This document shows, in pieces, positions 1 to 45,319 of a stretch of DNA of 45,319 nucleotides (positions within the stretch are counted from its first letter, which is position 1; the number at the start of each line of letters is the position of its first letter). Source of the DNA: Ruminococcus sp. (GTDB lineage Bacteria; Bacillota; Clostridia; Oscillospirales; Ruminococcaceae); the NCBI GenBank assembly GCA_017542125.1, contig JAFXXU010000010.1, positions 1 to 45,319 on the forward strand, read 5' to 3'. Both the position numbers and the translations under genes were made by a program. The notes below the pieces were generated by a model that made no database searches, was not told where the DNA came from, and saw only the letters and a program-made list of their open reading frames with translations.

Positions 1-1
1 A

Positions 2-142
2 GTCCAGGTTTTCGTCAGATTGCCTAAATTCGACGCAGGCGGGCTGGCGCCCGGCAAGGAGAATTTGGGTAATATGACGGAAAGCTGGCAAGCAGATGGC
101 GTGCAGAGGCGTCAGCCGCGGGTTGTGCGGTGTTGCCTATAA
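2..142 (+). other. Open frame at window edge, possible 3' end of a gene
   Basis: A 46-codon frame runs open from the left edge to a TAA at 140-142, just before the terminator at 151-184. The residues match no family I recognise and the frame is rich in Arg, Gln and Gly. It could be the tail of a gene whose body lies outside the window, or untranslated DNA that happens to be open. The position directly upstream of a terminator is the only support. Confidence 0.2.
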
Positions 143-150
143 CTATTTAC

Positions 151-184
151 AGGCGCCGTGTCCCCCGGGATACGGCGCCTTTTG
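151..184 (+). terminator. Rho-independent terminator
   Basis: AGGCGCCGT pairs with ACGGCGCCT around a C-rich loop and is followed by TTTT. It ends whatever transcription unit enters from the left. Confidence 0.75.
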
Positions 185-204
185 CATACCTATTTTATAA
201 TTCC

Positions 205-230
205 GGACAGTTTTCTGCACAAAACTGTCC
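205..230. promoter_or_regulatory. Perfect 10-bp inverted repeat upstream of the first gene
   Basis: GGACAGTTTT and AAAACTGTCC are perfect complements separated by CTGCAC. No T-tract follows, so this is not a simple terminator. A TATAAT at 196-201 lies immediately upstream, which would put the transcription start within the repeat. It could be an operator or a 5'-stabilising hairpin. No good -35 box is visible. Confidence 0.5.
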
Positions 231-291
231 CCTCCCGAATAATATGTATCAACGGCTGAGGCTGTAATAAACTATGTTTGGGAGGATAATT

Positions 292-1059
292 ATGAGCGAA
301 ACAAACCAGAACCGCGCATTCAAAGAAGCTGTCTGCATCGACGCCATGCGGGTCTTCGACTCCTGCAGCTCGCAGGACTGCCTTGAGGATCTCACCCTGA
401 CCTTCGATACCGTGTCGCAGGCAGCAATCAACGAGGCGCAGTACATCAAGTGCAAGTGCATTCAGGTGACGGGCACCAGCTTCGTCATCGACCCCGTTCC
501 CTTTAACCGGGGCTTCTACACCGTGGATGTTACCTACACCTTCCGCGCCGAGATCGAAGCCTACGGATCCGCCGCCGAGCCGCCCGCGGTGGTCTACGGC
601 ACCGTGACCGCCGATAAGACCGTGATCCTTTTCGGCAGCGACGGCAGCACCCAGAGATTTATGTCCAACAGCACGGCAGTGCCTTCGACCCCCGCCCCCG
701 TCAGCGGATGCGCTGCCTGCTGCGATAACGGCACCCTGCCCGTGGCGGGAGTCAGCATAGCTCCCCCTATGTGCCTGGATGCAGACCTTGTCACCGGCGG
801 CACCCCCGAGGCTCCCGCCAATACGGTGACGGTGACCGTGGGCGTCTTCGCCATCATCGAGCTGATGCGCCCCGTCCCCATTCTGATCCCCGCCTACGAC
901 TACGGCGTCCCCGAGAGCGACTGCCCCACCGAGTCGGATACTCCCTGCGAGCTGTTCGCCAAAATACAGTTCCCCACCGCAGAGTTCTTCCCCCAGGGCC
1001 TCGAAGCGAGCGAGAGCAGCTGCGGAAAGTGCGGCACAGGTACAGAAAAGAAGGAATGA
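292..1059 (+). CDS. Conserved cysteine-containing protein of unknown function
   Basis: A 255-residue protein. I chose the ATG at 292 because GGGAGG at 280-285 is correctly spaced for it, whereas the in-frame ATG at 274 lies before this site. There is no signal peptide or membrane segment. The N-terminal half contains the sequences FDSCSSQDCLEDL and PVPFNRGFYTVDVTY, a pattern I recall from uncharacterised clostridial proteins. Cysteines also cluster as GCAACC in the middle and as CGKC near the C-terminus, so metal binding or disulfide cross-linking is possible. The gene is monocistronic, between a terminator and a convergent ferredoxin gene. No function can be assigned. Confidence 0.85.
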   Translation: MSETNQNRAFKEAVCIDAMRVFDSCSSQDCLEDLTLTFDTVSQAAINEAQYIKCKCIQVTGTSFVIDPVPFNRGFYTVDVTYTFRAEIEAYGSAAEPPAVVYGTVTADKTVILFGSDGSTQRFMSNSTAVPSTPAPVSGCAACCDNGTLPVAGVSIAPPMCLDADLVTGGTPEAPANTVTVTVGVFAIIELMRPVPILIPAYDYGVPESDCPTESDTPCELFAKIQFPTAEFFPQGLEASESSCGKCGTGTEKKE

Positions 1060-1100
1060 CCCACAGCTTCCGTGGTCGGATACTCTTTCAGCGAAGCGAC

Positions 1101-1130
1101 AAAAAAACCGCCCGTTTTTCAACGGGCGGT
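1101..1130 (-). terminator. Terminator of the ferredoxin gene
   Basis: Read on the minus strand, ACCGCCCGTT and AACGGGCGGT form a hairpin followed by seven T residues, 14 bases after the ferredoxin stop codon. Confidence 0.85.
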
Positions 1131-1143
1131 CATTTGTGTGTGA

Positions 1144-1314
1144 TCACTCAGCCTTGGGAGCCTCAACAGGGCAGGTGCCTGCGCAGGAACCGCAGTCGAT
1201 GCAAGCGTCAGCGTTGATAGCTGCCTTGCCGTCACCCATCTCGATAGCACCTACGGGACATGCGTCAACGCAAGCTCCGCAGCCGATGCACTCTTCACCG
1301 ATAGCATATGCCAT
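1144..1314 (-). CDS. 2[4Fe-4S] ferredoxin
   Basis: A 56-residue bacterial ferredoxin, a soluble low-potential electron carrier for enzymes such as pyruvate:ferredoxin oxidoreductase and hydrogenase. Two cluster-binding motifs are visible, CIGCGACVDACP in the first half and CIDCGSCAGTCP in the second. This is the standard clostridial length and spacing. AGGAGG lies nine bases before the ATG. The gene has its own promoter at 1416-1443 and its own terminator, so it is monocistronic. Confidence 0.97.
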   Translation of the reverse strand: MAYAIGEECIGCGACVDACPVGAIEMGDGKAAINADACIDCGSCAGTCPVEAPKAE

Positions 1315-1415
1315 AATACATAACCTCCTATGTGATATTGACGGCGAAAACCGTCGATCTTTCGGGTCCGGATACGAATCGAACCGATAGGACAGCCTTT
1401 TGCTGCCTTAATTAT

Positions 1416-1443
1416 ATAATATCATATTTTTAGAAAAAAGCAA
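1416..1443 (-). promoter_or_regulatory. Likely ferredoxin promoter
   Basis: On the minus strand TTGCTT (1438-1443) and TATTAT (1416-1421) are 16 bases apart in A/T-rich DNA. This leaves an untranslated leader of about 95 bases before the ferredoxin ATG. Confidence 0.55.
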
Positions 1444-1499
1444 TAGATTTTCAGCCCGCAGCTTTAATATTTTTGTTAATTGGTTAAATGATTTCCCGA

Positions 1500-2465
1500 C
1501 TACCTCACCCCCTCGCTGTTTTCCAGCCGGGCGTTGGGGAAATAGTGGGCAAGTATCTCCTCGCAGCTGCTCCCCGAGGAGGCCATGGCATCGGCTCCCA
1601 GCTGGCTCATCCCCACCAGATGCCCCCTGCCAAGGCAGACCAGTGTGAAGCTCCCCTCCTGCTCCGAGATGTCAAAGTGCGCCGAGGGCAGCGATACCGC
1701 CTCGGCAAAGCTCCGCCCCGAAACAAAGCTGCTGCCGCAGAGCGCCACCGTCCCCGCAGCACCCCCTTCGGTACGCTCGGTGACCTTCGCTGTCAGGCTC
1801 TCCCTGTCCAGGGACAGGTTCGGGAAAGCCTCCGAAAGCATTGAAAACAGCTCCTCCCGGGAGAGGGTCAGCTCTGTCCTGCAAAGGGGCAGCTCCGTAT
1901 CCTGCTCGCTCTGAACGCTCACCAGATAGGGTATGCTCTCCCCCCAGGCATCCTTTGCCGACTCCGTCCTCCCGGAGGAAATGGGGTGAAATGCCGCGAT
2001 GATAGGCTCCCCCTCAAATACAAGTGAGCGGGTCAGGGCATAGTCTGCCGCCAGGGACAGCTTCTCGCTGTACTCCCCGTAGCTGCTGCCGTAAAGCTCC
2101 CGCCGCTTCCCCTCGTCAAAGTATGCCTGATAGACCGAGGTGTCATCCCCGATGAGAGCCCCCTTAAGCCCCTCGGTGGGGGATATGCTCTCCTCCAGCT
2201 GCCGCCGCAGAGCGTAGGTGTGGGCAAGCACCGCCTGAGCCTTCAAAGCCTCAAGCTCCAGATCCGCTGGCATCTGTGCAGCAGCCGCCCCGATGATGTA
2301 TTCCCGCATACTCACCGCCGCCGCCTCTCCGCCCAAGAGCAGCCTTACCTCATCCTCCGGGGCAGCTGCCGCAGGCTCGGCAGGTCTCCTGCCCAGCAAA
2401 GCTATCAGCGGCAGTGCGGTCAGAAATAAAGCGAATATGCATATCAGACGAATGTATCCTTTCAT
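1500..2465 (-). CDS. SpoIID/LytB-domain protein, likely membrane-anchored, catalytic Glu replaced
   Basis: A 321-residue protein of the SpoIID lytic transglycosylase family, whose members cleave peptidoglycan during spore engulfment. I chose the ATG at 2465, preceded by AAGGGAG; the longer frame lacks such a site. One hydrophobic segment spans about residues 6-25, followed by the SpoIID domain. Family signatures are seen: EYIIGAAAAQMP, LEALKAQAV, SSGRTESAKDAWG and GRGHLVGMSQLGA. The family normally has Glu-Met-Pro in the first motif, and that Glu is regarded as catalytic. Here the codon is CAG (Gln). The usual HGVGMSQ is HLVGMSQ. The fold is probably intact but lytic activity is doubtful. It may be a decaying or binding-only paralogue. 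Confidence 0.88.
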   Translation of the reverse strand: MKGYIRLICIFALFLTALPLIALLGRRPAEPAAAAPEDEVRLLLGGEAAAVSMREYIIGAAAAQMPADLELEALKAQAVLAHTYALRRQLEESISPTEGLKGALIGDDTSVYQAYFDEGKRRELYGSSYGEYSEKLSLAADYALTRSLVFEGEPIIAAFHPISSGRTESAKDAWGESIPYLVSVQSEQDTELPLCRTELTLSREELFSMLSEAFPNLSLDRESLTAKVTERTEGGAAGTVALCGSSFVSGRSFAEAVSLPSAHFDISEQEGSFTLVCLGRGHLVGMSQLGADAMASSGSSCEEILAHYFPNARLENSEGVR

Positions 2466-2514
2466 TTTACGGCTCCCTTTCAGCGGTCGGAACAGTTGTC
2501 CTTTTACCTTAATT

Positions 2515-2536
2515 ATATTCACTCGGTGAACAGAAT
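2515..2536. promoter_or_regulatory. Inverted repeat upstream of the SpoIID-like gene
   Basis: TTCAC and GTGAA flank a 3-base centre, with A/T extensions on both sides, next to a minus-strand TATAAT. It may be an operator in the SpoIID-like gene promoter. No convincing -35 box is present. Confidence 0.3.
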
Positions 2537-2633
2537 ATTACAAAACAAACGCTCAAAAGTGTACGCGCCACAAATACAAGCGTATTCCACAAACACACAT
2601 CTGAAATAGCTGGAAAATTAAGCAGAATGCACA

Positions 2634-2663
2634 TTGACTTTAAACCCGCAAATATTATATAAT
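2634..2663 (+). promoter_or_regulatory. Aspartate kinase promoter
   Basis: TTGACT (2634-2639) and TATAAT (2658-2663) are separated by 18 bases, about 50 bases upstream of the lysC ribosome binding site. No riboswitch-like structure was recognised in the short leader. Confidence 0.85.
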
Positions 2664-2720
2664 GTATAGGTGATATTTTGCTGTGCCCGGAAAGCGCAGA
2701 TAAAGGAGAAATGATTATAT

Positions 2721-4043
2721 ATGACAAAGGTAGTTAAGTTCGGAGGAAGCTCGCTCGCCAGCGCCGAGCAGTTCAGAAAGGTCGCCGACATCATCCATGC
2801 CGACGAGGCAAGGCGCTATGTGGTACCCTCCGCTCCCGGAAAGCGCTTTTCTGCTGACACAAAAGTAACCGATATGCTCTACAGCTGCTACGATCTCGCC
2901 TCAAAGAACAAGGCAGGCTTCGACGAGGCCTTTGAGAAGATCAAGGAAAGATATACCTCTATCATAGACGAACTGGGTCTGGATCTCGATCTCACCGAGG
3001 AGTTCAATGTGGTAAAGGCCTGCTTCATAGGCAAAGCCGGCCGCGACTACGCCGCCTCCAGAGGCGAGTACCTCAACGGCATCGTCCTCGCCAATTACCT
3101 GGGCTATGAGTTCATCGACGCCGCCGATGTCATCTACTTCAACGACGCCGGCGAGTTCGATTCCGATAAGACCCTTTCCGCTATGAGAGCCCGCCTCGAG
3201 GGCATCGAAAGAGCTGTCATCCCCGGCTTCTACGGCTCTATGCCCAACGACACCATCAAGACCTTCTCCCGCGGCGGCTCTGATATCACCGGCTCCATCG
3301 TGGCCGCAGGCGTCAGCGCCGATATCTATGAGAACTGGACAGACGTCTCCGGCTTCCTGATCTCCGACCCCAGGATCGTCAAGGATCCCCTCCCCATCAC
3401 CACCATCACCTATAAGGAGCTCCGCGAGCTCTCCTATATGGGCGCCACCGTCCTCCACGAGGACGCTATCTTCCCCGTCCGCAAGGCGGGCATCCCCATA
3501 AACATCAAGAACACCAACGCCCCCGAGGATCCCGGCACCATGATCGTCGAGAGCACCTCCCAGAAGCCTCCCTTTACCATCACCGGCATCGCCGGCAAGA
3601 AGGGCTTCACCGTTGTCAACATCGAAAAGGATATGATGAACTCCGAGCTGGGCTTCGGCAGAAGAGTGCTTGAGGTCTTCGAGAAGAACGGCATCAGCTT
3701 CGAGCATATGCCCTCGGGTATCGACACCATGAGCATCGTCGTTCACCAGACCGAGTTCGAGCCCAAGGAGCAGGAGATACTCTCCGGCCTCCACCGCAAC
3801 GTCCACCCCGACTCCATCGACATCGAGACCGACCTTGCCCTGATCGCAGTAGTGGGCAGAGCAATGAAGTCCGCCAGAGGCACCGCAGGCAGGATCTTCG
3901 CCGCCCTGGCACACGCCCACGTCAACGTCAAGATGATCGACCAGGGCTCCTCCGAGCTGAATATAATCGTAGGCGTCGCCGAGAAGGATTTCGAGGCCGC
4001 CATCAAGAGCATCTACGAGATCTTCGTGGTACACCAGCTCTGA
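2721..4043 (+). CDS. lysC: Aspartate kinase
   Basis: A 440-residue monofunctional aspartokinase. It phosphorylates L-aspartate in the cytoplasm, the first committed step to lysine, threonine, methionine and diaminopimelate. The N-terminus has the kinase signature VVKFGGSSLAS. SRGGSDITGSIVAAG and LHEDAIFPVRKAGIPI are conserved nucleotide and substrate regions. The C-terminal third (about residues 300-440) holds two ACT domains that normally bind the inhibitory amino acid. AAGGAGAA precedes the ATG at 2721. It has its own promoter and terminator and is a single-gene unit. Feedback specificity (lysine or threonine) cannot be read from the sequence. Confidence 0.96.
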   Translation: MTKVVKFGGSSLASAEQFRKVADIIHADEARRYVVPSAPGKRFSADTKVTDMLYSCYDLASKNKAGFDEAFEKIKERYTSIIDELGLDLDLTEEFNVVKACFIGKAGRDYAASRGEYLNGIVLANYLGYEFIDAADVIYFNDAGEFDSDKTLSAMRARLEGIERAVIPGFYGSMPNDTIKTFSRGGSDITGSIVAAGVSADIYENWTDVSGFLISDPRIVKDPLPITTITYKELRELSYMGATVLHEDAIFPVRKAGIPINIKNTNAPEDPGTMIVESTSQKPPFTITGIAGKKGFTVVNIEKDMMNSELGFGRRVLEVFEKNGISFEHMPSGIDTMSIVVHQTEFEPKEQEILSGLHRNVHPDSIDIETDLALIAVVGRAMKSARGTAGRIFAALAHAHVNVKMIDQGSSELNIIVGVAEKDFEAAIKSIYEIFVVHQL

Positions 4044-4055
4044 TAAGACAGATAC

Positions 4056-4100
4056 AGCCCTTGCTGTCCAATAAAGCGGACAGCAAGGGCTTTTCTTTTT
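4056..4100 (+). terminator. Terminator after lysC
   Basis: A perfect 14-bp stem (AGCCCTTGCTGTCC with GGACAGCAAGGGCT) is followed by TTTTCTTTTT. Confidence 0.93.
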
Positions 4101-4123
4101 CTCGTTCCGCTCCACCGCCGATG

Positions 4124-4152
4124 TTGACATTTTTTAGTGAAAGTAGTATAAT
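4124..4152 (+). promoter_or_regulatory. Promoter of the DUF815/GNAT operon
   Basis: TTGACA (4124-4129) and TATAAT (4147-4152) are 17 bases apart, a consensus housekeeping promoter. Confidence 0.92.
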
Positions 4153-4219
4153 GAACGCAGTATCATCCCGTACCGGAGCCTTAGCGGTGCGGAAAAACTA
4201 TGAACGGCAGGTGCGTAAT

Positions 4220-5410
4220 ATGACAGATATCAAGCTGATGCTCCAGAAGCTGGATACCCTGGTGCTTTTCAGAAAGCTCCGTGAGGACAAGACCCTCTCG
4301 CTGCTGATCAATACCCTTGAAGACCTCAACCGCGGCGACAAAGCCCGGGCCCTCAAGGACTACTGCTCCTTCACCGCCTCCCTCTACGAGGAGGCCGAGA
4401 GCCTTACCCTCTATGTCCTCAGACTGGCGCTGGAGGATGAGAACATCTATATGCTCAGAAAGGGCGAGGGTGTCGATACCGGCTGGTTCATCGACGAGTG
4501 CCTCGCCAACGAGATCTATACCCTCGAAGAGCTCTCCCGCATCCCCGCAGAGGATCTGATCGAGCGCATCGGCTACGACGGCTTTATGCCCCGCTACGGC
4601 ATCGAGGCTCTGGATTTCTCCAAGATCTACGCCGACAGAGTTATGCAGATAGCCCAGTACGGCTACGGCATCTATGCCAAGTACCACGTCTTCGTGGTCA
4701 AGGAGGGCGCGATCGTCCCCGTGGAGTTCCCCGACGGCATAAGGCTCTCCCAGCTCTCCGGCTACGAAAGCGAGCGTGAGGAGGTCATCGCCAATACCAA
4801 GGCTCTGCTCAAAGGCAAGCCCGCCAATAACGTGCTGCTCTACGGCGACTGCGGCACAGGCAAGTCCTCCACCGTAAAGGCCATAGCCAACGAGTTCTCG
4901 GATATGGGGCTAAGGCTCATCGAGCTGAAAAAGAAGCAGCTCCACGAGATACCCAATATCGTCCGCCATATCAGCCGCAACCCCCTGAAATTCATCGTCT
5001 TTATCGACGACCTCTCCTTCACCGAGGACGACGACGATTTCGCCGCCCTCAAAGCCATCCTGGAGGGCAGCGTTTCCTCCACGGCTTCAAACCTCTGCAT
5101 CTATGCCACCTCCAACAGGCGGCACCTCATCCGCGAGACCTTCTCTGCCCGTGAGGGTGACGAGGTGCACCGCAACGACACTATGCAGGAGACCCTCTCC
5201 CTCGCCGAGCGCTTCGGCCTGCGGGTAGTCTTCCGCAAGCCCGATAAGAAGCTCTACCTCTCGGTAGTCCGCGACCTGGCAGCCCAGTATGAGCTGAAAA
5301 TGTCCGAAGCCGAGCTCTTCGCCGGAGCCGAGCAGTACGCCCTTGCTAGAGGCGGGCGCTCCCCCCGTGCCGCAAAGCAGTATGTTGAATTCCTGAAAGG
5401 AAACGAGTGA
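4220..5410 (+). CDS. DUF815-family AAA ATPase
   Basis: A 396-residue P-loop ATPase. The promoter at 4124-4152 rules out the upstream starts of the longer frame, so I use the ATG at 4220, preceded by AGGTG. The Walker A motif is GDCGTGKSS (near residue 213) and Walker B is FIVFIDDLSF. A sensor-type ATSNRRHLI follows, then a C-terminal lid helix region. This arrangement is typical of the DUF815 family (PF05673), which is widespread in bacteria and has no firm function. The N-terminal 180 residues are helical and family-specific. It is translationally coupled to the downstream acetyltransferase. Confidence 0.92.
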   Translation: MTDIKLMLQKLDTLVLFRKLREDKTLSLLINTLEDLNRGDKARALKDYCSFTASLYEEAESLTLYVLRLALEDENIYMLRKGEGVDTGWFIDECLANEIYTLEELSRIPAEDLIERIGYDGFMPRYGIEALDFSKIYADRVMQIAQYGYGIYAKYHVFVVKEGAIVPVEFPDGIRLSQLSGYESEREEVIANTKALLKGKPANNVLLYGDCGTGKSSTVKAIANEFSDMGLRLIELKKKQLHEIPNIVRHISRNPLKFIVFIDDLSFTEDDDDFAALKAILEGSVSSTASNLCIYATSNRRHLIRETFSAREGDEVHRNDTMQETLSLAERFGLRVVFRKPDKKLYLSVVRDLAAQYELKMSEAELFAGAEQYALARGGRSPRAAKQYVEFLKGNE

Positions 5411-5913
5411 CCGCCATGACCGAGATAAAACGCCTCCTGACCGACGAGGAGCTCCGCTCAAACGCCGAGCTTGCCGCCTCCATCTGGCGGGAGCATTTCA
5501 CAAGCATCATCACCCCCGAGCAGATAGAGTATATGCTCGAACAGTTCCAGTCCTTTGAAGCTATGAAGCGCCAGACCGAGACCGAGCATTACGAATACTA
5601 CGGCTTCTTCCTGGACGGCGAGCAGCAGGGCTATTTCGCCGTTGCCGACAAGGGTGACGGCACCCTTTTCCTCTCAAAGCTCTACCTCCGCAGGGAGGCC
5701 AGGGGCAAGGGCTACGCCTCCCGGATGTTTGACCGCATCAAGGAAATAGGCAGAGAAAAAGGCCTCTCCTCCGTCTGGCTCACCGTCAACCGCCGCAACG
5801 ACAGCACGGTGGCAGTCTACCGCCACTGGGGCATGGAGGTCATCAGAGAACAGTGCGCCGACATCGGCGACGGCTTCGTCATGGACGACTACGTCTTCTC
5901 CCTCCCCCTGTAA
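5407..5913 (+). CDS. GNAT-family N-acetyltransferase
   Basis: A 168-residue acetyltransferase that should transfer acetyl from acetyl-CoA to an amine; the substrate is unknown. The acetyl-CoA pyrophosphate-binding motif A is seen as LYLRREARGKGYASRMF (about residues 95-112), followed by NDSTVAVYRHWGM, the usual motif B. The start is probably the GTG at 5407, which overlaps the stop of the ATPase gene by four bases and sits 6 bases after AAAGG. The ATG at 5416 is an alternative. The overlap suggests the two proteins are made together, but no functional link is known to me. Confidence 0.88.
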   Translation: MTAMTEIKRLLTDEELRSNAELAASIWREHFTSIITPEQIEYMLEQFQSFEAMKRQTETEHYEYYGFFLDGEQQGYFAVADKGDGTLFLSKLYLRREARGKGYASRMFDRIKEIGREKGLSSVWLTVNRRNDSTVAVYRHWGMEVIREQCADIGDGFVMDDYVFSLPL

Positions 5914-5969
5914 AACAGGATAACAGAGCTGCCTGACACAAAGATCATTTCGCCAAAAACCGGCTGTCC

Positions 5970-5986
5970 CTCCGCCGCAGGCGGAG
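5970..5986 (+). terminator. Weak hairpin after the GNAT gene
   Basis: CTCCGCC and GGCGGAG form a 7-bp hairpin with loop GCA, but the T-rich run starts about 10 bases later. It may end the DUF815/GNAT unit poorly or only stabilise the mRNA. Confidence 0.35.
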
Positions 5987-6023
5987 AGAATACCCTCTTT
6001 TCGCACCTTCCCAAAATTTCCTC

Positions 6024-6052
6024 TTGACAAAAGCTAAAAAAACTGATATAAT
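6024..6052 (+). promoter_or_regulatory. tRNA-Lys promoter
   Basis: TTGACA (6024-6029) and TATAAT (6047-6052) are 17 bases apart, 35 bases upstream of the tRNA. Confidence 0.92.
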
Positions 6053-6086
6053 ATATTAGCCGTGAAGACCCGCACGGTGTATCAGT

Positions 6087-6162
6087 GAATTAGTAGCTCA
6101 GTCGGCAGAGCATTTGACTTTTAATCAAAGGGTCCGGGGTTCGAATCCCCGCTAGTTCACCA
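6087..6162 (+). tRNA. tRNA-Lys (anticodon TTT)
   Basis: The full cloverleaf can be drawn. The acceptor stem is GAATTAG with CTAGTTC, and the D-arm is GCTC/GAGC. The anticodon stem is TTTGA/TCAAA with loop CTTTTAA (anticodon TTT), and the T-arm is CGGGG-TTCGAAT-CCCCG. Discriminator A and an encoded CCA complete it. The gene has its own promoter and terminator. Confidence 0.97.
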
Positions 6163-6187
6163 GCAGGGGTACGCCCCTGCACCGATG

Positions 6188-6221
6188 CCTCCCTGTGCAG
6201 AAATGCACGGGGAGGTTTTTT
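6188..6221 (+). terminator. Terminator after tRNA-Lys
   Basis: CCTCCCTGTGCA pairs with TGCACGGGGAGG around a GAAA loop (one G-T pair), followed by TTTTTT. A second short hairpin (GCAGGGGTACGCCCCTGC) precedes it. Confidence 0.93.
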
Positions 6222-6263
6222 ATCCCCGATAATAAACAAACTGTGAACTTTCCCGCCCCGCTA

Positions 6264-6292
6264 TTGACATTTACTGTCAGCGGTATTATAAT
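6264..6292 (+). promoter_or_regulatory. Promoter of the aroF attenuator
   Basis: TTGACA (6264-6269) and TATAAT (6287-6292) are 17 bases apart, about 20 bases before the leader-peptide ribosome binding site. Confidence 0.92.
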
Positions 6293-6320
6293 TACACCAT
6301 CAAACGAAAGGAACCGAACT

Positions 6321-6404
6321 ATGAAGCATCAGGGTTTTGTCTTTACATACGTCTTTTTCGGCTTTGGCTTTTTTGCTAAGGTCTTTTCGGCGTGTGTGAG
6401 CTAA
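6321..6404 (+). CDS. Phe-rich leader peptide of the aroF attenuator
   Basis: A 27-residue peptide with eight Phe and one Tyr, preceded by AAAGGA at a good distance. Phe residues are at positions 6, 8, 12, 13, 15, 17, 18 and 22. It has the composition of pheL/pheM-type leader peptides and lies between a consensus promoter and a terminator upstream of DAHP synthase. Ribosome stalling at Phe codons when charged tRNA-Phe is scarce should choose between the alternative RNA hairpins described in the attenuator entry. The peptide itself probably has no other role. Confidence 0.88.
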
Positions 6405-6467
6405 CCTAAAAGTGCAATCATCAGTTTGTACATCCAGCAGCTCGGACACCCCCGGGCTGCTTTTTTG
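6345..6467 (+). promoter_or_regulatory. Transcription attenuator controlling aroF
   Basis: Four segments fit classical attenuation. Segment 1 (6345-6351, ACATACG) pairs with the start of segment 2 (6391-6397, CGTGTGT). The rest of segment 2 (6394-6402, GTGTGAGCT) pairs with segment 3 (6439-6449, AGCTC-GG-ACAC). Segments 3 and 4 form a 10-bp terminator stem (6436-6445 with 6452-6461), followed by seven T residues. A ribosome stalled near Phe 12-13 would cover segment 1 and release segment 2 to block the terminator. A ribosome at the stop codon would cover segment 2 and let termination occur. The pairings are read by eye. Confidence 0.85.
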
Positions 6468-6495
6468 TTTGGCAAAAAACAACGGAGGTATCATT

Positions 6496-7509
6496 ATGGT
6501 AATCATCATCAAGGACAAGGCTACAGAGGAACAGGTAGGAGAGTTAATGGAATGGCTTCACGGGTTCAACGTGAAGACGAATCTGGTAACGGGCATCCAC
6601 TCGCGGATCATCGGCCTGATAGGCGACACCACCTCGATCGACATTGACGCGGTGCAGGCGAGGGAGATCGTCGAGGCAGTAAGGCGGGTGCAGGAGCCCT
6701 ACAAGAACGCCAACCGCCGCTTCCACCCGGACGACACGGTGATAGAAGTGGGCGGGAAGAAGATAGGCGGCGGCACCCTTTCCGTGATCGCGGGGCCCTG
6801 CTCTGTGGAGACCGAAGACCGGCTGATGCAGACGGCCCTTGCGGTCAAAGAGGCGGGAGCCGACTTCCTCCGGGGCGGAGCCTTCAAGCCCAGAACTTCC
6901 CCCTACGCATTCCAGGGCCTCGGCAAAGAGGGCATCGACCTGCTGATACAGGCCAGAAAAGAAACCGGCCTCCCCATAGTCACCGAGATAATGGATCTCT
7001 CCGACCTCGACCTCTTCGCCGATATCGACATCGTCCAGGTGGGGGCTAGAAATATGCAGAACTTCACCCTCCTGAAAGCCCTCGGCCGCTGCGACAAGCC
7101 CGTCCTGCTCAAAAGGGGCCTCTCCGCCACCCTCCAGGAGCTGCTCATGAGCGCAGAATATATAATGTCCGAGGGCAACAGCAAGGTCATCCTCTGCGAG
7201 CGGGGCATCCGCACCTTCGAGCCCGAGACCCGCAACACCCTTGACATCTCGGCAGTCCCCCTGCTCAGGCAGAAGACCCACCTTCCCATCGTCATCGACC
7301 CCTCCCACGCCACCGGCGTGGGCTCCCTCGTTGAGCCTATGGCGGTCTGCGCCGTGGCAGCCGGAGCCGACGCCCTGGAGATAGAGGTACACATCGACCC
7401 CAAAAGCGCCTGGAGCGACGGCGCCCAGTCCCTCACCCCCGCCCAGTTCACCTCCGCTATGAAGAAGATACGCGCTATGGAGCGCTTCTGCCGCGAGGAG
7501 CTCCGCTGA
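6496..7509 (+). CDS. aroF: 3-deoxy-7-phosphoheptulonate (DAHP) synthase, AroAbeta type
   Basis: A 337-residue enzyme that condenses phosphoenolpyruvate and erythrose 4-phosphate, the first step of the shikimate pathway. GGAGG lies seven bases before the ATG at 6496; earlier in-frame codons fall in the attenuator. Residues 1-70 form the small ferredoxin-like regulatory domain of the Thermotoga/Bacillus type, which in characterised relatives mediates feedback inhibition by Phe or Tyr. The catalytic barrel follows, with [37 protein letters not shown] and DPSHATG all intact. Control appears double: attenuation of the mRNA and allosteric inhibition of the protein. Confidence 0.95.
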
Positions 7510-7512
7510 CTA

Positions 7513-7541
7513 TTGCTATTTCGGCAGAAGTGTGATATAAT
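7513..7541 (+). promoter_or_regulatory. Internal promoter upstream of aroB
   Basis: TTGCTA (7513-7518) and TATAAT (7536-7541) are 17 bases apart, directly after the aroF stop codon. It would let aroB-aroA-nudix-aroC be expressed independently of the attenuator. Confidence 0.75.
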
Positions 7542-7564
7542 AGAACCCGTTAGGAGGCGAGCAT

Positions 7565-8689
7565 ATGATATTCAACTGTGAGCTCAGAAGAGTCATTGAC
7601 GACTCTTACGATATCGAGATAGGCAGAAAGCTCTGTGATACCCTCATCAGGGACGTGGAGAGCGGCCTGCTCGGAAAGACTAAAAATATTGCCATAATCA
7701 CCGACGACACCGTCGAGGTGCTCTATGTGTACGATATCCTCAGCAATCTCTTCGCCAAGGGATACAGAGTGCAGAAATTCGTTATCCCCGCCGGCGAAAA
7801 GTCCAAGACCCGCGAAATGAAGGCCAGGCTTGAGGATGAGATGCTCTCCGAGCGCTACAACCGGGACTGCGCAGTAATAGCCGTGGGCGGCGGAGTGGTC
7901 TCCGACCTGGCAGGCTTTCTGGCAGGTACCTTCGGCAGAGGCGTCCCCTTTATCACCTATGCCACCACCCTCCTTGCAGCGGCGGATGCCTCCGTCGGCG
8001 GCAAGACCGCGGTGGATACCCCCCTTGCCACCAACCTTATCGGTATGTTCAACCAGCCCCGCAAGGTCTATATCGACATCGACTGCTGGAAGACCCTCCC
8101 CGAGCGTCAGATAGCCAGCGGCCTCGCCGAGACCGTAAAGCACGCCTGCCTGGGTGATCTTGAAATGTTTGAGTACCTCGAAAAGCATACTGAGGGCATC
8201 TTTGAGGGCGACCCCGAAGCCTGCGAGTATATCGCCGAGCATAACTGCCGGGTGAAATACCGCGTCGTTATGCAGGACGAGCGCGAAAGCGGCCTGCGGG
8301 AGATACTCAACCTCGGCCATACCGTGGGCAGAGCCATCGAGACCGTCTCCGATTATAAGCTGCTCCACGGCGAGGCAGTAGCCATCGGCCTTGCAGCACA
8401 GGCAAGGCTGGGTCAGAAGCTGGGCTTCATCTCGGAGGAGAATGCCGTCCGGGTCGAGGCGCTGCTCAGACGGGCAAAGCTCCCCGTGACTATACCCGAT
8501 TACATCGACGTCTCCGAGCTTTGCCGGAAACTCTATACCGATAAAAAAGTCCGCGAGGGCAAGCTGCGGTTCGTCTTCCAGAAGGAGATAGGCAGCGTTA
8601 TGCAGTTCGGCGAGAACAGCTTCGCCATGCCCATAGCCGAGGAGGAGATAGCCGCCGTCCTCAGAGAAATGACCGGAGAGGTGCAGTAA
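7565..8689 (+). CDS. aroB: 3-dehydroquinate synthase
   Basis: A 374-residue NAD- and metal-dependent enzyme converting DAHP to 3-dehydroquinate. The NAD-binding glycine motif AVGGGVVSDLAGF (near residue 105) is present, as are TTLLAAADASVGGKTAVD and the metal-ligand regions SGLAETVKHA, LNLGHTVGRAIE and LLHGEAVAIG. Length is normal for the family. TAGGAGG precedes the ATG. The stop codon overlaps the aroA start (TAATG). Confidence 0.97.
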   Translation: MIFNCELRRVIDDSYDIEIGRKLCDTLIRDVESGLLGKTKNIAIITDDTVEVLYVYDILSNLFAKGYRVQKFVIPAGEKSKTREMKARLEDEMLSERYNRDCAVIAVGGGVVSDLAGFLAGTFGRGVPFITYATTLLAAADASVGGKTAVDTPLATNLIGMFNQPRKVYIDIDCWKTLPERQIASGLAETVKHACLGDLEMFEYLEKHTEGIFEGDPEACEYIAEHNCRVKYRVVMQDERESGLREILNLGHTVGRAIETVSDYKLLHGEAVAIGLAAQARLGQKLGFISEENAVRVEALLRRAKLPVTIPDYIDVSELCRKLYTDKKVREGKLRFVFQKEIGSVMQFGENSFAMPIAEEEIAAVLREMTGEVQ

Positions 8690-9915
8690 TGGATATTCTG
8701 ATAACACCCTCGCTGCTCCGCGGCAGCGTCACCGTCCCCGCCTCAAAGAGCGTGGCCCACAGGCTCATCATAGCCGCAGCCCTGGCAAAGGGCGAGTCGG
8801 TCATACATAACCTCTTCCCCTCAAAGGATATCTTAGCCACCGCCGAGGCTATGCGAGCCCTGGGCGCCGAAATAACCGTTGAGGGCGATACCGCCCGTAT
8901 AAAAGGCATCACCGAGCCCCCCGCCAAAGCCGTCATCGACTGCGGCGAAAGCGGCTCCACCCTCAGATTTATCATCCCCATAGCCGCAGCCCTCGGGGTA
9001 AAGACCACCTTCATCGGCCACGGCAAGCTGCCGGAAAGACCCATAACCCCCTACCTTGAAGAGCTCCCCCGCCACGGCGCGGAGTTCGACTACCCGGGGA
9101 CTATGCCCTTTACCCTATCCGGCAGGCTGGGTGCCGGCGAATACCGCATCGGCGGCGATATCAGCTCCCAGTTCATCACCGGCCTGCTGCTGGCACTGTC
9201 CGTCACCCCCGGCGAGAGCAGGATAATCCTCACCTCCCGCCTGGAAAGCCGCCCCTATGTGGATATCACCGCGGATTGCCTCGCCCGGTTCGGCTGCACC
9301 GTCACCGAGACCGAGGACGGCTTCGCTGTTTCCGGCACCGGCGCCCTGACCCCCTGCGAGTGTACCGTGGAGGGGGATTGGTCCCAGGCAGCCTTCTTTG
9401 AGACCGCCAATTCTCTGGGCAGCAGCCTCGAAATAAATGGACTGAATGTAAATTCAGCGCAGGGCGATAAAAAAATCCTTGAAATTTGCAAAGATATAGT
9501 GTATAATAAAAAGGGTATGCGGGCTCCCTTTGAGCTCGATTGCTCGGATATCCCCGATCTCGTGCCCATACTCTCCGTGCTGGCCTGCTTCAGTCAGGGC
9601 GAGAGCAGGCTCACCAACGCCGCCAGGCTCCGCATCAAGGAGTCGGACAGGCTGGCAGCGGTGACCAAGGCTCTTTGCGGCATCGGCGGCAGGGTCACGG
9701 AATATGAGGATATGCTGGTCATCCGGGGCGTGGAAGAGCTTGCGGGCGGCGAGGCCGAAAGCTTCAACGACCACCGTATCGCTATGGCTATGGCCATAGC
9801 CTCCACCAGATGCCGCGAGCCGCTCCTCATCCGAGGCGCCGAGTGCGTCTCAAAATCCTACCCCGGGTTCTGGGAGGAGTTCCGCCGTCTCGGCGGCAGC
9901 TTTGAGGAGGTATGA
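8689..9915 (+). CDS. aroA: 3-phosphoshikimate 1-carboxyvinyltransferase (EPSP synthase)
   Basis: A 408-residue enzyme that joins phosphoenolpyruvate to shikimate 3-phosphate. Substrate-binding motifs are SKSVAHRLIIAA near the N-terminus, CGESGSTLRFI, GKLPERPI, GDISSQFITGLLLA, LRIKESDRLAA and FNDHRIAMAMAIA. The ATG overlaps the aroB stop by one base, so translation is coupled. The CGESGSTLRF form is one often seen in Firmicutes. Length is slightly under the typical 430 but all key regions are present. Confidence 0.97.
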   Translation: MDILITPSLLRGSVTVPASKSVAHRLIIAAALAKGESVIHNLFPSKDILATAEAMRALGAEITVEGDTARIKGITEPPAKAVIDCGESGSTLRFIIPIAAALGVKTTFIGHGKLPERPITPYLEELPRHGAEFDYPGTMPFTLSGRLGAGEYRIGGDISSQFITGLLLALSVTPGESRIILTSRLESRPYVDITADCLARFGCTVTETEDGFAVSGTGALTPCECTVEGDWSQAAFFETANSLGSSLEINGLNVNSAQGDKKILEICKDIVYNKKGMRAPFELDCSDIPDLVPILSVLACFSQGESRLTNAARLRIKESDRLAAVTKALCGIGGRVTEYEDMLVIRGVEELAGGEAESFNDHRIAMAMAIASTRCREPLLIRGAECVSKSYPGFWEEFRRLGGSFEEV

Positions 9916-9918
9916 AAG

Positions 9919-10338
9919 GTGTCTGAGGGAAAGAGGATCCTCGGCGCCGCCGTCAGCATCATCTGCGACGACCGGGGCAGAGTCCTGCTGGTCAAGCGCT
10001 GCGACTGCGGCAAGTGGGGCATACCCGGCGGCCTTATGGAGTACGGCGAGACCCTGGAGCAGACCGCTGTCCGTGAGGCGAAGGAGGAGACCGGCCTCGA
10101 TATAGCCGTGGACGCCCTCTGCGGGATATACTCCGGCTATTTTTCAAGAACTACCGGCAATCAGCCCATAACCGCATCGTTCATCGCACATATTACGGGC
10201 GGCAGCCTTTACTGCGACCATGTCGAGACCGATGAGCTCGAATGGTTCGGCGCAGACAGCCTGCCCGAGATATACAGCGAGCAGCATAAGGCTATGCTCG
10301 CAGACTATTTCAGCGGCACCAGAGGCGTCTGGAGATAG
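9919..10338 (+). CDS. Nudix hydrolase
   Basis: A 139-residue Nudix protein, hydrolysing an unidentified nucleoside-diphosphate derivative. The Nudix box matches the consensus G-x5-E-x7-REUxEExGU exactly as GLMEYGETLEQTAVREAKEETGL in two adjoining parts (residues about 38-60). The start is a GTG with GAGGAGG eight bases upstream. It lies three bases after aroA and 26 before aroC, within the aromatic operon. A house-cleaning role is as likely as a pathway-specific one. Confidence 0.93.
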   Translation: MSEGKRILGAAVSIICDDRGRVLLVKRCDCGKWGIPGGLMEYGETLEQTAVREAKEETGLDIAVDALCGIYSGYFSRTTGNQPITASFIAHITGGSLYCDHVETDELEWFGADSLPEIYSEQHKAMLADYFSGTRGVWR

Positions 10339-10364
10339 AAACTATCAGAGCGGAGGATATATAA

Positions 10365-11456
10365 ATGTCATCTACATGGAGCAACAGGATAAGCTTTTCT
10401 GTATTCGGAGAGAGCCATGGCCCCGCCATCGGCGTGTGCATAGATAACGTTCCCCCCGGGGAAAGCATTGATATGGATAAGCTGATGCAGTTCATGGCCA
10501 GGAGGGCTCCCAAGAAGGATCAGACCTCCACTCAGCGCAGGGAAAAGGATATGCCCCAGATCATGTCCGGCTATTTCAACGGCAAGACCACCGGCACACC
10601 CCTCTGCGCCTTCATCGCCAATACCGACCAGCATTCCACCGATTACCTCAAGCTCTCAAAGCTGGCCCGTCCCGGCCACGCCGATTATACCGGTGCCCTC
10701 AGATACAGGGGCTTCTCCGATCCCAGAGGCGGCGGCCATTTCTCCGGCAGGCTCACAGCCCCCCTCTGCTTCGCAGGTGCGGTGGCAGGCCAGATACTTG
10801 AAAGGCGCGGCATCTATGTGGGCGCCCATATCGCCGAGATACATAAGATCAAGGACGAGAGCTTCGATCCCATAAATACCTCCCGCGAGGATATCATAAC
10901 TCTCCGCAGCAAGGACTTCCCCACCATCAGCGAGCGCAAGGGCAGAATGATGATCAATGACATCGCCAAGGCCAGAGAGTGCCAGGACAGCGTGGGCGGA
11001 GTTGTCGAGTGCATCGCCATAAACGTCCCCGCAGGCGTGGGCTCCCCCATCTTTGACGGCCTGGAGAATTCCATAGCCCAGCTGATCTTCGGCATCCCCG
11101 CAGTAAAGGGTCTGGAGTTCGGCGCAGGCTTCAACGCCGCTAAAATGCTGGGCAGCGAGAATAACGACGAGTTCTATGTGAACGATCAGGGTCACGTAGT
11201 TACAAGAACAAATTACCACGGCGGCATCCTGGGAGGTATCTCCTCCGGTATGCCCATAACCCTCAGAGTGGCCTTCAAGCCCACCCCCTCCATAGCCAAG
11301 CCCCAGGAGACCGTTGATTATTCGGCTCTCAAAAACGAGACTATCGCTATCAAGGGCAGGCACGACCCCTGCGTGGTCCCCAGAGCAGTTCCCTGCGTTG
11401 AGGCCGCGGTGAATATCGCCCTGCTCAACCATATGCTCGATTACCCGAATTTCTGA
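10365..11456 (+). CDS. aroC: Chorismate synthase
   Basis: A 363-residue FMN-dependent enzyme that makes chorismate from EPSP, the last common step to Phe, Tyr and Trp. Family signatures FGESHGPAIGVCIDN (start), RGGGHFSGRLTAP in the middle and HDPCVVPRAVP near the C-terminus are intact. CGGAGG precedes the ATG. Genes for the intermediate steps (aroD, aroE, aroK) are not in this window. Confidence 0.97.
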   Translation: MSSTWSNRISFSVFGESHGPAIGVCIDNVPPGESIDMDKLMQFMARRAPKKDQTSTQRREKDMPQIMSGYFNGKTTGTPLCAFIANTDQHSTDYLKLSKLARPGHADYTGALRYRGFSDPRGGGHFSGRLTAPLCFAGAVAGQILERRGIYVGAHIAEIHKIKDESFDPINTSREDIITLRSKDFPTISERKGRMMINDIAKARECQDSVGGVVECIAINVPAGVGSPIFDGLENSIAQLIFGIPAVKGLEFGAGFNAAKMLGSENNDEFYVNDQGHVVTRTNYHGGILGGISSGMPITLRVAFKPTPSIAKPQETVDYSALKNETIAIKGRHDPCVVPRAVPCVEAAVNIALLNHMLDYPNF

Positions 11457-11478
11457 GCTGACGAAAGAAGGCGAAGCG

Positions 11479-12057
11479 TTGGACAGCTCCTTCAACATCA
11501 CCTCCGATGTGTTCAATCCCATAAATGTCTATGAGGTCAAGATACTCCTGGCCTACTTCCTCAATAAGATAGAGCGCCCCGTAACTCCCGCCCAGCTGCT
11601 GGAGATCGCTACGGGTGATGGCGTCATCTCGTATTTCCTCTACGTCGAGGCCATCGAGCAGATGCTGAAAAACGGCACCCTGCGCCTCGAGGAGCGCGAG
11701 GGTACCGAGTATTACATCCTCACCGACGCAGGCCGGGAGGGCGCCGAGGATCTTAAAGGCTTAGTTAACAAAAGCGTCCGCGACAGGCTCTATGCCGCAG
11801 GACTCAAGCTCTTCGCCAAGCTCCGCGCCGAGCGGGAAACCAGGTTCGAGATAAAGGAGCAGGGCGCAGGCTTCACCGTAAGATGTGTCTGCGAGGACGC
11901 CGGCGTCACCCTTATGGATCTCACCCTCTTCGCCCCCGACAGAGAGCAGGCCGAGTATATAAAATCCAAGATCCTGATGAACCCCTCCGAGTTCTACAGC
12001 CGCGTCCTGGATTTCGTCATAGTCAACGAGGAATATGTCCCCGACATACGAGAGTAA
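11479..12057 (+). CDS. DUF4364 family protein, winged-helix-like
   Basis: A 192-residue protein matching my memory of DUF4364, a Firmicutes family with an N-terminal winged-helix-like region (about residues 20-90) and a C-terminal alpha/beta region. It starts at TTG, with AGAAGG seven bases upstream. It follows aroC by 22 bases and is probably the last gene of the operon, ended by the terminator at 12058-12081. Transcriptional regulation is plausible but unproven. Confidence 0.8.
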   Translation: MDSSFNITSDVFNPINVYEVKILLAYFLNKIERPVTPAQLLEIATGDGVISYFLYVEAIEQMLKNGTLRLEEREGTEYYILTDAGREGAEDLKGLVNKSVRDRLYAAGLKLFAKLRAERETRFEIKEQGAGFTVRCVCEDAGVTLMDLTLFAPDREQAEYIKSKILMNPSEFYSRVLDFVIVNEEYVPDIRE

Positions 12058-12081
12058 AGCGCCCCGGCGCTTTATTTTTTT
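12058..12081 (+). terminator. Terminator after the aro operon
   Basis: AGCGC and GCGCT form a short GC-rich stem right after the stop codon, followed by a run of nine T residues interrupted once. Confidence 0.75.
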
Positions 12082-12088
12082 CGCTCTT

Positions 12089-12356
12089 GGGGGAGGATGC
12101 CTCGGTGCATAGCTATTGGGGGAACCCTTTCTGAAGAAAGGCTTTCCCCCAAACCCCCTCCCAAAGACTTCTGACGCTTTTTGGCGAGGGCATATCCATT
12201 TCACGGGGGAGAGCAAAAACCCCGGCGTATGTGCATTGAGGTTAGGGAGATATGCCCTCGCCAAAAAGAATTAAAAGTTTTAGGAAAGGGGTCCGGGGGA
12301 AGACCCTTTTTCAAAAGGGGCTCCCCCGGCGGCTATGCACTAAGGCATCCTCCCCC
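12089..12356. repeat. 268-bp palindromic intergenic element
   Basis: The outer ends, GGGGGAGGATGCC and GGCATCCTCCCCC, are perfect inverted repeats. An inner 20-bp pair at 12177-12196 and 12249-12268 is also perfect, and both pairs share the same centre (12222.5). Each arm contains a hairpin of similar design (12118-12150 and 12293-12329, G5...C5 flanking CCCTTT/AAAGGG-type stems). The sequence holds no credible gene. It resembles a MITE-like or intergenic palindromic repeat, probably present in several copies in the genome. It fills most of the 490-base gap between DUF4364 and the next gene. Confidence 0.85.
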
Positions 12357-12403
12357 GCAGCAAAACACACAAAGTGTAGGGGGGATTTTTGTACGTTTTA
12401 CCA

Positions 12404-12432
12404 TTGACAAACACAACATATTGTGTTATAAT
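12404..12432 (+). promoter_or_regulatory. Promoter of the NrdD-tail-like gene
   Basis: TTGACA (12404-12409) and TATAAT (12427-12432) are 17 bases apart; the spacer is almost entirely occupied by the NrdR-like box. Confidence 0.92.
12411..12426. promoter_or_regulatory. NrdR-like operator
   Basis: ACACAACATATTGTGT matches the known NrdR-box consensus ACACWATATATWGTGT at 15 of 16 positions. It lies between -35 and -10, so binding would block RNA polymerase. NrdR represses ribonucleotide reductase genes when dATP is plentiful. NrdR sites usually occur in pairs; I see only one clear copy. Confidence 0.75.
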
Positions 12433-12452
12433 TGTTTGTACAGCAACAAACA
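12433..12452. promoter_or_regulatory. Second inverted repeat near the transcription start
   Basis: TGTTTGT and ACAAACA flank a 6-base centre and cover the expected transcription start. It is not an NrdR box. It may be another operator or a 5' hairpin. Confidence 0.35.
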
Positions 12453-12548
12453 TAGACTGTTATACTGAACTACACTGTTTGGGATTAAGCATCCGGATGG
12501 GGTTCGGGTGCAGATATAGAAATCATAACAAGAAAGAGGTAATGTAAA

Positions 12549-12824
12549 ATGGTAAACGTAAATGTTAAGAACGGCAAGCTCTCTCAGGCCGAGATAGATG
12601 CTTACATTGCAAGGGCAAACGAGCTTTATCCCGGAAAGACGGTTGAAGCTATTGATCTTTCGATCGACGGCGAGTATGTAGATGTTGACTATCACTTTGC
12701 CGATGTTCCTTTCCAGAGGATCCGCCGCATCACCGGTTATCTGGTAGGAACTGTTGACCGTTTCAACAACGCGAAGCGTGCCGAGGTCGGCGACAGAGTT
12801 AAGCACAACGTATCCGCTTCGTAA
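12549..12824 (+). CDS. Small protein resembling the C-terminal tail of anaerobic ribonucleotide reductase
   Basis: A 91-residue protein. Its second half (ITGYLVGTVDRFNNAKRAEV, then RVKH) resembles the C-terminal end of class III ribonucleotide reductase NrdD, where a GYLG...FN.GK..EV..R.KH pattern surrounds the glycyl radical and zinc site. It has no CxxC zinc ligands. It is far too short to be the enzyme. Such short proteins are often labelled anaerobic ribonucleoside-triphosphate reductase in clostridial genomes. The NrdR-like box at its promoter independently supports a link to deoxynucleotide metabolism, perhaps as an accessory. AAGAGGTAA precedes the ATG. Confidence 0.8.
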   Translation: MVNVNVKNGKLSQAEIDAYIARANELYPGKTVEAIDLSIDGEYVDVDYHFADVPFQRIRRITGYLVGTVDRFNNAKRAEVGDRVKHNVSAS

Positions 12825-12840
12825 CAGAATGACAGAGAGA

Positions 12841-12870
12841 GCCTCCGCGCCGTGCGGGGGCCCTTTTTTT
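12841..12870 (+). terminator. Terminator of the NrdD-tail-like gene
   Basis: GCCTCCGC and GCGGGGGC (one G-T pair) form a hairpin with loop GCCGT, followed by seven T residues. Confidence 0.88.
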
Positions 12871-12881
12871 CTGCGGCCCCA

Positions 12882-12919
12882 CAAAAAATGCAGGTGTCAC
12901 CCCATGGCGATACCTGCAT
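12882..12919 (-). terminator. Terminator of the small charged protein gene (minus strand)
   Basis: ATGCAGGT pairs with ACCTGCAT, with further inner pairing, and six T residues follow on the minus strand. It is convergent with the terminator at 12841-12870. Confidence 0.85.
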
Positions 12920-12946
12920 TGTTCGTTCTTCAATGAGCGAAGAGCC

Positions 12947-13144
12947 TCAGTCCTTCTTTTCCTCTTCCTTCTTGTCATCGTCCTTCTTGCCGAACTTGTC
13001 GCTGATGAAGTCGGTAACGGTATCCTTGACCTTTTCGAGGTTCTCCTTGGTGGCAAGCTCCTTAGCCTTGTCCTTTACCTCGTCGGGGATCTTGTCCTCT
13101 ACCTTGTCAATAGTGTCCTTGATGCTGTCAATGCTCAGTCCCAT
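12947..13144 (-). CDS. Small highly charged amphipathic helical protein
   Basis: A 65-residue protein made almost entirely of Lys, Asp, Glu, Ile and Val in an amphipathic heptad-like pattern, ending in a long run of Lys, Asp and Glu. It begins MGLSIDSIKDTIDKVEDKI. The ATG at 13144 is preceded by GGAGGAA; the TTG at 13159 would lie in that site. The style recalls small clostridial and actinobacterial proteins labelled MT0933-like antitoxin or YtxH/CsbD-like, but the match is not strong enough to name it. It lies 61 bases downstream of the cytidine deaminase gene and may share its transcript. No toxin partner is adjacent. Confidence 0.75.
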   Translation of the reverse strand: MGLSIDSIKDTIDKVEDKIPDEVKDKAKELATKENLEKVKDTVTDFISDKFGKKDDDKKEEEKKD

Positions 13145-13169
13145 GTGAAATTCCTCCAATCATTATTGT

Positions 13170-13183
13170 TCACCCAAGGGTGA
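13170..13183. promoter_or_regulatory. Short inverted repeat between cdd and the small charged protein gene
   Basis: TCACCC and GGGTGA flank AA. No T-tract follows, so it is not a clear terminator. It may be an operator or a small mRNA hairpin. Confidence 0.25.
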
Positions 13184-13205
13184 TAATTCCGTATAGATCC
13201 CGACC

Positions 13206-13619
13206 TTATTCATCGGGGAGGGGCAGCCAGCAGAACGGCAGCAGATCCCGCGCCCTGACCTTGATGAGCTCCCCCGAATCGTCGTTTAAGAGCACCTTGA
13301 TGTCGGGGCAGTATTCCACCATCATCTGCCTGCAATTGCCGCAGGGCGAAAGTACGCCGTGGGGAGTGTTCTTGTGGGACGCCACGATAGTGTCAAAATC
13401 CCTCTCCCCTGCCGAATAGGCAGTCCCGATAGTTACAAACTCAGCGCAGGAGCCGTGTATGCCGTCGCAGTTGACTCCGGTGTAGATCTTCCCGTTGCGG
13501 CACCTCAGAGCGCAGCCCACAACGTGGTAGTAGGTACCCCTGTCAAAGTTCTTTTCCATTACCTCAACAGCCAGCCTGATAAGCTCGCGGTCGGCATCGG
13601 TCACTTCGTAATAGGTCAC
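13206..13619 (-). CDS. cdd: Cytidine deaminase family protein
   Basis: A 137-residue zinc-dependent deaminase that should convert cytidine or deoxycytidine to uridine for pyrimidine salvage. Both zinc-site motifs are intact: HGSCAE (with catalytic Glu) near residue 60 and SPCGNCRQ near residue 93. Three cysteine ligands are typical of the homotetrameric class. It starts with GTG, nine bases after GGAGG. A close deaminase relative acting on another base cannot be excluded, since the N-terminal substrate residues are diverged. It has a consensus promoter at 13647-13675. Confidence 0.88.
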   Translation of the reverse strand: MTYYEVTDADRELIRLAVEVMEKNFDRGTYYHVVGCALRCRNGKIYTGVNCDGIHGSCAEFVTIGTAYSAGERDFDTIVASHKNTPHGVLSPCGNCRQMMVEYCPDIKVLLNDDSGELIKVRARDLLPFCWLPLPDE

Positions 13620-13646
13620 AGCAGAACACCTCCGTTCTCTTTTGGT

Positions 13647-13675
13647 ATTATATCACATTATCAAAGATTTGTCAA
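13647..13675 (-). promoter_or_regulatory. Promoter of the cytidine deaminase gene
   Basis: On the minus strand TTGACA (13670-13675) and TATAAT (13647-13652) are 17 bases apart. Confidence 0.92.
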
Positions 13676-13704
13676 TAATCACCGCCCAAAGCCCATAAAT
13701 TATG

Positions 13705-13733
13705 TTGACTTTACACTATGCCCGTGATATACT
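13705..13733 (+). promoter_or_regulatory. Upstream promoter P1 before the diguanylate cyclase
   Basis: TTGACT (13705-13710) and TATACT (13728-13733) are 17 bases apart. An inverted repeat, GTGATA (13724-13729) with TATCAC (13739-13744), overlaps the -10 box and is a plausible operator. Confidence 0.65.
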
Positions 13734-13767
13734 TAGGTTATCACCTGCATACAAAGGAAGTCATAAT

Positions 13768-13812
13768 ATGAAAAAGCAAAACATAAGCATCGGCAGCATT
13801 CCCCCGACATAA
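13768..13812 (+). CDS. Possible 14-residue micro-ORF upstream of the diguanylate cyclase
   Basis: The ATG at 13768 follows AAAGGAAG at suitable spacing and encodes MKKQNISIGSIPPT before TAA. It is the first start codon downstream of promoter P1. It ends in Pro-Pro-Thr, a sequence that can slow ribosomes, so a leader-peptide role is possible. It may also be chance. Confidence 0.35.
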   Translation: MKKQNISIGSIPPT

Positions 13813-13849
13813 TTCCGCAATAATTGTTGAATGTTTTTGTTTGTTTTGA

Positions 13850-13878
13850 TTGACATTTTAAAAAATGCGGTTTATAAT
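13850..13878 (+). promoter_or_regulatory. Proximal promoter P2 of the diguanylate cyclase
   Basis: TTGACA (13850-13855) and TATAAT (13873-13878) are 17 bases apart, 35 bases before the start codon. Confidence 0.92.
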
Positions 13879-13912
13879 GTATATAGATGACAAATAGCAG
13901 AGGAGGTGTGAA

Positions 13913-15400
13913 ATGTCTGCCGAAAAGAAAAGAAGGTTCCCGCTGGGAGCCAAGCTGTATTTGTTCATCATCATAACTGTTTTCGCCGCTACCTTCGGCG
14001 CCGCATTTCTCGCCTACCGGATAAATGTGAGCCAGATCGACAACTACTTCAAGAACCTGGCTAAGCATACCGCCAGGAACTTCGCCTCCTTCGTGGATCC
14101 CGACTTCCTTGACGAGCTGAACACCGTGGCCTCCGCCGAGGAATATCAGGCCCTCCGTGAGCAGGCCGAGGAGGATGAGGACGAGGCGGTGATCCAGGAG
14201 TACCTTACCGAAAAGGGCCTCTGGGAGCAGTATGACAGCACCCGCTCCCTGCTGATAAAATACCTTAGGAATATGTCCGATATCAAGTACCTCTATATCG
14301 TCAAGTGGGGCGATATGAACGATACCCACGATATGTACCTGGTGGACGACGACGAGAACCCCATCTACGAAACCGGCTACTACGAGGAGCGTGAGCCCGA
14401 GTTCGAGGGAGTTGACCCGAACAACGCCATCGAGCCCGTCATAAATAACGGCGACTGGGGCTGGCTCTGCTCGGCCTATGCACCCGTCTATAATGCCGAG
14501 GGCAAGCTGGTCTGCCACGTTGGCTGCGATATCGAGATGGAAGATATAATGAGCGAACGGGGCGCCAACCTCAGATACATCCTCTTCGGGGCTGTAGGCG
14601 TAACACTGGTGGTACTGCTGGCAGCAATGCTCTATACCAGAAGGTTCGTTATAACTCCCCTCAACCGCATAACCGATGAAATGAAGCGGTTCACCCCCTC
14701 CGAGAACAAGTCCTATGAGGATGCAGGTGTCATCGACCTGGATATCAGAACAAATGACGAGATACAGGATATCTATTCCGTTATCCAGACAATGCAGCGC
14801 AATATCATCGACTACTTAAACGACCTCTCTACTATGCAGAAGGATAAGGAAAAAGCCGAGAACGATGCCCGCGATAAGGATAAGCTCATCGGCCAGATAA
14901 GCAAGGAGGCCTATAAGGATTCCCTCACCAGCGTGGGCAATAAGGCCGCCTACAGCCGTAAGGTCGAGGAGCTGAAAAAGGAGATCGCCGGGGGCGATAC
15001 CCAACTGGCCATCGTTATGGTGGATATCAACGAGCTGAAAAAGATCAACGATAACTACGGCCACAATGCCGGCGACCTCTATATCAAGGGCTGCTGCCAT
15101 ATCATCTGCGAGGTGTTCAAGCACTCCCCCGTTTACAGGATCGGCGGCGACGAGTTCGTGGTCATCGTCCGGGGCGACGATTACAAGGACAGGCTGAACC
15201 ACTTCGAGCAGCTCCGCAAGTCCTTTGAGGATGCCCGCTCCGCTACGGATACAGACCCGTGGCTGCGCTATTCCGCGGCCTCCGGTATGGCTGAATATGC
15301 CTCCGACGATAACACCCTCGAGCTGGTGTTCAAGCGTGCCGATAAGGCGATGTACGCCGATAAGCTGGCCTTCAAACAGAAAAACGGAAATTACAGATAA
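13913..15400 (+). CDS. Membrane diguanylate cyclase (Cache-like sensor, HAMP-like linker, GGDEF)
   Basis: A 495-residue inner-membrane enzyme predicted to make c-di-GMP from two GTP. Membrane segment 1 is about residues 14-36 and segment 2 about 220-243. The roughly 180-residue external part between them resembles a Cache sensor domain. A HAMP-like linker follows, then a GGDEF domain from about residue 325 with DSLTSVGNKAAY, VDINELKKINDNYGH and an intact GGDEF at 411-415. The allosteric RxxD inhibitory site is missing: FKHS occupies its place, so product inhibition by that route is unlikely. AGGAGG precedes the ATG. Two promoters lie upstream. Confidence 0.92.
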   Translation: MSAEKKRRFPLGAKLYLFIIITVFAATFGAAFLAYRINVSQIDNYFKNLAKHTARNFASFVDPDFLDELNTVASAEEYQALREQAEEDEDEAVIQEYLTEKGLWEQYDSTRSLLIKYLRNMSDIKYLYIVKWGDMNDTHDMYLVDDDENPIYETGYYEEREPEFEGVDPNNAIEPVINNGDWGWLCSAYAPVYNAEGKLVCHVGCDIEMEDIMSERGANLRYILFGAVGVTLVVLLAAMLYTRRFVITPLNRITDEMKRFTPSENKSYEDAGVIDLDIRTNDEIQDIYSVIQTMQRNIIDYLNDLSTMQKDKEKAENDARDKDKLIGQISKEAYKDSLTSVGNKAAYSRKVEELKKEIAGGDTQLAIVMVDINELKKINDNYGHNAGDLYIKGCCHIICEVFKHSPVYRIGGDEFVVIVRGDDYKDRLNHFEQLRKSFEDARSATDTDPWLRYSAASGMAEYASDDNTLELVFKRADKAMYADKLAFKQKNGNYR

Positions 15401-15406
15401 CAACAA

Positions 15407-15443
15407 GGGCGGGAGACCGGAACGAGGCCTCCCGCTTTTTATT
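15407..15443 (+). terminator. Terminator after the diguanylate cyclase gene
   Basis: GCGGGAG and CTCCCGC form a stem with additional inner pairing, followed by TTTTTATT. Confidence 0.88.
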
Positions 15444-15502
15444 CGCAATACGCACAAAAATCCGTCCCTGTTTCTGTGCCATACGCCGAAATTGTTCCCG
15501 GA

Positions 15503-15557
15503 CGCAAAAAAAATTTGCCGAATGTTGCACGTTCGCGTGCAACATTCGGCCTTTTTT
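15503..15557. terminator. Strong bidirectional terminator
   Basis: A perfect 15-bp stem (15517-15531 with 15536-15550) closed by a TTCG tetraloop is flanked by eight A residues on the left and TTTTTT on the right. It isolates the next two genes from the upstream unit. Confidence 0.92.
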
Positions 15558-15635
15558 CGCTGTAGGTGAAGGGGGATTAAAACCCGGTTTGGTACTCTCT
15601 CACCTGACCGGTAAAAAACAAAAGGAGGCATAACG

Positions 15636-15914
15636 ATGGATTACTCAATTTACAAGGAAGAACTTATCACCGTCTCGGAGGGGACGCCCAACGTCAAAGC
15701 AGAGCTCATCGCCGCTTCAAGCGAAGATGTGCCCTACTATACTGCCGTGGAGGGCAGGGTCCTCACGGTGGGCTCGGTGGCGATAGTCCCCTCGGAGGGC
15801 AAGATCTATCTCCTCGACACCGATCTGCTCTGGACGGACTGGAGCTCCGGCGACAAGCTCCCCGCTCCCGAGGACGATGACGACGAAGACGGCGGAGATG
15901 ATCAGGATGCTTGA
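15636..15914 (+). CDS. Small acidic protein preceding a phage-receptor-binding-like gene
   Basis: A 92-residue protein of unknown family. It has a compact beta-rich body and ends in a run of about 16 mostly Asp, Glu and Gly residues. There is no signal peptide or membrane segment. AAAGGAGG precedes the ATG. Its end overlaps the start of the next gene by eight bases, so the two are translationally coupled and probably work together, in the manner of small head-to-tail phage structural ORFs. No promoter is recognisable in the 80 bases between the upstream terminator and this gene. Confidence 0.7.
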   Translation: MDYSIYKEELITVSEGTPNVKAELIAASSEDVPYYTAVEGRVLTVGSVAIVPSEGKIYLLDTDLLWTDWSSGDKLPAPEDDDDEDGGDDQDA

Positions 15915-17556
15915 CGGTATCGGGATCATCAAAGCAAGTGCCGGTCTGCCCGTCAGGGATACGGTAACAAAGCTTTTAGGCAGCCGGTTCAGCCGCCCCG
16001 TGATCTACGGCTGGCACGTAGACCCCACAGTCTCGGATCCGGCTCAGGCTGTGACCTATCTTGCCGATGCGGCGGGAATGACTCCCGCTGCCATGGGCGC
16101 CTCTGCTTTTTCATACGGCAGCTGGGAGGATGCTTTCTTTATGCCCAAGCCCTGTATGCTCAAAAGCGACGGCACCGTGGCCTACTACCTCGACCCCAAC
16201 GACTACACCAAGAAAGCCGACGGCACCCCCTCCGATGTTGCCAACTCCTCATTCGACGGCAACGCGATGATGGAGTGGCCGCTGATCTGGTACAAGTTCC
16301 TGCCGGGTGAAGCGGAGGGCGAGGGCTATTTCTACTGCTCCGATCAGCAGGCCGACAGGGATTTCAAGTGCTGGTGCAATATCAACGCAGCCGATCAGAT
16401 CACACCGCATTTCTACACAGCTATATACAATGCTTCCGGCATAAATAAGCTCCGCAGCCTCTCCGGTATCAGCCTGACTGAAGCCAACGGAGCCGCTAAG
16501 GTATCTGCGTCTGCCCTTGTGAGCCGCGCTGCGGTGAACGATACCGGCCAGACCCCGGAATGGAGCATATCTCAGCTCTGTGACAGGCTCCTGATCAATG
16601 CCCTGCTGGTTTTGCTGGGAAAGTCGCTGAACACTCAGCAGACCTACGGCTTCGGCTATACATCGGTCTCTTCCGTGAGCAGCATCTCCACTGGCTCGAT
16701 GAACACAAAGGGCCTTTTCTGGGGCAGCACGTCCTCTCAGACCGATGGAGTCAAGGTGTTCGGCATGGAGAACTGGTGGGGTGCCCAGTACGATATCAAC
16801 CTGGGCATCATATTCGCCAACGACAGGATGCTCGTTAAGCTCACCTCCGGCACAGCCGACGGCTCATATACAGACAGCTACAATTTCACCGGCAGAGGCT
16901 ATATCGACGTCGGCCCCGTGCCGGACAACAGCTCACGTATCGACACCATGAGCTTCTCCGGCTACGGAATGTACCCCAAGGGCATCTGTCAGTACGATCA
17001 GGATCCCTCCACGGTTGCGAAGCACTACTGCGGCTACCTGATCAGAGCCTCTCTGCAGATGCCCCTTGAGCTGGGCAACTATTATTGCACCCCAGACAAT
17101 TTTCTTGCCAAAGGGGCTGTGACTATCCCGTCCGACCGTGCCAGAACGGAAAACCAATGCCTGCATCTCAATGGCAGCTATGAGGTCATATCCCATAAGA
17201 CCGGGATACAGGTAACCAACTACATCTGCAAGGAACAGAACGGCGATCTTTACGTCTTAGCGGCTCATCTGGGCTGGCATAACAGCCCCTGGTCATACCG
17301 CTCCTCAGAATACACCGCCGAGACCGGCTCTCTGCGTTTCGCAGTTGTGGCAAGAGATCCCCAGAACGACGATCTCTATACCCCGGCAGATGCCGGCAGC
17401 TATGTGACCTTCAAGCAGAACGATCCCCGGCTGTTCGCCTTCGGAGGCACCGTATACTCCGGGGCAAAATCCGGCGCCTTCACTGCGATCTCCCTTAGCT
17501 CCGATTTGCAGGATAGTGCTAATTCCACGCGTCTCTCCTGCAAGCCCATAAGCTGA
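15907..17556 (+). CDS. Phage tail fibre / receptor-binding-like protein with C-type-lectin-fold C-terminus
   Basis: A 549-residue protein. I chose the ATG at 15907, nine bases after GGAG; the earlier ATG at 15898 leaves no room for a binding site. There is no signal peptide. Several blocks recall Firmicutes phage tail-tip and diversity-generating-retroelement target proteins: MMEWPLIWYKF, HFYTAIYNASG followed by KLRSLSG, VFGMENWWGAQYDINLG, GTADGSYTDSYNFTGRGYID, and a C-terminus ending RLSCKPIS. Such C-termini adopt a C-type lectin fold that binds host ligands. No other phage genes, integrase or reverse transcriptase are nearby, so this is an orphan: a phage remnant, a domesticated adhesin, or cargo. 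The family assignment rests on remembered motifs. Confidence 0.7.
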   Translation: MLDGIGIIKASAGLPVRDTVTKLLGSRFSRPVIYGWHVDPTVSDPAQAVTYLADAAGMTPAAMGASAFSYGSWEDAFFMPKPCMLKSDGTVAYYLDPNDYTKKADGTPSDVANSSFDGNAMMEWPLIWYKFLPGEAEGEGYFYCSDQQADRDFKCWCNINAADQITPHFYTAIYNASGINKLRSLSGISLTEANGAAKVSASALVSRAAVNDTGQTPEWSISQLCDRLLINALLVLLGKSLNTQQTYGFGYTSVSSVSSISTGSMNTKGLFWGSTSSQTDGVKVFGMENWWGAQYDINLGIIFANDRMLVKLTSGTADGSYTDSYNFTGRGYIDVGPVPDNSSRIDTMSFSGYGMYPKGICQYDQDPSTVAKHYCGYLIRASLQMPLELGNYYCTPDNFLAKGAVTIPSDRARTENQCLHLNGSYEVISHKTGIQVTNYICKEQNGDLYVLAAHLGWHNSPWSYRSSEYTAETGSLRFAVVARDPQNDDLYTPADAGSYVTFKQNDPRLFAFGGTVYSGAKSGAFTAISLSSDLQDSANSTRLSCKPIS

Positions 17557-17577
17557 CAGGGCCTCAGAGAAAGAAAG

Positions 17578-17612
17578 AACCGGCTTCGCACCTGCAAAGC
17601 CGGTTTTGTTTC
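17578..17612. terminator. Bidirectional terminator between converging units
   Basis: AACCGGCTT and AAGCCGGTT form a 9-bp stem. TTTTGTTTCTT follows on the plus strand and TTCTTTCTTTC on the minus strand, so it serves both the tail-fibre-like gene and the glycan operon. Confidence 0.88.
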
Positions 17613-17635
17613 TTATCATCCAAAGCTCCTGCCGG

Positions 17636-18115
17636 TCAGTCCTCCGACCCGCCCTTGGCGATGTCATTCTCTCGCAGGAGGTTGAGGGCTGCATCCGTGC
17701 TCCAGCCGCGGCTGCTGTTCAGCAGCTGAGCGATCTTGGTGGAGGATACTCCCTTGGTGTAGGGGAAGTACACCACGCGGATATTGTTCTCCTTGAATTC
17801 CTTTTCGTACTGCTCCCATTTCTCGGAGGCATACCAGTCATCGCCGACAAACATCACCTGCGCCCCTATTTTCTTGCAGACCTTGAGCTTATCCATATCA
17901 TACTGGGGTATAGCCGCGTCAACGAATTTGCAGGCTCTTACTATCTCGATCCTGTCCTCAAAGGGTATCAGCGGCCTTTTTCCCTTATAGAGCACAAGGT
18001 CATCGGTGGTGACCCCGACGATCAGCTTATCACACATCCCTCTGGCATTCCTCAGCAGATTGAGATGCCCGATATGAAACAGGTCGAATACTCCTGCCGT
18101 ATATCCAATGATCAA
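17636..18115 (-). CDS. tagD: Glycerol-3-phosphate cytidylyltransferase-like protein
   Basis: A 159-residue nucleotidyltransferase that should make CDP-glycerol from CTP and glycerol 3-phosphate. The N-terminus has GVFDLFHIGHLNLL with the HIGH-type catalytic motif, and PYTKGVSST is the second nucleotide-binding motif. It is about 30 residues longer than typical TagD, with a C-terminal extension that recalls a small helical module. The start is TTG at 18115, nine bases after GGAGG, overlapping the upstream stop codon. Its neighbour is a CDP-glycerol-dependent transferase, so donor synthesis and transfer are encoded together. Confidence 0.88.
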   Translation of the reverse strand: MIIGYTAGVFDLFHIGHLNLLRNARGMCDKLIVGVTTDDLVLYKGKRPLIPFEDRIEIVRACKFVDAAIPQYDMDKLKVCKKIGAQVMFVGDDWYASEKWEQYEKEFKENNIRVVYFPYTKGVSSTKIAQLLNSSRGWSTDAALNLLRENDIAKGGSED

Positions 18116-19299
18116 TGTTCATTACCTCCGTTCAACTCATTCAATATGTAGCTTACGACCTTCTCCGAGCTGTCAGGGCCGTTGCAGAAGCCCAGCTGCT
18201 CTTTGAACTCAGCCGTATTCCTTTCATACGCCTCATCATCGAAGCCCAGAACATTGCCGATGAGCCCGTCGTTGTTTTCAGCAACGGGGAACGGCAGCTC
18301 CTCCAGCTTGAAATAGAGATCCCGTTCATTCATATACTCAGCAACATCCGATGCATAGATCAGCACCCGTTTGCCTGCCTCGAGCCCGTCGAACATACAG
18401 CTGGAATAATCGGTTATCAGCAGTTCGGAAGCAGCTGTAAGCTCATTCGTTTCCTTATACGAGGTCGCATTGAGGACGGTACTGTCATAGCTCAGCTCAT
18501 CCGACCTGTTCTTGATGTTCGGGTGGAGCCTTACCAGGATCCTCCAGCTGCCGCCCCACTTTTCAACCAGGGCTTTATGCAGCCGCCGGTAGTCGATATC
18601 ATAGCAGTCTACCGACCCGTCTTTCCGGAAGGTGGGGAGGTAGACACAGAACCGGGTGTCCTCCTCCGCTCCGAAGAATCTGCAGACCTTCCGGTGATAT
18701 GGTGCCGGATCTTTATAAAAGATATCCGATTTCGGGAGACCTAGGAGCAGTATCCTGCCATTATACCAGAAAGCATTCCTGAAATTCTCGGCACGCCATC
18801 TGTTGCCGGCGATAAAGAGGTCAGCCATTTCAGAATCGTGCTTTGCCGAAGCGATATACTCCGGGCTCAGGGTATCCTCAGTATCCTTTTCCACTTTTTT
18901 CAGCGCGATGCTCCCGTGCCAGGTCTGGACGTAATACTGTTTTCTGCGCTTCGGCAGCCATTTCTCCTTGCGCATATTATCCACCCACAGCCCGGCGGTG
19001 GCCAGATGATACCAGGCCTCATAGGTATAGGGCAGAACGGTCCTGGCGTGCTTTATCCCTGCGTTTTCATCGGATATGAGCCATACGCATTTCATATCCG
19101 GGCGCTGCCTGACCAGCTCTTCAAATACCGCCCTGGGGTTGTCGTTATAGAACTTCCCCTGATAGCTCATAAACACGGCCTTGTTTTTATCCACGGGAAA
19201 GATCCTGCAGCACCGCATAAAGAGCTGCCGCTTTTTTATACCCAGCCGGGATCTGCAGCAGCGAAGCTTATCCTTTGCTTTTTTCAACAGAGCTGTCAT
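18112..19299 (-). CDS. CDP-glycerol glycerophosphotransferase family protein (TagB/TagF-like)
   Basis: A 395-residue GT-B-fold transferase that should add glycerol phosphate from CDP-glycerol to a membrane-linked glycan. Family motifs are VQTWHGS near residue 128, GLPKSDIF, LPTFRKDG, VRLHPN and LITDYSS near residue 290. It is peripheral to the membrane, with a basic N-terminus. GGGAGG precedes the ATG, which overlaps the upstream stop codon. It is shorter than TagF, closer to a primase (TagB) or a side-group transferase. Confidence 0.9.
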   Translation of the reverse strand: MTALLKKAKDKLRCCRSRLGIKKRQLFMRCCRIFPVDKNKAVFMSYQGKFYNDNPRAVFEELVRQRPDMKCVWLISDENAGIKHARTVLPYTYEAWYHLATAGLWVDNMRKEKWLPKRRKQYYVQTWHGSIALKKVEKDTEDTLSPEYIASAKHDSEMADLFIAGNRWRAENFRNAFWYNGRILLLGLPKSDIFYKDPAPYHRKVCRFFGAEEDTRFCVYLPTFRKDGSVDCYDIDYRRLHKALVEKWGGSWRILVRLHPNIKNRSDELSYDSTVLNATSYKETNELTAASELLITDYSSCMFDGLEAGKRVLIYASDVAEYMNERDLYFKLEELPFPVAENNDGLIGNVLGFDDEAYERNTAEFKEQLGFCNGPDSSEKVVSYILNELNGGNEH

Positions 19300-20240
19300 T
19301 GCTGATCCTCCCGAACATTATTCTCCTGACCGTACAGCCGGAGGATATGCCGATAGAAGCTGTCAAGGCTCTCATCCGGCTGCAGATGCCTGTTCAGCTT
19401 ATGTATATCGGAGATCCTGAGCAGCTGCTCCCAGCGCTGCTGTGAAAAAGGCTGCTCCAGCTCGAACATAAGGGTGTGTGGGCTGCAGTTGTTGAAGGTG
19501 GGGACCTTCGCCCAGTTATCCGGATACTTTCTTGCAGCCATTGCAAAGAAGAGATGGAAAACGTAATAATGAGTGAGCCTCTCTTCATTCTTCCAGTATG
19601 ACAGCAGCAGCCGAAGTGTGGTTTCAAGAACAGGATCGTGGCTGCAGGCCCCGATGAGCCAGTTTGAAGCAAACACAGGCGCATCGGGGGAGCGGGAGAG
19701 ATCCACCTTCTTGAACACGAAAAGCGGCTGTGTAAAAATGAACCGGGGCAGCTCCGGAGAAGTCACAAGGACGGTGGAATCCATCCAGAGGCCGCCGTAT
19801 TTACAAAGCAGAGCGCACCTGATAAAGTCGGAATAGTGCGCAGGGGGGATGATCCCCTTTTTCCTCTTTTCCTTTATGAATCCGGGTATCTTGATATAGC
19901 TGTCAGCATTATCATCGGTTATGACGGTTATCTCCTTATCCGGCAGATACCTTCTCATTGAGGCTATGCAGGCCTTTATGAGGGGAGGAGCATTCTCCTC
20001 TCCCTGGAGCCAGCAGGTCCAGACACGGTCGGAGGGGCTCCGGGGATAGCTGACAGGGATATCTCTTTCCAGCACGGAACGGTATTTATCATAAAGCTTC
20101 TGATACTCAGCACTCTGCCCCACCGACAGCAAAGCGCTCTGAGACTTTACAGAGTGGAGATTGAAGCTGTGCTCGTTCACCTTACGCAAAAAGCTTCGGT
20201 CTTTCACGGAGCCAAGGATCTTAAAAATCATATTGTCCAT
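19296..20240 (-). CDS. Capsular polysaccharide synthesis protein, DXD-type sugar transferase
   Basis: A 314-residue protein of the capsular-synthesis transferase family (PF05704-like). The N-terminal region has VWTCWLQGEENAPPLIKACI, followed by PAHYSDFIRCALLCKYGGLWMDSTV, quoted here as two adjoining motifs; the latter contains the metal-binding Asp of the family. The sugar donor is unknown. AGGAGG precedes the ATG and the start overlaps the flippase stop (TAATG). Confidence 0.85.
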   Translation of the reverse strand: MDNMIFKILGSVKDRSFLRKVNEHSFNLHSVKSQSALLSVGQSAEYQKLYDKYRSVLERDIPVSYPRSPSDRVWTCWLQGEENAPPLIKACIASMRRYLPDKEITVITDDNADSYIKIPGFIKEKRKKGIIPPAHYSDFIRCALLCKYGGLWMDSTVLVTSPELPRFIFTQPLFVFKKVDLSRSPDAPVFASNWLIGACSHDPVLETTLRLLLSYWKNEERLTHYYVFHLFFAMAARKYPDNWAKVPTFNNCSPHTLMFELEQPFSQQRWEQLLRISDIHKLNRHLQPDESLDSFYRHILRLYGQENNVREDQQ

Positions 20241-21706
20241 TACAAATCCTCCTGTGGACCGTTTTTGGAGCGCTTCTCCTTGACCACACGGCAGAGTGCG
20301 GTAAAGTTGACATCCTTAGTGATATACGAGATGCCCACATAAACAGCAGCGCCCAGTACGACCTGCATTATCAGCATAGGCAGATCGGGGATCGGGAGCA
20401 GGGATATCAGGATAATCACACCGCACATAAGGGCTGTGAACAGCATCGGTGAGAGCAGGTCCTTCAGCTGCTCGGAATAGGTGTAGCCTATGAGCTTTTT
20501 GAGCTGATAGGCATTCACCAGCCCGCCGTAGACCGTATAGACAAGCATAGTGACAGCCACGGCCAGTACGCTTATCTTTATGCCCACGATCAGAAGGATC
20601 AGATAGACGGGCTTCTTTATGAACTCCAGCAGCAAGAGGATATCGCTTCGCCCAAGGGCTTTCATTGTCTGGAGGCTGATGCTGCCCAGCAAGCCCAGGG
20701 CTGCCGAAACAGACAGCAGCTGAACAAAGGGAACGCTTTCCTCCCAGACCTCGGTAAACAGCACAGTAATGAGAGGTCTTGCGGCGGCAGCCATTCCGAA
20801 AAGGGCCGGGAACAGCACATAAGCCATTACACTCAGGGAGCGCCTTGTCAATTCCTTTACCCGCTGACGGTCGTCGTTTATGTTTGATATTGCCGGGAAG
20901 AGCACGGTCATTACCGTTGACTTCACATTGTTGGCAATAAGATCGGGGAGGTTCTTTCCTTTATTGTAGAAGGCAAGATCGGCGGTGGTATATACCTTTC
21001 CTACCAGCAGCGAACGGAGCTGGTCAAAAACCGTTCCCGACAGATCGGCTGCGAGCACCTTCCACCCGAAGCCCATCATTCTTTTGGCAGAGGCGGCTGA
21101 GAACTGCAGCCTCGGTTTCCAGGGGACGGTGAAGAACAGCACGATGGTATCGACGATGGTATTCGTGAAATACTGGGCTATCAATGCCCACACGCCGAAC
21201 CCGTACAAAGCCATCACTATCCCGACGATGCCGGAGAAGACCGTTCCGAAAAGGGTCGAAAAGAAGAACTTCCGAAACTGCATATGGCGTTCCACATAGG
21301 CGTGCTGGATGGCATTGAAGGTACTCAGCGGTATTCGCAGAGTAAAGATCCTTATCACCAATGTGAGGTCCGGCATATCGTAGAACCGGGCGATATAGGG
21401 AGCAGCCGCGAACAGTATGGCATAGACCGCCAGAGAAACGGTCAGGCTGCAATAGAAATTGGTGGAGAAATCAATATTGTCAGCGTCCTTGTTCTGGACA
21501 AGAGCTGTGCTTATGCCGCTGACCACAAATACATTTGCGATGTTTATAAAGATCATCACAAGGGCAACGATGCCGAACTCCTCCGGGAGCAGCAGTCTGC
21601 TCAGAACGACAGAAACGGCAAAGGAGATGCCCTGTGCAAATATACGCTCTGCAAATTTCCAGAAGAAACCGGAAAACAGCTTTTTCTTTAAAGAATGATC
21701 ATTCAT
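20240..21706 (-). CDS. Wzx-type polysaccharide flippase (MOP superfamily)
   Basis: A 488-residue membrane protein with about 12-14 hydrophobic helices, which should flip lipid-linked oligosaccharide across the membrane. The N-terminal FWKFAERIFAQGISF and LSRLLLPEEFGIVAL are typical of the TuaB/WzxC branch. Residues KVYTTADLAFYNKGKNLPDL fit the middle conserved loop. The ATG overlaps the upstream GT2 stop and has no strong ribosome binding site of its own, so it likely depends on coupled translation. Confidence 0.92.
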   Translation of the reverse strand: MNDHSLKKKLFSGFFWKFAERIFAQGISFAVSVVLSRLLLPEEFGIVALVMIFINIANVFVVSGISTALVQNKDADNIDFSTNFYCSLTVSLAVYAILFAAAPYIARFYDMPDLTLVIRIFTLRIPLSTFNAIQHAYVERHMQFRKFFFSTLFGTVFSGIVGIVMALYGFGVWALIAQYFTNTIVDTIVLFFTVPWKPRLQFSAASAKRMMGFGWKVLAADLSGTVFDQLRSLLVGKVYTTADLAFYNKGKNLPDLIANNVKSTVMTVLFPAISNINDDRQRVKELTRRSLSVMAYVLFPALFGMAAAARPLITVLFTEVWEESVPFVQLLSVSAALGLLGSISLQTMKALGRSDILLLLEFIKKPVYLILLIVGIKISVLAVAVTMLVYTVYGGLVNAYQLKKLIGYTYSEQLKDLLSPMLFTALMCGVIILISLLPIPDLPMLIMQVVLGAAVYVGISYITKDVNFTALCRVVKEKRSKNGPQEDL

Positions 21707-22719
21707 TTTTTGTTTGCAGATTCACCTCGCCTCACGGCATCGACCAGCCTGTTCTTTACCGGACGTATCCGCATCCCGTAGGGGATGTAAACAGGCAGGA
21801 GCTTATATTTCATCCGGAGCTTGTTGCTGCCGCAGTATCCGACCTCAGCGGCGAGCCTCGCCGTTTTCCTGACGGTGGGATATGCCAGCTTTTGCTGCTG
21901 TTTATCCAACAGCAAAAATCTGTCAAGCACTCCGGCCAGCTTTTCCCTGATATTATACAAAAGCACTTTTCTTGCAGGGGTCCCGGCAGGAAAATACCGG
22001 AGATCACGGATATAGCCGTTGATGCAGGCATAGAGTCCCCCGATGCTTCTGGCCGACAGCATCCCGGACATAATGGAGCCTGCTCTCAGCCTTCTGATAT
22101 AGAGCGCCTCATTCAGGTAAGCTGCTCTCTCCGCCCTGATGAAAAGGGTCACGGTGAACAGCTCGTCCTCGTGGATAATACCCTTTAAGAACCTGAGCCC
22201 GGTCTTATCGAGGAAGCCTTTTCTCATAAGGTAGAGATAGGCGCAGGAATAGTACTCGCGGTTTTTCAGATGTGCGCCGAGGACTGTCGCGCCCCTGTCG
22301 GTGCGGTAGCTGTGCTTTCTGATAAAGCATTCACGATAATCGGGGTCTTCAAAATCTTCAAAGAGGGTCTCGGCATTGAAATAGACCAGGTCGGCATTCT
22401 CTTCCTCAATGCGTGCGACCATTTTCTCTATCGCATCCTGCCTGATAAAGTCATCGCTGTCAAGGTAATAGATATAATCGCCCCGGGCGGCCTCCGTTCC
22501 GGCATTTCTGGCATCGGAGAGGCCACCGTTCTGCTTGTGTATGACCCTTACGCGGCTGTCCTTTTTTGCATACTCATCGCAGATGGCGCCGCACCTGTCG
22601 GGCGAGCCGTCATCCACCAGGATGATCTCCAGGTCGGCAAAGGTCTGAGCCAGCACGCTGTCAACGCACTGGCACAGGTATTTTTCTACGTTGTAGATGG
22701 GGATGATCACTGAGACCAT
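21703..22719 (-). CDS. Glycosyltransferase family 2
   Basis: A 338-residue GT-A glycosyltransferase. VSVIIPIYNVEKYL at the N-terminus, ILVDDGSPD and the metal-binding LDSDD are intact. The LYIRRLRAGSIMSG block is shared with the next two genes upstream, so the three are paralogues. A basic C-terminal tail may attach it to the membrane. GAGGTGA precedes the ATG. Donor and acceptor sugars cannot be read from sequence. Confidence 0.93.
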   Translation of the reverse strand: MVSVIIPIYNVEKYLCQCVDSVLAQTFADLEIILVDDGSPDRCGAICDEYAKKDSRVRVIHKQNGGLSDARNAGTEAARGDYIYYLDSDDFIRQDAIEKMVARIEEENADLVYFNAETLFEDFEDPDYRECFIRKHSYRTDRGATVLGAHLKNREYYSCAYLYLMRKGFLDKTGLRFLKGIIHEDELFTVTLFIRAERAAYLNEALYIRRLRAGSIMSGMLSARSIGGLYACINGYIRDLRYFPAGTPARKVLLYNIREKLAGVLDRFLLLDKQQQKLAYPTVRKTARLAAEVGYCGSNKLRMKYKLLPVYIPYGMRIRPVKNRLVDAVRRGESANKK

Positions 22720-22739
22720 GGCCGGGAACTCACCTCATT

Positions 22740-23729
22740 TCATCGGAGTTTTTGGCGCAGCTTTTTGAAGGGCTGGTATGCCGTTCTGGCGATATAATAC
22801 AGCCTGGGATGGTCAAGCCTGAGCTTAGTGCTGCGCTCCGGCCGGCAGTGTATGTCAGACACCGCTTCGGACACAGCCTTGAGCATGGGAAGAGTGCGCT
22901 TCCTGCCCTGGCGGTCAAGCCGGGCATAGGTGTATGTCATGGTATTGATATTTGAATTTATACGCATCAGAAGGAGCCTGCGCTCATCACTGCCCGGGCT
23001 GTATTTACCGAGCTCTGCGATATATCCCGAGATACAGGCAGCAAGGCTTGCGGCGCGCTCCGGCGTATCCTTCCCGGACATTACCGATCCCGCCCGGAGC
23101 CTTCTGTAATACAGAGTCTTTTTAAGCTGCACTGCCTTCTGAGCATTCAGATACACGATCGGTGTGAACAGCTCGTCCTCACACAGCGGGAGCTTGACAA
23201 AGCGAATGTTGTTCTTCTCAATGATCTCCCGCCTGAAAAGGTTTAAGCATAAACAGGAAAAGGCTTCACCGTATCTGCAATGGGCTGCATAAATGCGGGC
23301 ACCCTTTGCCGGGCGGTAGCAATGCTGCTTTTTCAGCACCTCTGTGTAATCGCTGTCAACAAAATCCTCGTAGACCGTTTCTGCATCGAAATATACTATA
23401 TCGGCATTTTCCCTTTCGGCACATTCCAATGCCGACATAATGGTTTCGGGGCAGATATAGTCATCGCTGTCGATAAAATACACATATTCTCCCCGGGCTT
23501 TATCAAGGCCGGTATTCCTTGCCTCCGCCTGCCCGCCGTTAGGCTTGTGTATGACACGGAAGCGTTCGTCAGCGGAGGCATATTCATCGCAGATGCTCCC
23601 GCTCCGATCAGTTGAGCCGTCGTCAACGAGTATTATCTCCAGATCGGTACAGGTCTGAGCAAGCACGCTGTCAAGACACTCCCGCAGGTATTTCTCCACG
23701 TTGTAAACAGGTATTATGACCGATACCAT
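22740..23729 (-). CDS. Glycosyltransferase family 2
   Basis: A 329-residue GT-A enzyme. I chose the ATG at 23729, six bases after AAGGAGAA; the longer frame would overlap the upstream gene and lacks such a site. It has VSVIIPVYNVEKYLREC, VDDGSTDRSG and YFIDSDDYI, then the LYYRRLRAGSVMSG block common to this trio. The paralogues diverge most in the central acceptor-binding part, suggesting different acceptors. Confidence 0.92.
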   Translation of the reverse strand: MVSVIIPVYNVEKYLRECLDSVLAQTCTDLEIILVDDGSTDRSGSICDEYASADERFRVIHKPNGGQAEARNTGLDKARGEYVYFIDSDDYICPETIMSALECAERENADIVYFDAETVYEDFVDSDYTEVLKKQHCYRPAKGARIYAAHCRYGEAFSCLCLNLFRREIIEKNNIRFVKLPLCEDELFTPIVYLNAQKAVQLKKTLYYRRLRAGSVMSGKDTPERAASLAACISGYIAELGKYSPGSDERRLLLMRINSNINTMTYTYARLDRQGRKRTLPMLKAVSEAVSDIHCRPERSTKLRLDHPRLYYIARTAYQPFKKLRQKLR

Positions 23730-23773
23730 AGCTTTCTCCTTCCCGTTCCTCCCGGCATTGAAGCTTTTCACCG

Positions 23774-24781
23774 TTATTTTCTGCTGCATCTGTTCTGCAA
23801 AAGATTTTTGACTGCTTTATAGCAGAAATACAGGGGCATCCCGGCGAGCTTTAATCTGAGCTTGGTGCTGCCGAAATGATCTGAATATCTTATGCATCTG
23901 CAAAGGCGGTCAAATCTTTCCGCGGCTTTTTTTCTGTCCTCAGCCGGAAGATCGGCATACCTGATCACGGCCTGATTGGCGGCCTCAGCCGTGCGGAGGA
24001 GAAGGGCCTCGCCTTCGGGGCTGCCGGAGGGATACTCTCTGACTGCTTTCAGGAGTTCTCTCATGCAGACATACATACCGTTGAAGCCTTTGATGCTCTC
24101 TCTGGAGGCCATCACGGAACCGTTTCTCATCCGCCTGATATAGAGCTTTTCGTTTATATGACCTGCACGCTCTGCTTTTACCATTGCAACAGGTACAAAT
24201 AGCTCGTCCTCATGCATAATGCCATTATAGAACGACAGGCTGTTTTCTCTGAAAAAAGCCGTATCAAAAAACATAAGGGGTATGCTGGCAAAGTATTCAT
24301 CCTGCTCGATCATCTGCCTGAGCATAACGTGACCCGGGGCCGTGGGGTAAGTGTGTTTTCTGGCATAGCTGCTGCGGAAGCTTTTCCCCTCAAAGCCGTC
24401 GTTAAAGATCTCTGCGTCGAAGAGGACGATATCGGTGCATTCCTTTTCGGCAAAGGCTGTGAGCTTTTCGACTGCATCGGGAGTGATACGGTCGTCGCTG
24501 TCGAGGAAGAGGACATACTTGCCCTCGGCGGCTCTGATCCCCGCATTCCGTGCTGCGGAAGCGCCGCCGTTTGGCTGATGTATGACCGTAACGCGGCTGT
24601 CTTTTTCAGCATATTCATCGCAGATCATCCCGCAGTTATCCGGCGAGCCGTCGTCTACGAGTATGACCTGTATATTGCCCCAGGTCTGTGACAGGACGCT
24701 GTCTACGCACTCGGCAAGGTATTTTTCCGCATTATATACCGGGATCACTGCCGATACAAGAATTTCACCGTTGTGCATCAT
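23774..24781 (-). CDS. Glycosyltransferase family 2
   Basis: A 335-residue GT-A enzyme, third of the related trio. VSAVIPVYNAEKYLAEC, LVDDGSPDNCG and LFLDSDDRIT are visible, with LYIRRMRNGSVMA near residue 215. GGAGGT lies just before two consecutive ATG codons (24781 and 24778); either may be used. The start overlaps the upstream gene stop by four bases. Confidence 0.92.
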   Translation of the reverse strand: MMHNGEILVSAVIPVYNAEKYLAECVDSVLSQTWGNIQVILVDDGSPDNCGMICDEYAEKDSRVTVIHQPNGGASAARNAGIRAAEGKYVLFLDSDDRITPDAVEKLTAFAEKECTDIVLFDAEIFNDGFEGKSFRSSYARKHTYPTAPGHVMLRQMIEQDEYFASIPLMFFDTAFFRENSLSFYNGIMHEDELFVPVAMVKAERAGHINEKLYIRRMRNGSVMASRESIKGFNGMYVCMRELLKAVREYPSGSPEGEALLLRTAEAANQAVIRYADLPAEDRKKAAERFDRLCRCIRYSDHFGSTKLRLKLAGMPLYFCYKAVKNLLQNRCSRK

Positions 24782-25740
24782 TGACCTCCGTATTTTTCTC
24801 TGAACGCTTTGAGCGCGGCTTTGCCCCTGATCAGGGTGCTGTATCCCATTACGAAGGACAGGAGCCAGACTGCCTTTTCCTTTATCCCGAAGCTGCCGAG
24901 GACGGGTCTGACTGTCTGGCGGTAGCTTTTCCTGTCGCCGCTCATCAGACGGCGGTAGGCGAGATCCTTGGTCATAAAGGCATCGAAGCGTTTTTTCTGT
25001 TCGGGAGTGAACTGTGCGAGCCTTTCGGCATACTTGTTTTCGATATGCTCCCGGGCGGCGATATGTTTCCCGGCGCTGCTTGAGATGCAGGCCCCGGTAT
25101 CGTAATGATAGTATTCAAACAGCGGCCGGCGCAGGAACCCTATGCTGCAGGCCATAGCTATCCGGCAGGACAGCTCGTACTCCTGCTTGGCGGGAAGCTG
25201 TTCGTCAAAGCCGCCGATGCTTTCAAGTATTTCCTTCCGCACCAGCATACCGCTGGTCACGCCCATATATGTTGTGATAAAGAACTCGTTCCTGCCCCGG
25301 CTGAAGCTGAAATTGCGCTTGTATCTGTACTGCTTTTTGCCGAAGCAATAGACCTCGTACCAATCGCAGGATACTGCACCGGCGGAGGGGTGGCGTTCAA
25401 AGAAGGCGACCTGCGCAGTTATCTTGCCGGGCAGCCATACATCGTCGTCGTCGAGGAAAGCCACCAGCTCGCCTTTGGCAGCGCGGATGCCTGCATTCCG
25501 GGCGTGATTTGACCCCTTAGTTTCCTCGGGGGGTATCCTTAGATATGTTACTCTGCCGTTTTCAGCTGCAAGGCGGGTCATATAGCGCTGCGTGCCGTCT
25601 GATGAAGCATCATCCACCACAAGCAGGTCAAGGGCTTCGTAGTCCTGGGAAAGCACGCTTTCAACTGCCCGTTTCAGCAGCCCGACTCGGTCATGCGTGG
25701 TTATCACCGCTGTTACGGTAAGGGGTTTTTTACTGTCCAT
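24778..25740 (-). CDS. Glycosyltransferase family 2
   Basis: A 320-residue GT-A enzyme, not closely similar to the downstream trio. VTAVITTHDRVGLLKRAVES, VVDDASSDGT, GSNHARNAGIRAAKGE and FLDDDDVW mark the nucleotide-sugar and metal sites. AGGAGATG precedes the ATG by suitable spacing. Its last four bases overlap the next gene. Confidence 0.92.
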   Translation of the reverse strand: MDSKKPLTVTAVITTHDRVGLLKRAVESVLSQDYEALDLLVVDDASSDGTQRYMTRLAAENGRVTYLRIPPEETKGSNHARNAGIRAAKGELVAFLDDDDVWLPGKITAQVAFFERHPSAGAVSCDWYEVYCFGKKQYRYKRNFSFSRGRNEFFITTYMGVTSGMLVRKEILESIGGFDEQLPAKQEYELSCRIAMACSIGFLRRPLFEYYHYDTGACISSSAGKHIAAREHIENKYAERLAQFTPEQKKRFDAFMTKDLAYRRLMSGDRKSYRQTVRPVLGSFGIKEKAVWLLSFVMGYSTLIRGKAALKAFREKYGGQ

Positions 25741-25756
25741 TTATGCATCTCCTGTT

Positions 25757-26833
25757 TCAGAGGATATCGGATCTTTTTCTTCGGGCCAGCTCCTCGACTA
25801 TCAGCTTAACATCCTGCACCTTATCCTTGGGGCAGACCATTATGGCGTCGGGGGTCTCAACCACTACAAGGCCGCGGACGTCCACGGCGGCTACCAGCTT
25901 CTTTGAGGAGAACAGGACGGAATCCTCGGTGTTTACTGCAACGACGTCGCCGACCTTGACGTTGCCCTTTTCGTCGCTGCCCTGGAGGATCTCCAGCATA
26001 TCCCAGCTGCCGACGTCGTTCCAGCCGATCTCGGCGGGGATGACCAGGACGTCCCCTGCTGCTGCGGAGGGCTCCATTACTCCGTAATCCACCGAGATGC
26101 TGCGGATCTCCTTATAGACCGTTTCTATGACTTCCCTTTCGCTGTCCGTTCCCATAGCTTCGCCGATGCGTTCAAGCTCGGAATAGATATCGGGGATAAA
26201 GCGTTTAAATCTTTCGAGGATGGTGCTGGCCTTCCAGATGAAAAGCCCGCTGTTCCAGAGATACTCCCCGGAACCCAGATAGACCTGGGCGGTATCGCGG
26301 TCAGGCTTTTCCTTGAACTCCCTGACTGTTCTCGCGCCGCCGGGGGTCTCATCGCCGGATCTTATATAGCCGAAGCCGGTGGCGGCATAGGCGGGGGTGA
26401 TGCCGATGGTCATGAGCTTATCCTCGGTCTCGGCGATACGCACCGCCTTGTTAAGTATCCTGGTGAAGGAGGCGGTATCCTTGATGAAGTGGTCGGCGGG
26501 GGTTATGACCATAACTCCGTCGGAATATTTCTTCACTATCTCCATCGCGGCATAGCCTATACAGGCGGCGGTGTTACGGGCAACGGGCTCGGTGAGGATA
26601 TGGTCTCCCCTGACGCTGCCTCTGGTGGCGCCGGCTATGGCCCTCTGCTGCGCCGAATTGGTAACGATGAAGATATCCTCGTTGTCAACGATATAGGAAA
26701 GCCTGTCCACAGCCTCGTTGATCATAAGATCCTTGCCGGTAAGGTTCAGCAGCTGTTTGGGGGTATTCCCTCTTGAAAGCGGCCAGAAGCGCGTACCGCT
26801 CCCGCCTGCCATTATTACGCCGTAGGTGTTCAT
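25757..26833 (-). CDS. manC: Mannose-1-phosphate guanylyltransferase
   Basis: A 358-residue enzyme that forms GDP-mannose from mannose 1-phosphate and GTP. The pyrophosphorylase signature MAGGSGTRFWPLSR is at the N-terminus, with PKQLLNL, TPADHFI and VREFKEKPD following, and the C-terminal beta-helix part is shortened. It lacks the fused phosphomannose isomerase domain of longer ManC proteins. It supplies GDP-mannose, or a precursor of GDP-fucose, for the glycan made by the neighbouring transferases. AAGGAG precedes the ATG. Confidence 0.94.
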   Translation of the reverse strand: MNTYGVIMAGGSGTRFWPLSRGNTPKQLLNLTGKDLMINEAVDRLSYIVDNEDIFIVTNSAQQRAIAGATRGSVRGDHILTEPVARNTAACIGYAAMEIVKKYSDGVMVITPADHFIKDTASFTRILNKAVRIAETEDKLMTIGITPAYAATGFGYIRSGDETPGGARTVREFKEKPDRDTAQVYLGSGEYLWNSGLFIWKASTILERFKRFIPDIYSELERIGEAMGTDSEREVIETVYKEIRSISVDYGVMEPSAAAGDVLVIPAEIGWNDVGSWDMLEILQGSDEKGNVKVGDVVAVNTEDSVLFSSKKLVAAVDVRGLVVVETPDAIMVCPKDKVQDVKLIVEELARRKRSDIL

Positions 26834-27993
26834 TTACTGCTCCTTTTTGAAACAAGCCTCATATAGATGCTTTGCAGCTTATCGGCTGTCTGCTGTATTT
26901 CAAAGCCTGATTCTTCTATACATTTATTCATCCCGCTGCGCGGGGCGGTATCAAGATCCATAGCCCTGATCCTTTCGGCCCAGTACTCTGCTCCAGCACT
27001 GAGAGGGAGCTTGATAATGAGCGGTGAGATCATGACCTCATCGGGGACCATATCGGATATGACCGTATTCAGCCCGTTTGCCTGGGCTTCGATGGCAGCG
27101 ATGCCGAAGCCCTCCCCCAACGAAGGCAGCAGGAAACAGTCGCCGGCATTCAAATAGTATTCGGGATAACGGGTCTGCCTGACAAACACTGTTTTATCGT
27201 ATATCCCCTTTTGCTTTGCGGTCGATCTCAGCTCGTTCTCAAGGGGACCTTTTCCCACAAGTATCAACCTGTAGCTGTCATCCTTTGATAAAAGCTTTTC
27301 AAGTATTTCAAGAATGAAGCGCTGATTCTTCTGGACATCGCAGCGGCCTACCGTGATCAGGGTCTTCATACCGCTGAGGCCCAGCTTTGACAATACCTTT
27401 TCACGGATACTGTCTGAAAACCTGAATCTTTCGGAGGCTATGCCGTTTTTTATCACTTCAAAATGCTTTCCGTTTATGATCTCTCTGTCATAGATCCATT
27501 CTGCCGCGTCAACAGAGCAGGCCAGATATTCTGTGGGTGCTTTCATATATCTCCTGCAAAGATAACGGTGCACCGCATTCTTGAGCCGGAGGTTATTCCC
27601 TGCAATATTGCGGCCGTGGATATGTACGATGACGTTCTTGACGCCGCATTCTCTTGCTGCATTGGAATAATACAGACCTTGCCCGTTGGAGCAGTGGATA
27701 TGGACGATATCATAACGGTTCTGTTTCAGCAGCTTTTTCAGCCCGAGGGTGGTTTTTATCAGTTTAAGCGGGAACAGACGGGGCTCACGTTTTGCCAGAG
27801 GGAAAATACGGCCTCCCAGGCTTTCTATCTTCTCGTCGAGGTATTCCCTTTCGGCAGTATTGACTGCAAAATCAAACTGCACTTTATCTCTGTCAATGTG
27901 CTGATAGATGTTATAAACGAGCATCTCTCCGCCGCCTGTTTCGAGATGCTTGATATAGTGCAGCACTTTTATGGGTCTGTGATTAAGCTCCAA
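26830..27993 (-). CDS. Glycosyltransferase family 4 (EpsF/CapM-like)
   Basis: A 387-residue GT-B glycosyltransferase. VLHYIKHLETGGGEML at the start, GRCDVQKNQRFILE and LILVGKGPLE in the middle, and PSLGEGFGIAAIEAQANG with the donor-binding Glu pair are typical of GT4. The start appears to be TTG at 27993, with AAAGG about 13 bases upstream, which is a little far. The start position is therefore uncertain by a few codons. It overlaps manC by four bases. Confidence 0.9.
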   Translation of the reverse strand: MELNHRPIKVLHYIKHLETGGGEMLVYNIYQHIDRDKVQFDFAVNTAEREYLDEKIESLGGRIFPLAKREPRLFPLKLIKTTLGLKKLLKQNRYDIVHIHCSNGQGLYYSNAARECGVKNVIVHIHGRNIAGNNLRLKNAVHRYLCRRYMKAPTEYLACSVDAAEWIYDREIINGKHFEVIKNGIASERFRFSDSIREKVLSKLGLSGMKTLITVGRCDVQKNQRFILEILEKLLSKDDSYRLILVGKGPLENELRSTAKQKGIYDKTVFVRQTRYPEYYLNAGDCFLLPSLGEGFGIAAIEAQANGLNTVISDMVPDEVMISPLIIKLPLSAGAEYWAERIRAMDLDTAPRSGMNKCIEESGFEIQQTADKLQSIYMRLVSKRSSK

Positions 27994-28010
27994 TACAGAT
28001 CAACTACCTT

Positions 28011-29165
28011 TTACTGTTCATCAACCAGCCGGAGGATATTCTCCCTGAAGGCTTCAAACATAAAATTGTCAAGCACCCGCTGTCTTGCGGCGGTGCCGTA
28101 TTTTTCGCGGAGGGCGCTGTCGGAGGCGAGGGCGGTGAGGGCTTCTGCGAAGGCCTTGCTGCTGCGGTTCGGGCACTCGATGCCCGTTATGCCGCCGAGG
28201 CTCACGAAGTTCACACCGCTGCCGGGGATTGTGAAGGTCACGGCGGGCTTGCCGAAATACATTCCCTCTGCCAGAGCTATGCCGAAGGCCTCGTTCTTGG
28301 TGATGGAGGGGAAGGCAAAGATATCGCAGGCGATAAGGCAGGCGATAAGCAGCTCATCGCTTATCCTGCCCAGCATATGGACACGGTCACAGCCCTTTTT
28401 CTCGGCGAAGAGCTCTCCGGTGAGGGGGCCTTTGCCGCCTATGAGTATCTCAAAGCGATCATCCAGGTCTTTTGAAGCTCTGACCAGATATTTCATCCCC
28501 TTATACTCAACGTGCCTGCCCACGGCAAAGACAACGGTCTTGCCCTTGAATTTATCCCTTATATGCTCGGCGAGTGCGGATATCCTCGGTGTGACGGTAA
28601 GGCGTTCCGTTGAGATGCAGTTGGGGATGACGGTGCATTTCTCTCTGAAACGGGAGAGATAGGGACTGCCGTCGATATAATTGGGGCTGGTGGCGACGAT
28701 CTTATCCGCTCTTGTGCAGAGCCGGAGGTTCTGCTTATGGAACAGCTTGCCCAGGTATTTCTGTTTGGTTATATCCAGGTGCCAGTAGAGGATGAGCTTG
28801 GTGCCGGGGTTCAGCAGAGGCAGCAGGAAGCTTGCCTGGAAAGGGTTGGGGTAGTGGAAAATGACCACATCGGGGGCGAAGCTCTCCATCAGCTTTTTCA
28901 GCTCTCGGCGGAAGGTGAGGGAGATGGACTGTGAGGCTTTTTTCGTCACGCAGCCGCAGCGCACTACCTCGACGCCGTCCACCATATCGCAGACCGTTTC
29001 GCGGCGGCGGCAGACGTATTCGCCGTCAGAGGCATCCTCATTGAAGCAGATGATCTTCTGAATGATATCCTCTCTGCCCGTGAGGGAGTCGGCGATATCC
29101 CTAGCCACCTGCTCGATGCCGCCGATGTGGGGGTAGATATAATTGGTTATCTGAAGCAGCTTCAT
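28011..29165 (-). CDS. Glycosyltransferase family 4
   Basis: A 384-residue GT-B glycosyltransferase. The ATG at 29165 follows GAGGTGA; the longer open frame upstream lacks a site. MKLLQITNYIYPHIGGIEQV, FAVGRHVEYKGMKYLV, GGKGPLTGEL and TKNEAFGIALAEGMYFGKP are standard GT4 motifs. It is probably the second enzyme of the pathway, acting on the lipid-linked sugar laid down by the preceding gene product. Confidence 0.93.
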   Translation of the reverse strand: MKLLQITNYIYPHIGGIEQVARDIADSLTGREDIIQKIICFNEDASDGEYVCRRRETVCDMVDGVEVVRCGCVTKKASQSISLTFRRELKKLMESFAPDVVIFHYPNPFQASFLLPLLNPGTKLILYWHLDITKQKYLGKLFHKQNLRLCTRADKIVATSPNYIDGSPYLSRFREKCTVIPNCISTERLTVTPRISALAEHIRDKFKGKTVVFAVGRHVEYKGMKYLVRASKDLDDRFEILIGGKGPLTGELFAEKKGCDRVHMLGRISDELLIACLIACDIFAFPSITKNEAFGIALAEGMYFGKPAVTFTIPGSGVNFVSLGGITGIECPNRSSKAFAEALTALASDSALREKYGTAARQRVLDNFMFEAFRENILRLVDEQ

Positions 29166-29212
29166 TCGTTTCACCTCGCGGTATTCTGTATGACCGGCAC
29201 AGGCTGCCCCGG

Positions 29213-30649
29213 TCACTCGGCCCCGTCCTTTTTCAGCACGGCGAGCACCGTTCTGAAAATGCAGAGCACATCCAGATACATTGAAAAGTTCTTTATGTAG
29301 TAGTATTCAAGCTCAAGGCGCTCGCGGTACTCGATGTTGGATCTGCCGTTGCAGGCCCACCATCCGGTTATGCCCGGCTTTATACGCTGGTAGAGCTTCA
29401 GGCCCTCGTGATCCTCCAGCTCGCCCTCGATGAGGGGGCGGGGGCCTACGAGGCTCATATCCCCCTTGATCAGGTTGACCACTTGGGGGAGCTCGTCTAA
29501 GGAGGTCTTTCGCAGGATACGCCCCACTTTAGTGATACGGGGGTCGTTTCTGAGCTTCTGATTAGCCTCCCACTCACGGCGGAGGTCTTCGTCTTCAAGG
29601 AGCTTTTCCAGCTGAGCGTCGGCATCAGCCACCATAGTACGGTATTTCAGTATCCGTATGGTCTTGCCGTTCTTGCCGACTCGCTTCTGGGTATAGAAGA
29701 TCTTCGCTCTGTCGCCGGAGATAAGGTAGGCCAGCTTTATGAACAGGGTTATGGGTATCATAAACACCAGACCCAGGAGGCCGAAGATCAGGTCAAGCAC
29801 TCTTTTCACGCCGAGGTAGAGGATCTGCCCCGGGCGGAAGGAGAAGGCGGTGATGCTCAGGGCTTTGCTGATGCCCAGCTCGCTGACGAACTGATGCTCG
29901 GTCTGCATACCGATCACGGGCTCGATCCAGATGTGGACGTTGATGCCGTTGTCGATCAGCTTTTTATAGCACTCGCCTTCGATCATCTGAGGGGGGAGGC
30001 TTATGAAAACATCGCTGATATTGTTTTCCACGACGTAGTCGGCAAAGCCGGGGCCGAAGAGCTTTATGCCGTTATACTCCTCTCTGGTGCTGCCGGCCAG
30101 GTACATACCTTTTATATCGTAGGGGTCGTAATCCCCTGCGGAGACAGAGGCGAGGACGCTGTCGGCAGTATCCTCGGAGGCGGCGATGAACAGGGAGATA
30201 TTCTTGCTGTAGCCCGCCTTTATGATGCCGGAGGTTATGAGCTTTTTCCAGATATATTTCAGGGTGAGGGAAAGGACGAAATAGAATACATATGTAAGTA
30301 TATAGACGGTACGGGAGTAATCCTCGCCTATCTTGAAGACGTAGAGGACGATGGAGACGGAGATGGCGTTAAACAAAGTAAGGCGCAGGGCCTGGACTAT
30401 CTCCATATAATATTTTCGTTTGAAGATGCCGCTGTAGGGGTTCAGGATAAAGGTGAGGAGGACATCGGCTATGGTGAACAGCAGCAGCAGCCTTGCCCAG
30501 ACTGCGCTGCTCCAGCCGTTGCCGTCAACGAGCCAGAGCCCCTCAAATTTAATGAAGAAGGCCAGCGTAAAGGAAGCCAGCAGCGCTGCCAGGTCGGCAG
30601 CAAGGAAGTCGATGTGCCGAAGGAAGGGGTATTTACTTTTGGAATTCAT
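29213..30649 (-). CDS. Undecaprenyl-phosphate sugar phosphotransferase (WcaJ/CpsE-like)
   Basis: A 478-residue membrane enzyme that starts glycan synthesis by moving a sugar 1-phosphate onto undecaprenyl phosphate. It has four or five N-terminal membrane helices, a central Rossmann-like region, a fifth hydrophobic stretch (near residue 265) and the C-terminal catalytic domain. Signatures there are RILKYRTMVADAD, TSLDELPQVVNLIKGDMSLV, GPRPLI and KPGITGWW. I use the ATG at 30649; an upstream in-frame start at 30709 lies almost at the predicted transcription start. The binding site GGAG is close to the ATG. It is the first gene of the operon. Confidence 0.93.
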   Translation of the reverse strand: MNSKSKYPFLRHIDFLAADLAALLASFTLAFFIKFEGLWLVDGNGWSSAVWARLLLLFTIADVLLTFILNPYSGIFKRKYYMEIVQALRLTLFNAISVSIVLYVFKIGEDYSRTVYILTYVFYFVLSLTLKYIWKKLITSGIIKAGYSKNISLFIAASEDTADSVLASVSAGDYDPYDIKGMYLAGSTREEYNGIKLFGPGFADYVVENNISDVFISLPPQMIEGECYKKLIDNGINVHIWIEPVIGMQTEHQFVSELGISKALSITAFSFRPGQILYLGVKRVLDLIFGLLGLVFMIPITLFIKLAYLISGDRAKIFYTQKRVGKNGKTIRILKYRTMVADADAQLEKLLEDEDLRREWEANQKLRNDPRITKVGRILRKTSLDELPQVVNLIKGDMSLVGPRPLIEGELEDHEGLKLYQRIKPGITGWWACNGRSNIEYRERLELEYYYIKNFSMYLDVLCIFRTVLAVLKKDGAE

Positions 30650-30720
30650 TTCTCCGACACCGCACTTTCCGTTGATCTGTGGGGGGCATATGCCCGTCAG
30701 GGTACACATACCTATTATTT

Positions 30721-30749
30721 ATTATACCAATACAGACTCTTTAATTCAA
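30721..30749 (-). promoter_or_regulatory. Promoter of the glycan operon
   Basis: On the minus strand TTGAAT (30744-30749) and TATAAT (30721-30726) are 17 bases apart. It is the only convincing promoter I see for the 12-gene operon below it. Confidence 0.82.
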
Positions 30750-30867
30750 TTCGCATTTTTGATAAATCTGCACAAAATAAACTGGTCGATTTGTGCAACT
30801 ATTTGTGAATATGGTACTTTTAGCATTGACTATATGTGAACAAATCTTGTTTTTTCTTTTGTATAGC

Positions 30868-30910
30868 GGGAGGGGGCGGAGGGATGCGGGAGGGGCATTC
30901 GGGGAGAGGG
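30868..30910 (+). other. G-rich tract with quadruplex potential between divergent promoters
   Basis: At least seven runs of three or more G (for example 30868-30870, 30872-30876, 30881-30883, 30888-30890, 30892-30895, 30901-30904) are separated by loops of 1-5 bases. This is inside the 430-base gap between the glycan operon and the CHASE2/HD-GYP gene; the rest of the gap holds the two promoters and A/T-rich leader sequence. Confidence 0.5.
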
Positions 30911-30956
30911 TCGAGGCTCTCGGGAAGGACGGTCTTGCCAATATGGCGTTACGGTA

Positions 30957-30985
30957 TTGACAACAGTATAAATATATGATATCAT
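30957..30985 (+). promoter_or_regulatory. Promoter of the CHASE2/HD-GYP operon
   Basis: TTGACA (30957-30962) and TATCAT (30980-30985) are 17 bases apart, leaving a leader of about 85 bases. Confidence 0.78.
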
Positions 30986-31078
30986 ACAAAAAATGGAAAG
31001 CTCCGGTCGGGGTGTTTTTTGCAGGGATCGGAGGGTATCGGGGCTTAGGAGCATCGAGGGGAAAAGAGAGATCAAAGA

Positions 31079-33187
31079 ATGAAAAAGCATCTTTACAAGC
31101 TGGGATATGTTATAGTCATCGTGCTGATCTATCTTATGGTGGCTTTCGACTCCCTTTATTCAATAGATATGTTTCTGACCGATCATCTTTACTCCCGGCT
31201 GGACGGGCCGAGCAGCAGGATAGTCATAATCGGGGTGGATGAAGAGACCCTCTCGAAATACGGGAATTTCGCGCTGTGGTCGAGAGAAAAGCTGGCGGAG
31301 CTGCTGAACAGGCTTTACGGGGATGAGGAGAATGCTCCCGCTGTGGTGGGTATGGACTTTATCCTCAGCGATCATTACAGCGAGGAGGCTGACAGGGCTC
31401 TGGCGGAGGCGGCCAGGGGAAGAGATGTGGTGATCGGGACCAACATCGTTTACCGCGGGGCTGTGGAGACAGACGAGAGTGGGCAGAAGTATTTCAACAA
31501 GGGGCACATTGCCGACATCGAGATGCCCTACGAGGAGCTTGACGAGGCAGCGGAGAAGGGCTTTACTAACGAGTTCATCGCCTCGGACGGGTATGTGAGG
31601 TACAGCCGCAACAGCGTTATCATACCTGAGGGATTAAGGTACAAGGCGGGCAGCACTCACGAGAGCTTTGCTTACCGCATTTACGAGATATATCAGGCCA
31701 AGACCGGTGAGAAGATAGTGGCCCCCAACGTGAACCGGGAGGGGCAGTTCCAGTTCCTGTATTCGGGGGAGGCGGGGGAATACTCGGTAGTTTCTCTGGA
31801 TGCGGTGTTATCGGGGAAGATACCGGCCTCGGCTTTCAGGGACGCCATCGTACTGGTGGGGGCTTATGCTCCGGGGTTTCAGGACTCATATCAGGCAGCA
31901 TCGGACAGGGGGAGCATGATGTACGGTGTGGAGATCCACGCCAACATCCTACAGGCATATATGTCCGAAAAGACGCTGGTCTCGGCGACGCCCTATCAGG
32001 CTGCGGCGGTCATAAGCCTGCTGATAGTTCTGCTCTTTGTGCTGCTGCGCAGGAGGGTACTGTTCATCACGCTGCCCGTATCCGTTGCGGCGGCGGCGGT
32101 CTACACGGTCGCGGGAAGGATACTTTCGGGGCACGGGATATACCTGAGCCTGGCTTATATGTACTTTGCGCTGCTGCTGATGGTACTTTACTTCATCCTG
32201 GAAAAATACCTGCGGGAGCTTATAGCGAATTACCGGTATCAGGAGGAGATCAAGGAACAGATGTGGTCCTTTACAGAGGCCATGACAGCTGCCATAGATG
32301 AACGGACGCCCTACAACGTATCCCACACGAGGAACGTGGCGAAGTACAGCGGGATGATAGCGGATCACATAAACACTCTGCACGGGAAGGGTCTGGAAGA
32401 TGAGGTCTTTTCGGTACAGAGGAAGGAGCAGCTGGTAATGGGGGCGCTGCTGCACGATGTGGGCAAGGTGGCGGTACCCCTTTCGGTAATGAACAAGGAG
32501 ACGCGGCTCAACGGTCGGGAGAAGGCCGTGGAGGACAGGCTGAACACCTACAGGCTGGAAGCGAAGATAGCCATGCTTGAGGGCAAAATGGACGAGGCCC
32601 GGTATCAGGAATTATGCGGACGGATAGACGAGGCTGTCAGCGTTATGAACAGAGTCAACGGAGCGGGCTTCGTTGATGAGGAGACGCGGGCGAAGCTTTC
32701 GGAGGTGCTTGAATATGAATACAGGGACACGGAGGGCGGCAGCCGGCCCTTTTTCACGGAGGAGGAGAAGGACTGCCTGAGGATAATAAAGGGCACTCTT
32801 ACGGATGAAGAACGGAAGATAATGCAGAGCCACGTTGAGATCACGGAGAGGATACTTGACAAGGTACACTTCAACAAGTATTTTGCCGAGTCGCCGGTAT
32901 TTGCGGTACAGCACCACGAATGCCTGAACGGAAAGGGTTATCCCAGGGGGCTGAAAGCGGAGGAGCTCAGCACCGAGGCGAGGATAATCGCGGTGGCGGA
33001 CATCTGCGATGCGCTGCTTGCCGAGGACAGGCCCTACAAGAAGCCCCTGCCCAGGGAGCAGGCGTTCAGGATAATGAGGAGCATGGCTGAGGATGGGAAC
33101 ATTGACGGCAAGCTGGTGGAATACCTCTACGAATGCACAGGGCCGGATGAGGGCGAGGATGCCGAAAAGCAAAGGGGAGAATTATGA
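31079..33187 (+). CDS. CHASE2-sensor HD-GYP phosphodiesterase
   Basis: A 702-residue membrane protein. A first membrane helix (about 7-27) leads to an extracellular CHASE2 domain (about 28-310), then three membrane helices (about 325-400) and a cytoplasmic HD-GYP domain that should hydrolyse c-di-GMP. CHASE2 traits include IVIIGVDEETLSKYGNF, SREKLAELL, VVGMDFIL and VLVGAYAPGF. The catalytic HD (459-460, in LLHDVGKVAVP), HH (612-613) and the GKGYP motif are present. The HD-to-HH distance is about 150 residues against roughly 60 usually, because of a charged helical insertion. The gene overlaps the FecR-domain gene by four bases. CHASE2 and FecR genes are often neighbours in other bacteria. Confidence 0.92.
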   Translation: MKKHLYKLGYVIVIVLIYLMVAFDSLYSIDMFLTDHLYSRLDGPSSRIVIIGVDEETLSKYGNFALWSREKLAELLNRLYGDEENAPAVVGMDFILSDHYSEEADRALAEAARGRDVVIGTNIVYRGAVETDESGQKYFNKGHIADIEMPYEELDEAAEKGFTNEFIASDGYVRYSRNSVIIPEGLRYKAGSTHESFAYRIYEIYQAKTGEKIVAPNVNREGQFQFLYSGEAGEYSVVSLDAVLSGKIPASAFRDAIVLVGAYAPGFQDSYQAASDRGSMMYGVEIHANILQAYMSEKTLVSATPYQAAAVISLLIVLLFVLLRRRVLFITLPVSVAAAAVYTVAGRILSGHGIYLSLAYMYFALLLMVLYFILEKYLRELIANYRYQEEIKEQMWSFTEAMTAAIDERTPYNVSHTRNVAKYSGMIADHINTLHGKGLEDEVFSVQRKEQLVMGALLHDVGKVAVPLSVMNKETRLNGREKAVEDRLNTYRLEAKIAMLEGKMDEARYQELCGRIDEAVSVMNRVNGAGFVDEETRAKLSEVLEYEYRDTEGGSRPFFTEEEKDCLRIIKGTLTDEERKIMQSHVEITERILDKVHFNKYFAESPVFAVQHHECLNGKGYPRGLKAEELSTEARIIAVADICDALLAEDRPYKKPLPREQAFRIMRSMAEDGNIDGKLVEYLYECTGPDEGEDAEKQRGEL

Positions 33188-34938
33188 AACTGTTTGAAAC
33201 GAAGAAGGGGAAGATCATCTTAGCGGCGGTGATAGCTGCCCTGCTGATCTGCATCGGGGTCATTCTGGCGGTGGTACTGTCGAAGAAGGAATACCGGAGT
33301 ATTTCGGTGGAGGCTGTAAAGGGCTCGGTGATCGTTGCCAACGAAAAGAACAGCGAGCAGGCCTACAAGGGTCAGCGGCTTTACGGCGGCGACGATGTGA
33401 CTGTTTGGGACAGCTCAGACCTTACCATGTGCATGAACAATGACAAATATCTATATGCGGATGAGAACACCCATTTCCGTCTGGAAGACAGCTCCACGGA
33501 GAATTCCAGCAGGATAAGGATAATCCTGGACAAGGGCTCGGAGCTGAACGAGCTGACCGAGAAGCTTAATCAGGATGAATCCTATCAGGTGGACACGCCG
33601 AACTCGACTATGTCGGTACGGGGGACGAAGTTCAGGGTAACGGTCTACACGGACGATGAAGGCAAGATATACACTCTGCTGGAGGTCGAAGAGGGTGTGG
33701 TGCTGGTACAGCTGAAGGATCTCACGGGAGGATACAACGGGATAGTTAAGGAGTTCTACGCAGGTCAGAGCGCTCTGATCCGCGGGGATGCAAGGCCCTC
33801 GGAATTCGTGAAGTCAAAGGCGGGAGAAGAGGTGCTTTTGCTTGACCTCACTTCCCTGCCGACGGAGGCTGTACCCAGGCTCAAGGAGGTCATCAGGATG
33901 CTTGAGTCGGGCGAAGGAGGCAGCGGCTCGGGTGATAATTCCAAGGCGCAGCCGGATGACAGCTCAGAGGATAAGCAGGATGACTCCCTCGGGGAGCACA
34001 CGCATACTGCGGGAGAATTTGAAGTGACTGTGGAGCCCGGTTGTGAGACCAAGGGAGAGCAGATCGCCAAGTGCACCGAATGCGGAGAGATAGTCAAGAC
34101 GGAAGAGATCGAGGCGCTGGGGCATGATTTCTCGGACTGGTCGGCTGTGGAGGGAAACAGCTGCTACGGTGATTCCTCAGAGCGGCGGGTATGCTCACGC
34201 TGCGGTGAGACCGAGACACGCTCCGCCGGAAAGGCCGAGCACAGCTGGGGCGAATGGCAGACCGTGAAGTCCCCCACCTGCGGGACGGAGGGTTCCGAGG
34301 AAAGGGTATGCTCAAAATGCGGTGATAAGGAGACCCGGACGCTCGGGGCTTCGGGCGAACACAAATGGGTAAAGACCGAGGACGCGGCTGCGGGATGCAC
34401 AACCGAGGGCTCCGGGCATTATGTATGCTCTGTCTGCGGGGCGAAGGGTGACAGCTACACCGTTGCTGCTAAGGGACACAGTTTCTCCGGGTGGGTGACG
34501 CAGAAGAGCGCGTCCTGCGGATCAAGCGGTTCGGAGACACGGAAGTGCTCGGTATGCGGCAAGGCAGAGACCCGCACCGTTGCGGCTCTGGAACACAGCT
34601 GGGGCAGCTGGAAGGCCTCAAAGCAGGCCACCTGCGGGGCTGCGGGAACGGATGTGAGGACCTGCTCTCTCTGCGGGAAGCAGGAGACGCGGACGGTGGC
34701 TGCCACGGGGCTGCATAATTTCTCGGAGCTCATTGTGGATGTGCCTGCCGAGTGCATAAAAGACGGCTCGGGGCATTACGAATGCACTGTCTGCGGGGAG
34801 AGGCGCGAGGAGGTCATCCCCAAGACGGGGCATAATTACGAATTGGTCTCCACCGTGATGATCGACCAGAACACCAAGCAGGAGACCTACAAGTGCAAGT
34901 ACTGCAATTCGGTATACACCGCGACGAAGAAGGCATAA
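33184..34938 (+). CDS. FecR-domain protein with CxxC tandem repeats
   Basis: A 584-residue protein. A hydrophobic segment at about 11-32 anchors or exports it. A FecR domain (about 40-205) follows, with VDTPNSTMSVRGTKFRVTV as its core motif. An acidic Ser/Gly linker (about 245-275) leads to seven or so modules of 40-50 residues, each with a C..CG pair and a conserved Gly-His/Trp motif such as EHSWGEW. No LPxTG-type sorting signal is present, so it probably remains attached by its N-terminal helix with the rest outside. Its start overlaps the CHASE2/HD-GYP stop (ATGA), so both are made together and may form one sensory pair. The same repeat type occurs in the 1386-residue protein at 40.6 kb. 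Confidence 0.88.
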   Translation: MKLFETKKGKIILAAVIAALLICIGVILAVVLSKKEYRSISVEAVKGSVIVANEKNSEQAYKGQRLYGGDDVTVWDSSDLTMCMNNDKYLYADENTHFRLEDSSTENSSRIRIILDKGSELNELTEKLNQDESYQVDTPNSTMSVRGTKFRVTVYTDDEGKIYTLLEVEEGVVLVQLKDLTGGYNGIVKEFYAGQSALIRGDARPSEFVKSKAGEEVLLLDLTSLPTEAVPRLKEVIRMLESGEGGSGSGDNSKAQPDDSSEDKQDDSLGEHTHTAGEFEVTVEPGCETKGEQIAKCTECGEIVKTEEIEALGHDFSDWSAVEGNSCYGDSSERRVCSRCGETETRSAGKAEHSWGEWQTVKSPTCGTEGSEERVCSKCGDKETRTLGASGEHKWVKTEDAAAGCTTEGSGHYVCSVCGAKGDSYTVAAKGHSFSGWVTQKSASCGSSGSETRKCSVCGKAETRTVAALEHSWGSWKASKQATCGAAGTDVRTCSLCGKQETRTVAATGLHNFSELIVDVPAECIKDGSGHYECTVCGERREEVIPKTGHNYELVSTVMIDQNTKQETYKCKYCNSVYTATKKA

Positions 34939-34975
34939 AAACAGGGCGCAGAGCTGAACTCTGCGCCATTATTGT
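34936..34975. terminator. Bidirectional terminator between converging genes
   Basis: GGCGCAGAG and CTCTGCGCC form a perfect 9-bp stem with loop CTGAA. TTATTGTTTT follows on the plus strand and TTTTTAT on the minus strand. Confidence 0.85.
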
Positions 34976-34994
34976 TTTGAAATGATACTGCGGG

Positions 34995-37900
34995 TCAATC
35001 GAAATAGGTCTCCTCATAGCCGGGCCACTCGGCGAAGTACTTGGCGAGGATGGAGAGATCTTCCAGGTCGGGGGCGCCGGAATTGTTGAGGTCGGCAGCC
35101 CGGACGTCTACGATCTCATCGAAGCCTGTCCACTCGGCGAAGTATTTGGCGAGGTCGGAGTAATCGCTGAGGTCAACAACGCCGTCGCGGTTGACGTCGC
35201 CTTTCTTGAAGGGCTTACCGGCGAGATCGAAGGCGAGGGCGGAATAGCAGCCCTCTGCGGCGCTGAAGCCGGGGATGAGGGTAGCCATCTGAACGGTCGT
35301 CTCCTTCATGGAGTCGGCGGGGAGGAGGATGATCTCGATGCCGGTGACAGAGCAGGTATCCAGGACGGTGATCATATCTGACAGGTCGGCGGGGGCGAGA
35401 TCAGACTTGACGAAGATATCAAAGTTATTGTCGTTATCGAGATCAAGCTTTACGCCGCGGGGGGAATCGGAGACGGTCTCATAGCCTACGATGCTTTCAT
35501 CGCTCAGGACGGCGAGGGCACAGAGGAACCTGAAATAATCGTTCCGGGAGGCAAAGGTATAGCTGCCTGACGAGAGGTCAAGGGTGAGGGTGCCGAGGTC
35601 GGGGATATACGCTTCTCCGGGGATGATCTTTGCTGCGGCGGCGACTGTGGTGCCGTCGCTGTTATAGACGGTGCCGCCGAAGTTGATACCGCCCTCGGGC
35701 TCGGCGATATGGCAGCCGATGAGGTCGAGCTCGGCGAGGTTATTGAAGGCGGCAGCGGTGGATCTCGCCTCGACGGCGGAGTTATTGATATTCAGCATTT
35801 CGGTACCGTGGTAGCCGGAGACGCCGTACTTGGCATTGAGGACCACATCGGCGTCCTTGATGGTGAGGTCATAGGTACTGAGGAGGAGGGCGGAGGTCTG
35901 GCCGGAGATAAGGGTCAGCTTGCCGGGGCCGGTGATGACGGTATAGCCCTGGAAGCGGGCGGCGGCCTGTGAGCCTCGTACCAGGACATCCTTATTTACC
36001 TTGACGGTAAGGCCGGAGATATAGCTTCTTATACCGAACTCTGCTCTGGGGGAGCTGATATTGCCGTTGAGCTCCAGGGTATTGGTGTCGGGGTCATAGG
36101 AGGCGGCGCTGTTTTCAAGGATATCATCCTTGTTGAGGGTATCGACCTGGCAGTCACCGACATAGAGGTCATACAGCTTATAGGGTTCGATGGTGATCTC
36201 CGGGGAGGGGGCGGAGCCGTTGCCGATATAATAGGACTTGGCATTGGAGTCATAGTAGACATAACTGCCGGAGGGCTGGGAGACGCGGCAGTCTGTCAGG
36301 GTTATGCCGTCGAGGTAGCCGATGCCGTTATATTCTGATTCGGCATAGACATTGGAGTTGTCGATAACGAGCTTGCTGCCGTTGCCGCCGCCGCAGATGC
36401 CGATAGTTCCTTTGAGAGCCACATTGGCGTCCTTGATGGTGAGGGTGGAGTCGCCGACATTGATGGCGACTTCTTTGTTGCTCGCGACGTTGAGCTTGCC
36501 GGGGCCTGTTACTGTGGTATCGCCGTAGGGGCAGAAGGCATTGGCTGTGACGGAACGCAGAACAAGGTTTTTATTCACCTTGACGGTGAGGCCCTCTATT
36601 TCGGAGAAGACGGCGGGGACGTCGCTCCCGAAAATGCTTGCGTTGAGCTCGAGGGTCTTGGTCGCGGGGTCGTAGACGGCTTCTTTCTTGCCGTTTCCGA
36701 GGACGTCGTCCTTATTGAGGTTGGTGACGCGGATGCCGGCTATGTTGAGGTCATACTCCTCGTAGGGGACGATCTCGACCTCCTCGGCGGAGGATCTGCC
36801 GTCGCCGATATACCAGGCTTTGGCGGTGGAATCGTAGTAGGTGGTGCCGCCTGCGGGGCGGATGATCTTGCAGCCTGTCAGATCTATGCCCCCGAGGTAG
36901 CCCACGCCGAAGATATCGGCGGAGGCGGTGAGGGTGGAGTTATTCACTTTGAGACTGCTGCCGGAGCCGCTGCCGCAGACGCCCATTTTACCGAAGAGAG
37001 CCACATTTGCGTCCTTGATCGTGAGGGTGGCACCGGCGTTGTTGATCGCCAGCTCATCCCTGCTCTTGACGGTGAGCTTGCCGGGGCCTGATACGGTAGT
37101 ATTGCCGTAGGGGCAGAAGGTATTGACGGTGGTGGATTCAAGGGTGAGATCCTTATTCACCCTGACGGTGAGGCCGTCTACCGTAGAGAACACGGCGGGG
37201 GCGTCCCCTGCGGAGATACTGCCGTTGAGCAGGAGGGTCTTGGTGGAGGGGACGTAGACGGCTTCTTTATTGCCGCTGCCGAGGATGTCGGAGCAGTTAT
37301 GGGCGGACACCTGGATACCGCCGACGGAGAGGTCGTATTTTTCGTAGGAGATCTTGGCTTGGGTGGCTTTTACTGTGCCGTTGCTGTTATAGATCGAGCC
37401 GTTTTGGTTAATGCCGCCGTTGGGTGAGACGATCTTGCAGCCTTCAAGTGTAAGGCCGCCGAATACAAAATCACATATTGCACCATCGGTGCTGTCGGCA
37501 TTTATTTCGGAATTCCTGATCGTGAGCTTTTCGTCTTTCGGCAGAGCCTTGATGCCCCATCTGCCTTTAACATCGACGCTTGCGCTGTCTATTGTCAGAT
37601 CGGCCTCGATGACCAATATGCCTGCACTGTAAGTGGATTCGGCTGTCAGCTTTCCTCGGCCTGTTATTGTCGTATCTCCCCTGAGCTGGAGTGCGTCTCT
37701 TAATTCTTCGGTTGCCCTAACGGTCACATCTTTGTTTACTTTGATAGTTAAGCCGTCAACATAATTGAGTATACCGTTTCTGTCGGCAGTCGGGATAATA
37801 TCCCCGTTAAGCTCAAGGGTCTTGGTTTTGGGGTCATAGCAGGCTTCGCCGTGACCGAGGATATCATTGCAGTTCTTGGGGGTCGCCTGGACACCTGCTA

Positions 37901-38621
37901 CTTTGAAATTATATATCAGGTCTTTTATTATTGACACTTCTTTGGCTAATGTGGTCAAGTCGCTTTCATAGATAGAGCTATTCTGGTATTCAGCATCGGC
38001 AGGAGAATCAATGACCGAGCCGGAAAGCACTATTTCATTTTTGATCCTGCATATCGCGCCTTTTTCACCGGCTGCGGTAACATCAGAATCATTGATCACA
38101 AGTCTTTCGGATATCATTCCCGGGATCTCTACACCTGTTGATGTATTCTCGCCGGCGATGCCGTAATTCTTTCCTCTTACCTCAACGGTCATATCATTTA
38201 TCGTTAAAGTCGTAAGGTTAAACACGCCAATTCCGATATTGTCACTTAATACGGTGAGTTTGCCGCTTCCGGAAATAGTTGTGGAATACTGCAGGTTCAG
38301 ACCATAATTATAACCTTTAACTGTAACATCATTGTTTACTATGATACGAAGTCCTCTGATATTATGCTCTATTCCGTTAGCATTTTTGGCGATGATATCC
38401 TTGTATAGATTAAGCGTCATTGAATCGTGATCAAAAGATGCTTCGCCGTTGCCGAGGATATCGTCGCAGTTCTCGCTCGTTACCTGTACTCCGGCAACAG
38501 TAACTGCATATCTGGACAGAGCCGCAGCCCGGAGGATGCCCTCGGGAAGCATACCGAGCATTGAGAGCGTCATGGCAAAGGCGGTGATGAGCGATGCCAT
38601 TCTTCTGCGTAACCTTATCAT
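34995..38621 (-). CDS. Secreted dockerin protein with five beta-helix-type repeats
   Basis: A 1208-residue secreted protein. I chose the ATG at 38621, preceded by GGGGAGGA. Residues 1-35 form a signal peptide (MIRLRRR, then a hydrophobic stretch ending near LRAAA). Five repeats of about 190 residues begin near residues 38, 238, 428, 620 and 815, each opening with a YDL.V.G.QV....DILG motif and continuing with LTVKVNKDV, T.I.GPGKLT, LTIKDA.V and L.GC.I..P. This resembles carbohydrate-binding beta-helix proteins of the Cthe_2159 kind. After a spacer, residues about 1136-1205 form a type I dockerin with calcium loops GDVNRDGVVDLSDY and ADLNNSGAPDLEDL, each followed by LAKYFAEW. It should bind a cohesin encoded elsewhere. 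Confidence 0.92.
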   Translation of the reverse strand: MIRLRRRMASLITAFAMTLSMLGMLPEGILRAAALSRYAVTVAGVQVTSENCDDILGNGEASFDHDSMTLNLYKDIIAKNANGIEHNIRGLRIIVNNDVTVKGYNYGLNLQYSTTISGSGKLTVLSDNIGIGVFNLTTLTINDMTVEVRGKNYGIAGENTSTGVEIPGMISERLVINDSDVTAAGEKGAICRIKNEIVLSGSVIDSPADAEYQNSSIYESDLTTLAKEVSIIKDLIYNFKVAGVQATPKNCNDILGHGEACYDPKTKTLELNGDIIPTADRNGILNYVDGLTIKVNKDVTVRATEELRDALQLRGDTTITGRGKLTAESTYSAGILVIEADLTIDSASVDVKGRWGIKALPKDEKLTIRNSEINADSTDGAICDFVFGGLTLEGCKIVSPNGGINQNGSIYNSNGTVKATQAKISYEKYDLSVGGIQVSAHNCSDILGSGNKEAVYVPSTKTLLLNGSISAGDAPAVFSTVDGLTVRVNKDLTLESTTVNTFCPYGNTTVSGPGKLTVKSRDELAINNAGATLTIKDANVALFGKMGVCGSGSGSSLKVNNSTLTASADIFGVGYLGGIDLTGCKIIRPAGGTTYYDSTAKAWYIGDGRSSAEEVEIVPYEEYDLNIAGIRVTNLNKDDVLGNGKKEAVYDPATKTLELNASIFGSDVPAVFSEIEGLTVKVNKNLVLRSVTANAFCPYGDTTVTGPGKLNVASNKEVAINVGDSTLTIKDANVALKGTIGICGGGNGSKLVIDNSNVYAESEYNGIGYLDGITLTDCRVSQPSGSYVYYDSNAKSYYIGNGSAPSPEITIEPYKLYDLYVGDCQVDTLNKDDILENSAASYDPDTNTLELNGNISSPRAEFGIRSYISGLTVKVNKDVLVRGSQAAARFQGYTVITGPGKLTLISGQTSALLLSTYDLTIKDADVVLNAKYGVSGYHGTEMLNINNSAVEARSTAAAFNNLAELDLIGCHIAEPEGGINFGGTVYNSDGTTVAAAAKIIPGEAYIPDLGTLTLDLSSGSYTFASRNDYFRFLCALAVLSDESIVGYETVSDSPRGVKLDLDNDNNFDIFVKSDLAPADLSDMITVLDTCSVTGIEIILLPADSMKETTVQMATLIPGFSAAEGCYSALAFDLAGKPFKKGDVNRDGVVDLSDYSDLAKYFAEWTGFDEIVDVRAADLNNSGAPDLEDLSILAKYFAEWPGYEETYFD

Positions 38622-38682
38622 TGAAATTCCTCCCCTGAAATGGTTTATGAACAAAATATCCGAAAAATATTAACCCAATATA

Positions 38683-38711
38683 ATTCTAGCACATAAGGGG
38701 GCGGTTGTCAA
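38683..38711 (-). promoter_or_regulatory. Promoter of the dockerin protein gene
   Basis: On the minus strand TTGACA (38706-38711) and TAGAAT (38683-38688) are 17 bases apart. Confidence 0.87.
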
Positions 38712-38757
38712 TATGCGGAGGGGGGGCGGGGGTTTTTTTGGGGGGGTGCTCCCTCTA

Positions 38758-38785
38758 TTGACACAGCGGGGGAAAATGGTATTAT
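38758..38785 (+). promoter_or_regulatory. Promoter of the decayed dockerin-protein paralogue
   Basis: TTGACA (38758-38763) is followed 16 bases later by TATTAT (38780-38785). It is divergent from the promoter at 38683-38711, with a G-rich tract (38720-38746) between them. Confidence 0.65.
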
Positions 38786-38833
38786 AAAGGGCGGACAAGC
38801 AATATCACGACATCTCAAAAGGGGGAGATGTTC

Positions 38834-39300
38834 ATGCAGGATATAAGAAGGAGGAGCCTTTCGCTGGTGACGGCGCTTTTGCTGGTGCTTTCGCTGTTCA
38901 CGCTGCTGCCGGAGGGGAGCTTCCGGGACGAAGGCTGCCATATTATGCCACGCCAACACCGGGATAACGGGCTACGGCTCTCTGACGGTGAACAGCTGCA
39001 GCGATGCGGCTATCCTGATCGACAGCGGGACTCTGAGCATAGAGATCTCACAGCTCACGGCCGAGGGCAAGCGGGGCATTTCGGGAATGCCTCAGAATGA
39101 GAAGCTGATCATCAAGAGCTATATTGTGATGGCTTCATCGAATGCGGGGAAGTTTGCCATAGGCGATTTCAAGAACGGCATCTCTCTCGCGGACTGCGAG
39201 ATAATGAGCCCGCAGCGCTCGGCGACTGTTGGGGTCGTGGGTGAGGATGACGGTCGTTCGCTCCGCTTCGGGTGACGGCAGGATCAACGCTGCTGACAAA
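38834..39300 (+). pseudogene. Truncated, frameshifted paralogue of the dockerin beta-helix protein
   Basis: A GGGGGAG site and ATG at 38834 start a signal peptide (QDIRRRSLSLVTALLLVLSL then LPEG) clearly related to that of the 1208-residue protein (RRR, LITA, LPEG). The frame is then lost near 38930-38960. A second frame from about 38955 continues with TGITGYGSLTVNS, ISGMPQNEKLIIKS and FKNGISLADCEIMSP, which matches the second half of one repeat. Near 39271 a third frame reads GDGRINAADKR, like a dockerin calcium loop. An internal deletion and at least two frame changes therefore join the beginning, part of one repeat and perhaps the end of an ancestral gene. Confidence 0.75.
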
Positions 39301-39336
39301 CGATGTGCGCACTGTATTATTGCAGATCATTTTTTG

Positions 39337-39371
39337 ACCGCTTATGCCGCATCTTATACCGCTTGTGCCGT
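39337..39371 (+). promoter_or_regulatory. Direct repeats, probable LytTR regulator binding sites
   Basis: ACCGCTTATGCCG (39337-39349) and ACCGCTTGTGCCG (39358-39370) differ at one base and are spaced 21 bp apart, two helical turns. They end six bases before the -35 box. LytTR-family activators classically bind paired direct repeats with this spacing, and a LytTR gene lies just downstream, suggesting autoregulation. Confidence 0.72.
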
Positions 39372-39376
39372 TACTA

Positions 39377-39405
39377 TTGATATTTTGCCAATTGTGTTGT
39401 AAAAT
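39377..39405 (+). promoter_or_regulatory. Promoter of the LytTR operon
   Basis: TTGATA (39377-39382) and TAAAAT (39400-39405) are 17 bases apart. Both boxes deviate from consensus, as expected for an activated promoter. Confidence 0.68.
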
Positions 39406-39478
39406 AAGAACATACTTCAAACGCAGAAGCAAGTTAAAACTATGTAAGTTCAACAATTTCGATGTGACGGTAACAGAA

Positions 39479-39682
39479 ATGGATACATTGACTATAAAGG
39501 ATACGGACGAGTGTTCCCTGTTCGCCTGCAGGGTATGCAGAACAAAGACAGGATTTCCTCATCAGAAGTGGTGCAGTTTGTACGGCTCGGATAAAGGCTC
39601 CTGCGGCGGCTGCATCTACTTTGATAAGAGGAAGAAACGGTGCAGGCACCCGAGAAAGCTCAAGGACGGTGACATTCCATGA
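39479..39682 (+). CDS. Small Cys-rich protein at the head of the LytTR operon
   Basis: A 67-residue basic protein with seven Cys (12, 17, 20, 32, 42, 45, 55), including CRVC and CGGC pairs, which suggests zinc binding. I chose the ATG at 39479 as the first good start after the promoter, but its ribosome binding site is weak and a GTG at 39464 is possible. The stop overlaps the LytTR start (ATGA), favouring a real coding region. I do not recognise a family. It could be a zinc-ribbon accessory of the regulator. Confidence 0.55.
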   Translation: MDTLTIKDTDECSLFACRVCRTKTGFPHQKWCSLYGSDKGSCGGCIYFDKRKKRCRHPRKLKDGDIP

Positions 39683-40137
39683 AAGAAATAACTGTGCGCT
39701 TTGAAGAGGCGCCCTCTGCTGACGGTATAGAGGTGGTCATCCGTGCCGGCAAGAGGGACGAGGAGGTCGAAGCGCTTATAGACAGGATCAAAAGCGGCTT
39801 TGCCGATACTGTCAATGCAGCGGACGGCGACGGCTCCACTGTTGTAATAAGGACAGCCGATATTATATCATTCTCGGTGGACGGCAAGAGGACCGAGGTC
39901 ATCACGGCTGACAGCAGATACTTTCTTGTCCAGTCGCTGCAAAGCCTGGAAAAGCAGCTTGACGAAAAAACATTTATACGCATATCCCGCTATGAGATAA
40001 TCAATCTGACAAAGGTCGTGCGCTATGACTTCACGCTGGCCGGCACCCTGCGCATAGAGCTTGAGGGCGGGATAGAAACATGGGCTTCAAGGCGCTGTAT
40101 CCCGGCGATACGCAGGCGCCTTTCGGGAAAGGAGTGA
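39679..40137 (+). CDS. LytTR-family DNA-binding regulator
   Basis: A 152-residue transcription factor without a receiver domain. The N-terminal 50 residues are short and family-specific. The LytTR domain occupies about residues 48-150, with ADIISFSVDGKRTEV, FLVQSLQSLEKQL, TFIRISRYEIINLTKV and a final SRRCIPAIRRRL that normally carries DNA-contacting residues. It is followed at once by a DUF3021 gene, a frequent pairing in Firmicutes in which the membrane protein is thought to modulate the regulator. It probably binds the direct repeats at 39337-39370. Confidence 0.92.
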   Translation: MKEITVRFEEAPSADGIEVVIRAGKRDEEVEALIDRIKSGFADTVNAADGDGSTVVIRTADIISFSVDGKRTEVITADSRYFLVQSLQSLEKQLDEKTFIRISRYEIINLTKVVRYDFTLAGTLRIELEGGIETWASRRCIPAIRRRLSGKE

Positions 40138-40142
40138 CGGTC

Positions 40143-40634
40143 ATGCTTGGAAGGATCCTTAAGCGGGCAGGGCTCGGTTTCCTGCTGGGGATGGCGATGG
40201 GAGATCTTATTGCCTATTTCACAGGCTCCGGCAGCGGGATGCCTGTCGCTCCGGAATTTGTGGACGCAGTCGGCAGCGAGGCTGCGGCGTTTCTGATACA
40301 GACGGTACTTTCGGGACTGATAGGCGCTGCGGGTTTCGGAGGTATGCTTTTCTACGAGATAGAGAGCTGGAGTATGCTGCGCACCATGCTGACCCATTTT
40401 GCACTTATCTCGGCGGTGTTCCTGGCGGTGAGCCGGATACTCTGCTGGATGACCGAGGTCAGCGAGATGCTGATCATGGAGGGCATAATGCTGGCGGCAT
40501 ACCTGGCAGTATGGGTGATAATATGTGCGGTGTACAGAGCACAGGTGAAGGATCTTAACGCCTTGCAGGACAGGCTAAACAAAAGCGGCAAGGGCGTAAA
40601 CAATAAATCTGTAAACGGAGGTGCGGAGAAATGA
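40143..40634 (+). CDS. DUF3021 family membrane protein
   Basis: A 163-residue protein with four hydrophobic segments (about 8-27, 42-66, 79-99 and 106-126) and a charged C-terminal tail. This is the DUF3021 pattern that accompanies LytTR regulators. I chose the ATG at 40143, eight bases after AAAGGAG. The stop overlaps the next gene start (ATGA). It is probably the sensory or inhibitory partner of the regulator. Confidence 0.88.
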   Translation: MLGRILKRAGLGFLLGMAMGDLIAYFTGSGSGMPVAPEFVDAVGSEAAAFLIQTVLSGLIGAAGFGGMLFYEIESWSMLRTMLTHFALISAVFLAVSRILCWMTEVSEMLIMEGIMLAAYLAVWVIICAVYRAQVKDLNALQDRLNKSGKGVNNKSVNGGAEK

Positions 40635-43600
40635 GATCAAAGAGGAAAAGGCTGTTTTCACGGGTGACTGCTGCTGTTGCGGCTGCGGTGATGCCCTTCA
40701 GTATGCTGCCGATGAGCGCTGTGGCTGAGGCCGGTTATTCCGAAGCGGCTGTTGCGGCGACGCCCATTGAAGTAAAGATGTCGGTCACAGGGCCGGGCGG
40801 CAGCGTTGATCCGAGTGTGGTGACAGCCAACGGACACCTTAGATCGGGGTTCTACACTGTCCCGATCAAGTTCAAAAACCCGAGGAAGAATGCCGAAAAC
40901 GAAGTGACCCTGACCGGCTGGTCAAGGAGCGGTAAGCAAAAGTATATCGTAGGTATGCCTGAAAGCGGCAATACCATTTGCCCGGCAGGCGACGGCGTTC
41001 CGGGGGGCAACAGCTTCACCGTGGATGAAAACGGTGTATGTACCCACGTTATGAATGTGCCGGTGCTGGGCTACTGGAGCCAGCAGAATATAATCAAGAC
41101 TGCTAATGATCTTACCCTGCACAAGCTGAAGCCGGATGAGGCTCCCGAAACGACCTTTGAAGATCTCACCGAGGCTATCGAAACAGAGCTGAAGGGCTTT
41201 GTGATACCGGAAAACTATGACAGCTATACTGCCGAGGCATTCAAGAAGATCGACGAGGACGAACAGAACGCACTGATCGAGGTAATAAACAAACCTCTGA
41301 TGCGGGTATATTCATCGGACGACCCGAGCAGCGAGCCTAAGCAGCTGACCGAATCGGAGGAAGCTGAGCTTATCGACACAGTCACCGATATGATGACTCT
41401 CGGCTGGGCTCCCAGCGCCGGCGTTGCCGAGGGCGACACCCTCACAGTTCAGCTGGAGGCCCTTTTCAACGAAGACGGAAGCTGGGTGCTTTCTCCCAAG
41501 ACCGAGCCCGTCAGCGTTGATGTAACTGTGGATAATTTCGGCAAGTTCTTCCCGGAAGACGAGCCCGCTTGCGAGCATGACGGCGAAGTGGAATACGAGT
41601 ATTCAAGCTATATGTTCCACAACAAGATCTGCGCCAAGTGTAAAAGCATAATTGAAATAGGTATCACTCATACAGCGACGGGCTTTACAGGCTATGATAC
41701 AGAAAAGCACTGGGATACCTGCACATACTGCAACCATTCGTTCAATGAAGAAACACATACTCTTTCATACAAGTATAATGACGACACCCACTGGCAGGAA
41801 TGCAGCGGCTGCGATTACAAGAGCGAGGCTGTGGGTCACGAATGGAATTGGATAATGGACACAGACGGAGTATATACCGGTCAGAAGTGCGAATGCGGTA
41901 AAACAAGAACGATCATCTCCGGTATTACCGACCTCAGCAAATCAGAGATCACTTTCCCCGAGGGCAAGGACGAGAACAGCGGGTTTACCAAGAGCGAAGC
42001 CGAAGATCTCGGACTTACGGACGACAAGGGTACAGCCGTTGACAAGGGCAGCTACACGGTAACGGTCGAAACGAGCAAGACCGATGACACCAGGTGGACG
42101 GTGGATTTCAAGTCTGTCGAGGACAAGAGCATTAACAGAAAGACCGCGGAGCTCATTAAGGCCTGCGAGCACGACGGCGATGTGGAATACGAGTATTCAA
42201 GCTATATGTTCCACAACAAGATATGTTCCAAGTGCAGATCGGTGCTTGAAACCGGCATAGCTCATACACCTACGGGCACCACAGGCTATGATACAGAAAA
42301 CCACTGGGATACCTGCACATACTGCAACCATTCGTTCAATGAAGAAGCACACACTCTTTCTTACAAGTTCACTGACGACACCCACTGGCAGGAATGCAGC
42401 GGCTGTGACTACAAGAGCGAGGCTGTGGGTCACGAGTGGAAATGGATACTGGACACAGACGGCACATATACCGGTCAGAAATGTGTATGCGGAGCAACAA
42501 GATCGATCATCCCCGGTATTGCCGACCTCGGAAAGTCAAGCATCGTACTCCCCGAGGGCAAGGACGGAAACAGCGAGTTCACCAAAGAGGAAGCCAAGAG
42601 CATAGGTCTCAAAGACGAGGACGGTCAGCCTATCGATAAGGGCAGCTACACTGTCACGGTAGAAAAGAACGAGAACGATGATACCAAGTGGACAGTCATC
42701 TTCAAGTCTGTTGAGGACAAGAGCATAGGCAAAAAAGAGATAACCGTTACGAGGCCCGAGGATACCTACTTTGCGGCTGTGACCTATGTTATGGCACAGG
42801 GTCTTACCCCTCCCGCGGACTTTATAGTATCCAAGGAGCAGACAGACCTCAAGAGCGGACAGAATTATTCCATAGAATCGCCCAAATACCCCGGTTTCAA
42901 GGCAAGCGATGCAGTGGTCATCGGCACTATCGGCAGCTCTGATGTGGAGATAACTGTCACCTATTCAGTCTGCGAGCACACGAATTACACTGTCACCGAC
43001 TTTATAAAGCCCACCTGCACCGAGGATTCCAAGGTCGTAATGGCAGCCTGCGACGACTGCGGCAAGGTGTTATCGCTCACAGCGGCGGAGATACACGCGC
43101 TGGGCGATCCTTATGTTGCAACAGGGCATAACTTCGACGACGAGTGGCACAGGGAGTACGGCATAAGCTCCAAGCCCGGCGCAGGGCATTATCACAAGTG
43201 CCAGAACCCCGGCTGCTACGAGCGCCAGTATGAGCCTCACACCTGGAAGGGCGAAACAAAGACCGGTACCAAGTGCGGCGTTGATCTGTGCTTTGAGGAC
43301 GAGTGTACGGTATGCGGTGCGACATACAGCTACGAGCCTGCCGAGTGCCAGCTTGAACGAGCTCCAGAGCTTGACGTTGCCCCCACCTGCGAGGAATACG
43401 GCTTTGAGAAGTATGTATGCACAGTATGCGGCAGTGAGGCCTCCGATGCAGTAGCTCCTCTGGGTCACGATCTGGAAGTGGTCGAGGAAGTAAAGGCTGA
43501 CTGTGAGACCGAGGGCTACAAGCTCAAGAAGTGCAAGCGCGAGGGCTGCGATCACGAGGAAAAGGAGATCATTGAAAAGCTCAGCAAGACCGGTCATCAC

Positions 43601-44791
43601 ACCTGGACGAAGAACATAAAGACCGAGCCCACCTGCGAGGGCGACGGCTCATACGAAGGTCAGATCTGCACGGTATGCGGCAAGACCGAGACCGCTATGG
43701 GCGATTACGGCATAATCGAGGCGCTGGGGCACAATGTGATAACCACAAAGAAAAATCTCGGCACCAAGCCCGGCGTCACAAGGGGCGGCACACCTGTTGA
43801 CATAACCCTGTACGAGGTGATCTATTCCTGCACACGCTGCAGAGCGCATCTCGGAACCGAGGCATGGACGGTGGTAACAGCCTCCAAGCCCCCGAGGTAT
43901 GAGATAATCCCCGGACGCAAGGCGGAGATAACCGAAATGGGCAACGGCATCCACATTGGCGGCAATATGGCTCAGGACGGCGGCGTATATTTCAGAGATC
44001 AGGTCATGAAGGGCTTTGACGATGTTGTTGACTCGGAGGCTGCAAAGAGCAAATATCAGTACAAGAAGATCAAAGCAAACAGCTTTATAATAGAGTTTGC
44101 GGACTCATTCCTTGAAGAGCTGGAGGACGGGGTATATCCTGTTGAGGTAATAAACGGCAGCGAGTTCTGGCCGCTTATGGTAACTGTAAAGGATCACAAA
44201 CTTACAGAGCTTGCAGATCAGGAATACCCCAAGGAGACACAGCTCACAAACGAGGAATTTGCAAAGCTTCTGGAGGAGGTCAAAGCCGAGGATGCAGAAG
44301 TGAAGACATTATTCGTCACACCTCTGACCGAGGAGGATCTTACGGACATCCGGGATCTTGTACAGCCTTCTCTTGATAAGGATTCGGCAGAGTTTGACAA
44401 AAACGCTCCGGCAGATACAGTTATCGCCGTGACCGAAGGAGACTTCCGGTTCGATTCCGTATCCCTGGGCGGAGAAGCTTTGGCAGACTCAGATTACAGC
44501 TATGCGGAGGGCAAGCTTACCGTAAGCTCTGGATATCTGAAGACTCTGGACGAGGGCGAGTATGTATTCAGCATACGGTTCACAGACAAAAACGAGGCGA
44601 CCGATCCGGCTGAACTCACGCTCACGGTAACAGTCGCTGACAGCAGCACTCCCGACAGCGGCAATACCGATGACTCAGGCTCCGGCGGCGAAGGAGATTC
44701 AAAGAATCCCGCCACAGGCGGAGCGGCTTCTCTGCTTGGAACAGCAGCCCTGCTCGCAGGAGTATTCGTTGTTTCAAAGAAGAGAAAATGA
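40631..44791 (+). CDS. Large surface protein with CxxC repeats, X2-like domain and NPATG sorting signal
   Basis: A 1386-residue exported protein. Residues 1-33 are a signal peptide (basic start, hydrophobic core, then SAVAEA). Two near-identical 198-residue units begin near 314 and 512 (DNA period 594 bp), each with four CxxC-type pairs, HWDTCTYCNHSFNE and HWQECSGCDYKSEAVGHEW. About five further CxxC modules follow to residue 1050. A region near 1265-1340 (FRFDSVSLGGEAL, LTVSSGYLKTLDEGEYVF) resembles an X2 module. The C-terminus has NPATG (1359-1363), a hydrophobic helix and KKRK, the layout of a sortase substrate. It is the last and largest gene of the LytTR operon, so its display is probably regulated by that system. 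Ligand unknown. Confidence 0.9.
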   Translation: MRSKRKRLFSRVTAAVAAAVMPFSMLPMSAVAEAGYSEAAVAATPIEVKMSVTGPGGSVDPSVVTANGHLRSGFYTVPIKFKNPRKNAENEVTLTGWSRSGKQKYIVGMPESGNTICPAGDGVPGGNSFTVDENGVCTHVMNVPVLGYWSQQNIIKTANDLTLHKLKPDEAPETTFEDLTEAIETELKGFVIPENYDSYTAEAFKKIDEDEQNALIEVINKPLMRVYSSDDPSSEPKQLTESEEAELIDTVTDMMTLGWAPSAGVAEGDTLTVQLEALFNEDGSWVLSPKTEPVSVDVTVDNFGKFFPEDEPACEHDGEVEYEYSSYMFHNKICAKCKSIIEIGITHTATGFTGYDTEKHWDTCTYCNHSFNEETHTLSYKYNDDTHWQECSGCDYKSEAVGHEWNWIMDTDGVYTGQKCECGKTRTIISGITDLSKSEITFPEGKDENSGFTKSEAEDLGLTDDKGTAVDKGSYTVTVETSKTDDTRWTVDFKSVEDKSINRKTAELIKACEHDGDVEYEYSSYMFHNKICSKCRSVLETGIAHTPTGTTGYDTENHWDTCTYCNHSFNEEAHTLSYKFTDDTHWQECSGCDYKSEAVGHEWKWILDTDGTYTGQKCVCGATRSIIPGIADLGKSSIVLPEGKDGNSEFTKEEAKSIGLKDEDGQPIDKGSYTVTVEKNENDDTKWTVIFKSVEDKSIGKKEITVTRPEDTYFAAVTYVMAQGLTPPADFIVSKEQTDLKSGQNYSIESPKYPGFKASDAVVIGTIGSSDVEITVTYSVCEHTNYTVTDFIKPTCTEDSKVVMAACDDCGKVLSLTAAEIHALGDPYVATGHNFDDEWHREYGISSKPGAGHYHKCQNPGCYERQYEPHTWKGETKTGTKCGVDLCFEDECTVCGATYSYEPAECQLERAPELDVAPTCEEYGFEKYVCTVCGSEASDAVAPLGHDLEVVEEVKADCETEGYKLKKCKREGCDHEEKEIIEKLSKTGHHTWTKNIKTEPTCEGDGSYEGQICTVCGKTETAMGDYGIIEALGHNVITTKKNLGTKPGVTRGGTPVDITLYEVIYSCTRCRAHLGTEAWTVVTASKPPRYEIIPGRKAEITEMGNGIHIGGNMAQDGGVYFRDQVMKGFDDVVDSEAAKSKYQYKKIKANSFIIEFADSFLEELEDGVYPVEVINGSEFWPLMVTVKDHKLTELADQEYPKETQLTNEEFAKLLEEVKAEDAEVKTLFVTPLTEEDLTDIRDLVQPSLDKDSAEFDKNAPADTVIAVTEGDFRFDSVSLGGEALADSDYSYAEGKLTVSSGYLKTLDEGEYVFSIRFTDKNEATDPAELTLTVTVADSSTPDSGNTDDSGSGGEGDSKNPATGGAASLLGTAALLAGVFVVSKKRK
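41591..42778 (+). repeat. Two tandem 594-bp coding repeats
   Basis: The stretch starting GAATACGAGTATTCAAGC recurs at 41591 and 42185, with long identical blocks between. The copies are close enough at DNA level to have arisen by recent duplication or gene conversion and could recombine to change repeat number. Confidence 0.85.
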
Positions 44792-44957
44792 GCCGGGAGG
44801 ATCGAGAGGCTTGACAGAAGAAATGACAACACATAAACGCCGGATCTCTGCTTGGGGACGATAAGTACCAAGCAAAGTGCGGAAAGGCAGCCGTTTGAGC
44901 GCTGTTTTCAAAAGGACGGTCAAACAAAGGTCAGGCCCAAGATACATGCAAAAAGAA

Positions 44958-45002
44958 AAGCCTTGCAAGCGACGCAGATGCGTGGTTTGCAGGGCTTGTT
45001 TT
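44958..45002 (+). terminator. Probable terminator after the surface protein operon
   Basis: AAGCCTTGCAAGC pairs with GTTTGCAGGGCTT (two G-T pairs), then GTTTTG. It is 166 bases after the stop. The 410-base gap 44792-45202 also holds a GCTTGG/CCAAGC hairpin near 44850, the tRNA-end-like fragment at 45006-45025 and the promoter at 45110-45138; I see no gene in it. Confidence 0.6.
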
Positions 45003-45005
45003 GAG

Positions 45006-45025
45006 TCGAGGTGACGGGACTTGAA
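45006..45025 (-). other. tRNA 3'-end-like fragment, possible attachment-site remnant
   Basis: On the minus strand TTCAAGTCCCGTCACCTCGA looks like the T-loop, T-stem 3' side and acceptor end of a tRNA. The matching 5' side of the T-stem is absent, so this is not a functional tRNA. Such fragments mark the far end of elements that integrate into tRNA genes, but no integrase is visible. Confidence 0.35.
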
Positions 45026-45109
45026 TTGATAAAATGGCTTTTAGCAATTTGTTGCATCTTTCAGGAGGATCCCTACTTGCATTTTTCTTTTCATTGCCGC
45101 ATAAAAGCA

Positions 45110-45138
45110 TTGCAATTTTGAGGGAAAGATGGTATAAT
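45110..45138 (+). promoter_or_regulatory. Promoter of the last gene
   Basis: TTGCAA (45110-45115) and TATAAT (45133-45138) are 17 bases apart. Confidence 0.8.
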
Positions 45139-45202
45139 AAAGCTCAGCAAAGGAAGTGCTGTGACAGCTGTTATGTGATGCTTTCAAGAGGTAAGCGAAG
45201 AT

Positions 45203-45319
45203 ATGAAGAAAACAAAGAAAAACCGAAAACTGCTTATCCAGATAACAGCGATCGTTCTGCCGCTGTTTCTGATCCTTATAGGGGCTGTTGTATGGCTTTG
45301 CTACAGAAGTGCCGTGAAC
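45203..45319 (+). CDS. N-terminus of a membrane protein, cut by the window edge
   Basis: The first 39 residues are visible. AAGAGGTAAG precedes the ATG at good spacing. A strongly basic start (MKKTKKNRK) leads into one hydrophobic helix of about 22 residues and then a short exported beginning. This is typical of membrane sensors such as histidine kinases, chemoreceptors or diguanylate cyclases, but the family cannot be told. Confidence 0.75.
   Translation, partial: MKKTKKNRKLLIQITAIVLPLFLILIGAVVWLCYRSAVN

Follow-up and report, generated by a model that had tools for sequence, protein, structure and literature searches.

The aroF gene of a Ruminococcus sp. (contig JAFXXU010000010.1; 'the window' is the whole stretch of 45,319 nt analysed) encodes DAHP synthase, the gate to the shikimate pathway and hence to Phe, Tyr and Trp. 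Judged from its sequence, the leader in front of this gene is very likely a transcription attenuator worked by the ribosome, which senses the charging of Phe-tRNA and controls aroF, and perhaps also the aroB-aroA-nudix-aroC genes. The predicted attenuator architecture is conserved in the genus and in many families of Clostridia.

Results

Layout of the leader in the window

All leader elements lie on the + strand. The leader transcript has a promoter, TTGACA-17-TATAAT, at 6264–6292 (12/12 consensus matches), upstream of which lie a tRNA-Lys gene (6087–6162) and its terminator (6187–6216); transcription probably starts near 6299. A ribosome binding site (RBS), AAAGGA (6307–6312), stands 8 nt ahead of the ATG at 6321 of a leader peptide ORF (6321–6404) with 27 codons and a TAA stop at 6402–6404, the translation of which has 8 Phe and 1 Tyr in 27 residues. 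Helix analysis together with the genus alignment placed segment 1 at 6343–6353, with segment 2 as its partner, and segment 2 at 6389–6402, with either 1 or 3 as partner. Segment 3 (6436–6451) is made up of the 5′ arm of an intrinsic terminator (6436–6445) plus loop bases serving the antiterminator, and segment 4 (6452–6461) is the terminator 3′ arm, leading into a U-rich tract (6461–6470). Three mutually exclusive helices result: 1:2 (6343–6353 with 6389–6399, plus an inner helix), 2:3 (6389–6402 with 6439–6451) and 3:4 (6436–6445 with 6452–6461). The terminator, ten pairs within 6436–6461 and then a T run, is placed between the leader ORF and aroF, the first gene. The consensus promoter, the RBS and 27-codon ORF with its eight Phe codons, the strong terminator, and three mutually exclusive pairings in the order 1:2, 2:3, 3:4 had all been claimed in an earlier note on this DNA, and all were located here.

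Chance is an unlikely origin of this leader: an ORF beginning with ATG and equally dense in Phe (6 within 12 residues) arose in only 5/5000 dinucleotide shuffles of 6293–6495, and the leader RNA (6300–6475) folded with a z of −6.2, none of 200 shuffles being equally stable. The 2:3 pairing of the window was by itself unexceptional against shuffles (p 0.10), and the case for it therefore rests on its conservation.

The aroF gene (6496–7509, +) encodes a PRK08673-type DAHP synthase that carries an N-terminal ferredoxin-like domain (PF18152), through which allosteric control might act as a second layer, as the earlier note supposed. Behind it on the same strand lie aroB (3-dehydroquinate synthase, 7565–8689), aroA (3-phosphoshikimate 1-carboxyvinyltransferase, 8689–9915), a NUDIX-domain gene within the aro cluster (9919–10338) and aroC (chorismate synthase, 10365–11456), and aroB is probably transcribed together with aroF. 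A promoter-like sequence, TTGCTA-17-TATAAT in which TG precedes the second hexamer, was seen between aroF and aroB at 7513–7541, so the genes behind aroF may own a second, unattenuated promoter. A DUF4364 gene (11479–12057) follows the cluster. Further along, two very large ORFs (34995–38654, −, and 40631–44791, +) carry dockerin and CBM_X2 domains, as is typical of cellulosome-bearing Ruminococcus.

How the leader would work

With Phe-tRNA charged, a ribosome would reach the stop codon (6402) and sit over segment 2; segment 2 being covered, 3:4 would form and RNA polymerase would stop near 6467. Were Phe-tRNA short, the ribosome would stall within codons 12–18 and block 1:2, leaving segment 2 to pair with segment 3 before segment 4 is made, and transcription would enter aroF. 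If the leader were not translated, 1:2 would form and termination would follow. The corresponding leaders of relatives would respond to Phe plus Tyr, and sometimes Trp. Working as drawn, the leader would demand that ribosome and RNA polymerase be coupled there; such tight coupling of transcription and translation is in doubt for some Gram-positives, which counts against the attenuator reading.

Conservation within the genus

Eight congeneric aroF leaders, aligned over 206 columns, kept the Phe-rich ORF and all three pairings. Paired cells made up 95.8% (1:2), 94.6% (2:3) and 97.5% (3:4) of the alignment at the helices, compared with at most 57.7% for slid versions of the same helices, and AAGG/AGGA-like runs preceded the leader ATG in the aligned congeners. 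Changes on both sides of a pair were seen in 1, 2 and 1 pairs of 1:2, 2:3 and 3:4 respectively, the covariation score was equalled in 74, 21 and 251 of 500 shuffles, and shifting 3:4 by +1 column gave a higher score than the true register. Among such close sequences, covariation within the genus is thus weak; of the two kinds of support that the earlier note had proposed to look for in aligned leaders, conserved Phe content was found, and covariation was slight.

The codons GTC TTT ACA TAC (Val-Phe-Thr-Tyr) around segment 1 were invariant in the eight congeners even at third positions, while the part of the peptide before them varied; FTY was unchanged across 13 leaders. Two gaps in the body of the ORF were whole codons of 3 nt, whereas most of those in the segment 2–3 linker had other lengths. 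In one congener (L083) the peptide tail was longer, and a 4-base gap fell at the ORF end.

Phe/Tyr leaders beyond the genus

A leader was scored where an ORF beginning with ATG, and having at least 6 Phe/Tyr within a stretch of 12 residues, lay no more than 450 bases upstream of aroF. In a related set that combined the window and 11 genus loci with the best 80 of 593 matches (92 loci kept, with duplicates L001 and L086 dropped), such leaders preceded 67/92 aroF genes, compared with 1.0% for shuffles and 1.1% for reverse strands. A wider class sample was taken from 196 Clostridia genomes, at least 90% complete and evenly spread over the class; 150 of them had a match, and the analysis covered 129 loci in 110 genomes. 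Since these loci ranked highest in similarity to the window AroF, leaving out partial matches, one contig-edge match and lower-ranked rows, the class sample is skewed to close AroF proteins. Within it, leaders were found at 66/129 aroF genes (2.0% of shuffles), in 66/110 genomes and 32/47 families. The orthologous comparison thus went the way the earlier note had expected, the congeners keeping the Phe-rich ORF and the pairings and many Clostridia relatives having the same layout.

The shuffles imply chance leaders at approximately 1–2% of loci, and the leaders of L175 and L190 appear to be among them; conversely, leaders just below threshold (such as those of L046, L058, L074, L128 and L191) were scored as leaderless. 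In 19 genomes with two examined aroF copies, one copy had a leader in 5 and both copies in none. A second aroF, approximately 60% identical to that of the window, was seen in three genomes in or near the genus (L093, L094 and L034), with no Phe/Tyr leader above threshold at these copies. On an AroF tree of 117 rows, for which the leader threshold was lowered to 5, the leader label changed 19 times, compared with a shuffled mean of 23.8 (2/500 shuffles as low), indicating that the leaders are distributed patchily and cluster weakly.

Most leaders mix their aromatic codons. At least 2 Phe and at least 2 Tyr codons were present in 122/133 leaders from both sets, and a Trp codon in 37/133, including that of Clostridium magnum (L066); at least 3 Phe with at most 1 Tyr occurred in 8/133, the window included, and Tyr with at most 1 Phe in 3/133. 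Mainly-Phe sensing therefore suits the window and only a handful of other loci. The proposal in the earlier note that Phe-tRNA charging is the signal is favoured for the window by the comparative tests; in most relatives the signal would be Phe together with Tyr.

Antiterminator pairing across loci

The segment after the codon run paired with the terminator 5′ arm (2:3) better than shuffled segments did (p < 0.05) in 26/65 loci, where approximately 3 were expected, with 39/65 missing this mark; 1:2 had a z below −2 in only 18/65. The ribosome geometry, with segment 2 covered at the stop codon and free at the regulatory codons, fitted 61/65 loci. For a swap test, 220/221 upstream regions were kept (one duplicate removed), and 128 leader loci were used, five being left out (four had no terminator, and in one the spacer was too short). 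Terminator 5′ arms preferred their own upstream segment, with a mean 2:3 energy of −12.6 kcal/mol against −8.8 kcal/mol for swapped partners, and this held when each of 30 families contributed a single locus (20 draws: own −11.6, swapped −8.2 kcal/mol, z −7.1 to −8.4).

A heptamer, TGCTGCA, was seen in segment 2 at 16/128 loci, compared with 0.7% of shuffles, in differing reading frames or past the stop codon. It is perhaps a nucleotide-level antiterminator element common to part of the leader loci; as a defining motif of the family it was rejected, being too rare.

In a folding model with the ribosome placed on the last aromatic codon, at the stop, or absent, the terminator 5′ arm was paired upstream with average probabilities of 0.63 (stalled), 0.36 (stop) and 0.47 (no ribosome) over the 128 loci; shuffled upstream regions gave 0.50, 0.39 and 0.55. 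The difference between stalled and stop is partly due to the shorter free RNA, and the shuffles show part of it too. Pairing in the stalled state exceeded that without a ribosome by more than 0.1 in 78/128 loci and was lower in 7, in agreement with what protection by 1:2 would predict, and the shuffle averages ran the opposite way. In the window itself the terminator remained at 0.90–0.99 at equilibrium whatever the ribosome position, so that equilibrium folding alone gives no switch there, and the switch must be kinetic, acting during transcription. Placing the ribosome right on the stop codon of the window gave an ambiguous outcome, segment 3 still being paired at 0.57, compared with 0.09–0.10 two to five codons earlier.

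That the equilibrium terminator persists at every ribosome position is also what would be seen if the leader were translated and read out elsewhere, with a constitutive terminator or with the ribosome acting on the translation or reinitiation of aroF. We consider this very unlikely. The aroF RBS (GGAGG, 6484–6488, +) lies outside all three helices, and the preference of terminator arms for their own upstream segments speaks against it, as do the terminators behind the codon run. At −7 kcal/mol or better these were found at 65/67 related and 64/66 class loci (129/133 in total), although this mark is loose, 40.2% of shuffles passing it; at −12 kcal/mol, 94.5% of the 128 leader loci had one, compared with 9.8% of shuffles.

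Aptamer, RNA-only and T-box readings

It is highly improbable that the leader RNA is an aptamer binding phenylalanine or another metabolite directly, with the ORF incidental. A fold far more stable than its shuffles, and the third-position invariance around segment 1, are features such an RNA might have; set against them, the window leader matched no Rfam release 15 family at the gathering score, the features that recur in the wider relatives are dense Phe/Tyr codons, an RBS and terminator/antiterminator logic, and the two gaps in the ORF body are whole codons. Nor was any Rfam match found over the leader at the 46/133 leader loci scanned (the window and 45 others). At one locus, L077, the sRNA family Clostridiales-2 (RF02937, 80 bits) was seen at 1351–1431 (+), in the interval that separates the attenuator terminator from aroF; it was absent from 19 other loci scanned.

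We give scarcely any credence to a chance ORF lying on a U-rich RNA element, in which UUU codons serve the RNA only. Phe codons are indeed U-rich and the helices overlap the ORF, but the whole-codon gaps are against it, and in the relatives Tyr was enriched at least as strongly as Phe: single amino acids exceeded the shuffle threshold at 32/92 loci for Tyr and 15/92 for Phe, with at most 3/92 for any other, and Leu, Ile and Ser were not enriched. An RBS-like sequence, moreover, preceded 90/128 leader ATGs, compared with 9.9% of other ATGs.

A T-box reading tRNA-Phe without translation is almost certainly not what controls this gene: T-boxes do precede some clostridial aroF genes and the window's own genome has 11 candidates, one of them before trpE, but no T-box (RF00230) reached the Rfam cut-off in the window, the own-genome search gave no candidate at this place, and the motif was present in 0/133 leader-bearing loci. 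T-box, riboswitch and RNA-only readings of the leader were accordingly rejected.

Five of the 11 own-genome candidates were above the cut-off, the genes behind them including a TrpB-like gene, asnS and hisS; trpE, alaS and two ilvA-type genes lay behind candidates below it. At leaderless aroF loci, T-boxes above the cut-off and on the aroF strand were found in 13/63 of the class sample and 0/25 of the related set, and hence at 13/88 altogether (L206, L214, L220, L228, L232, L239, L240, L241, L243, L244, L248, L249 and L250). Leader and T-box thus appear to be alternative solutions at aroF. In the class sample the leader was the commoner, at 66 against 13 of 129 loci. The earlier note had set the leader against a Firmicutes preference for T-boxes or TRAP at aromatic operons; in these counts the leader outnumbers the T-box, and an aroF leader peptide is no oddity for a Gram-positive.

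Discussion

Leader-peptide attenuation is best known from Proteobacteria. The E. coli pheL-pheA attenuator has Phe codons and a 1:2/2:3/3:4 logic like those proposed for the window, and controls pheA. The genus of the window differs in this respect: 15 of 16 pheA loci were examined, one being without upstream sequence, and a Phe/Tyr leader was present in 0/14 loci with upstream sequence (one with 228 bases only), so pheA was rejected as a second leader target there. The E. coli attenuator is mentioned in PMC11802643, which also describes aroR, a Phe-Tyr-Phe leader before aroF in Corynebacterium glutamicum, where transcription rises when Phe is limiting (Neshat et al. 2014, as given in PMC11802643) and Tyr supply is stated to be without effect. 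By this description aroR resembles the window in having a leader peptide ahead of a DAHP synthase operon, but its host is an actinobacterium, whereas the window is clostridial; leader-peptide attenuation has been predicted for several Actinobacteria operons, according to PMC1262725.

Similar in layout, again going by its description, is uORFC-13-1, a computational prediction reported from Acholeplasma and environmental sequences, in which a uORF with at least one Phe codon, a promoter, an RBS and a terminator precede aroF, as in the window (PMC8632094). Listeria Rli60 and Staphylococcus aureus ilv are described as experimentally examined leader-peptide attenuators with antiterminator and terminator (PMC5864092, PMC5794164); they share Gram-positive leader-peptide attenuation with the window but concern branched-chain amino acids and ilv-leu operons. 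Leaders of his operons have been predicted in Eubacteriales, Erysipelotrichales and the Bacillus cereus group, 17 species being given, as classical attenuators where the operon is without T-box or repressor control, and these concern histidine, not aroF (PMC9413887). No description of a clostridial aroF leader attenuator was found in the openly licensed PubMed Central literature.

The interest of the window leader lies in the breadth of the clostridial leader family and in its mixed Phe/Tyr codons. Taken together, the comparisons point to what is probably a Clostridia-wide family of aromatic leader-peptide attenuators at the entry to the shikimate pathway, with the T-box as an alternative and codons retuned by lineage, the window being tuned mainly to Phe, most others to Phe and Tyr, and 37/133 also to Trp. 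If that is true, one RNA switch pools the charging of two or three tRNAs. Should the leaders work in this way, many Clostridia would gate shikimate entry through a translating ribosome that reads charged tRNAs, and the leaders would offer a natural test both of transcription-translation coupling in Clostridia and of the integration of several amino acids by one leader.
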